Assembly: GCA_019096065.1 (NCBI GenBank)
Contig: JAGUCH010000001.1
Location: 4,092,001 to 4,156,000 of the forward strand
Length of the DNA stretch: 64,000 nucleotides
Direction: 5' to 3'
DNA from: Paracyclopina nana
Taxonomy: Eukaryota; Arthropoda; Copepoda; Cyclopoida; Cyclopettidae
Part shown: piece by piece, positions 1 to 64,000 of the stretch
How positions within the stretch are numbered: the first letter of the stretch is position 1
How the letters are laid out: the number at the start of each line of letters is the position of its first letter
Notes under the pieces: generated by a model
Seen by the model: the letters and a program-made list of their open reading frames with translations, nothing else
Databases searched by the model: none
Told to the model about the DNA's origin: nothing
Position numbers and translations under genes: made by a program

Positions 1-3000
1 CTTTTCGGGCTGCTGCTAATTATCTTTTGGCTCATTGAGATGTGTAATTAAAATGATTCAAAGCCGGCTAGAATTCATTTCAGCGTTTCAAAAAAAAGCA
101 CAGCCCAGCTCATTAAGTAGGAGGTGGAAAAAAGAAGTTTTTGTCATCTCATGTTCAGTCAGAAAACGCGTTGCATGTACGAGCACTCAAAGGAATGTCA
201 CAGAGGGAAATGATGGCCTTAAAAATCGCTTTTTGCTTCTGATCATGATTTATGACTGGCTGGAATTTCAGCCTTCTTGGCCATGGACTGATGAGCGTGA
301 GCAGGGAAGTTGTATTAATCTTGGTGGCCCATTGGGGAGTTCCTCTCGTAGGAACTCGAGAAACCGCCCCATGATATAAGAACAAGCCAGTACATTTTCA
401 ATTTGGGCCAATTCAGCGCAAGAAAAATTCCCGTGGTGCCGTGATAAGTTATGCTTCATCCAAAAATAAAGTAGTCACGCAACAGCAGGCTACACCAGCC
501 GAAAATGCACGATAATTTTGCATTAAGATGCAATTTTGTAGCTGGCCTCTCCAGACGTCGGTTTAAGGGGGATCATGGTAGGCTTAATAAGCGATAGGAG
601 AATTATATGGCATTTTCGCCTCTGCCTCTGTATGGATGTTTTCCAATAAACAGATGAACGTATTGCAAAGTTGATCACAGGTCTGCTACTTAAAATCCCA
701 ACACAAGATCGTAAAGCACACTCGTTTTATCCGTTGGTTCGGCCTACTGTGGCGGATCCGTAAAAAAGTCAAGTAGGCCTTTTTATGAGCCTCGAGAACT
801 TTAACGTTGATGGGCAAGTTTGCCACGGAGAAGAGAATAAATCCCCGCGTATTTGAAAAAATAAAAATCTAATCTTTCTTAGACTGCATACATCAGCTGG
901 TCAAAAATGAATCTCCTTCACTAGAAGTCGAGAGTCTAGACTTTCAGTGTAAAGTAGTGGTGCAGAGTGAAGTAAAACAACTGCCTGTATAAATGTTTAC
1001 AAGAAGATCTTGGTGGGTTTTTGCATCGAATTTTGTGGCCGTCACCTTCAGACAACACACACACTGGGTAATTCAATCCCCCCTACCCCGCTCAATAATG
1101 TAAAAAAGATTCTTAACGAACACCCAGCTTCCCAGGGGATCAGGGTCCAAACCCTACTACATTCATCATCCAGTCTAGACGACCATGATGCAAAAAAGCA
1201 CCCAAATCTCTCCTTAGTAGATAAGTGATTCAACAATCATTAGTACAGTGAGGGTAACAAAGAAGAAGAACTGCTGCTTTCTTATTCTTTTTACGAGCTT
1301 CTAATTAGATTTCTGGCTAGTTTGGCCGAATTTGGAAGCGCCATTGTCCTCATTTGGGCTGACAATGGTGTGAGGACACCCGTTGTAAATATAGGGTGGT
1401 GGTATGCTCTAATGATATAATATGCACACACACATGAGAGCACGCGCGCATCAATTTCCAGAAAATGCCGCCCTTTTGCCCCCGCTTTTTTGCCCTTTTT
1501 CCCGCCCTATCATTGCCATAGGAGGTTCACGGAGAGGTCTTACCCTTTCGTTAGCTGCCAAACGGGCCCAACTGTGGAGAAATCTCGGCAAAATTGAAGG
1601 CTGATGTGAAAAATTCAGTTGTTTTGGCTGATGGGTGCCTACTTACTGAGATCGTCTCAGTTCGGGCCGGCGAAGCGCACTGCAACGACTTTCCTTTATA
1701 AACGGCCCGAGCGGCCCGAGGGCCGGGATTTCAAGTTGGCCAGCAGTCTCAGTTTTTGTGCGGTGGGAGGGTGAGGGTGGGAGAGCGCGGAAAGCCGGTG
1801 CGAAGCTGAGAAACGCGAGCCGGGCCGCCCTATGCGAGACTAGTGTGCGCACTCAGTTGGAGCTCTTCTCGCCGAATTTCGCCAAATTGATCTTGAAGAA
1901 AGACCAGGATGAGCTCATGTGTTCCACACGCTCACACTGGTCGATATCCTACGCTCATGTCTCATTGCCATGAGTTGGCGAGCAGATGTAGACAACTTGT
2001 TTGTTCCCCGCCACCACCAAGCTTCTTTTTTCAACGGCAACCCATTTCAACTTTCAAGAGCCTGTTTTATTGGCCTGCATCCACATGACCTAAACTGATT
2101 TACATGTTTGATCCATGGAATAGTTTGTCTGCCTCAACTCTTTGACAAGCCAGAGTATTATAATAACGTGACTGAGTTTTCATTTGCCTTTTTAGTATGG
2201 CACTTGGAGAAACCTTTTGGGCTTCAGCCCACCGTGGCCACATCCGTCGGTTTTAATGAACGGACAGGGGGTCGACCAATTAGCCCGAGTTGATGTGACA
2301 TTTTCCACAAAATTGGACGGCTTTGAGGCTCAGGGTGACACTTCTCCACCTCGTTTTCCTAGTAGGTGGTCGAGCTGTAAATCAAGTCATTCTTCAACCG
2401 GTAAATACCAAGATGCTACAATATAATTGACCTCTAGTTACGCTCGAAAATTAGAGTGTCTGGAAATTTGGAACCATTCCACTTATCCGAGTCCATAAAA
2501 CAATTTTCCAGCCTTGGCACCCACCCCTTCATTTACGACTCTAGGTAGTTATATGCTTCTGCATTTAACACGTTGGCCTAGAGCGAGCTGGGTTGGCTAT
2601 TTCAAAGATGTCATAATTACCGGTTCAAAGAAAACCTGAGATGACTTCATCCATCACGAAGCAGCAGCAGGGATGTTTTACGTTTGTGCTCTGTGAGAAA
2701 ACGAAAAAAATACAATTATCTCGCGATGAGGAGCATGCGGTTTTCCGTGAATTTCGAGCACTGCGTAAACAAAGCATAAATCAGTCAGTTTGCTCTTGCT
2801 TGCAGTTGTTAGTATAAACCTGACCGTTTGACCGGGATTTGATGGCCACTCAATCATTGTCTCGAATTGGGATGTTTCAGGCCAATTTTCTTCGCTGCAG
2901 CTGGGCCATAAAATCGTTTAGTAGACCACATATCTGCTAGCCTCTGCTTCAATTGACCCACGCTCATTTATTTCCTCTCGACTCATTCAACTCCTATCAT

Positions 3001-6000
3001 GTAGAGCCATAAAAGAACTTAGCTTTTCTCTAATGCGTTTTCTGCCCCGTTGTTGATTTTTTAATCTTAATCATGCGTTGTGAAGGTGTAATTTTTGAAA
3101 ATTGCCCCATATGCAGTACAATTGGTAGAATATCAGACAAGTCAATTTCGTTTCAAGGCCAACAAGAAATGTACCCTGCTAATGAGACACCGCCACAAAA
3201 GTCACCACTTTTATTGAGACACATCTGTGATATATCTAGAGATAATGCAAAATTCATGACACCCTGTTTTTGCTACGTTCCAGCTGCTCCAGAAAAAAGG
3301 GTCTTATCTACACACCTTGCGTGGAAATGAAAAGTAAACATTTGGCAGCAGTATTCTGGGCAAGAAAGCATCATCGTGGAAAAGAGCTCTTCATTTTTTT
3401 ACATATTCCAAATGGCTGCTAGAGGCCAAAACTTCAAGTCCTGAGGGAATAGTTCGTCTTCAGCTACACATTTACAACAAATCCATTTCTGGGTTGACAA
3501 TGTTGAGATAGAGCATGCTAGGGGTGCTGCTGAAGCTTTTACCCCCCAAATTATGTCGTAAAAAAGTCCAACACTTTTCACACCCTGTGAATTCGGAGCT
3601 ACACACTAGTCAGATGAAGAAAAAGGGGCTCCAAATGACCTGGCGTAGAAAAAAGCATGAATAAATGCCCCCCACTTTTTAGCTCACTTTTAACTTCATT
3701 TATTTTTTGCTGCATAATTCTAGCCCTCCATGTTTCCTTCTGGTCCCATTTCAGGTGGCGAGAAAGCTATAAATGCAATTGTGTCACGGTTTCTACACTT
3801 TAGCTTACAAACTTTATTTGCCTCGATCGCATTGAAGAGCTGATGAAAATTGACTCTATCAAGCCTGCAATGCTGAGTCAAGTGACAATTTGATACACTC
3901 AGCATTGAATGCACACCACATGCTTATAGCTCCTCCTGCAAGGCTGCCTCTGTTTGGCTTCTATAGCAGGGTAAAAAGTCATCACAACCCCTAAGGCCTT
4001 GGCTGGCTATTACTGGAAAAAAGTTTTCTTTCGTTCACATGGAGGCTTATCTTTTGAAAACAGTCCTATGATAGATTTTCTAAACAGCGACAACAAATGC
4101 ACTTTAGCTACTTGATTGTTAGGAGCTTTAAAAAAGCACTTTTCGCCATTGAATAGTCTCCTGTGAAATGCTCGCCAAACTACGAAACTTTTTCTATTGT
4201 TGGTTCGTAGTATAACTAACAGCAGAACAAAAGGTAGGAGGAAGGAAGGGAGCTTTCCCAATTGATTGCAACAATGTTCCATTTTTTCAACTTTCATATG
4301 CTATTTGTAGTTGGTAAAATTCCAGGTCGCAATATTTATTCATGAGAACACAACCAGTTGGACCACAGCGTAATAGGGTGCTTTCACCCCTGAAGTAAAA
4401 AATTGCTTTCTTTTTGTGTTATTATGCTTTCCTCTGTGAAATGGAACTAAACTGAGACCTCATTTTCTTTCTCGCAGCAACAGCTATAATGGTTGTCATT
4501 TAGGGTTTGTTTACCTTGTTCTAAGTTGTTCTGCTTGTAAACTCGGCACGTTGAGGTACCTTGGTGACTTGCAAAAAGCCTCTTCACCTTTTGTGTGACT
4601 ATTTGAAAGCTCATTTGGGGAAAGCAGAACGCAGGGTAATTTTATTTTGCAATATAATTTTTTTGCCTCCTTTTAAGCACACTGTGGATTAGTCCTGTCA
4701 TCGCTTCGTCGAAGAATGACAAGAACCCACAATCTGACAAGTGCCTCAAAGGAACCAATCTAGGTCACCGCTGACACAAATTGAGCTTTGAAGAGATGTG
4801 CATGATTTTCAAAAATCCAGATTTATGCCTGGGTTGCGTGACTATAACATATAAAAAAGTTGCGGAATAGCGAACCCGTTCCCAAGCCTCACAACGGAAT
4901 TGCTTTCTCCTCGTGCCAAGCGACAATAGCAGAAAAAGCAAAAAATATATTTTTCAAGAGGCATATAATCATTTACATGTTAAATGAACATAAGCTATTT
5001 TTTCCAAGGCTAGATTTTGGCCAAGCGATTCCAGGAAATTGCACACTGCTAATTTATGCTAATTGACTTTCTCGCCATAATTAAAAACTTCTCGAGTGCT
5101 CCCCTGTAATTTCATGCCAGTTAAAAATCCAGTGATGAACGAGTCTTTGTGTGCAAAATGGCAACCGAGGGGAGCTTTCCAATACTTTCCTGGCTAAGTA
5201 AGCCAGAAGGGGAGGGCGTCATTTCAAAACCCCTTTTGGCATCGTAAAATAAAGCACAACGTCTAGTAAGAAGCCATTTCGCACTCCTCTTTGCACAATA
5301 TGGGTCCTCATCTTCCTTTGTGAGCTAGCTAACCCATCAAGTCCTCTGCACAGTGGTGGAAAGGATTTTTTATCATAATGCCCAGGATAAAATGGTCTTC
5401 CACGCTCTTTTAAAACAGTCGCATTCACCATAGCCACAGATTGGAGAGAAGAAAAAAGTTGCCACGCTCCCCACAGTGCCTTCAGCGGAAGATTCTTTGT
5501 CCGACGAGGTAAAGTGAAAGCCAAGTCTGAAGTATATATTGCTACTTAGTTTACTTCATCTTGAGGCTTCTTTTTTTCCCACTCTGTGGTGATGACCTCA
5601 TTCGACCTTTTTTGTAATAAATCAGTCTAGGGACCTGATGCTTTTTTAGTAGCCCCCTTCACACTCCCCAAAATGTAATTAATTTCCATAATGCTCCGCG
5701 ACAATGATTAATAGTGGTCTTGGGGTTTTATTGATTATGCTTCGTTGGAGAAATGACAATCAAGAGACTACAAATGGATTCAATTTTCAAGTCGATAAGT
5801 TCTGCATAGTAGAAAGCTCCTGGCAACGCAGGAAGGTTTCATGGTTGTTCCTTTCATAATTGGCTAGATTGGGTCTTTGATGAAATGCGAAGCAGGATAC
5901 AGTCGACATGCTCTAGTTGACTCTTGCTGTAGCAAAAGCCAAAAAAGGATAAACCTGTCAGAGCCAAGTTCAGATCACTTCTTTTCCATTGAGAGAAAGC

Positions 6001-6027
6001 CGACGTTAAATTGAACTGTCAGGATTA
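1..6027. other. intergenic or intronic DNA, no recognisable gene
   Basis: I see no reading frame that resembles a known protein and no convincing run of exons. Open frames are all shorter than about 115 codons, lie on both strands and look like chance. A GC-rich block near 1,640-1,870 is listed separately. The rest is A+T-rich unique-looking sequence. It could be upstream regulatory DNA or a long first intron of the ROR gene. Confidence 0.6.
1640..1870 (+). promoter_or_regulatory. candidate GC-rich TATA promoter island
   Basis: This block is much richer in CpG than its surroundings. It has a TATA-like tataaa at 1,697-1,702, a possible initiator (tcaagt) near 1,731 about 36 bases downstream, and GC-rich sequence after it. 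A donor-like site (AGG/GTGAGG) is at 1,771. It could be a distal promoter for ROR or for a transcript I cannot see. No coding exon can be attached to it, so the call rests on composition and weak motifs only. Confidence 0.25.
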
Positions 6028-6236
6028 GGCCGTTCTTATATTGACGGAAAAAGCTAAGCTAAGGTGAAAATAGCTAAGCTAAGGTAAAAATAGCTAAGCA
6101 AACGCTCAACATTTCAAGCAAAGTAGCTGCTTTTTGTGAATGTTGAGCGAAATAACCGGTTTTCGTTGCATGATTTTTACCTTAGCTTAGCTAATTTTAC
6201 CTTAGCTTAGCTTTTTCCGGCAATATGAGAACGGCC
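6028..6236. mobile_element. foldback MITE flanked by TA, mariner-like ends
   Basis: A 209-bp element whose two ends are inverted copies of about 38 bp. The left arm starts GGCCGTTCTTATATTG and the right arm, read on the minus strand, starts GGCCGTTCTCATATTG. Both continue into a CGGAAAAAGCTAAGC tract and then repeated AGCTAAGCTAAGGT units. A second, inner inverted pair (GCTCAACATT with AATGTTGAGC) means the whole element can fold on itself. The terminal repeats are flanked on each side by TA, the target duplication typical of Tc1/mariner-type transposition. There is no coding capacity, so it is a non-autonomous element. Assignment to Tc1/mariner is inferred from the TA only. Confidence 0.75.
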
Positions 6237-9200
6237 TATTGTTATCCTCCAACTTGGACAGCTCGTATGGAGAACAGATTTTAGTGGAGAATCTTTTGAT
6301 CTAATTCGGTTCTCACTTACTTGAAAGTTTGTTCCTTGTAATGCAAAATATGAAGGGCTTTCAGCGCGAAATGCACAGTTGCACACTCGCGATAATTTAA
6401 GACATATTTTGCTGTGCAAAAGGGAGAATCACATTAAAGTAAACTGCTTTATGAAACAGTCTTTGTACAAGTATCGTGAAATAAATGCACTCCCAAGATT
6501 TATGTACATATCAAGCAAGTGAGCACCGAGCGGTCTTTTGGTTACTATACACACAACATAGTCCAAAAGTGCATTTTCTGTGAATAATGCAGCGCCCGAT
6601 GAAATGCCATGCATCAATAATACGTAGTGCCCATCTCTTGACACAATTATCGCAGAAAATGAATGGCGATCCATCGATCACGTATCTCACTCAATTCTCA
6701 AGAAAATGCTTAGACCTCATTTGTCAGCTATTTATTGAAATTCCGTTAGTGTTTATCTGCGCTTATCTGAGAATCCAAAGACAATATTTGTTTTCACACA
6801 CACAGAAGTCATCATTTATAAATAATAATCACTGAGGGGAAACTGCACACAATAATCTTCAAATAATGATGGACAAACAAAGCCCATGTGCCCCGACTTG
6901 AAGGCGCTACACGCGAAAATAAGTATTTTTCCAGATTAACGTTCATAGTCAAAATAGTAGGCCAAGTTTGAAAAATGAGCACGTGTTCACCTTTTGGAAA
7001 ATGCACGGTTTTTCATATTGTATGTACATACGCCTGAGCTTCTATGCTGCTATGATCTGCTGATCAAGTCATCATAGTAATCACATCTCGGTTAAGAGAT
7101 GAAGAATGATTTTCCTCTTGGCCCTTCTCTCTCTAATTTTGTGCACCTCATCACGACTCGGCTGATCGTGAAACAAGCCTAGGAGGCAATTCTCAACTCT
7201 CCGAGTCCGAGGAGCCGAGGAGATGATAATTTGCCATGAAATACATATTTTCAAAACTTCATTCACAAATCCGAAACACGAGCCATGAAGTGAGTATTTT
7301 AAGCAAACAACACTCAACACATTTTCGTGGGTTAGAGGCCATCATAAATCAGGTGCAGTTCAGAAATAAAATTAGACCGTTTGCTTAGGCAAAAGATAAA
7401 TACCCATGTCCAAGGCGTGCTGAAAAATTGGCCTCTTGACGTGAATTGGCAGAAAACAGATTTCAATCGTACTACGTTCGACTCTACGCTGAAAATATGT
7501 CCATGAAGAACGTGGCCATAAATCTCTTGGGAGCAATCGTACATTCCTGTTTCATTTCAAATTTCTGTCTTGTTCAATGGTGGTCAGAGTTGGCATTTTC
7601 GCGGAAAATCACGGACTTGGCGAAAAGTGGCATTTTGCAAACCTTGGTTAAGGTGGAGGGCTGCTAAGAAGCATGGAGTTAGTGCGCATACAGTGCGCGC
7701 AATCTGTTGTTGTCATTTTGGCAGCACAGCGCGCCAACTCCGTCCCATATCGAGGAGCGCTACGTACTAACTTGCTCAGCTCTCAGACTTTAGTTCGAGT
7801 TCAGTTCTCGTGCAAAGAGGACGACGGTTCTTACACGAAGAGGCTCCGGAAAAAAAGGAAATAGTGATTTTTTGCTTGTGAACAATTCGGCAATTTCTTC
7901 CGTTATTTGTATGGTAAGAAATGAGCTTAACGTCAAAAACTTTAGACTCAAATCTGAACCATTTGTGTAAATGGTACTTATGTTTTTGCGTACTTTTGAG
8001 AGCCCTCACGTGGAAAGCTTTGGTTGGACCTGAAAAATTGATCAATTTTGTATTGATTCTAAAATGTAGCGTGGATTACGAGAAAGGGGAAAAATCTGCC
8101 GGCTAAGTTTCTCGATTCACACTTTGGGAGTAGTTGGAAGTTGGTTGGAAACTTTTGGCCCATGCACCCCGGGGAAAGTTTGACCAAAAACGTTGTTGCC
8201 CTATGGAGGCTAAGGTCCTTTTTCAATTTATTCTGCAACACATCTTTCAGGAAATATCAGAGCTCGACTAAAAGTGAGTGGGGCATTCCTCCTGAAAGCG
8301 GAAAGTTTTGCTTTCTACCCTTCTTAGTACATTGAAAAGCATGTACCAGAAACCACTTCAATTTATGGTAGTGGAGGTATAAATCACAAGATACTTGCGC
8401 TACTTTTCCCCATTCAAGACTATACTTTGGCTTTGTGGTAGTAGCTTTGATGATAAAATGCAAAGGCCACAAAATACTTTTCATCTACATTTTGAAGCTT
8501 AGTGCTGAAAAAACACGTACCTCGTTGTTTCTTTCACGGTCAAGCTATCTTTCCTTCGTGGCATTCTCAGAAAATTACTCGCATTACTGCCCTGAACGCA
8601 TATTTGTGGAAGAGCAAATGTAAACAACACTTTGCCGCATTATTTGAATGAGGGAAAGCAAACGCTTCACTCCATTTTTTAGCCGTAATTAAAGCTTTTT
8701 GGCCTTTGCTCCAGACACAGTCTGCCTCATGGAGGATCTTCTATTACTCTCCAAAAATCAAAGAAAACGAATAACGATGGCATAAATGCGGAGAACTGAG
8801 TTGAACGAGGCAGTTTTTTCCTTCTTCTGCCTAAATTGGCCCATGGTGCCGTCAAACTTTTTTTCCTCCCAAACGAGAAGTTGATGACTGAAATGAACCT
8901 TAAAATTTGCAGTAGTGGTGAAAAAGTATTGAGGCAGACGTTGCCATCTGGCCAAGTTACAAAGTTTTGAAATGTTGGGAGGAAAAAATGAGGATTTTGA
9001 CCTCAGCTGCAGGATTTTGTAGATTTTTCAACTTGACAGCCCCTTAGGAATTTTCTGAGCTTTTGCTTTTTGCGCGAAAGATCTTTCGTCGACTTTGAGC
9101 GAGAGACAAATGAGCTACTAGCACTAGCTGTTATTTCAAGCTTTCCTTCCACTTGATTTCTTCTCGTTTTGAAATTGGCCCATTTCGGAGATGGTTCATA

Positions 9201-12200
9201 AAAAATTACCCTATGCACGATTCTGGGGCTCATCGTGACGACAAGTTTCATTATGAAAATTGCTCAATAGCTTCGAGGCTTGAAGAAAAGCACACAGCCA
9301 ATTTTTTCAAGAGAAGAAAATAACGCACACTTTTATCTTAACGATTAAACTGTATTGCCGTCATTTCCCCTCTTTTTTATGTTTGTGCTAACAATGTGGG
9401 AACTTAATTGAGGAGGCCAACACTTGGCTGTAACCATTTCAAGCAATAATTATTTGGTGAGTTCACATGATAATGATCATGCGTTAAACATCCCTGTATG
9501 TCCATTGTTTTGAATCTGATGGCTCTTATTCTTTTTTTGGTCAGCAAAAATCCATCAACATGCGAGTATTTGAGTGTCACACATAGCAATATGGCAAATT
9601 AGGGTGTCTCATTGCATGAATTCTTGATGTTTGCTACAGTCTTTCCTACAATATTGGACAACTTTTGCTGGCCCACACATTCACAGTACGGCGTTGTCAT
9701 TACAGCAACGCGCCAAAAATGTCGTTTTTCACAACTTATCTGCAAATATTTTGCATTGGCTGAGCTAAAAATAACTTTGAGGTGGCTATATGATACATGC
9801 AGGACAGAGCTGCAGACTTTTGCACAAAGTTAAATTATAAATCAGTTCGGCGGAACTTTCAATGGCAATCACAGCCCCACTTTTCACATGAGTAACTGAG
9901 AAAAGTTTTCCTGTTGAGGCACAATGGAACAGAAATTATGGCCAAACTAGCAGTATGATCACACAATACTTTATTGTAGTATGCCTCATGATGAAAAAAC
10001 TTTTCCGCTCCTCCATCCAGGGAGAAGAACCTCTATGCAAGATTTATTCCACCCTATAATACATGATTGAAAAAAGTGCACTTTAAATTGAGCCAAACAA
10101 GGCCTGGAATGAGATTTTTCACCTGCTTAATTTCATCGCAATAAAGCCACTATGAGAACGTTGAACTTTGGGGTCGGTGTGCTGTTTGCCAGAATGGACA
10201 TTAAAATGCCTATAAAAGTTCTGCAAAATGGCAGCCTGTTAAAAGATTGTTTAAGTGCCACCTCAACTGTCTTAGCTCAATTAATGAACGGTGCAAACTT
10301 TTCAAACTGCAAAATATGCTAGCCAAACATCAATCAAGCACATTAGTATTTCGTGATTGAGGAAGTTCCATGGCAAATGCCAAAAATGTCATTTCACTTT
10401 GTTAGACAATGGATCAGTTGTTCAAGCTCCAAAATTGTTGGGTTAAGCTGTCAAAATAAACAAATTCCACTTAGCATTGTTTTTGCAATTTTCACCTCAA
10501 TTCCCATCGTCTTTACTTGAATAAACACATTTTCCCAAGAAAATGCTTTTCTCTCTCTAGAGTTTTGCAGCGATTCCAGTAAAACCTCATTTGAATCATT
10601 GCATTGCTATGGGCAAAGTTCTTTTAAATATCAAAAACGGCCTTCTCAATCACTGTGCTTGGCATTGTTTGCTCGTTTAGCTGCCATAATAATAATAAAG
10701 AAGATTGTGATCACAAACTGTCAATACAAGACCAAACTGTTCCACTACAAAAGAGCTCACGAGTCTAAAAAACTACAATAGGATTTCTTTTGGACATTAC
10801 CGAAATGGTTTTGAGAATCACTCAAGCAAAGGAGAAGAAATAAAAATACTCTCACATTTGCCAAGTTTTCACGGTTTTTCCTCATCGCGCCTTTATGGGG
10901 CGTGTTCCCTGGTGCCTTGATTGAGTCTTGTAGCAGCCCAAGATTAAATGCATACGATGTGGTCTCCAGACACAGCATTAACTCCTGAATAGAAAATGGT
11001 GGCCTTCTTGTAAGCAAGACAGGTTGCCTCTGAGGCCTTTTATTGGCCTTTTTTGTCGGTCCTCTGAGGCCTCAAAGCTGGAAATGGTCTAGACACAAAA
11101 ACCCATGAGCCAGCTGCCCACCACTGCATTTACTTACCTTTTATTGAAAAAACCCGCAAGATAGAGTACCACATCTTCTACACATTCAAAATTAATCAGC
11201 ATAAAACTGCCAAAACTTTTTTTCCTTTGTGAGAATGAGACGGGAAGGCCTGAAAAGTAGAGCTCGTTTCAATCCGGATATTTGATTACGCAAAGTTTAC
11301 ATGAAAAAGTTACGCCTCGCTGCTACACCTATCAATGCCAAAAGAGAGCATTTTTCGAGGCAACACCATTTTCCTTAATTGCCATAGCTGAGCACAGTCT
11401 GGCTGGCCTTCTTGCTTTCCAGACACATCTATTGTGCGTTTAGAATAATGATGAGAAAGAGGCCACAAAATGCCCTAAGGGGCATGTTTTCTATAGATTC
11501 TTGGAGGGCCTTTTTTCTCTGCACTGTTTGGTGCTTCGATATCCTCCAAAGTGGAAATAAAAGGCCATTCAATGAAGAAACTTTTATAGGTTTTTTTGCG
11601 GCTTAGCTAACACCAATGCTGCTGCGGTTTAATTAACTTTTTCTTCATTAGATCCCTCAAAGTAAAAGGGCCCTTCTGTGGCCCAACAACTTTGCAGCTT
11701 TGCTTTATTTCTGTGGCTACACTGCAGCACCCAAAATAGAGAATAAATAAGAGTTTACAATGCTTATAATGGTGGTAGTTATCTAAAGTGGGGACTAATT
11801 CAGTTGTAAAACAATTTAAACTCAGCTTACCGTGTCAAGATTTGATGCGATGGACGTTTCGTCTGGCTCACATAAAAAACTAGTTGTTCCTCAAGTGTCT
11901 AACAACTTTTTTCAATGATGGTCAAAATATTTCTCTATTTAACAAGACGGATCAAGGGTGGCCTGGAATCCAGTAGATTTGTCTTTGATTGACATTCGAG
12001 TTCTTTTGCTAAATATTTACAGTCTTCTTCGCTGTCACTACTAACAAATAACATGGGAACTTTGATCAGATCAAAAAATGCTGTCGATCTACAGATATGC
12101 GATTAATTAGCGCTACTTTCGCGCACAAGTGCAAAAATGCAGCATTGAAAAATATTTAGCTCATTCGATTTCCTCTGCTGCTGCATTTTGTTTACACTTG

Positions 12201-15200
12201 ATAAATACCACGTGTCTGATTGGAATTTCCAGCACACTTGGACTTCTGACACTTTTTCTAACAAGACGGACATGAACCCACAATCTGTGATTATCAAGTG
12301 CAAAAAAGCCCCAGGCGAAAATGTGCATGGCAAGCTGTCAGATATCATGTTGTTTGGCATTAAGACATATCTCCAAAGCCTGCACTGTGGGAATTCCACC
12401 TCGACGAAGAAAAGTTTCCTTATCAATGCAATGTTGTTCTCGTAGCACAATAATGCCTCAGTTGTTTATTTGCTCACAGACACCACCAGTGATTCTTCCA
12501 AAGCTTGAGTTTGGTCCAAAAAGATTGCCATCAGCTTTTTGCATTGGCCCAATTCTTATCTGATATGTGATATTGCTGAGATGTTGCTGTTGCAAAAAAT
12601 TATTCCACTCGACTTTTATCTCGGAGAACAGCTTTTTCGCCAAGAAAAAAAAGAGCTTTTCTCTGGAATGAGTTTCGGATTTCGGGACCAGTAATTTCGT
12701 ACTCAAATACCCAGGGTTCGTATGAAATTTCAATGATCCTCTAATCTTGGGTGCACGTGCATCCAATTGTAGCTGAGAGGCCTTCCGCGCTCTGTGCAAA
12801 ATTGCATTTTCACAGACATCTAGACGTACAGGATGCATCATTCAACGAACCTATTTGCTGCATAGTTTCCACCAAATTGGATCGAATTAGGCTGACCTTT
12901 ATTTTTGCTATGATAGGCAAAAATGCCGGTCACGTCTTATTAAAGTTTCATAGCAAAATTGGCAAGAGACAGCAAAGTAGATTGATCGGCCACTATTTGG
13001 CCAGTTTTATTGCTGAAAAGTTGGGTTCAAGTACTCGATATAAATCAAAACTGGCTTACTACAAATTGGCTAAACAGCAGCTATTTTTCAAATGTCATAA
13101 ATCAGATACACATCTAAGTGGCTGTCAAGCTTTTGGTGTCATGAATATTACATGGCCAAGCTCAAACTAAGATTGATGAGTAAACACACGGTTATAGTTG
13201 TACACGTGTGCATACGTCTCAAAACTTTTTTTCGCTTGGAGAACCAGAAAAATAAACATTGGGCCTCTCCAATTATTGGCAGAATTCGAAAGCAGCCTGA
13301 CAAAGAAGCGAAAAAATTGTAAGCCACATGAAAAATACGAGCGCCAGCAATTGTGGCTTTTAAGCTACGTATTTCATGCTCCCCAACGTCTCAAACTTTT
13401 CAGGTGTTGGCTATTTTTCTGTGCCATGGAGAATGTTATTAATTGGGGGTTTGCTAGAAGCTGCTAAATGAGGGTAGACTTTTGCAAAGCAACGAGGGGG
13501 GAATAATAAGCCGCCGCCGTCGAAGTAAGGGGATTAGGGATCTTACTTTCCTATTGAGTTCGATCAATTTCTTGGCAGCTCTAAGCTTTCTTGCGCCTTC
13601 AAAATGTTTGCATTTAGCACACTGGATCTTTTTCCATTCACCCACCGCAATAAATCATAATAGAAACTCTATCAACTTTTTATGGCAATTTTGCAAGCCG
13701 AGCGATATCTGTTTTCACTCTCAAAGCTATTGCAGCAAGCCTCAATGAAAATTGAAAATTTATGGCCTTTGTGGCGAACTTGAACACACGAGATTACATC
13801 TATTTTTTGTGTCAAGTTGAAATCGCGAAAAGCTGTGACATCCTTTTTTTATTTGGAGCATCTTCAATCCCGTGGAAGTTATTTCCTGCGCTGTATACTG
13901 GAGATAATCTTCAATTTGAGGTTCAACAATTACAACACAGTCATTTAACAGAGAGTAGGTGATAATCATGTTAAGCTGCCAATAAACCACTGAAGAGCCA
14001 CGTGACTCTTCCATTCGACAAAACCCTCATAACCATTAGGGACGGTCGTAAAAATCTGTCCCTGCTCTTGGTGTGTGTGCGTGTGTATGGGAAAATACAC
14101 AGTGATCTGTTCGGCACTCAGTACACTTATTTACACGATTTATGTGACACACTCTCAACCATTCTGCTTTTAACTGATTTTTATGAGGTGCAAACGATGG
14201 AAGTACCAAGGTGTTGTCGCGAAATTAAAGCTATTGTTGTACTTCTGTTGGAAGTCAGACTGGATATGTTTGCAGAAATTCTTCCAGCTGAGATGGATGA
14301 TAACAATTGAGTTAGAGGATTCCTGGCAACAACAATCCCTTTTTTTGAGTAGCAATTTCCGCTTTGCGTGCGCTTTACGAAAGTATTGACCGCGCTCAGC
14401 TTCTGGCTTGCATTTGCTCTATGCTGAGTGGAGTCACGAAAAACTTTTGAAAGGTGAATTTTACAAGAGCAATTTTTCGAGTGTTGACGGACGAAAATGC
14501 AGCTTCGATTCATGCGCTCGCTTCAACTCTTGCTAATTTTTACAAAATCCAAATAAACACTTGAGAATCGTACCGGACATTTTCCATTGAAATATCTGAA
14601 GTGTTTTGATATGTTTCAACGTAAACACCCCGGTATTGTGGAAAATTGCAAAATGTGCAGCTAGTCTTGATTGCAATGATAGATTAGAGTAATTCCACAG
14701 CTGTGGCATGAAAAATCGTTACAACAGCATATTGTGGTGTATTACTATGTAGCAACCAGCAACGTTCTTTTTTTAAAAAGGGAAAGCTTTGTAAAACGCG
14801 CTTTTTTGTGAATATTTGTAACATAGCACACATCAGGGTGGTCCATTTTGTCACTATGAAGCTTTATCTCAATTTAGATGGTTATCCAACAAATGAGGTA
14901 CATTCAAGTTTTCCTCTCTATTTTCCAGGTAAGAATTCTATGAAGGTGTCGTCTCTCTCCATGATATCATGTAGCTGGTGGAGATATGATGGTGAATTTA
15001 ATCTCCAAGAGGGATATTTCTCATCTTGGATATTGCCCCACTTATGTAAAATGGGGAAATGGAAAAAGAGCCCAAGAAAACCGACAGTGTGTGCTTTCCC
15101 TACTCCCTAATCTACTATATTGCAAAATTGATAAGCACGAGCGCAGGGTATGACATGAAAGGCATGAAATTATAGACTTGCAGATAAACCTCACTTAACT

Positions 15201-17585
15201 AATCTACAATCAAAAGCTTACTTTAAAAAAATAGCGAGTATTATTTTTTAGTTTTTCCCCGATGTGCAGTCAGCTTCCTTCAAGGGGAATCCCAGAATAC
15301 AAAGCTTTCGAGATGATGATGACACGATATGACACACTTCTACTACTCGCAGCTACTTTTGTTTTGTCGCAAAACTGAGCACTTAGTGATGAGAAAAAAG
15401 GAAGTGAGCAAACATTAATAATGCCATCTTGGCAAGGACAAAAGGTGCGAGATTACTTCTCCTTCGTGATATTGCTAGTTGGACATCGCCTGTATTGTTG
15501 TTGCAGTGGCATCAAGCTGTATCTAGCTTACGATAAAAAAAGCCAAAACAAAACTCCTGCCTGCCTGCATCTGAGGCGTAGCTGTTCTGTGATGAATGCT
15601 ATGTTTAGTATGTGTACAAGCTCGTTATTTATGGAAATAATGTCGTTTGTCATTGCGCACAAAAAAGAACTTTTGAGAACTCCTGCCAGCTTCTTTGTAG
15701 GAGACATAACAACTACTGAGCTCTTGTAATCTGAAGTCGTCTTGCCTAAGGGGGCTTAAACAAAGAATTTCAAGATTCATGATGGAAAGAATCATACACA
15801 GTCCAACTTGTCAGAAGTAACGGCTTAGTTTTCAAGTGCTTTTCCCAAAAAATCTATTATTGTCAGTCGGTTTCTTCTTTAGGAGAAAATAATGAAAACA
15901 ACTTTATCCAAGTCGCTATGCTACTATAATTCCCCTTTAACAAATCTAGCTGCTTTTCTTTCCTCCTTCTCATGTTTCCCCTATTGAGCACAACAATAAG
16001 CAATCAAAAAGGGTTCGTTCTAGTAGTTTGTTGAGTCCCGCGATCTGCTCGCATGTCAAGAATGGGCTGTGTTCATCGATAAAATTGGACCACAACATAA
16101 ATATTGCGCGTTTTCCCTTTCTTTGATCCCGATGGAGGTTATTATTTTAAAGCAGCCTTGCTTTAACTAGGTGAAAAAGTTCGCGGCAATAAGAAGTTCT
16201 ACCTTTAACCTGGATTTGTAGACAGCTCGAAAGTGGGGGGAAGTTTGTGTAAAATCATTATGCGGTTTTCTTGCACAAGCAAGTCATCAGCCCCCATCAG
16301 AAGGGAGAGCTTTTCTTTAAAGCTTCAAATTGGAATGGGAATAATATACCTGACATGATGTCATGAATGTGGTCAATTCCGTCTGAAATGGCAATGCATG
16401 CTTGTAAACTTTGGGAATAAGTGTCCAATATTCAATTTGATATCGGATTTCCTGACTTTATCGCTCTCCAATGCACGCGTACATTTTAACAAGATCTCGA
16501 TCTTTTAGTTAAGGGGGGAATAATTCTTGGATTGTAGAAACAACAAGCTCGACTGCCAATAAATGTCTCCTTTGTGCATTCTTTAGCTCTGCCTCGAACA
16601 GCAGGGTGTAAATTTTTCACTTTTTAAGCCTCCCACCAAATAGCTCTGATCATGTGTCTCTTGAAAAAAGACGTCCCATTGCGCAAGATCTACATGGGGC
16701 TCAGGTCAAATAATAAACCATTTTCGTGTCTCCGAGTTCATTCCCAAGCTCAAACAAAGGCAGAGACAATTAGTCATAAATTGCATTCTTTTATGATGCT
16801 GCCAGCTCCAAAATTGGCCACCATAGCTTTCAATTTGCATTCATAGAAATCAAGACATTTGGGACTCCTTTTGTGGAGATCGCCAATAGTCATGAGAAAT
16901 GGTACGAGTTATCTTTCTGCTCATTTGGAATGCTAAACACATGGACATAAGTTTATGCAAGTAGAAAAACCAACTTTGAGCCCAGCAGGACCGCATTTCT
17001 TGTGGGTGAAATGAGTAATACTGATGCTCTGCGCAGCAGCAGAGCACTATGGAGCTCAAGCTGGGAACACCTGAGGGACTCACTCAAATTCAAGAACATT
17101 GGCAATTTTTCGTCTGCTTTAACTTTTGATGCTAAGCTCTTGAAACCAGAAACCATGAGGCCAAACCCATAATCTGAGACATCTTAGCCCTGCATCTACA
17201 GGTTTAAGGGATCACATTTCACACCATGACTTTTCCCAAGCCAATAAAGTGCATGGATGGTTAACCGTTTGTTGCCAACATTTTTCGAAATGGGTGTTTG
17301 AAATGAGATTCAATTTCGATTAAAAAAAGCAGATGGTGGCATTTTTGACTCGCGCGCGTCTCTGGCTGGTCATCATCGTCATCATGATGATGCTCATTTC
17401 TGATGAATGTTTTTGGCGACAGACAGTAATATAGGGGATAAATTCAGTAAAGCTCAACTTGCTGGGAAACGTTTTATCCCTCCAGCCATCTCCCCCAATT
17501 CTCAAGTCAGGCAAACCGAACTGACACATGTGAAAAACATGGGGTGATAAAGCATCATATCACGCTTTTTAGCTGGGACACCATA

Positions 17586-17603
17586 AATAATAATAATAAT
17601 AAT
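17586..17603. repeat. AAT microsatellite, 6 units
   Basis: Six AAT triplets in a row in noncoding DNA. No function is indicated. Confidence 0.9.
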
Positions 17604-19277
17604 GGTGGCCATTTTCTCAGCTGTTTGTCTCAGTTATCTATCTCTGTCACTAAATAAAGGTGTAATGAGGGCAATAGGATCACATTTCTTGAGAGCACAC
17701 ACGCGATTTGGAGCAGCACCCTGTACTATTTGGGCGTGACTCGCCAAATGAGGAGATGAGGTGACTCATACATCTTCCCTTCAAAAGTGTACGGATCCAT
17801 GGTTCACTATTCAGACAACATACGAAGGCACACACACTGTGGCACATTCAGTGAAAACGGCTAGAGACACTTTACCCTCACTGTTCAAACGCTTCGTTTA
17901 AATCATTCTGATGAGTTGACTTTTTGAAAGTTAACTTTCCCTAGGTGCGGACCATTGTGTATACTCTGTATGGTGAAAGCTTTTAAAAAGAAATTGTAGC
18001 TTCAGCAGCATCCAGACAGCCAGACAGAATTTCCCTCATCAAGCGCCGTTTTATTAGATTTGGCAGTACATTAGGGACAACCGCAAAATGTCTTCAAGAG
18101 TGTTGCTCAGAATGACGAATTATTTCCCTTTGAGCTCTTCAAAGATGTCACAACTGCAGCGTCGTCCCCAGTCAGCGCACTTCAATTAACGCGGAGCGAG
18201 ATAAATGGCAAGATTTCATAGTTAATTATAAGGCCGTAATTGAGCCACTCTGGCTATTTGATCTAGCAAATGTTTGACACACACGCAAAAAAGCTACTTT
18301 GATAAAAGTCTGGCTTTTCATGAGACACTTGCTTATCTTGTCTGACACTTGATGACACCCCCTTCTTCCCCCGTTATAGTATACCAATTACACGTAGAGA
18401 TTACAAAGTACTCCTTTCTCGAAGCATTAATGCACTTTGGCCCTATCACTGAGACAGATGTGTACTATTGTGTGTTCATGTCAAGTTACCAGGAGCTACT
18501 TCTACTGCAGTGTACTTGTAGCCCATAAATATTTTGTTATTTGGCCCCTGCATGGCAGCTTCTACTAGTTTGACTTTTGCATGACCACAACCGAGTAGCA
18601 TAAGGACATAAATTCTTAAAAGCCATCCATCTCTCGATGTGGCAGCAGCACAACTCTGCTGTTGTTAGCAAGCGCTTAAATAAAGTAATTTAGCATTATT
18701 TTCCAAGTTCTGTTTGGTGCTTGCCAAATATAGGAGAAGTGAGCATAAAGGCAGAGCTAACATTGGAGGGATCTTCGATGCGAGATAAGGGCCGAAAAGA
18801 CTTTATCTGTCATCAAGCCTGGATGCTACTGAATGTAATTTCCAGCGCGAGGCTATATGTGAGATTGAGCCCAAATTGATCTGACAACAACATTTTGGGT
18901 CACCCTAGAAGAAAACAGCTTTGGAAGTTTTCTTGACAACCAGTCACAAAGCTTGGTCGATGGTCGTCGGCAAACCGCCAAAGAAACTCGTGAAATTATG
19001 CCTGTCAAGCCCCTTTTTCGTCGTCGTGCCAGTGCGCCCAGATTGCGTTCGCGTACGTAATTAGCAAGGTATGCGTGTCGTGATAAAATGAGCAAACCGC
19101 TATATATTTCAATTAACACCTTCTCTAGATTCTGAATTATGGCGCAAGAGAAAGTGCATTAAGCCCCATTTTGGCGCAAAATGCAAAATTAAAAGGGCTA
19201 GCGTACACGCAAGTGTGTTAGTACACTAAAATTAGGTTAATACAGCCATAACTTTTGGTACTAGATTAAAATCTCGC

Positions 19278-19304
19278 CTGCTGCTGCTGCTGCTGCTGCT
19301 GCTG
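19278..19304. repeat. CTG microsatellite, 9 units
   Basis: Nine perfect CTG triplets in noncoding DNA about 2.7 kb upstream of the ROR start codon. Triplet CTG/CAG runs are length-unstable in many genomes. Confidence 0.95.
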
Positions 19305-22043
19305 ATCTTAATTTTGGCCAAAAAGCTACTAAATCATGGGAGGAAGAATCTAAAGAGTCATCTTTCTTCATTCAATGGCCATAATTTTCTTTTATGACAA
19401 GAAGATGGCTATCTCGCAGTCAAGCCACCTTTTTGAATATTCACTCTATTATGTTATTAAACTGACAGCCCACGTACTTTACATCCAGGAAATGCAGCCA
19501 CACCCTTCGAAAGACACGAAGAGACCACCACCAGCACAGGGGAAAGCGATTATTAGCCCAACTCTTCATCATCATCATTTATTGGAGCCAAATGATCATC
19601 AATGATATTAGCATAGACGTAGATATAGTCGTCCCAAAATAGATAACGCTCCTCATTGTCGAGCTAATTGCCCCTGTGTGCATAATGTGTCCAATGCAGA
19701 TGCACACACGCAATTTTCCAGCTGCATCAACTGTTGTGGTTACGCTGCAAAATAAGCTCGCTGACCGGCCGCCGCCAATTTCCCCTTTTAAAGGCTGGTC
19801 TGACATGGCAGCTGCTCATTTGCATGTGACACATAGGATAATTGTTTGGAGAGAGCCATCCTTGTTTTTCCTGCCCTGTAATCCAGTCTTTGTTGCAAAA
19901 TGTGCTTTGATATGATGATGCGGCTACCAAAATCAAAGAGAAAACTGTGGTCGTCGCAGAGAGTGAGATGGGGGAGGTTCATTGCATCAGTCAAATCTTG
20001 TTACTTGTTTTTCACTTGTCTTTCATCCCTCGACGTTTCTGGCTGGCTCTTTTGTGTCCAATATGTCAGGTTCACATAAATCAATGCATCAGCCAAACAT
20101 ATTTTCCATGGCAGTAGTTGCCAGCTTCAATTTGGATTTGATTACTCATCCATGGCAACGATCACACTGACAGCTGACTTTTTGTGCTCTTTAAAAGTCG
20201 ATGGACTTGGTTGATATTTACCGTCTAGCACTCGAGGCTTTTTTATAGAACTTAGAAGAGCTGGAGGATTCAGTATCTTTAATCAGCAAACTCTGTTTAG
20301 CATCAGTATTGGCTGGCATGCCAAACATGGCCCCCCAATCAATGCCTCCCTTGATAGAGTCATTTTTTGCCAAACAACAAGGAGATCTAATCAAACCTCC
20401 AAAGCTACAAAAAGTCACAATTGGACATGCCAAAGTGACTCTGAAATATTGAGTGAGGAAGAAGTATGTAGGGAATTTCTCCAAGAATTCAATCGTTATC
20501 GAAACTAAGCAACAATTCAATTAATCATGACATGGTGGATTTTTTACATCGTCTTTCTCATCATCGATTGAGGCTGCTTCCTAGATGCTTTTTTCCTTTA
20601 TATTGGGTCCCCCCCTCTCCTCTAAATCACGGGCAACTGTGTCTGATTGCGATGCTCGACTCCTACGCGTGCACAGTGGATAAGTAGGAGGCTGAGGCCC
20701 CCCCCCTTAAACGGAGGAAAATTCTTGAACTCTTCTCTTATGTAAGTGTTTTCTTTGTGACGGATACATTTTGGGCTGTGGGTTTTTTCCCATGATGCCC
20801 ACTTTTTGCTGTAATGTAAAGAAAGATTCCTTTCTTTCATCTCAAGTACTTGAGTCCCAAAGAGAGTGATGGTTGCTATTTTTCCTCCCATTCAGTTTTA
20901 GTCAGGGTTCGCTGGGGATGATTTTTGATTCTTTTTCCCTTGCTTGCTTAGCTAGGGGGAATCATTTTTTGGCACCAAATATCCTGACTGTGCCAATCAG
21001 TTTTTCCTACACTTATAAGCATATGAAAAGAGAATGTTTGGCGCGCATATCAGATGTGATCTCGTGTCAGACCAAATTCTCCCTACTTTTAACATGCTTC
21101 AGAATCCCAGTTCGATCGCACGAATAAATGCAAAAGTACATCAAATAAGCTGGGGAAAGCTTTATTCTACTGTAGCTGGCAAAGCAAGGAGTGATACTTT
21201 TTGGTACTGAACTTTGAACTTTGTTTGTTTTGCAATTTCGGCGACGGCCATGCGACTAATGAAGCTCAAAAAAGACACCTGGGGGAATAAAAGGGGAGAG
21301 TAAAATCAAGCTGAGTTGGGTCTGCTGCTGCTGCAAAATATTGTTGACTTTTCTCCCTCTTGTGCAGGAAAGAATGTCAGCAAGTCCTGCGCGCGTTCAT
21401 ATAACAAGAGGTGTAGCATGTAATTTTCCTAGGGAATTTAGCTTACACCCCATGGGGAAAATAAGCCGCCTGCCTAGCAATAGTAGTACATGCCACAGCA
21501 ATGTGGCTGGCCCAAATGAATGCCTCGGTCACGTGACTCACGGGGGAGAATTAAAATTGCCCGCAAAATGTCAATGATCTCTGAGCAATTTCTCTCGTTT
21601 CTTGCAGATCACCTCGACAACACGAGAGCGGATCGAGGAGCAGCTGTCAAATCGCCGTATAATCCGCATCAGAAAAGAGTGCTGCTCCACCCCCCAATCT
21701 TTGGTTGATTATGAATTGATGTTGACCAAAAATGATCTGACATTCCATGAACTGTGTGGCAGCACCTGAAAAGCCTCCACAATATGGATAGAAGCTTATA
21801 TTGGATGTTCCATGTGAGATGAGTTGACAGTTTTCTCATCTCAGATCATCATATCTGCGCACATATGGAGACCAACGTTGGTTTTAATGCTACCTCTAAC
21901 CCCATCTAACGACGACGAACTCTGAGTCATCAATGACAACTTAAAATCCCCCAGTGGGACGCCATCAATCAATCCCTGGTGCACTACCGGCTACTGTAGA
22001 AATAATAATGTTCTGAGCAGTTGTCTTTGGGCCAGAGATCAGA

Positions 22044-25000
22044 ATGGAGTTAGCGCAGTTGGGGAAGATCTTGGCCATTTGTCTATTCCTGGGTGGCACT
22101 TGTCATTCCAGCGAAAACTTGACAGAAAATTCCCTTATGCCACATCCAGAGGAGTTGGAGCCGAGCCCCACTTTGATGTTTGTCGAGCCGATGAAGAATT
22201 ACAGCAAAGTTGCTGGCGAGAGCTTGAAAATCAGATGTGTCGTCCGAGGAGATCCTCCGGTGCAGAAATTCAAGTGGTTCAAAAACGAGGCCCCGCTCGC
22301 AGAGGAGCGTGGGAGAGTGAGAATCAGGTCGAAAACTGGCGCCGGTGAGGCCCAGTGGTCGAGGGTCCGGTTCCAGAACCTGGAAACCATGGACATGGGC
22401 TTCTACAAGTGCGAGGCCTCCAACGGAGTCGAGACGCTCCGGGGCGAAACTGTGATCAAGGTGCACCCAGGGAACAAGAGGAAGGGCACCTCGTATTGGT
22501 CGGATGATGACTACGACCCTGATGACTACGACTCGAAGCATCAAGACCATGGGCTGATTCCAGAGAGCTTTCCACTTGACCTAGATGCCAGCCTCGGCGA
22601 TGGAGCCATCTCTGGCCTGCCCTCGCACATCGAGTTCCAGGTAATTAATCCAACTTTTCGCACACACTTTTTACGCTCACAAACTGTTTTGCATTCTCGC
22701 AGGGCCGCGCGCCTGACGATTTTCACAATGGAAACAAGAAGACCATGGCAGCCACATCCAACCTGAATGGCGACTTGCCGAGCCTGAAGCCGAATGAAAG
22801 AGCAGGAAGATGTCAGCCCTATTCAGGCTCCGTTTGCCGAGAGCATTTGGGCACCAATTACATTTTTGTCAGCCAAGGCCTCACCCAGGACTACATTGAG
22901 CAAAAGTTGCAGGCGTCACTACAAGTGATTTCCAATTCTCCCGAGCTGTCAAAAGAGTGTGCCAAATATGCCATTCCAGCGATTTGCCTGTCCACTCTGC
23001 CCCTGTGTGACACTCAAACTCAAAAGCCACGAAAGGTAGGCTGCAGCTTATTGACAATGACTTTGAATTTCAATAAGTTCACCACTGTCACTCTGGAATG
23101 CTCATAGCCCGGGTGCTTATTTAACTTTTCATAATGCCTCTTTCCCTCCAGATATGTCGTGACGAATGCGAAGTCCTTGAGTATAAGCTCTGTCAGAAAG
23201 AGTTGGCCATTGCGAGGAGCCAGCCGATGATCAGCCACCAATTGGTCCTGCCAGATTGCCAAGAATTGCCAGTTATTGGCACTACCGACAACTACAACTG
23301 CGTTCGCTTGGGAATGCCTACCGTGACTCAATTGATCAAGCCTCACTCTTGCTTTAGAGATGACGGATCGGAGTACCGAGGGACAGTCTCGGTCACAAAA
23401 AGTGGGCTCACTTGCAAGCCCTGGCATCTGTCACTAGATGGCGATGGCTTCAATGCTGTCGAGCTGGTGGGAGGCCACAACTATTGCCGCAATCCTCAGC
23501 ACAATGGCAGAGAGGAGGACCAACCGTGGTGCTTTACAAACGACCCAAGGTACTAAAACCAGACATTTACAGGCAAAACATGACAAACGGGAGGGCAATT
23601 TTTCAATTTATCAGATCTCACAACGAGTGCCCACCACAGAGACAAATGGAATGCCGCGAGCTTTCTTGTCGCAACTCATATATGAGCATGTAGCTTTTGC
23701 CGTTTGTATGGACCGAATAAGGCAAACAATGATATAAAAAATTTGCATAGTTTGCCTAGATTGCCCAGTGGAAGTCAAGAATTCATGATGGGAATCTCGG
23801 TTAAATAATGTCTGTGTGGTGGCTGGCAGCAAATGAGAAGCATGTCAGGCCTGAGCAGAATTTGAATGCGGGAGATTGTTTGTACGAGGAAAAAACCCTG
23901 CTGACCAAACTTATTTCATTTCAGGCACCCGAAAGAGGTGTGTGGTGTTCCCAAGTGTACCGAGTTCAATTTATGGCTTTACATAGTGACTCCTGTGGCT
24001 GGGGCAGCCATCTTGGTCAGCATCATTTTGGTTCTCTGTTGTCTTCGGAGGAAGCACAAGAAACCTCTATCAACTATCAGTATGGGTGCGAGCAGTCCCA
24101 GATCGCTGATCACTCAGCCCTCTAATCATAACTACTCGGAAATGGAGATGAATGCACTCATCCCAAAGTGCCAGCCTCCACCTCCAAGGCCAAGGGCCAG
24201 AGAGTTTCCAATCACCAGTGTCAGGTTCAACCAAGAGCTGGGCGAAGGGGCCTTTGGCAAGGTTTACAGGGGAGAATTAGGTGGCATTGTTGGAGGATGC
24301 ACATCCGTAGTGGCCATCAAAACTTTGAGGCCGGGTGCAAATAGCCAGACAAAGCAAGATTTCCAGAATGAAATTGAAATGTGGATCGAGCTTCGACACC
24401 CAAACATTGTATGTCTACTGGGAACTGTGCTCAAAGATGATCCCCAGTGCATGATTTTTGAATACCTCAGTCAGGGTGATCTTCACGAGTTTCTTTTGTG
24501 CCATAGCCCCAAGTCGGATATCATGACGTCTGTGTCAGATGACGACATCACTGAGCGAATACTAGATCCAGCAGACATGTCTTTCATGGCCATTCAAATT
24601 GCTGCTGGCATGGAGTACCTATCAGGTCATCACTATGTGCACCGAGATCTTGCCACCAGAAATATTCTGGTGGGTGAGAATCTCACAGTGAAAATATCAG
24701 ACTTTGGTGTAGCCAGAGATAAATACAAGTCAGATTACTACCGAGTGCAAACTAAGTCATTGCTACCAGTGCGATGGATGCCAGCTGAGAGCATGCTGTA
24801 TGGAAAGTTCACCACAGAGTCAGATGTTTGGTCGTATGGCGTGCTCCTTTGGGAGATCTACAGCTATGGCCTCCAGCCATACTATGGCTACAGCAACCAA
24901 GAAGTCATCGAGATGATCCGAACTCGCCAGTTGCTGCCTTGTCCGGAGGACTGTCCTTCACGAATGTATGCTTTCATGGTTGAATGCTGGCATGAGGTTC

Positions 25001-25437
25001 CCAGCCGAAGGCCGAGTTTCTCTGAAATCCATGCCCGTCTCAGGCACTGGGAGGGGATGTCAGCAGGCTACCAAAGCACCAGTCACAGCATGTGCAATGC
25101 ATCTCAGCACAGTGGGTCTCAGCACTCCTCGACAGGACCCAGCAATAACACAGGCTCAACTAACCTGAGTCAGCACCACTTGTTGCATCAGCAAAACAAT
25201 GGAGGCTGTGTCAATGGTGGCTATTCTCAGCCCTTTGGTCACCTGTTGGGGAATCAAGGCGGCCCCCCACCCATTGGGATGGTGCAGATGGCCAACGGGC
25301 CGAAAGGAGGTCCACAAACGGTGTTGTTGGGCCCAAATCATGCTGGCTTTGGCTCTCACATTGGTCCCTTGGGCCATTCCAGCCTCAGCCAGTCAGGAGG
25401 ACAGGCTCAAAGCGTGGCATCCCTTCAGATGGTGTGA
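22044..25437 (+). CDS. Ror: ROR-family receptor tyrosine kinase (Ig-Fz-Kringle-TM-kinase)
   Basis: Single-pass plasma-membrane receptor of the ROR family, which binds Wnt5-type ligands through a Frizzled-like domain. Exons: 22044-22640, 22703-23035, 23152-23549, 23925-25437. The splices keep frame and give 946 residues. In order: signal peptide (about 1-23); an Ig C2 domain (Cys65, Trp78, the YKC motif with Cys123); a Frizzled cysteine-rich domain (about 232-360); a kringle with six cysteines (377, 398, 422, 437, 449, 454); a membrane helix (about 460-484); the kinase (about 542-818); and a Ser/Gln/Gly/Asn-rich tail. Kinase motifs are complete: GEGAFG at 549-554, VAIK with Lys575, HRD with Asp684, DFG with Asp702, and the ROR activation-loop YxxxYY (710, 714, 715). 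Vertebrate ROR1 and ROR2 have altered several of these, so this copy looks catalytically competent. The start is the first ATG ahead of a good signal peptide. Upstream noncoding exons are likely but not located. Confidence 0.96.
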
Positions 25438-26181
25438 AAAGCCTTTGGGAAATGGATGGTGACTAGGACATGACTACAGTTGGAACTATCTAGGACACTG
25501 CCTTGCCGCCTGCATCTCAATCTTTCAACACAAGCATGAAGAGAAAGACTTTTGCAACAAGACTGAAATTCCCACAAGTACAATAAGAAGAACTACTGCT
25601 CTGGAGCGCCTTCTGCTGCTACTTTAAGTGTGTGACAATAACAACTCTTCTCCTACACTGATGCAATGTGCTTTTTGTTGTTACATTGTTGTGTCTACTA
25701 GGCCTAGATATCATATACTACATATATACGGCCCTTTTCTAAGGCATTTTGGTATTAATGAATTCAACCAAGGAAGCAATGCAATATGTGATGAATGCCG
25801 CAAAGTGACGTTTTCTTTCAGCAAAAGCCACAGAAATGAATAAAATGCAAATTACTACACAAAGCTGATTAGCATCTCCTTCCTCACAGCTTCTTCAAGT
25901 TTAGGCTCCCTCTAAGTTCTACTATATGCTGGTTTTTTCTCTCAAGAGATCTTTTTTCATTCGACTAATTCAGCAAGCCCCAGGCAAAACATTAAATAAA
26001 ACTTTGTCATAACTAGGCTCATACAATAGCTTGAGCAAGACCTAGTTCTCTCCCACCAACCAAAAACATTTAATTATCAAGAGTGAATGCTACTGCACTA
26101 CAACAAACCTAATACAGTAATCTATTTTAAGATTTCTTTGCCATACAAATTATCACACAAATATGAGTAGAAACCAATAAA
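25438..26181 (+). terminator. ROR 3' UTR with candidate poly(A) signals
   Basis: After the ROR stop codon there is no continuing frame. AATAAA hexamers on the plus strand occur at 25839-25844, 25995-26000 and 26176-26181. Any of these could direct cleavage and polyadenylation. The first gives a 3' UTR of about 420 nt. Confidence 0.5.
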
Positions 26182-28248
26182 TGTTTTCAAACATTTGTCT
26201 CACACGATTAGTAGTTTTGCTCTTTTGAAGCCCTTATAGAGGAAAGTTCTATGTAAAGCACAATGGGAAACCATTTTTGATCTTCCTGAAACCATTTGTC
26301 AAAGATCCCCTTCCCACTTGAAGTTCTCTAACTTTGACACAATCTAGCCTAGCATGCAAAGAACCCCTTAGGCCAAAAGAGTGATCATCCTGTGTCAAGA
26401 GCAGATGAGAAGTTTATCTTTCATGCCAGAACCATTTACGAAACAAAAGCCGAGCTCAAATTGCAACTTTTGAGGCCTTCTTCGTCGTGACAATGTCTCC
26501 CACAAAGAGAAGGTTATTCCTTGAAAATTCATAGCAGTATAGAGTAGATTTTTTTCAGAAGCAGCATATTTACTGCATATTTATCTTAGCATGCATGCTT
26601 TTACGCAAATGACATCCATCATGTGTTCTTTTTGTGCTGCATGCTGCTGAAAACTAGGCCAATACAAGATCAAGAAAAGTACAAGAATCAGAATGATCTT
26701 AGAAGCTTTGCCACGATGCTGAGGCAGTTGTAAATCTTGCCAATGCAATGTCAAGATCTCTTCACACTTAGCTTTTGAAGTGAAGAAGAGTTCCCCTTGA
26801 TTTTTATCAGCTGCAAGCTCTCATCTCACGATTAAAAGATTTGGCCGAGAATGGAGCTTTTCATGTGCATATGGAGGGACATGCGCGTAACAAGAAACGA
26901 CTCTCAAAGCACCTTCCAAAGGGGGAAAATGCATCAAGGCAAGAATAGGACTCGTCACCTGCCTAGCCTATTGTCAGGTGAGCTCGTAATTCTTTCATGC
27001 CTATGCTGCTCAATTTTTAGCTTGCGACATCCAAAAAAATACAAAACGCATCTCACAACAAAAAATCAACGCTGTTGATTCCAATCTCATTGTTGACTGG
27101 CAGATGAACGGGGGCATGGTACCGAGCGCAGTAGTTTCGTCTGGCATTAACAACCGAGAGGATGGAGTGCAAAACTACTCCCTCGCTAAAGAAGATGAGT
27201 ATGTCAATGCAGATGTTTTGGCGAATCTCCAGGAAGCAAGAGAAAAGATGGATTGGACCTTTTGTTGCTTTACATGCATTTTTCTGTGGTCAAAGAAAAA
27301 AGGGACGTTCACATAATACCAGCAACTAGCAAGGGAAGATGCTCAATGAGCTTGTCAGACCTTTTGCACGAATCTTGTTATTATTATGATGGCCTACATT
27401 CGTTCACTTCTAGAGTAACATGCACATGCAAGATTTTTTAGGACTTCAGTATCCTAGAAGTTAATCTAGCCAAGTCATCAATCCTGTCATCGGAAATACT
27501 CAATCTTTCAACATGGTGCCGCAATCAAAAGCCAGGATATATGTATACTCGTAATGCTTTCTTTATAATTGCAAGCTTTCGCAACGCATTCCTACACTTA
27601 AAAACTTCTAAAAGGCTTCTAGCGAGAGAAAACAAATTTCAGCTAACTTGTAGGCAATTCGTGGCTTTGAGAGTCTAGCTGCAACTATGTGGGTACCTAA
27701 CACTAGGCTATAATTAGGATAATTATTGCACAGCATGAGCCTCAAGAGACTTTTGTGGGCGTGTTAAAAAGCCTCATTTTGATTGATGTTCATTTGAGCT
27801 TTTTAATCATCTTTATGGACGCAAAATATGTCAAGAAAAGTTGGGGGAAACTTGGAGGAAGCTCGACTTTCTTCTTATCTATCTAAAGAGATGCAAATGA
27901 AGTGTCAGCGCAGTCTTTGGTATCAATCTGAGATATCCAAGCTAGAGCTCTCTTTTTAGCACCCTCAACCGAAACATATCCTTCAACCCACTCATTCTGG
28001 CTTAGCAAATACTTTAAGGCAAACCGACTCCACCAAGCTCGCGTAGTGGCCTATCGTTGAACGCAAAAAATATTTTTTGCCTCAAAAGTAAAATGTAGAA
28101 AGCAGCTTAGTTGCTACTGCTGTATAAATAAGGCACTTTTTGTGGCCATACCACGCCACAAAATTCAAATGAAAGCTTGGAGTCCGTGATATTATAGATC
28201 TTGGCCTTATCTCATGCATTTGTCGACGAGGCATCAATCTTTCTCACC

Positions 28249-28264
28249 AAAAAAAAAAAAAAAA
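28249..28264. repeat. poly(A) run of 16
   Basis: Sixteen consecutive A in noncoding DNA. There is no obvious retroposed sequence 5' of it, so I do not call it a retroelement tail. Confidence 0.9.
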
Positions 28265-29780
28265 GGCGAAGGGGGAGTTGAAGTTGACTTTCAATTTCCT
28301 GAGTTGCTGTACAAGATCCATGGCCTGCAATCAAGACAAGGACTTTCTAATTTCCAAAGACTCCTCTTGTAGCTATTCTTCCCCCCTCCCCTCCCCTGAA
28401 CCTTCGTTTTGTCTTCACTCTGGGAATGCAGGCTAAAACTCGCATTTTGGTTATGTAAGAGAGCACTTAAAAAGTGAGCTTACTAAGATTACATTAGGAG
28501 TAAGCGACCTCATACGAGGGCTTTAAGAGATAATCTTTGAACAAAAGTTGATTTTAAGCCCCCAGTTTTCATACCAATGTGGCAGTGCCGTGAGCTATTT
28601 TCCTTTTTCCAATGAGGTCAAACTAAAACACGCAACATCATCAGCTGACCAAAATAAATTAGCTTTCCACCAAGAAAAGTGATTTTCGATACTTCCTCCC
28701 TCCGAAAAACCTGATAACTACTACCATCCAAAAATGAGCCAAAGCGTTAGACAAACTCGGGGTTGCTCGGTCGCTTGCCTATATTTAGCATCCTAGCAGG
28801 GACTCTCATTGATGCCATCCAAGGATTCAGCCAAGTGTAATGCGAGCTCTGATGTGAGCAGATTAAATCTAGCATGAATTAACAATTTCCTTTCGGGTAA
28901 AGAATATGAATTACTCAGTGATGCAGCCAAACCTTGCTTAGTTATTGACGAAGGCTTCAGAGAGTGGCAACAAGTACTTTGCAGAAAATACGTTTTTAAT
29001 CCCATGGAGTGATCGTTGCCTTTTGCAATATATCCAAAAGAGGAGTCCATTGTCTGCCAGACTCCCTTGAGGATTTGTAGGTAGAGGAGAGTTTGATCTG
29101 AAGGCTTGACACGAAGACAAAGAGGCATCATTTACACAAAGTGCACCACCACAACAATTCTACACCCCAGAAGCCAACACTTTCTAAAATATGCTTTTGT
29201 TCCATAAATTCAGCAGGCTTTTATGCCGATGAAAAAGTGCCAAGCCTTAGCTGATATGATTTGTCATTGTCACCAATTTCCGAGATGGATTTCTTCAGCG
29301 CCCACCCCCCCCAATAAATATAGAAATATAGAGTTGAAGAAATGTTAGAAATGGGAACGACAACTCGTGAAATTGGATTGAATTTTTACTTGCTTCCTGA
29401 AGTACCCGAGAAAAACAAGTAATGGGGCAAAAAAAGAATGATGGAGGATTGCGTCGTCTTTCAGTCAAGAAGAGCGCAAGAAGTTGGTGAAAACTTTTTT
29501 GGTCACTTGAAGAAAATTGCAGGGGAAAAGTAGATAAAAGATTTGATTGCCTACCTTGTAGTACTTTATCAGAAATCACACACCATCGTCGGAGAGCATG
29601 CTGAGAGATGATTCACCTATTTGGCAACACGTATGATTATCATGCTTGCATGCTTGTCTTTGGCCTCAATCTGCTCTTGGTCATAAATATGTCATTGAGG
29701 ATGTCGTGACGAGAAAATTGTTGCACACAACATCACGAGTCCCACAGACTTCTTTGGATTCCTGATGCAAGCAGTACTTG

Positions 29781-29832
29781 GCCCCGCCCACTTTATAGTC
29801 AAGTTGGATTCGAGGAGCACCAGGGGGCGCCA
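29781..29832 (+). promoter_or_regulatory. GC box plus CTCF-like site
   Basis: A GC/CACCC-type box (GCCCCGCCCAC from 29,781) is followed at 29,818-29,832 by CACCAGGGGGCGCCA. The latter agrees with the core of the bilaterian CTCF consensus, CCASYAGRKGGC. The pair stands alone in an A+T-rich intergenic region between ROR and RpSA. An insulator or enhancer role is inferred from the motif only. Confidence 0.4.
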
Positions 29833-32800
29833 TTATCGTTGACCTTGTTTCCACGCTTCGATCGGCTTAATCAACCTAGCAAACAGAGTAACAAACCAAT
29901 TGTAGTAGAAATATGTGTGAAACGCCCAGTAGTAGATCACTTTGAATTGCAGCCATTTTCTCAGGGAATGTACTATATTGGATCAAGTCATTTATACGGT
30001 GTGTACCAGGTCTATCACCCCCGAAACCTGGTTTGGAAATAATGATATGGGCATGTATATAGACATACTATGAAAATGCATTTGCATAATGCCAAGGAAA
30101 TGGCTTTCTTATTACATGTCCCCTCGCACAATTGACAAGCTATAACATTGTTTAGTCCTGATTCCTGGATATTTTGAAAGCATTCCTGACTTCATGTGCA
30201 AGGAACTTCATGCATAACCTACGGTTAAGAAGCATTGGGCCTTAAGCAAGTGTGTTGCAATATTTACGTCTCTCTTATAGGTCCTAATTCACGAATCACA
30301 TTGTGCAATGGTAGATTTTTGAAAAAATTGAGGATAACTTTGCTGAAGTGCACTAGGATTTTCTGGCAAAGTAGTGGTTACTTTTGATTTTTTGGCAGAT
30401 TTCCTACTGTGCTCTCCTTGAGCTCTCAGAGTTCGACAAAATGATGTTGCTGGCAGTGTAGAAACTGGCATCTCTAAGGGGCAAATCAATTTATGTTCTG
30501 CTCGCACTTTTGGGTCGAAGAACCAGGTCAAAGAGAGTAAGCAGCGGAGGGATCAAAGCTTTAGCCTTGAGATTGTAACTTGGAAGTTTATGTGTGTTGA
30601 GGCATCGAATGGCCTGCTAACACTCAATGGATGGCCTTTTAGCGCCTTTCGACATAAGTAGAAAGCACCTCACCTTAACGAAGATGAACATTCCAATGCT
30701 ACGGCCAGGACATAAACCCAAAGGATCTCTTCAGACTCAAACTGGCCAGCAAAAAAGCTCTAAACGAAAACGGACAACGATCTCACGTGGCTGCCTTGCA
30801 ACTTTGTTGTGATAACCAGCTGAACCTGGAAGCCTATGAGTCTCAGCTCGAGACAACAGCGCTACCAGATATTAAAAACCTAAAAGATCCAAATGTAAGC
30901 AGGGTGTTTTTTTATTTCAACGACCAACTCGAACATTTGATGAATTGTTTCGCGGAATAATGCAACGATAAAAAATTCCTTTTGCATGCTTTGTATTCTG
31001 AGCGGCTCGCAAATCAGCTCGCAAGCGCAATTTCATCCATGTTAGACAGGGTAGAAATGCGAAAAAAATGCGACAGTAGTCGCAAACAAAATGCATGCAA
31101 AAAATTAGCACGAGAGACTTCCAGCTCTCGGGTAGCACATTAATAGTGGTGCAAAAGTATATAGGCCAGTTTGTGTGTGAGTGTGCAAGCAATGTACGTC
31201 TGTTGGTACCATGATAAACTACTTTTTCCACTAATCCCAGTTGACCCACGAAAAATATAAAAAGGAATACAGTGTGCTATAACGGGAAGCCTCCTTCTTT
31301 TTTGCCATGCAGAAATACGATCCATCAAGTTTTGGTTGCCTGATTTTGAAAGTAGATACATAAGAACTGCACACATGGAAAGTTTCTTCTGCAAAGAAGT
31401 GTCTCGCATTATGATTTTGTGCACAAACTTTTGCACTTTGCTCCCTTCGCCTTTTCAACTTTTGCAATGTCCTTTAGCGTATGTGAGCTGCTTTGGTAAA
31501 TAAGTTGCACTTCGCTGAATTACTGCCAGCCTAAAAAGTTCCTGACACAGCTCAAATGAAGACATCAAATATGAAAGGTCAAAAAATTGCCTAGAACCAT
31601 ATAATGACAGGCTGGTGGTGTTAAAATTGGCCCCTTAGACCTGGACTGCAATCTAGATATACTTCGTGCCACTTAGCTCCAGACATTGGCTATTCGTAGT
31701 TCAACATAAGCTGGTTGAGGTGTGAAAAAGCCACATGTGATTTGCGAGTGCTGAGGTTGTTTTGTGCACACGATCACGCGAAAAAAGCTCATTAAAAGTG
31801 TGGTGCAACTAATCTAATTTCTTTTTCTCGTTATGTGGCAGCAACAGCAGCAAATATGGGCCAACTTTTTCCTCATTAAAAAATCAACTGGAAGAATGTG
31901 GTCATCCCGATCCATTTTAAATGGATTTATGATCAGACACACACAGCATATTTGGTGCGCGTTGTCGGTGATCCATCAAGAATATGCTAATCAGTTTCCA
32001 GTTTAGTGTGCAATAGTCTGATGATGGAACAATTTCAACTACTACAAAAGGAAAAGAGGAATGCAAACTTGTCTCCCAGCCCCTTCATCATTTTTAACCG
32101 CATATGAAAAGGGCGGCTCTTGCGTGGATTGTATAACTATTGGGCGTCAAAATATATCACAAAAAAGCTGACACGCTGAACAAGCTTGATCCTTGAGCAA
32201 GAAGAATGAAATAGCTACTACACAAGTAGGGTTAAATTTCGATTGAGATTAAATTCCTCGCCTGAGCAAGCCTCAAACATATTCCTAGACCCTACAATTA
32301 ATTTTGAAGAGACGGTAATTTAGGGCAGGTGAAAAAGGCATTGTATTTTTGCTTAAAATAGAGGCCATTACTTAAGCTACTTTTAGCTCAGCAATAGCTC
32401 TGATGAAAAGGTCATTGCCTGAACTTTCGTCTTCCTCCTTTTGCAAAAATCATTGGCAAGAAGTCTGTGCTTTACAGACTTTTTCCTCCAGTTAAAAGTG
32501 CAAAAAAACACAAAATGTCTTGCAGGGTAATTAACATATTTTCACGATATGGCGTGAGGGCATCGAAAAGAGCGTTGAAAAAATGTCAGATCAATCAGTC
32601 CACTTCTGAGAATTTGATAAGTTCCTTCAATTGAAAAATTCCGCTGCACACTTAGAAAAGATGGATTGAAAAGAGGATGATTCTGTTTCATGTGTTTCGC
32701 ATTTTTTGCTTTGAGCCTCGCTGCGCATTTTTCGAACGAACGGGTAAATTGTAAGAAATGTCGATATTTTCTCTTTCAACGAGCCAACAAACATCAATGA

Positions 32801-35183
32801 ATCCCCCAGCTTTGAAGCGCACAACACAATTAAAATGTTATGCATGCAAAACAAATAATTTTGCAATTTTGACATCGCTGTTACCTTAGCCATGCAACCA
32901 CGAGCAAAAAAATCATTTATCAGTATTTGTTTCGGTAGATCAATGTCACTCAAGTATCAAGTTTGGCTGCCAAATTGAACAAGTCGAGAATGTCACAAAA
33001 AATTATCCAATATCCAGCTATATAATGTTTAGGACACATCTGGGCTGGGACAGCAAAAAGTCTTACTTTATTGACAAAAGAGGCCTATGTGGCCGCCTTG
33101 CTATATTGTGGCAGTGTATGCTATATTTTTATTGCTAAAGGATTTTGTAGAAAGGCCTAGCAGCACAGACGATTCTCGAGGCCAAACTGCGCTCATTATT
33201 TGCCTTCTCCTTCTTTTATGTGTGTAATTGTATCATGCAAGTTTCACGAATACGTTTGACATTTCTAGCACACATCAGGCTGTCCTATAGTTCCACCTAT
33301 TCTGACCTAATTGTCAGCAAGCAATAATAACCGTTTTCTTGGCCTCTCTGGATTAATTGGGGCTCTCAAATTCCCCTTTCGTTAATTAAATGGGTCAAGT
33401 GTGCTGCATCTATTTTGCAGCTTCTTCCTATTTACTTTTTCCTTTTCCCTCGAGGCATCACAAAAAATGCAGAACCATTTGCTCAATGAGGCCGATTCCT
33501 GGTGATGTTCGATTCTGTAAAAAAGGGAAGTCGTTTGAGTGTTGGGCCGCATTATGCAGTAGGCTTTCTATTTTTAATAATACAAGCTAACAAAGAAAAA
33601 CCTAGAAAAAATATCTTTTTAAGCATCTAACTCTCGGGCAAATAGTTTTAAGCCTTGTCATGGGAAAAAATTAGCTCCTTCTTAACAAGGTTTCGCGTGC
33701 ATGGCTTCACTGCTTTCTAAATAGGCTCGTTTTTGTAGGATACTTTTTCCCATCCTTTTCATCCCTTTTGCGCTGGCAGACAAAGATAGACTCAGTTGGC
33801 GCAGGTCATCAGACAATTTCTCAAAATAATGGAGCCTCGCCTCTTTCACGATGGTGAAAGCACTCAAGCCTTACGACTAAAGATATTGTACAAAGAGGCT
33901 CTACTAGATATAAGATCGAGGGTGAGAAAACGCGGGCAAAAAATTGGGACAATGAATTTGTCACCAAAAATGATTCATGGTGCTAGGTCAGCAAATTGGG
34001 CTTGATCGTGCTATGGCCTCACAGGGGTTGGCTGCAGATGATCCGGTCCACAAAAAACGGCCCTTAACATCCTGAAAATAGCACTAAGAAAGCATCCGAG
34101 CAAAAATATACATGGCAATAAAGCACTGCGAGGCGAAGACCATAAAATACACATAGCTCACGTCTTGCTCGCTATTAATTATCTCTGAAAAAATAAAATT
34201 GACTGTATTACTGAGAATATTTTTTTTATCAGATATGGTCCAAGATTCCGTAGTGACCTCGGGGCAAGCCTTGGTCTTGTTTTTTCCCCTCCAATATTGC
34301 GGAAATGGATTTCTTTTTCCCACCAGATGGAGTGTGATTAATTTTCTTCATCTCCTGGTCCGCAATGTCTACAAAGTGGATTTGGCCCGAGAGGGATATC
34401 CAATGGAAGTTGCTTCGTCACTGCCTGATCTTCCCCGGATCAAAGATCGACACGTGGCCTCCTCCTTGTGGCCCCAAACATCTTTTTGGCTGAATATTTT
34501 CTCTGCAATTTTCACTTCTTTCAGCTTCATCGCGTCTTGCTATCCAAGCTATTTGATGCTGGCATGGCCAATTTGGCAAAAAAAAGGCCAATGACCCTTT
34601 CGAAAGCACAGCGAGCAATCTTGATTTTCAACTTTGACCTACAGGGATTTCTTTTTCCTGAACATCTCGAACCTCGTTGATGATGTGAAATTAAGAATTT
34701 CAAGGTTTTATGCCCATTGTGGCTTTGGCAGAAGCTACAGAAACAGGGCAATTTATTTTTGCTGGCTAATGTCTAACCCGCGCGCGTAGCGAGGCCTTCT
34801 TCCCAACCGGCTTTTTCTCCTCTCTTTCACACAGGGCTACTTAAAAATTACTTTTATGTACGAAAGCTAATATGATTACACTTCAGAGGCAGCCATGTCT
34901 TAAGGAGTAAGTTTGAAATGAATAATTTTAGCAGAACTCCTCCACGTGGTTGCGAGGAGGCCTAGAAGCACGGGTCACTGCGTCACCATGCAGACCGAGG
35001 CTTATTATTCTTCCACACTATAAACTTTAGGAGGATCAAGGCTTTCTAAGCCTAATGTGTCGCGGGACCAAGGTCGAGATACTATTTATGCTCTACCAAC
35101 CACAGGGCACGCAGATAAAAATCCAAATTCACGCAAGGAAGACAAGAGTGCGACAATGTAAGGAACCCAAGCTTGGGATTCGC

Positions 35184-35189
35184 TTTATT
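35184..35189 (-). terminator. RpSA poly(A) signal
   Basis: AATAAA on the minus strand, 64 bp beyond the RpSA stop codon. This spacing suits the short 3' UTR expected of a ribosomal protein mRNA. Confidence 0.75.
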
Positions 35190-35252
35190 TTGGATTTTTC
35201 CTTCTCACTCCGTTGCACATTACATACAGCTTTAACGGAGGCTTTGAAGGAT

Positions 35253-36746
35253 TTAGTTCCAGTTGGTCGAACCTCCCCACTGGCCGGGTGTGGCCTCGGG
35301 TGCAGGGGCCTCGGAAGCCCAGTCGTTGGTCGCAACCTGGTTGGCCCAGTCCTCGGACACCTGGAACTTGGCTCCAGCAGGAGCAGGAGCTCCAAGGCCG
35401 GGGGCACCAAGACCACCAGGGGCGGGATCATTGGCCCAGTCAGGGTTCATGTCCTCGCCTCCCCAGGACTCCTCGATTTTGGCTCCGGACGCAGCAGCAG
35501 CCTGAGAAGCAGCTTGGGCTTGAGCCAAGGCCTCTTGGCGAGCTTGCTCCTCCTTTTCGGCTTCCTCGGGATCCCTGTAGAAGAACAAGTCGGGCATGAC
35601 CTCCCACGACAAGTCCCGAGAGATGGAGCCACGGAGCCGCAAGACCTCACGGGCCAAGAACCACCACATGAGACCAATGGACTTGTCACCCTTGTTGTTG
35701 CATGGGATGGCAATGTCAATGAAGGAGGTGGGCGAGTCAACGTTGCAGAAGGCGATGACTGGGATATTGGCATAAGAAGCCTCAGTCACGGGTTGATGGT
35801 CGGAGCGGGGGTCAGCAACGACCAACAAACGGGGCTCGCGGAAAGCAGCCTGGATCTGATTGGTGAAGGCGCCTACAATAACGAATACAATTAGTTTAAG
35901 TATCCAAAACCTCTACAAAAGTGCATCACTAAAGTTAGGTAAAAATGTCTCAAATGTTTTCGGCACATCTTTTACAATACATTGTAAGGATGCTTCCTAC
36001 AAAGAATTCAATCTTCTCCCCATTCAAATAATTTTGGCACTCCTTGACAATTATGGAAAAATCGTCGGAGCGTGGCGTTAGGAGGTTAAGCGTGAAAAAA
36101 AGTTGCTATACGCACCAGGAGTGTAGCGTCCAGCAATGGCCGTGGATCCGATGTAGCGAGCGAACTTGAGGACAGCTCGTTGACCGTATGGCCTTGATGA
36201 GACGACGAAGACGTCAGCGGGGTTTTCAATAGCAGCGATGGCCCTTGCGGCCAGCATCAGCTTCTCCCAAGTCTTCTTCAAGTTGATGATGTTGACTCCA
36301 TCCTGGCGCTTCTTGTAGATGTAGCTTTCCATCTGCACCTCGGAGTTCTCGGAACCGAGGTGGGTGGTAGCGGCCAACATCTTGGTAATATCGGCTTCCT
36401 ATGGAGTAGAAAGAAGTTGTTAGGAACACGAACGTAAAAATGACGAGAGCGAGTTTCGGAAATTTAAGATTGTTTCAAGGTTTTTCGGCACATCTAACCC
36501 CATAGGCTTGAAGTAGATGCTTCCTGTCTCGAAATTACTATGCTCCCCATTCAAAATTGAATATTTTGGCACTCCTTGGCGATCATGAAAAAATCTGCCG
36601 GAGCGTGGCGATAGGAGCGGCGTCATGTCGAATTTCGCGAAAAATGCGCAGAATTTCGGCATCGATTGCGGTAAAACTTATGCACGGGATGTTAGAGAAT
36701 GATTTCAACTTACTTGAGCCTTAAGAACTTCAAAACCTCCCGACAT
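35253..36746 (-). CDS. RpSA: 40S ribosomal protein SA (uS2, laminin-receptor homologue)
   Basis: Component of the small cytoplasmic ribosomal subunit, needed for 18S rRNA 3' processing and 40S assembly. Minus-strand exons: 36746-36714, 36398-36116, 35872-35253. Frames join exactly and give 311 residues (human RPSA is 295). It begins [11 protein letters not shown], like the vertebrate MSGGLDVLKM start, and has the family blocks [20 protein letters not shown] and [11 protein letters not shown]. The C-terminal tail carries the acidic Trp motifs of animal RpSA (ESWGGE, PDWAND, EDWANQ, NDWASE, GQWGG). The first intron follows codon 11. The introns (315 and 243 nt) are several times longer than the ~55-nt introns of neighbouring housekeeping genes and hold the candidate snoRNAs listed separately. 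Confidence 0.97.
35952..36085 (-). ncRNA. candidate intronic H/ACA snoRNA, copy 1
   Basis: About 134 nt inside the second RpSA intron, sense to the host. The 5' half folds as CACGCTCC GAC GATT - loop - AATT GTC AA GGAGTG (positions 36,074 down to 36,038), with an outer CTCC/GGAG pairing. A hinge with an ANANNA match (AGAAGA) follows. The 3' half has a perfect seven-pair inner stem (TTACAAT/ATTGTAA) and ends ACATTT, placing an ACA box three bases from the end. A related sequence with a compensatory pair change sits in the other intron. Vertebrate RPSA introns are known to host H/ACA snoRNAs (SNORA62/E2 and SNORA6), so the host is apt. The guide target is not determined. Confidence 0.45.
36468..36618 (-). 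ncRNA. candidate intronic H/ACA snoRNA, copy 2
   Basis: About 150 nt inside the first RpSA intron, sense to the host and clearly related to copy 1. Shared blocks are CGCCACGCTCCG, AAGGAGTGCCAAAAT, GAATGGGGAG, GGAAGCATC and AGATGTGCCGAAAA. The 5' stem is CACGCTCC GGC ... GCC AA GGAGTG (36,607 down to 36,570). The middle pair is G-C where copy 1 has A-U, which argues for conserved structure rather than mere duplication. The hinge has ATAGTA (ANANNA). The 3' end is less clear: an ACA lies at 36,473-36,471, allowing an AGG/CCT and TTTC/GAAA lower stem. Confidence 0.42.
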
Positions 36747-36801
36747 TTTGCGTAAATTTCAGTAACGATTCAACGCAAAACAGCTATTCGCTTTGCCACA
36801 T

Positions 36802-36823
36802 GGGAAGAAAAAGAAAGAGGAAG
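36802..36823 (-). promoter_or_regulatory. RpSA 5' TOP tract and likely start site
   Basis: On the minus strand a pyrimidine run, CTTCCTCTTTCTTTTTCTTC, lies about 60-75 nt upstream of the RpSA ATG. Ribosomal protein mRNAs characteristically begin within such a tract and are translationally controlled through it. No intron is needed between it and the start codon. Confidence 0.6.
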
Positions 36824-37005
36824 CTGAAGTTTGTTTACACTTTCGGGGCGACTCGAATTTCCGGTACTGGGAAAAATCCCCAAAATAAAATTTACCACAT
36901 ATAGCTCGTTTTTAATTATTTCATTATATTGTTCAATGTTTTTTTAACAAACTTGAATAAAATAAATGTTTTGTTATTTTTTTCGGATCGTCCAAAATTC
37001 CTGTT

Positions 37006-37017
37006 TGCGCATGCGCA
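37006..37017. promoter_or_regulatory. NRF-1-type palindrome in a divergent promoter
   Basis: TGCGCATGCGCA, a perfect 12-bp palindrome matching the NRF-1 consensus. It lies about 190 bp from the RpSA TOP tract and about 35 bp ahead of a plus-strand noncoding exon that ends in a strong donor. It probably serves the plus-strand transcript, and perhaps both. Confidence 0.5.
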
Positions 37018-37040
37018 CGAGAGCGCGTAGTCGCAAGTAG

Positions 37041-37196
37041 TCAGGTTTATTTACTAATTTGACGAGTTTTATCGAAAGCCTTAAAAACAACATAGTTTCG
37101 TTGGAAACCCCCTTTTTTTAGTTGTGATGGCTGGTGTTTGTGATGTGCTACAGTTCTAGAAGTCAAACAAATCACGTGTCATCTGCAACAATTCTG
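37041..37196 (+). other. candidate noncoding first exon (possibly MyD88)
   Basis: A CpG-containing block downstream of the NRF-1-type site, starting near an initiator-like TCAGGTT at 37,041 and ending at a strong donor (ATTCTG/GTAAGC at 37,197). It contains only a 10-codon upstream frame (ATG at 37,126, stop at 37,156-37,158) and then no ATG. The next recognisable plus-strand exon is the MyD88 start exon, which has an acceptor at 44,103, so a first intron of about 6.9 kb is possible. The link is inference. Confidence 0.4.
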
Positions 37197-40100
37197 GTAA
37201 GCAAATATTTTCCATTTTGCGATAGGGTTACTTTGAATATTCCTTCTTTGATACAAAAAAGTCCCATGTCAGAGCTTCACAATTCTGATTGTATATTCTA
37301 AGATATCAGTAAATTTATCATTAGTGTTTTACTCAGTGCAAGCTATAAGGCGCTTGACGCTGTTAACGTTATAATGTCTTATAAAATGTGAGGAGTTCAA
37401 TCAGCTTTACTTAACCATTCCAAGCTAATTAGGAAGGTTGCCAGCTTTGGTTACGATATTAGAATTGATCCTTTTTATTAAAAGTAGCTACCTGAATATA
37501 AGTTTGAAAGTAGAATATTTCAGCAGTTCGCAATGAATTCGGAAATTTTTCTCTTCCTGCTCACGCAACCTTTTGTTCTCTCATTGAATAAGCAGATATA
37601 TCTCGATTCACTTTTCTTGCGGGAACACCGATGGATCATTGTGGCTTATTCACTATTGTCATGTCCCTCTCACGTAAATTGCCAAATTACTTTTATCTAT
37701 TGATGTTTATGTGTCGATATCGCGGTTGAGAAATTTTCATTTTATTATGCGTCAATCACGAGCGCACTGGATTGTGAGAAAAAATCTCATCACCTCTTTG
37801 TAGTAATTATATTCGATAATAATTAACGCCTTTTCTAAAATAATGTCGTCTCAATTTTTTAGTGTCTGGCGTATCGATCAATGAACATGATACAGTTGTG
37901 TTTGCCTTTTCGACGTTGTGGTAACGAAGTAATTGATTCCAACAACTAGTTCATTTGGTCATTCATTTTTTTCGGTGGCCCAATTTTCGCCTAGCTTACG
38001 TAATTTGAATGTCATGGATGATTTGTTTTCCTAATTAGAGCATGAAGAAGGATGGTTTTATTATCTCATTCATGACAGCGCATTCATAAGATTGCTCTCA
38101 ATCTTAATTTACCAGGCAAGATTTTACGCCAACTCAGAAGCTCAATTAGCATTAAAATTAGTTTCACGCACTCTCAGCAATCAGTAGGAGTTCTTTATGG
38201 ACAAATTTCAAATTGGAGCCATAAATCTCCTTCATCGTTTACGAGGGCTCACAGGTGTATTATTTGACTGTTAATTGCTCCACATTTCTTTTATTGTGTG
38301 TTAGGATCTGACTGCTGCAATAAGGCACATCACGTTTTATTAGCCTGATGTCATCAGATTGAAAAAGGCTAAAAGAATGCTTTTTTTGTCCATTTTGAAA
38401 AAAGGTTATGTCACTCGTGTTGCAAATAATTTACTCAACCTTGTCCTTATGGCATAAGAGGTGCAAATTTTTATTTTTCTCTTCAAATTTGGCCCAATTC
38501 GCTGCCTACGCCTTCTACTAATCTGCCCTGGTAATCAGCAAAAGGGATTTTGCAACCTGGAATCATCAGCTGAGTTCCAGAACGTGAAAAAAATGCGGCT
38601 GCACTCTGTTACTTTGGCGTTTGGAGGGTTCAGCCAAACTGATATTATCGTCCCAAGTGTGTTCCTCTGGGCCTACAGTGATGATTTTGAAGGTGGGCTT
38701 TAAATGATCATGAATGCGGATCAAGGGTAGTTTGAAGATTGGAGTTTTTTGAAGCTCCACCCCATTCTGGATGCTCGATCGGTCGAGATCTTTTTCCGCA
38801 CTTTTTGCGTGGGAGCTCAGAGCTGCCATTCGACGAAAAATTCGGCATTTTTCACTCTGCCCATGTTTGGCATTGAAGTTTCTCTGAAGTTGTGCCACTA
38901 CTACTGTGTGAGAGCGCCCTAATGTCGCACACCTGTTGCGAAGATTCAGCCCGTTTTTTACATCCATTTTCTTTTATTAACAACTCTTTCTTCTTTTGTC
39001 CAGATGTGGAACTACCTTGAAAAGCTGTGAACTAGGTCAGCTTTAATTTCATGATAGATTTCACGAAAGTTGTGGTTAGAGTGCAATTTAGCTGTGCAGT
39101 GGGAAAATGGGTGCCATTTCAGGGATTGTCTCTCCAATTTTAAAGGAGCTGCAGAATGTACGCCGGTGGTTTTTTACTACAGACTTTTTGTTCATTCTAC
39201 TGTTTTTGTTTACCTACCTGGCCATATGTTGTTGGTGCCCAAAAAGCTCAGTCTAGTTTTTCGTAAGTAATTTATGTGTGCATTTTATGATGTAGTAACT
39301 TGTCAAAATCGCAATTTTGGTCACGTAGCGTTAAAAACTATCGTTTCGCAACAAGCGTCGCCTTTTTCGTCTCGGTGACAAATTGTTGAACGTAAGTCAA
39401 TTTTACCGCATTGTTCCCCCAAAAGCTCAAGGCTCTGCAGCATGTAATTGAATTCTTGGCATCATTATCGAGTGTTTTCGATCAGCTCGTTCAATTTATC
39501 ATGTTAGGCGCGAGTTAAGATTGTATGTGGAAGGGTGCATGTCTTTTTAAAAATCAAGTTGGACCCATGCATCCCTTTTTGTGCCTGGGCTAAAGCAGGG
39601 GGTCTGTCAGGGCACAATGGGATATAAGTATACTTTCATGTCCTGCTGATGATGCAATGAAGCATCTCTAAAGAAGAGGTTTTTCATTTCCTCCGTACGT
39701 GAATTTAACAATTTTTTTATATTCGTTTTCTCCCAATGTGAGCCATCCAGTTTTGTTCTAATACAGCAGCAGCGCACACCTGTTCATAATCTTCAGTAAC
39801 ATTATTATACTCAGGAAGTTGGTGGTGTGGCTTTAAAAATGGCCGCTCAACAAGCCTGAAATCCGTTCTGGCTCACTACTGTCATCAGCTACAGAGCTGA
39901 GAAGCGTGGCTGCCTTTGGAGAGCTTTAGACATTAGAACCTTCTATGCAATTAAAAGATGAAACTTTAAACTGTAAATCCTCCATGGGAAATCGAACCTG
40001 GCCAAGCCAGGTGTGTGTGTGTGTGCGCAGTTTCTTCTTTTCCAAATTGATTTTCAGACATGCAAGCACCAAAACACGTGCAGATCTGCATTATAAATTA

Positions 40101-43100
40101 TTATCTTGATCTTTTTCGTCCTTTAGGGAGACTTTGTAAAACACTAGTGCAAGTCATGTTGATGAGCTTTTGCAATTTCCTTCCCCTCCAAAATCGTTTG
40201 TTTTCAGTCGGAATGACAAAGCAACTGAGCTCAAGATGGCAGCGAAATTTTAGCGCTAGAAGGAGCACGTTTATTTTTCTAAAAAGTATTGAGGCTACAG
40301 AGAAAGTGATTGAGATTTCGTTGGTCGTGGGGAAATGTGATGATGTTTGAAGACACACATGATTGAGTGCAATAACAAGATTTGTCCATTACTTGAGAAA
40401 ATTTCTCTCCTAGACGTTCTCGAAAAATGTCGCGTAGTAATTGAAGACAATGCGAGCCTTGAGGTGTTAATTTATAACCTTGTTGAAAATACCGAGCGCG
40501 GCTATTTTATAATCGCGGCATTCCTAATACACACCTTCCCATTATACTCAGTTAAAATGTTAATTGATGTTTTGGACTAGAAGAGGTTGCTGTTGTTGCT
40601 GGAAACTTTTATAGGACTCCGCCCTTGCTTGATTAGAGTCTTGCGGTTCCTCAATCACTTAATTATTTTCGGCGTTTGGACGCTTGAAGATGATTAGCTA
40701 TTGCTTGCTTTCTTGGTATATCAGTCATACTATTTCCGCGCATTTTTTCTTTTCGTATGAGGATTGACACGCAAGTTCAAAAATTGGAAACGACTAATTT
40801 GTGTGGTCTCCTCAACTGTTTTGGTTCACTGAGAAGGCAACCTCAGAATTTGAACGAGTTGCAATTGCAACTTTCCCTCATTATATCGTCCAGAACTAAT
40901 GTATTTGTTTTTTCTCACAATTTGATAATGTGTTCCTGTTTCCTCTTGAGATCTTCTCCTCTGTCAAGTTTCAATTTCTTGCTGCGTTCTAATGCAAATG
41001 TCTGTCTGATGGCTGACTGCCTGTCTGACTTACAATTTTTTACGATTTCAAAATAAAATAATGTGAGAAAACGAGGAATGCGTGAAACTATGTATGACAC
41101 GACAGGCAAATCTGTCTGACTGAATGGAGGGCGTTGGATTAAAATCCCCTTTTAGCTTCACATTTGATTTATCACATTAGTGTAGAATTGTTCAATAGTG
41201 TCTGGAGGTTCCAACAATTTGCAGTCATTGACAGTTGTTTCAAATGTCTGAGCAGCTATTGTGATTTAACCTATTGCGAAGCCTCTCGCAAGAAGAAATT
41301 CATCTTCATCCATATTGTACAATGCATGTGTCTCTGTAAAAATCCTGGATGCAAAAGTTCTCCATTTCAAAGGGCGCGTAAAAGGTTGATGGATTTTCAA
41401 GAATGAAGTGACGTCATCAAAGGCAAGGATTTGCATTACAAAAAATTGAAAAAAATGTATTCTAGATATCTCACCACCCTTTCTTCAATCCTCATCAATG
41501 TAATAATTTTCGAGGCAGGGGGCTCAGCATTCAGTTCCGACAGATTTGCTAGCTAGGCTTTGAAGCAAAAAAGGAGCGTCAAAATGTGCATCAAGGCTCA
41601 AAATTATTGGGCCTCTTGCAGATGTCATGACTTTAAACAAGACATGTAATTTACCATTGCGAACGAGCGCTGATAAAAAAGGACTGAACTGTTCCGAACT
41701 GCGCAGCATATTTGCTGTAGATAATAATTGATGGTTTTTTAAATGCTCTTGCTCGGCCTGTAGATGGGATTCTTTTAGAGGTCAAATTAATAAGTGTCAC
41801 TTTTCTGGGAAAAAAATCATCCAGAATGGATGAGTGCGTCTGTCCTTTTTAATAACCACAAATGCTGCTGCACTTCTTTATCACGCCATGGTTTAATTAA
41901 GATTGAGGGTTTATGTTCCAATTGACAAAATCTCGTGATTTCTCATGACTCAATTCATTTGGCTTAGCTGACCATATCGTCATTTGGAGGCCTATTGCAG
42001 TGCAATCAATTAATCTCGCTAATTTGACAGCACACACTTGTGGCGCCCCGGAATCACATTAGGGTCAATCGTGACTAAAAATATCTATCATGTTCACCTA
42101 GCTGCTGACAAATAGATTTCTTCGCAGCAGCATTGTAGTATCTAGGACTATTTCAGAGGAAATACGCAGGGGTATGATAAAGCACAATTATTATTAACCG
42201 AACTACTTCGTGAGAAATCAAGGTGGCAAATTCTGATCATTAGTCGTGCTAAATTGGCTCCGTCTCCTTTCTCGTTTGCTGGAAGGGAAACTTTGCTTAA
42301 AGGAGACTTTTTTGCCTGATGTCGGGGAATTGCTTGGCCTCATGGATGTTGTTGTTAATGGCCGATGAGTCATCGCTGGAATAATGTGCATACTATACAC
42401 CTATAGCATAAATCTCAGCGCGCGCGTGCATGTGGAATCGTGCCTATGTTTCCAACCTAGACGTGTAAGGACGACGACGTCATCTTGGTCTGCCACAATG
42501 TGCATCGAAATAAAGGCCTTACCAAGATGACTCATGACATGACATCATACTCGTAATCAAAAAATCATCTTCAGTGCTCTTTTCTCCTACTCGGCCAAGT
42601 CGAGTAAGCCACTTTGAAAAAATCACGCGTGGGAGTGAATAATCGGTCGCGATGCTGAGTGAATGCAAAAACTTGAATTGGCTGCTTCTTCGAGATTTAT
42701 TATTGAAGTTAGTGGTGTACTTCGCAAAAAAGCAGCGGCTCAAATGCAGTAGTATGCTGGAAAGTTGCAGGGGCTCTAGATCTGATTAGATTTTCAAATG
42801 GTGATCAAGTCGCATGGCCAGAATTGTGCACTTTTGCACACCGAATAAATTGCTCATTGTTTGAGCTGAGCCATTTTCTCCCAAAATGGAAGGAATCTCC
42901 CAAGACAAAATCATTCATGTTTTTATGATCAGCCAGCAATGGCAGCACAATGCCGCGCTGAAATGGCGCCTTTGTTCCCATTAATGCAAAAATAGGACGT
43001 TGTGTGTTCATTAAATGCTCCACCACTGTTGTTTCTTTACAGTTGTGTCGGGGATATTTTTTCGCTTGTTTTTAGCTCATGACATGGCCTACATACTGTT

Positions 43101-44103
43101 TGTTTCCCCCTAATTGCACAAAGTTGCAAGGGTGCCATAATTTCGGCTTGGCTGCCATTGCACCCCCTCAACACAAAACCTTGGTTGGATCTGCGTCCGC
43201 GTGCTGAATACCATATAGAAAATAGGCCGCCACGTTTCTGTAATTGACATTATGTAGTGTAGTTCGTATAGTGGTGATTGTTGCGTGCTCTTTTGTTGAC
43301 GTTATTATTACAGTGATTGCTGTGGGATGCCAGCCAGGCCCTTCTCATCTATTTAAATGAGTCAGCAATTTGGCAATTCGAATCAGCCCATTAGCTATAT
43401 GTAGAAACCTTCACTATGCTTTTGGGCCATTTTATCGTTTCTACGTCAGAATCTGGAAGAGGCCTGTTTTAAATTCAGAGCATAATTGGACTTCCTTGCC
43501 CTGGAGGTCTTATTATAAAGTGGGCTCGTTCCAAATTTCTTGATGCCCCAGCCCAAAAAATCGTGCGACGTCTCAATGGCAATATTAGGCCATCCAGATG
43601 ATTAGACCCTTCTCCTTTCTGCGCGAAGTGCTATAAATGACACTGACCCAACTACCCGGATGTGTGGTTTGATCAAAACGAAATGGCTTCGACCTGCAGT
43701 TTTAGAGTTGGGCAAGCCTGGCTTGAAAGAAGGTCACACTCTCGGCAGCTTGGCAAGGTTGGATCTTTAAAAATGCACCCAAACATGCAAATGGACAGAA
43801 ATTTGCCTGTAGTTCCATCTAAATACGCAGCCTTTTGGTAGAAAGGCAAGCAAAATCACGAGAGCAAATTCGGCCCAAGGATTTTTGGCATTTTTGTATG
43901 CTTGTAATTTACTCCTACATAGCATCATTTTCTTTTCTTCATTCAAATAAATCCGCTCAAAGCTTATCAAACGGAGGAATTTGAGCTTCACTCCCCCGCA
44001 AAAAATCGTGCTCATCTCCTTTGAGAGCATGAAATTGAAATTCCAGGAATTCAGCTACTGTAAGCTAGTTGATGTCTGCTGCAATCTCATTATTTCATTA
44101 CAG
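37197..44103. other. noncoding DNA, likely first intron of MyD88
   Basis: No recognisable coding exon on either strand. If the exon ending at 37,196 splices to the MyD88 start exon, this is one long intron. Otherwise it is intergenic. The only structured feature I noticed is a short GT run. Confidence 0.45.
40011..40025. repeat. GT microsatellite
   Basis: Seven and a half GT units in noncoding DNA. Confidence 0.85.
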
Positions 44104-44125
44104 GTGTGGTTTCCTTAGATCGGAC

Positions 44126-46610
44126 ATGGGTGATATTAATACTGGTGATTTTGAAAGGACAGCCGAGTCTGCTCCTCTGTGGGCGTTGAAATCCGCCACC
44201 CAAAGCAAGTTGGGTCATGGCCTCAATCAAACTCTGACTTTGCTCACAGAGGATGGCCATTGTCGGGATTGGAGCGGACTTCTTGACCTCGCAGGTCTGC
44301 CGCACTCTGATACGCTGCAAGTGAAGGCGGCCCACAACAAAACGGGTGGGTTACTTTTTGGTTATCTACGATTTGGCATTTTTAAGCCCCCATCAAGATT
44401 AAATGTGCCTCCCCATATTTTGACAAATGCCTGACAAGAGACATGCATTGCCAAATCCATTTAAATCTCCCCCTCTTTATTGTTATTATTGTGCCTTTTT
44501 TGTGAAAAGTCTCCTCTTTTATGTATTTTTTGCTCCTTACTACACCTTTTCAGATATGTGTTTAGTGGTGGCCTGTCAGTTCACGCTTAGCCTACTCTTT
44601 ATGGATGTATGCTCAACTAATATGCTTTTCCCCTATGTTTGCTCACGATTTGCTAAAAATCCAGGCACCTATGGCTAATGCACATACAAAGCAGTTTCAT
44701 ATCTTTAAATATGTTAATTCTCAACTTGGCCTATGACTTGGCACAATGTTGAATTTTATTTGCTGTAATGGCCACCAATCAGTTTTTGTAATATTTTTTT
44801 TTAGCTGAGCTGATCAAAATATGGTCTAGTCGGCCTAACATCACCGTCAAACATCTGATTGAGGCATTGGAGTCGATTGAAAGATTTGACGTGATAGAGG
44901 ATTGTCAAAAGCAGATTTTGGCCGATTGTGAGGTAGCCATAAATTGGAAGCAACACGACTTGGATCTTGTTCAACACCCGGAATTATTGACGGCTCAAGT
45001 AATTATTACTTTTCCTTTGCTGCAGTTCCGCAAATTGGTTATAATTACACTTTTCCGTTTCCAATTTTGCTCTGCATGATAAATGGACAAAGCCGGTTCA
45101 CACTTTTCAGTCATGGTGCATTCGCGTTTTAGACTTCACCAGCATTAAAAATAGATAGTCTCATTTTCGTGCATTACATGTGAGTGTCATTACTTAAGCA
45201 ATTATCCCAAGCATGCACTTTCACATTCCACATTTCCATCAATGAAGCCAGACGAGTTGCAGTTCCTCTGATCTCTCGCGTGAGTGCGAGGTCTTTTTTT
45301 CACCAGTGAGAGCACATTTCACGATTTACCTTCCGTCACAAACTTGAAGCAATTGTGATAGATTTCAGATACACTCATTCTTGGGTGCTGCAGTAACAAT
45401 GTTCCTTCACTCAAATGGAGCCTAAAACTAATTAAATTGTCTGCACAAGTTTCTAAAGTAAACAATATAGCATAAACTTTTAAGGCTGAAGGCCATTTTT
45501 TATGCCTGAAACTAATGAATTTACTCCTACTGAATAGTATACAAAGACTGCAAGTTTTGCTATACTCGCACAGCTCCTTGTGCATCAAAGGCTTTTTTTT
45601 AGCAGAAATCACCTCGTGATGGAGAAAATGAGTCAGAAATGTGGCCCCCCTGAGTTTTTTATGTCTGCATCACGAAACGTGCCAGAATAGCACACCAGTA
45701 GTTGTTTAGGAGAAATGCGCGATGAAATTCTTCGAAAAGCTTTGTTTCTCGTGCTAATAAACTCCCGTCTACTTTCTAGGACGTTCAACTAACCCTGCAA
45801 GGCAAAAGATTGAAAACTTTTGATGCCATGGTCCTGTATGGCAAAGAGGACCCTGAAGACAAAGCGTTTGGTGAGCTGGTCATCACCAGGCTGGAAGCGG
45901 CTGGCCTATCTGTCTTCGTTCCCGAAAGAGATCTCATTATTGGCACATACGACTCGGCCTTCAAGTCCGATGTCATCGCAAATAGATGCAAAAAAGTCGT
46001 GGTCATTTACTCGCCCTGCTTCTCGCGGGACGCAGAAAACCTACATAGTCAAGAAATTGCGAGCAGCATTGCCAGCAAATTACACAGTTCAAAGACAGGC
46101 TTCCTTATACCAGTGATCTTCAAGAAGTGCCCGTTACCAGCCGATATCAATATTCTGTCCAAAATACTGTACGATCCTCAGGCCAAGTTTGTCAACTTTT
46201 GGAGCAGGCTGTACGAGAGTCTGGGTGTCAGAAAAGATTCGCTGCCTGAGGAGTTGCTCAAAATGGATTTCCATTGGTAAACTTGCGACTCCTCCTCTAG
46301 TTAAAATTCAAGCGATTGTCATGCTAATTAACCTTTCAGGCCTCCAGTTGAAGACCGTGGTGCATCAGCCGTAGGACAAGCTTCAACTCCTACTCAGATG
46401 ACGAGTGAAACGTCCACGACAACTTCTTTGCAGTCCGATTGTGTGAGCTTAGCAACAACGTACAGCGTGCTCGCTCCATCCGAGTCAGATTCCACCCAAT
46501 ATCTTTTGAATGAGCTGCCTGATCCACCTAGAGCAGAGCCTGGGTTCTTCAAGAAACAACTGGTTAAAATACTGCCGAAAAAGAAGAAAAGGGCACTCAC
46601 TAATGACTAA
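44126..46610 (+). CDS. MyD88: MyD88 adaptor (death domain plus TIR)
   Basis: Cytoplasmic adaptor linking Toll/IL-1-type receptors, through TIR-TIR contact, to IRAK/Pelle-type kinases through its death domain. Exons: 44126-44345, 44805-44998, 45780-46276, 46340-46610, giving 393 residues with all splices in frame. The death domain (about 22-125) includes DWSGLLDLAGL and, after the first splice, WSSRPNITVKHL and FDVIEDCQ, like the vertebrate W-RPGASVGRLL pattern. A short intermediate segment leads to the TIR domain (about 150-300): box 1 FDAMVLYG from Phe152, box 2 PERDLIIGT (186-194) with Ile-Ile where many TIRs have a Pro before Gly-Thr, and box 3 with FWSRL. An 89-residue Ser/Thr-rich tail ending in a KKKKR cluster follows; vertebrate MyD88 stops just after TIR, whereas insect MyD88 is extended. 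The acceptor at 44,103 implies an upstream noncoding exon. Confidence 0.92.
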
Positions 46611-46659
46611 TCGAGCTTTACAAACCGTTTAATGTGCAGCATTTGAAAACTTTTAGCTT

Positions 46660-46665
46660 TTTATT
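46660..46665 (-). terminator. beta-tubulin poly(A) signal
   Basis: AATAAA on the minus strand, about 250 nt past the beta-tubulin stop codon and only 50 bp from the MyD88 stop codon on the other strand. The two mRNAs very probably overlap at their 3' ends. Confidence 0.6.
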
Positions 46666-46911
46666 TTTTTTTTGAAATGCAATCATAATTTGGTTATTCT
46701 TGACCATTCGAGATGTCTTCTTTTTATCCTTCAAAATATTACAGAGAATGTCTTTTTTTAAGTGATGGGTGTGGTCAATGATGATTAGAGAGTTGTGAGA
46801 AGGGGGTGAGAGACGTAGTAGTAGTTCAGAAGCTAGGAGTCTGTTGCAGAATTGATGAACAAACAACATGTGCATGAAAATCTGTACACACTTGTGAGCG
46901 AAGAGGCATTT

Positions 46912-48356
<1,445 letters not shown>

Positions 48357-49869
48357 GGTGTTGGGCGAGTGGTGAAAGGATATGGAAATTGAGTGAACGC
48401 GATCCAATCGGCTTGAACGTCTCTCGTGGAGTGAAAGAGCTTGAGGGTTTGCGGCTGCGAGGTCGACGGCGACGGTGACGTTTCCAAGTTAGCCGGTTCG
48501 TTAGGGGATCGCGCGCCAGCGAGCCGCCAAATGTGCGCGCTCAATCAGGCTGTCACATTATTTTCCGCACCGTAACGCAACAACTGCGCCGAGCGCCGCG
48601 CAACCTTCCCCCAAATTTAAATTGATGTCGTACAGGTTTGGCCCCGATTTTCATCCGCAGGAACCTGATGATGATGTGGTGAAACTTGTCGCTTGAACGG
48701 TCAAGCAAGTTGGCATTTACGAAGCTGGATCCTTGGCTTGGCCCGCAGCGTGAGCCAAATTAGCTTCTTGAGTGTTTTTCATAGACCCTCGATCTCTGCT
48801 ATCCTTTTTTTGTGCTGTTCTTGGGCGTGGATGCCTCAAATTGGTAACGCAAAGACGTGACAATAATAAGCTTTCGGAGGGGAGCAAAGTAACCTTTATC
48901 TCCTTTGTTGGCGAAGCAAGGAAACGACTAATGGTTTATGGGTGAAGAAAGGGCATTAAGGAATTTTCAAATGCCTCGACATTTAATCGTAAGAAAAGCT
49001 GATCTAGGTTTTCCTGAAATATAGCCGCTCAATGTTGCCATGCCAACGCGAATGAGCTTTAACTAATAATAAACAGTCGCTGCTCAAGAGTCAAGATATC
49101 GTTGCGATATGGAAATGAGTCTCGCTGTAGATCGCTCGTTTCACCGCTGATTAAGAGCTCACGCAGCAAGTTTTTTATGGGTCTCGGCGCCACGACGTGC
49201 TCAACTTGGGCGCTGCTGCTGCTGGCGCCGGAGAAATCTGGCCCGCTTTTTTCCCCTTTTGCCCATCTCGTCTAGGTGCTCGTTCCATTTTTGCATGCGA
49301 TTTCAGGCCCGCCGAGCGAGCACGTAGGGGGATTGACGCGCTTTAAATGCCAAATGATACTTTGCGAGGACTTTACCCCGCGGTTCAACGATTGTTTCGT
49401 GGAAACGCGTGGGTAGGCATCATTTGTTTATCTCATTTGGGTAACGCGAATTTAAGAGAGCCGAGATAAAAAAAGTTTTGAGGAGCCGTACGGGGCGGTG
49501 TGAGAACTTTCATAATTAAGCAAAATAGCATCCTCTTGCAAAGTAAAGATATGCCTTCAGCCGGGGAACATACGTTTTTCATTCTAATATTGGGCGCGGT
49601 GGGCGTGGAAAGCCCATTTTTGATAAATCCTTTATTTAAAAAATCCTTCGTCTGGGTTTTGGGCTGTAAATGAGGACAGGTAGGGAGTGTGTTTTTCGGC
49701 GCGGAAGACGTGATCCTGGCAAGCAAGTGGCCGTTAGTTAGCCCGCATGGCATGGTTTGGCATAAAGATTTAGCCCATGGCAGGTAAGTTGAAAGAAGAG
49801 TCTGGCTCCACAAATCCAAATCCAGATGGAAGCTCTCAGCTCTCAACTCTTCGGAAGGTCGCGTTTAAG
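48357..49869. other. beta-tubulin promoter region, CpG-rich
   Basis: CpG-dense sequence up to about 48,600 and again near 49,180-49,400, with no TATA box at a suitable distance from the tubulin ATG. It is likely a broad housekeeping promoter for beta-tubulin. No coding exon is recognised; the 137-codon minus-strand frame at 49,433-49,846 resembles nothing known to me. Confidence 0.45.
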
Positions 49870-50070
49870 AATTTTATATGATGGAAAGCAATTTTCGCAT
49901 GTATAATTCAGTTTACCAATTCGTCTCAGTTCATATTACTACACATATATAAAAGCTCTGACGTTTAACTTTATCAAGTGACACACTATATAAAGTATTT
50001 TATAAGGTGTGTTGCTCCTCTGTTACAATGATATTGTCTAAGAAGTAAATACCATTGCAGACAACAGGAG

Positions 50071-50077
50071 AAAAAAA
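50071..50077 (-). terminator. Pol III type T7 terminator
   Basis: Seven T on the minus strand directly after the last base of the tRNA-like sequence, as at a normal tRNA gene end. Confidence 0.6.
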
Positions 50078-50149
50078 GTCCTGCATGGTGATCGAACCCT
50101 GTACCCCAGGATTAGGAATCCGGCGCTCTACTGACTGAGCTACCTTTAC
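50078..50149 (-). pseudogene. tRNA-Arg(CCU)-like sequence with broken stems
   Basis: The layout is exactly tRNA-length (72 nt). It has a good A box (TAGCTCAGTCAGTAGAGC) with a perfect four-pair D stem, a seven-base anticodon loop TTCCTAA giving CCT, a five-base variable loop and a B box (GGTTCGATC). The anticodon stem has one mismatch. The T stem pairs at only two of five positions and the acceptor stem (GTAAAGG against GCAGGAC) pairs poorly. The 3' half looks intact and the first seven bases appear replaced. It may still be transcribed by Pol III, but it is unlikely to make a working tRNA. Confidence 0.65.
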
Positions 50150-50456
50150 AGATAGAAAAATTGCTGTTAGAATTCCTTTTTATTCTTCTTCTTAGCTGAG
50201 CTAAGCTTAGTAGAAGAGTAGAGTCTCTATCAGAGATACCAGACAGAACTTTATCTAACAGATCTTTAAGCTCCAAAAAGTGCCAAATTCAAAATGCACA
50301 ATTTTTTATTGATTGATTAACGCTTTCAACTACTCTTGCCCTACTGAGGGCCTCTCAACCCAAGCCTTCAAAGTAATGGATCAGATGCTAAGTCAAGATT
50401 GCATGGTCTGGTAACTTCATTAACATTTGAAAATTACTTTCCATCATATAAAATCG

Positions 50457-50645
50457 TATATATATGTAAACTAATTATAAAACAGGCTTACAAAATATCT
50501 GAGCTCATTTTGCAAAGTAAAAATCTCGTAGCATTACTTGGCTCTCGCAAGCTCGAGCCCGCAAAAATGCCACTCGATTTTTACTTTACAAAATTTGCTC
50601 AGCTACTTTATTAGCTTGTTTTATAAATTGTTTACATATATAAAT
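50457..50645. mobile_element. foldback (long-palindrome) element
   Basis: Two inverted arms of about 80 bp, roughly 80% identical, around a short centre near 50,550. Each arm, read inwards, contains TATATATGTAAAC, TTATAAAACA, CTGAGC, ATTTTG and AAAGTAAAAATC in that order. There is no coding capacity. The element could extrude a large hairpin and is typical of a MITE. It abuts the right end of the larger TIR element. Confidence 0.7.
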
Positions 50646-50699
50646 AGATATTAAAGCTCGAAAATGCAAAGATAGCAGCTGAGCTGTGTAGTTTTTTTA

Positions 50700-52560
50700 A
50701 TCCGAGATATCGATGATTCGCCGTGACGCAGACGGATCCATATACCCTCCGCTCGCTCTCCGCTCCGCTCACTCTTTAATTCTGTGCTGCTGCTGCTGTT
50801 GAGTGGGATCTCGAAATGCGCCGGTATTGGAGGGAACTAAAGTTAGCGACATTCGCTAGCTTTCCGCGCTTTATTTCGCTTTAAAGCCCGCCAACTTTGA
50901 GCAAACTTTTTCCACATATTTTACGGCCTTCCTCGAGGGACGTTAAGCATTTTCCGGGCGATAAGTTGATTTTATTGAAAATCCGCGAAAGCGCAAAAGC
51001 GGTTTAAAAATGCGTTTCGAGTAGCGGAGAGGAAGGCGGCCCGACGCGCTCGGTTTTTGGCTTGGGGGCCATTTCTTTCTGGCTTGGCATCAAAGCTTTA
51101 CTTGGCCCAGCTCGCCCTCGGCTTTGTAACAAGACTTCTTCCAAGGCGCATGGCCGCCATTTTGGACCGTCACTAACTAAAGTCGTTATACTTCTGGATG
51201 CATTCCAACATGAAAAAAAATACAGCGCGTCGTCGCCTCTTTCAACCTCGGCCAGGTACAAATTTCAAATTTTTTTGGCCGTGGAAAGCAAAGCGACTTC
51301 GCTTGCATGATTTATAGTATGAGAGGAAAGGCCGAAAATCACAAGTTTGTCTGCTCGCAATCCCTGGTAAAAAGAAGGCTGAACTTGAAAGTACTCGCGG
51401 CCTCGTTCGGCGGCGGCCTCGGCGGCAGCGGACAAAGGAGAAAGCCCGCCGCAAAAAAGGCATTTGAAAATTGTGTTTTATCGAACGGGTTGTTCCACGT
51501 AGGATATGGCCGTGCGAAAGTGGACAAAAGTTGCTCAAAAGCGCCCGAATTTGGCGACCCAAACGAGTGACGCTTTGAGCGATGTCGGCTGATGCTGATC
51601 GTTTCGTTGACCTCGGTCTCGTCTACAAAGGTGAAAAATCCTCGAGCAATGGAGAATGACTCGAAGTTGTCGTACAACTCTGCTGCGGCTGCCATTTCTA
51701 CTCCACGAACGAACGAACGAAGGAAGGAAGCCGCCATTCGCCGACTTTGGACGGATCTTATTTTCGCGCCCTCTTTGTTTCACTTCGCTCCTCTCGACTC
51801 ACCGACCGCGCACTGCTATAACGTACACTACAGACACTAGTCGAACGACGATGGAAAAAAGATCCACTTGTTCCATATACATGTACTACTAATGTGCATC
51901 TGCGTAAAAAAGTCCCCTTATCATGGATGAAATTATCGCAAAGTAGAGTAATCTCTGGCTCGTCACAACGTGGTTTCTTGCTCGTTCTCCTCCTGCGAAA
52001 ATTTGGCATCATGTCAGAGGCAACAAAAAAAGTTATTTCAGATAGAGGCTGCTGAGCCAGGTCTTTTTGCCACCCGTGAAAATTCCCAGTTGTCAGCACT
52101 TGCGGAGTCAGCCACATCAACATCGCGCGGATGATGACGCTGCAGACCTCCTCTATTACAGAGCTAGCAAACTTATTTTCATTAGACTATCAAAAAAGGT
52201 CGTTGTAGCCTATCCACCGAAAAAAGTGAAACTCGAAAAATGGACATTCCATGGAGCATGCAGCTTCAGCAGGTGATGTTGGCTGCAGCAGCAAGTTTTT
52301 TACCTGCTGGTGGAATACCAGAACACAATGGCTGCATTGGTGGTTGCCTTGCTGTGAAAAACTCGAGAAAGAAGAAGTAACTGTTAGCGGGGAGAAGCAG
52401 GCAACGCCAACTTTTCTCGTCCGTGACTGGAGGAGGTTCGTTCACAAACTGCTGTCGCCAAAATTAGAGTCCTTCAAAGTGCGCCCTGAGCGGATCACGC
52501 CAATGCTGAAATGCGGTCGCTCTCCCGGTGCGGACCAGGTCACGTGACGCTGCACGCGCG
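50700..52560. other. CpG-rich interval, promoter-like, no identified gene
   Basis: Dense CpG at 50,740-51,800 and 52,480-52,680. On the minus strand there is a strong donor (GGTCG/GTGAGTCG, at 51,803/51,802). Downstream of it lies an ATG-initiated frame of 132 codons (51,737-51,339) with no recognisable homology. This could be an alternative upstream start for the beta-tubulin transcript, an unknown gene or simple promoter DNA. Tandem CGAA/GGAA tracts occur near 51,711-51,730. Confidence 0.35.
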
Positions 52561-52633
52561 CGCGGCGCGGGCGCGCGCTCCTCCCAAAACAGCGCGCCTT
52601 CTCCTACTCCTCTTTCTTCCTTTCGTGAGTTAT

Positions 52634-52639
52634 TATAAA
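52634..52639 (+). promoter_or_regulatory. TATA box of the CtBP promoter
   Basis: TATAAA set in a very CpG-rich block, with an initiator-like CTCAGCC (A at 52,671) about 37 bases downstream. An exon ending at a strong donor follows. Confidence 0.5.
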
Positions 52640-52670
52640 GAACGGCGCGGCTGCTTCGCGCGCGCCCCTC

Positions 52671-52784
52671 AGCCCTTATCATCATCACACTACACGTTGG
52701 GCTTCAACCTCGAGAACAGCGACGTGAGCAACCTCGAGCACTTGGAACACTCGGACGTGGCCTGCAACCCCGAAAACGCGAAAG
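52671..52784 (+). other. CtBP noncoding first exon
   Basis: Sequence from the inferred start site to a strong donor (GCGAAAG/GTAAGC at 52,785) contains no ATG. The next exon begins directly with the CtBP start codon after a good acceptor at 54,418. A noncoding leader exon and a 1.6-kb first intron are therefore likely. Confidence 0.5.
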
Positions 52785-53121
52785 GTAAGCGAGAAAAGCC
52801 GTCAATTATCAGGGTTGCGTCATGTAGAGGCGTCCACAGCGGGGGCCGCGCCACGCGGTGGAGCGGGCCAAAAACTAAAAAGCCCCAATTTCGGCCTCAA
52901 AACAATACACTTTGTGTGGTTTTTGTCTCTCGTTTTCTTCTCCTTTTTTTGTTGTTGGCCCCGGTGCAAAAGTAAAGTTTCGTAGTTGGCCCTCCCCCTA
53001 ATAGTAGAACTTTGACGGAAAGGAGAAAAAAGAAAGTTTGAGAAGAGTTTCCTACTCTTCTTCTTCTTTTTGGATGAGCATAGAAGCCTCCTTGTGGTGG
53101 TCTCTAACTTTTCCTACACCA

Positions 53122-53141
53122 TCGTCGTCGTCGTCGTCGTC
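53122..53141. repeat. TCG trinucleotide run
   Basis: Six and a half TCG units inside the CtBP first intron, followed by imperfect TCC/TCG units. Confidence 0.85.
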
Positions 53142-54346
53142 TTCGTCCTCCTCGTTCTACCTCAAACTTTTGTGATTCCTTTTAGTGCAACTTTTGTGCA
53201 AATCCCCCAAGCCCAGGCAACTTTGGCCTCAGTTGACAAGTTGGTCCTTTCCAAGTCCAGTCAGTCATTCGGCAGACTTAAATGTTATGGCCATTAGAAT
53301 GGAAAACATCCAAGAAGCTCCCGCCTGGAAAACTTTTCTTCATTGGGGTTGATTCTCGGCAAAAGTTCCTTCGGCTCTAGCTCTGACAGGATGGATGATT
53401 GCCGAGGATAAGGCTGCAAAAGTTGATCGCAAAATAAATTTGTGCGGCTCCTACTATGAGCTGGTTAGTCCTCCTCCTTCTCATCTAGCAAACTTTTCTT
53501 CTAAGCTAGCTACAAACTTTCCATTTTAGGGGGAAACTTTTGAAATTTCTTCTTTGGACCAACCAGACATTGTAGGAAAAAGTTTTCCTCCTGCCTCACA
53601 ATGGAGAATCAACTCAAAATTGAACCGCCGGGGCTCTGCACAAACAGGCCCAAGTGTGCAAAATAGTTCAATAGTACTTGCGTGCAATGTCTGCAGCGCT
53701 TATGTATACACAAAACTACACTGCTGAAGTAGGAGTATATTTAGAGCAGCTGCTTTCTCTCAATGGCCCCCTTTCCAAGCCTTTTTTACTGTACGCATGC
53801 ACAGTGCTGCGAGTGGAGTGTTGTGACTGCGATAACAACACACTCATTCATGTACTACGTTTCGTCTACCTTACACATTTTTTGCCTATTATATAGAATT
53901 GATAAGGCCGCCATCATCATAAACAGTGCACATGCCTTTCTTCCCACTTAGCACCGTGCTGCCATAAGTATGGTAATAATTAGGGTATTTTTGCTGTTTC
54001 CTCTGGAACAATCAAAAGTTTTCCACTCTTTCCAAAAAAGTTTTGCAGCTGCAGCAGGGACACAATGTAATAAAAAGTTAATCCGTTCTAGCTAACCAAA
54101 AAGTAGAAGAAGAAGAAGCAGGAAAAAACTTTCTATGTAGCAAAGTTACAACAGAGAGAGCTACTACAACAACGTTGACATTTCCACAGCAGACTTTTAC
54201 CATAGGCAACAACATTAGACTATTCTGCCGCTCGTCCAAGTTCTGTCATTATGCCTCTTCACAACTTGGTAGGTACCGCCAATTCAGGACTGCCACCATG
54301 TTTGGGCATTTGCCTATTATTGATCTCTTCTTGCGGCTAACTGTAG

Positions 54347-56614
<2,268 letters not shown>

Positions 56615-57268
56615 AGAGAACACCACTGAAGAACTGCGCCTCACCATTGTCCCACCAACAAATCAGCTCCTCAATGCTACACGTCTACGTTGTAAACGGC
56701 CTCAAAAGTATTTTTAGCACAGCAGTGGATGGACTTCCCATTGTTTGCCAAAAGTTATTCGTAAATCTGCTAGTTATGGCTCGCTGTGCTAATGATTTGA
56801 GTGTGTAATTCTTGACTGGTTCTTTTCTCCAAATGGAAACGTTCTTGGCAAATAACTCTTTTTTGTTAAATGTACTACATGCTTATTTTTATAGCATTTA
56901 TTATCGCATCATCACATCACAACTATTGTTGGAGAGAGACTCTACTTTAAGTTTATTGCATAGCGAAAATGGATTATCGTTTCCCTCCCATCATGATTTA
57001 TTATTGTAATATTCCTCATTTTCGGTTAAAAATTAAGAAGGACAGTACAAATCGATCAATTATTACTACAATACTGCTATATTTTCGATGACAAAACAAC
57101 AAACTACTTCTACCTAAACAATACTAATGTGTGTGACAACTATTATTGCAGAGGAATACGGAGATTTATTTGGTAGCTCGTTCCATCAGAATCATCATAT
57201 TTGTCGAGTTCAAAACAAGTTTCATCTCTATACATTATGTGTACCTCTTCCGTATTAATATTTCGACA

Positions 57269-57274
57269 AATAAA
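57269..57274 (+). terminator. CtBP poly(A) signal
   Basis: AATAAA about 650 nt after the CtBP stop codon. It is the last clear plus-strand signal before the convergent chitin-binding gene. Confidence 0.55.
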
Positions 57275-57555
57275 GATACTACCATTGTGATAAAAATACT
57301 CTTAGTGTTTTAAGCAGCGGCGAAAATAGAAGTTTATTTTTTAGCAGACAACCTTACTTAGAAAGCCACTGTATTTTATCATCCTAGGAGTTAGGCTACT
57401 TAAAATAAAAAAGCTTATTTATAGCTTTAAAAACTATTAAGCTTAGGAGTTAAAATATCATTAAGCCACTCGACACTTATCAGGATAAAAGGTAAACGTC
57501 TGAATGGGAATACATACATTGGACTACCATGCATAACTCTCTCCAAAATTAAAAT

Positions 57556-57561
57556 TTTATT
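57556..57561 (-). terminator. poly(A) signal of the chitin-binding gene
   Basis: AATAAA on the minus strand only 17 bp past the stop codon, implying a very short 3' UTR. Confidence 0.6.
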
Positions 57562-57578
57562 TCAGCCAAAAGTTAAAT

Positions 57579-59502
57579 TCAGTTAAACAGTTTATTTTCA
57601 GTTGCAGCCTCAGCTTCTGCTTCTTGCAACGTGTCAGTTTTGTCGAGAGCATCAGCATCTTGAATGGGGTCAGAGATTGTGTCATCTGCTGAATCGCTGT
57701 CGGATTTCAAGCGAGGCTCTGCAACCGTGGTGGAAGCTTCCGAAGTGCTATGATGATCAACACGATCCTCAGGAGCCAACTCTTCCGATTCCTCTTTCGA
57801 GGCAACCTCTTGGGCGCTTGGCTGATCAGGGTTTCCCTCTTCAGATTCCTTTCTATCGGCAACATCTGGAGTGGCAACAGCCTCAGCAACTTCCACCGAT
57901 TGATCCTTTACCACATCGTCATCTGAGGTTTCCTCCTCCGATTCGGCAGGCTTAAAATCCTTATCCAATACTTCCTCATCAGGATTTTGCGAATCAGATC
58001 TCGCTTCCTCGTTTATATCCTCCTTTTCTTCAGATTCATCAAATAATGTCTTTGAAATCTCTACCGGATCATCCTTTGCGGCTTCCTTTTCCACCGCTGG
58101 TGAAACCCTGAATAGTCCTGCTGGTAGGTCCTTGACAGAATCAGCACCTTACAACAGAAAAAGGCTGAAATGCACGTTTGAATAAAGGACATATTCTTGA
58201 CTTACCTTGCTTGACCGCAGAGTACATTTCAGAGAAGGAAGGCAGATCAGGAAGGTTGCCAAGCTCAAACAATACGGTTGGATCTTCGGTAACTTCGACC
58301 TCATGCTTCGTGTCATAGGCATGCGTATCATCGACGCTATGCACCTTGGAAAGCAGATTACGCACTCTGGCCCAATCCTCAATTTGCTTCAATTTCAAGT
58401 CGTTGGTCTCGTGAATGGATGCAAATATATCAAATATCTCCCTTCTGAAAGTGCCATTGACGGAGAACTTGCGCATAACCTCCTCATCAGTCAATCCAGG
58501 AAACAAAGACCCATCTGATAGCCCACGGATATTGGACAAGTTCTCACATCCAGGTACTTTATACGCATCGACGCAAACTCCAGTTCCAGGGACAATCTCG
58601 CCGTTGAAGTTTACTTGGGAAGGCAAGAACGCTTTGCCAGGATCGCAAGATTGGAAAAAGCCCTCAGTTTCCCTCCACGAGAGGAATTGGCAAACAACGA
58701 ATTTTCTTACGAGAAAAAAAATCGATTTTTCGCCTTTGAAATAAAATCAAAAATGTACCTGCAGTCTTCGGGATGAGGATAGCGGTCGTGGTTACCAAAA
58801 AGAGGAAGTCTAGCATGACCGTATTTCTTTGTCAATGCCCAGTCATTGTAGCTGCGGCAAATGACTCGATTGTTCTTAACCTCAGGGGCGGGGCCGATCA
58901 AAAAATGCTTCATATCATTTGAGTTGGGATCAAATGCCTGAGTCATTGCGGCTGGAAGCTCGGAGTAAAAAGGGGTACGCTTAGGCCTGTGAAGAGGAAT
59001 AAACCCATTCTTGGCCCTTTCAAGCATCTTCTTCTGGTGCTCCTCCTCGGCCTCTTTGTGAAGCTCTTCTGGCATGCCAATGTACTCCTGATTGCAGGGA
59101 GACTCAGCATACCTAAACTGGAGACATTAAAAAACATAGGAGCAAGAAAGGGAACACTTACTTGTAGTAGATGCATTCAGCAATTCTGGGGTCAAACACG
59201 TCCATCGAGTGGCAAGTGTGGAGGCTCACGGCTCCTGTGGTGTCGCAGACCCAGTAGTTTCTGCAGGAGCGTGGAGCCCGGATCCGGATGTGATTTGCGA
59301 ACCTGAGCTTTTCTTCAATCTCAGGAGTTCGCTCCTTAAAGGGGCACACGGGGCGGCCGTGCTCGAAAAATATCTTGTTGCCCGGAATCTCAAACATGTT
59401 GTACCTATTCTTACTGTGCACTTCGGGCACAAACTCGACGAATTCTTCAGCGATGGCAAGAGCCAGGATAGGAAGGAGACATGCTAAAATGCCCGACCCC
59501 AT
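57579..59502 (-). CDS. secreted protein with two CBM14 chitin-binding domains and acidic tail
   Basis: Likely secreted cuticle or matrix protein binding chitin. Minus-strand exons: 59502-59162, 59112-58759, 58705-58206, 58147-57579, giving 587 residues. The start chosen is the ATG opening a clear signal peptide (about 18 residues, LACLLPILALAIA core). The first peritrophin-A domain has Cys at 53, 80, 86, 97, 110 and 120, with the CRNYWVC aromatic pattern. The second has Cys at 199, 231, 237, 252, 276 and 285, with YPHPEDCRKFVVC. The two are separated by a charged 80-residue linker. The last ~190 residues are Glu/Asp/Ser-rich and presumably disordered, perhaps binding calcium or mineral (inference). 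I do not recognise a named orthologue; the two-domain layout differs from CPAP1 and CPAP3 proteins. All introns are 49-58 nt. The sialyltransferase gene ends 184 bp upstream on the same strand. Confidence 0.88.
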
Positions 59503-59622
59503 CGTGATCAATGGCTACGAAGGTCTGACTGGAACTCGCTCAGTTGCGGCTACCTTAGCTAATTACTGTGCACTGAGCTCTGAGCTTTTTTCAGTTCTAA
59601 GGGGAGTAATTAACCTTCTACG

Positions 59623-59663
59623 ATAGATGGCGTCGCATTTTACTTGAAACTAACGCCATCTAT
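59623..59663. promoter_or_regulatory. perfect inverted repeat of ATAGATGGCGT
   Basis: ATAGATGGCGT at 59,623-59,633 and its exact reverse complement at 59,653-59,663, 19 bp apart. They lie in the short spacer between the sialyltransferase stop and the chitin-binding start. The core contains GCCAT, as in YY1/Pho sites, and AGATGGC, which also fits the CTCF core. It is probably the promoter or an insulator of the downstream gene. Confidence 0.45.
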
Positions 59664-59686
59664 GGATAAGCTTTCAATTTTTATAT

Positions 59687-61047
59687 TCAACTTGAGGGCA
59701 AAGACGAAGAAAGGTTACTTTTGGAACAGTAGAGATCTTGTACGCTAGGAAGTCCTTTGATGGTAATAAAGCCTTGAGCAAACGTGTCCGTATCGTTGGC
59801 TTCATTGAGTGCCAAAGCAAGCAGCTTTTCAGCAGCCAGAGGATGCCAATCTCCAATTGTGCAGCCCAAATTCTCGTTCTCGTCGTAGTAATGGCACCTT
59901 TTGGTCAGCCTCATTGACGGCACATACTCGTACACGTGGACCGTTTTGCATTTGAGTATGGCTAAAATCATCCCTAAAAAACCCGAGGACGGTGGGTTGG
60001 GCAACAGCGGCCATTTTGACTCTGACTGCAGCCAGTTCCAAATAGACCACAGAGATTGAGGGTGCATTAAGTGGACATCATCTTCTGGCCTCATGAGTCT
60101 TTTGGAGAAGTAAGTTTGGAAGAAGGGAAAATCAGCTCCACCACCATACCTTGATAAGTATTAAATTAGTTGACTGGCAGTTAGGAAAGAATTTTAAAGG
60201 CTCACCATTCATCCAAGGAAGCGTTGTATCCCGATGGGTCCCAAATCAACACAGGAGACCTAGAAAACAACCTCACTCGACTGTAGTGACTTTCGTCCAG
60301 GAATTTGTAGGCTGGATTCGCAACCACCTGAGAGTTGATAATCCTCAGGCTGGTTTTGGTGCCAACGTCACTCTCAAAGCCAGCGGTAGGGGCAGCATTG
60401 AACCTGATCACATAATCATTAGCATCAATTTTGGCACCCAACTTGGAATGAAGCATGGATCCTGCACTCGAAACAACTCCACACGAGCCAAGCTTCGTGC
60501 CATGTCGCAATATCTCAGGCTGCTTTTCTGGCAAAAATTCATCCAGTTGCTGGGTCTTGAAGAAAGGATCTCCTTTGACGAATGTCGACACTCGAATGCT
60601 TTTTTTGGCGGAACACACCAATTCGGCCGCAGCCTTTTCGGCCTTTAATTTCGATGCTTTGGGCCCGACATAATTGACACCGTAGATATTTCGCACCTCT
60701 TCATTCTGCACTGATTTTCCTGCTTCAATCACTGCTGATCTCAATTGGCTTATGATTTGAGTTTTGAAGTGACGCACATGCATCATTAGCTTGTCTATGG
60801 GCAAATCCATTTCAGCCAACTCAGCCTTTTTGGGTCGAGCCTCAGCATTGCTTTGAGGCAAGGCCAATTGTCTACCAAAATTCATTCGGTTGGGCGAGAA
60901 TCTCCGATTATGCTCCACAGCCTCGTCAAAAGCTGAATATTTGGCAATTTTTATCCAGTAGGAATTCCAAAGAATGTAAATATACGTTAAGGTTCCACAA
61001 AAGAGCAAGACAAGAAACAGGCACAGAAACATGCCGAACACGCGCAT
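59687..61047 (-). CDS. beta-galactoside alpha-2,6-sialyltransferase (ST6Gal type, GT29)
   Basis: Golgi type II membrane enzyme expected to transfer sialic acid from CMP-sialic acid to terminal galactose or GalNAc on glycans. Minus-strand exons: 61047-60206 and 60149-59687 (56-nt intron), giving 434 residues. An N-terminal signal anchor (about 4-26) is followed by a stem of about 150 residues. The catalytic domain has the L sialylmotif (189-236: CGVVSSAG...DANDYVIRFNAAP), the S motif (332-354: NPPSSGFLGMILAIL), motif III HYYD (367-370) and the VS motif with His383 and Glu388 (CTIGDWHPLAAEK). This pattern is ST6Gal, the class represented by the single Drosophila sialyltransferase, so it is probably the orthologue. 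The MRPL43 stop codon lies 59 bp upstream on the same strand, leaving almost no room for a separate promoter. Confidence 0.94.
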
Positions 61048-61106
61048 ATTGCACGCTACTTCACTGACAACGACAATGATGACTACGATAAGTGTTTTTA
61101 TGCTGA

Positions 61107-61861
61107 CTAATGTTCGCTTTGCTTTGTAGATTCAAGCAGCGTGTCTGATTCAGTGGGGAGCTGAATATTTTGCTGACTTTCGTATATCTCCTTCAAATAT
61201 TGAGATGCAGATTTTGGAACTCCGACAGGTTGAGCCAGACTCGCCTAAAAGGGATCCAATTCAAGTACTGTTAAAAATGGAAAGTAACTGAAAAACTTAC
61301 AATGGGAAATTGGGCTGTGGCAATCTCGGGGTCCGCGTGGACAAACGGAGTCCACATTCCTTGAATGGAGGGATTTTCAGTGAACTCGTATTTCCGCTGA
61401 ACAACGTAATTTTTGCCACTGTGATTGTTGTAATAATCGATCCACTCTGCGACGTTGGTGTAGGGCTCTTGAAAGAGGCTCTGCCAAATTCTCTCACCAT
61501 TCACTATAACGAAAACTAGCCATAATGACAATTTTAAGCCAAAAAATACGAATACGTACAATATTCAGCAACAATGGCGGGACTCCGGTTTCTCCTGGGC
61601 TTCAAATAAATTGCTGTTCCTGGGTTTTTCTTCGCAAACTCAACAATATCTTTTTCAATGAATTCCCTAAAGAAAACATAGCTTGCATATTTTCCAAAGA
61701 CAAATTGGAAAAAATTACCTAACGCCAGCTGAATTGGGATTCTCTTTGCAAAACTTGATGGTAATCCTCATTAATTGCGGGATGAATCGACCAAGGCCAT
61801 TTTTGAGTGGGGCATTCGCACTGATAAATCCCTCTTTGAGAAACAAGGCTTCCAATGACAT
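61107..61861 (-). CDS. MRPL43: mitochondrial large-subunit ribosomal protein mL43
   Basis: Nuclear-encoded protein of the mitochondrial 39S subunit, with the thioredoxin-like L51/S25/CI-B8 fold. Minus-strand exons: 61861-61719, 61666-61560, 61503-61301, 61244-61107, in frame, 196 residues. Matches to human MRPL43 include NGLGRF near the N-terminus (human NGLGRY), REFIEKDIVEFAKKNPG (human REFVEREVIDFARRNPG), VAEYLNG assembled across the second splice, and NPSIQGMWTPF (human NPSIQGQWHPF). Introns are 52-56 nt. The tail after the third splice is less conserved. It is the first gene of a compact minus-strand trio and the spacer to the sialyltransferase gene lacks an AATAAA on this strand. Confidence 0.93.
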
Positions 61862-64000
61862 TTTCACATACAAACAAAAAGATCAAGAAACTGAAAAATG
61901 AGATGGGCTAGCAGACTTGATAAACAAATCATGAAATCAATGTTATTTTAAGCTGTAACGTACAAAAGCCCTAATATAGCCAACACATTCAGAAAAAAGC
62001 CAAAAATGTTATATATTATCAGGATAACGAGGGAGCAACACTTTTTGTTATTCGACGCAAAAATAAAATCCACAAACACTCAACCTTTTTTCGCTTTGAA
62101 GTTAAGCCACATTCAACAGATTCATGTTCAATCACGAATCTCGATATATCTTTGCAATCTTTGCTCCAGAAGAAATGCCGTTCTTTTAAAAAAGGCAACA
62201 TGGTGAGGAAAGTTTTGCTCCTATATTTGATCAAAATTTGAAACCAAGAAAAAATCGAGAGCTCTTATTCTCATTCTTCTCCTTTCTTAGATGAGACAAA
62301 TCAGCACCGTTTTCAGTGGTCTAGCGGCGAAATAAATTCTAACAATCGTCTTGCGCACAAAAAGCCACTTGATATGTGATCGAAATCTTGATGGACAGTT
62401 TGTGGAAGCAGGAAATTTTAACCGGTTTCTTAAGGTAAGCACTTTATTTTATGATATATTAATTTACGATAGAGCTTATGTTTCCCTTTTTTTGGCCCCT
62501 TCTATTCTAAATGAGTTAAATGCAGTTAGCTTTATAAAGAAGGAAGGACTTTTAACTTGCCATAGAAAATTAGAGGCTGAATTTTTTTTATTTGAACAGG
62601 TACAACGGTTGCATAGCGTACGTGCGACTGCAATCATTTAGTAATGGCTATGCAAAAATTGCACCACTCAGACTTTGAAAAGTGCGCATGTGAGTGTGGA
62701 ATTTTCTGAAGTTGCAAGGAGCTGCTGCCATTTTGGCCAAATTGACAAAGCTGATAGATAGGCGACTGTTCATCTAGCGACGCCCCCGAAAAGAATAACG
62801 ATTGGACCACTGTGCAATCATGCACAATGGGTATGCTCTAAAATCAGTGCCTAGAATTTTTTTCCACATTTTTGCTCAGATCTTTGTCCATGGCATGTAT
62901 GAGTGAGTGAGTAGCTTGGCACAACATATGCGGTCAGAATATCCACTATGTGGGCAAAAGACAGTAGCAGCAGCAGTGTCAATGAACTTGACTTCGACAA
63001 GCATGCAAACAACTTCTAGTCTTGGTTCATTTGAGGCAACTGGACATCGCTGGGGTGTGTCTATATCGGTGCCATTGAACTTTTTCATTCAATCTCATGG
63101 CACTTACATCTGAAAAAAAAACTCTTACCAATTATTGGCCATGACTTGCTATCAGGAATAGCCTCAAGTACCCTTGCCTGATTGTTTCCAACTTTCTTCA
63201 AAAGCTGCAAAAAAATTCCTCAATTATAAACAGCCCTAGCTCAAAATGCTTGAATTTCCACTTGATTGTTAATGAGTGTGTGCCATAGACTCCTTCGCAA
63301 AAATATCCACTTTTTTCAGTTTTAGTACAAGTATTTAAGGCTGACTGACAATTGATATTAACGGACAAATATGACTAAGTGAGCTATACATTAGCTTTTA
63401 TCTACCAAGGAAACAAAAGAGTGATGGAAAACAGCGAACTCACTCTAGAAAAACAAAACAATAATAATAGCTTTTTAGAAAATCGATAATGCTCTGCACG
63501 TCATGAGTTGGCCTAAATCGCGCTGCATGGATGACTATAATTTACTGCGGGCAATAAATTAAGCCTCATCTTCATTCCGCACTTTTTTAAGATCTTTCAG
63601 AAAGTATGCATTTGCGATAAAAACGCGATGCCCCATATTTCCTTTTTATGCTACAATTCATTACATTAAAAAGTGGAGTCACTTTCCTTAAATAAGATCA
63701 GTACAGATTGATTTCCTTATGTAAGTGAAGTAGGCATGAAGCGTGGGCCAATGGGAGAGTTACAACTGTCTGGCTATCGGTCTTTTGCCGCGTCGAAGCC
63801 GGTTTCACTATTTTCTCCCCTCAGTGTGCAATACTATCGTAAATGCGGTGGAGCCCTCTCATTGGCCAGGTCGGAGTGAAAACTCGATTGCATCAGGCTC
63901 TTACGGGTGCTGGTGACATTACGCCGATGGGCCTCAACATCATTGGCCAAGAGCTTTAAATGGCCTTACATGTTAGCCCAGCGCCGGAGATTTGAACGCC
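61862..64000. other. upstream region of MRPL43, no further gene recognised
   Basis: Contains the presumed MRPL43 promoter, immediately beyond 61,861, with no TATA box that I can place. No protein-like frame is recognised to the window end. The next gene is probably beyond 64,000. Confidence 0.45.

Follow-up and report, generated by a model that had tools for sequence, protein, structure and literature searches.

Candidate SNORA65/snR34-type H/ACA snoRNAs in both introns of the Paracyclopina nana RpSA gene

The definition of the H box (ANANNA), the proteins and the layout of H/ACA snoRNAs are described in PMC8096250. Of the 239 snoRNAs that Drosophila S2 cells express, 73 have ribosomal protein genes as their hosts (PMC13228274, a preprint). 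Cis-duplication of snoRNAs was observed in nematodes and platypus (PMC3412847), and 7.3% of the human H/ACA families with at least two expressed members have all of them within one host (PMC8178906). Chicken U65 is located in intron 4 of RPL12, with a 5' arm that guides 28S-3858 through 7+3 nt and a 3' arm that guides 28S-3912 through 6+5 nt; for the second of these sites snR34 is named in yeast (PMC2653536). In yeast, Psi2826 (E. coli Psi2457) was assigned to snR34, and the marks lost upon deletion of snR34, snR52 and snR67 include Psi2826 and Psi2880 (PMC11121408). Vertebrate RPSA hosts a different pair, SNORA62 and SNORA6; in chicken, E2 lies within intron 4 of the gene and ACA6 within intron 3 (PMC2653536). 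SNORA6 probably came from SNORA62 via cis-duplication (PMC4515611). H/ACA snoRNAs in the introns of ribosomal protein genes, and their duplication into an adjoining intron, are already known. For RpSA, searches of open-licence papers, from which subscription journals are mostly missing, turned up no description of a SNORA65-type snoRNA.

The window, meaning the whole 64-kb stretch of P. nana DNA that was analysed, is part of contig C1 of a 92-Mb genome in 10 contigs. All positions below are window positions unless a contig is given. The gene studied here was identified as RpSA because its exon 2 matches Pfam PF00318 and its exon 3 matches both PF00318 and PF16122, all above the cut-offs. The gene, its introns and the two candidates are as follows:

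36746-36744 (start codon) to 35255-35253 (stop codon), minus strand: RpSA gene
36399..36713, minus strand: RpSA intron 1, GTAAGT...AG, 315 nt, from the sequence and a frame-keeping splice junction
35873..36115, minus strand: RpSA intron 2, GTGCGT...AG, 243 nt, from the sequence and a frame-keeping splice junction
36468..36620, minus strand: H/ACA snoRNA candidate, intron-1 copy, from the alignment, a fold with both basal stems and a weak SNORA65 match of 17.5 bits
35943..36087, minus strand: H/ACA snoRNA candidate, intron-2 copy, from the alignment and a weak SNORA65 match of 19.9 bits over 35943-36068; its 3' basal stem is weak

An earlier model-made reading of the same DNA from its letters (the sequence-only reading) had proposed that the two introns carry a related pair of H/ACA snoRNAs. 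The intron lengths that it gave, 315 and 243 nt, were borne out by the frame-keeping splice junctions. Its comparison with introns of about 55 nt in neighbouring genes holds for the one intron that was measured, a 55-nt beta-tubulin intron in the window. The shared blocks that it quoted are minus-strand letters, as RpSA sits on the minus strand. Elsewhere in the window, an open frame at 23938-25437 resembles a receptor tyrosine kinase when its translation is judged by eye.

The homology of the two copies was observed directly. By alignment, an element of 145-153 nt is common to both introns; the ends of both candidates are approximate and were set by us, and the mature 3' end is a predicted one. 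The best local alignment between intron 1 and intron 2 scored 103, compared with a mean of 18.5 (sd 2.3) and a maximum of 32 for 2,000 dinucleotide-shuffled intron pairs. The shared blocks of the sequence-only reading were confirmed, and neither their order nor their orientation differs between the introns. As a DNA query against the genome, the intron-1 copy matched itself and the intron-2 copy only (73% identity). Two block patterns, one for each hairpin, were also searched against the genome and each matched exactly the two RpSA copies, while a reversed-control block pattern gave zero genome matches. Within the window, a covariance model built from both copies found the pair and one place at chance level (10.2 bits, E 2.6).

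We put at roughly 0.9 the probability that each RpSA intron encodes an H/ACA snoRNA of the SNORA65 (U65)/snR34 type, cis-duplicated and guiding two 28S sites, a reading drawn from the sequence. Following splicing, each intron would be trimmed by exonucleases down to an H/ACA core, and this core would assemble with dyskerin/Cbf5, Nop10, Nhp2 and Gar1, as expected from its class. Pseudouridylation would follow at two 28S uridines near the peptidyl transferase centre, with the 5' pocket acting on the equivalent of yeast 25S U2826 and the 3' pocket on the equivalent of U2880. We infer processing, RNP assembly and modification in this scheme. The two copies would be the result of a duplication between neighbouring introns of RpSA, for which direction and mechanism are likewise what we infer.

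On the minus strand, folding exceeded chance by a modest margin only. Its minimum energy was -42.6 kcal/mol for the intron-1 copy (z -2.02; 5 of 200 shuffles folded as well) and -31.8 kcal/mol for the intron-2 copy (z -1.65; 12 of 200). The plus strand gave no folding signal (z 0.13 and -0.10), and an element on that strand was ruled out for want of one. When the guides were kept unpaired, a canonical H/ACA fold that includes both basal stems formed in the intron-1 copy. Under the same constraint, the intron-2 copy retains its 5' hairpin and, in the 3' half, the apical stem, and its 3' basal stem is weak, at -1.9 kcal/mol compared to -6.5 kcal/mol in the intron-1 copy. The two-hairpin layout with hinge and tail is complete in the intron-1 copy and present with a weak 3' basal stem in the intron-2 copy. 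The compensatory change of an A-U to a G-C pair, which had been pointed out in the sequence-only reading, is real and is the sole such pair among 29 in the consensus fold. Covariation was rejected as proof, since two sequences make it too weak for this use.

The boxes were seen directly in both copies:

36536..36541, minus strand: H box AUAGUA (ANANNA), intron-1 copy
36012..36017, minus strand: H box AGAAGA (ANANNA), intron-2 copy, which overlaps the 5' basal stem at its foot
36471..36473, minus strand: ACA box, intron-1 copy, 16 nt past the first right-guide base
35946..35948, minus strand: ACA box, intron-2 copy, 16 nt past the first right-guide base

In H/ACA snoRNAs, the ACA lies 3 nt from the 3' end and about 14-16 nt from the pocket. 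Both copies here have their ACA 16 nt past the base that opens the 3' right pocket, with three nucleotides then left to the assumed end. Hinges of the ANANNA form had been proposed for both copies and were found in both; an ACA end had been claimed for the first copy and was found in that copy and in the second as well. ANANNA is a loose motif, with one or two further occurrences nearby in each copy, and the one chosen starts 29 nt (intron 1) or 21 nt (intron 2) past the start of the 5' right pocket. The extra distance in the intron-1 copy is a small hairpin within the right strand of its 5' pocket.

The geometry of the pockets and their complementarity to conserved 28S sequence are also direct observations, and they carry most of the weight. 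The guides are:

36605..36611, minus strand: 5' pocket left guide UCGCCAC, 7 pairs, intron-1 copy
36567..36570, minus strand: 5' pocket right guide GCCA, 4 pairs, intron-1 copy
36521..36525, minus strand: 3' pocket left guide AGGAA, 5 pairs, intron-1 copy
36485..36489, minus strand: 3' pocket right guide GCCGA, 5 pairs, intron-1 copy
36072..36077, minus strand: 5' pocket left guide CGCCAC, 6 pairs, intron-2 copy
36035..36038, minus strand: 5' pocket right guide GCCA, 4 pairs, intron-2 copy
35994..36000, minus strand: 3' pocket left guide GUAGGAA, 7 pairs, intron-2 copy
35960..35964, minus strand: 3' pocket right guide GCCGA, 5 pairs, intron-2 copy

The pockets were read from the folds and then compared with conserved 28S sequence. 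With G-U pairs allowed, the 5' pockets form 7+4 (intron 1) and 6+4 (intron 2) pairs with 28S AACUGGC[U]UGUGGC, the expected 5' target site being AACUGGCUUGUGGC, and the 3' pockets form 5+5 (intron 1) and 7+5 (intron 2) pairs with 28S UCGGC[U]CUUCCUA. The two target uridines are 54 nt apart in 28S. From this spacing, the order of the arms and the sequence context, we take the sites to be the equivalents of yeast 25S U2826 and U2880. Guides shuffled at constant composition equalled the four pocket scores at these sites in 5, 5, 8 and 12 per 200,000 trials, figures that are somewhat flattering because the pocket limits were set with the targets in mind. By chance, 1 to 4 of the 36,674 U in the window, both strands included, reach at least 10 pairs with a given pocket, and a single pocket therefore proves little. 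The guide evidence is weighty because two different pockets meet both sites known for one snoRNA. Together, the tests of guides, boxes and spacing give strong support to the proposal of an H/ACA snoRNA pair.

The conserved 28S sequence used matches one place in the genome, on contig C6, where 118 of 130 positions agree. The rDNA copy there is decayed (LSU 771.8 bits, SSU 715.6 bits, 5.8S 79.9 bits). It lies on the minus strand at G000:C6:6384500-6393500 and G000:C6:6393400-6397000 with widely spaced LSU landmarks. The 18S pieces lie apart from it, in an rDNA array end where contig C8 stops. Those pieces sit between long N runs, and the stretches read around 18S are N. In the guide search against the organism's 28S and 18S that the sequence-only reading had proposed, the 3' site of the decayed 28S proved to be intact. 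It is the best place for the 3' pockets among the 2,031 U of the 9-kb strand, with 12 and 10 pairs compared to 7 at the next best place. At the 5' site one base has changed there, and 6+1 and 7+1 pairs are left; because of this change, the only 3+3 place listed for the 5' pockets in the decayed 28S is elsewhere, with 6 pairs. A T-rich place beside the decayed SSU forms 10 and 9 pairs with the 3' pockets. Among the 651 U of the two 18S pieces legible on C8, none gives any pocket a 3+3 site. A pattern with both target sites intact had zero matches in the genome assembly, in which the array 28S is unreadable, and zero in the viral collection.

The same locus was also compared with Rfam, and no family reached its gathering score in the 64-kb window. 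A permissive scan, in which only the best of overlapping same-clan matches was kept, gave 7 matches at E up to 10. SNORA65 (RF00302) was the top match by bits for each copy, with 19.9 bits (E 0.51) for the intron-2 copy and 17.5 bits (E 1.8) for the intron-1 copy, both on the coding strand and both weak, far short of the RF00302 gathering score of 70 bits. The conserved letters in the Rfam alignment with SNORA65 are around AGGAA and UGUGCCGAA. In the intron-1 copy, a CDKN2B-AS_2 match of 17.3 bits (E 0.54) that overlaps its 5' end outranks SNORA65 by E-value. This match and those to SNORA9, snoR113, U4 and sR32 (E 0.54 to 3.2) are weak and fall far short of their thresholds, and they were taken as chance. 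A genome search with RF00302 at E 10, in which 45 of 2,570 candidates were scored, returned zero matches and missed the window's own copies too. Filing the pair as SNORA65-type is a matter of its guides, not of membership in the curated family.

A possible alternative, which we consider rather unlikely, is that the intron-1 copy alone is fully working, its intron-2 counterpart being either a duplicate in decay or an RNA that modifies through its 5' arm only. In favour of this are the weak 3' basal stem of the intron-2 copy, an H box that overlaps the 5' basal stem and a 3' half that is non-canonical in the unconstrained best fold over 145 nt. However, this copy retains both guides, its 3' duplex is the longer one (7+5 compared to 5+5), its ACA is at 16 nt, and folding over a shorter 143 nt gives both apical hairpins. 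The combination of a longer 3' left guide (7 compared to 5 pairs) with a weaker 3' basal stem hints at unequal activity. The intron-1 copy is the safer bet and is predicted to be more likely active than the intron-2 copy.

A mobile element, or an intronic duplication lacking any function as RNA, is a far less probable explanation of the repeats. Simple duplication can yield intron-to-intron repeats, and conservation in the guide columns does not significantly exceed that in the others: with 8 gap columns left out, 20 of 23 guide columns are alike between the copies compared with 88 of 122 other columns (3 and 34 differ, respectively, which is the expected direction; p = 0.10). On the other hand, the four pockets fit two known modified uridines and the box spacing is correct. 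The sequence-only reading had held that many genomic copies outside RpSA would make the element a transposon; searches of the 92-Mb genome turned up just the two in RpSA, and a transposon was ruled out by this copy number.

The idea that the pair is the counterpart of vertebrate SNORA62 and SNORA6, kept in RpSA since the common animal ancestor, draws on the shared host gene and on the probable cis-duplication in vertebrates, but this kinship, raised in the sequence-only reading, is very improbable and was rejected on the covariance scan, where neither RNA is among the 7 matches listed at E up to 10 (one per clan where matches overlap) and SNORA65 appears weakly and below threshold, and on the guides, which fit the SNORA65/snR34 sites and not the human 28S 3830 and 3832 of SNORA62 (PMC4515611).

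As a SNORA65/snR34-type pair, the RpSA copies resemble chicken U65, a relative of yeast snR34, as described in PMC2653536, in the order of arms to sites, in near-equal duplex lengths and in the 54-nt spacing. They share the H/ACA layout and, by sequence context, both 28S uridines with SNORA65/U65/snR34. Unlike these RNAs, they are two paralogous copies in adjacent introns, and the host is RpSA, in contrast to RPL12 for U65 in chicken. They also differ from SNORA65 in an extra small hairpin, most evident in the intron-1 copy, which is part of the right-hand strand of the 5' pocket, and have diverged from the family beyond the Rfam threshold. With SNORA62 (E2) and SNORA6 (ACA6), they have in common that two H/ACA snoRNAs occupy two introns of one gene, presumably after cis-duplication; those RNAs have other targets and no Rfam match listed here.

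Judged from sequence, a different guide would here have doubled independently in the gene that hosts SNORA62 and SNORA6 in vertebrates. We tentatively suggest, as an idea that is more doubtful than probable, that RpSA is a recurrent landing and doubling ground for H/ACA guides, with SNORA62 doubled in vertebrates and, independently, the unrelated SNORA65/snR34 guide here. The copies may also divide labour: the intron-2 copy, with its weaker 3' basal stem and longer 3' guide duplex, might modify sites near the peptidyl transferase centre with a different efficiency. Guide-based annotation reaches a snoRNA candidate that the Rfam model misses at threshold. The marks guided by SNORA65/snR34-type RNA are near the catalytic centre of the ribosome, and the guide appears to have been retained even though its host gene differs from that in chicken.
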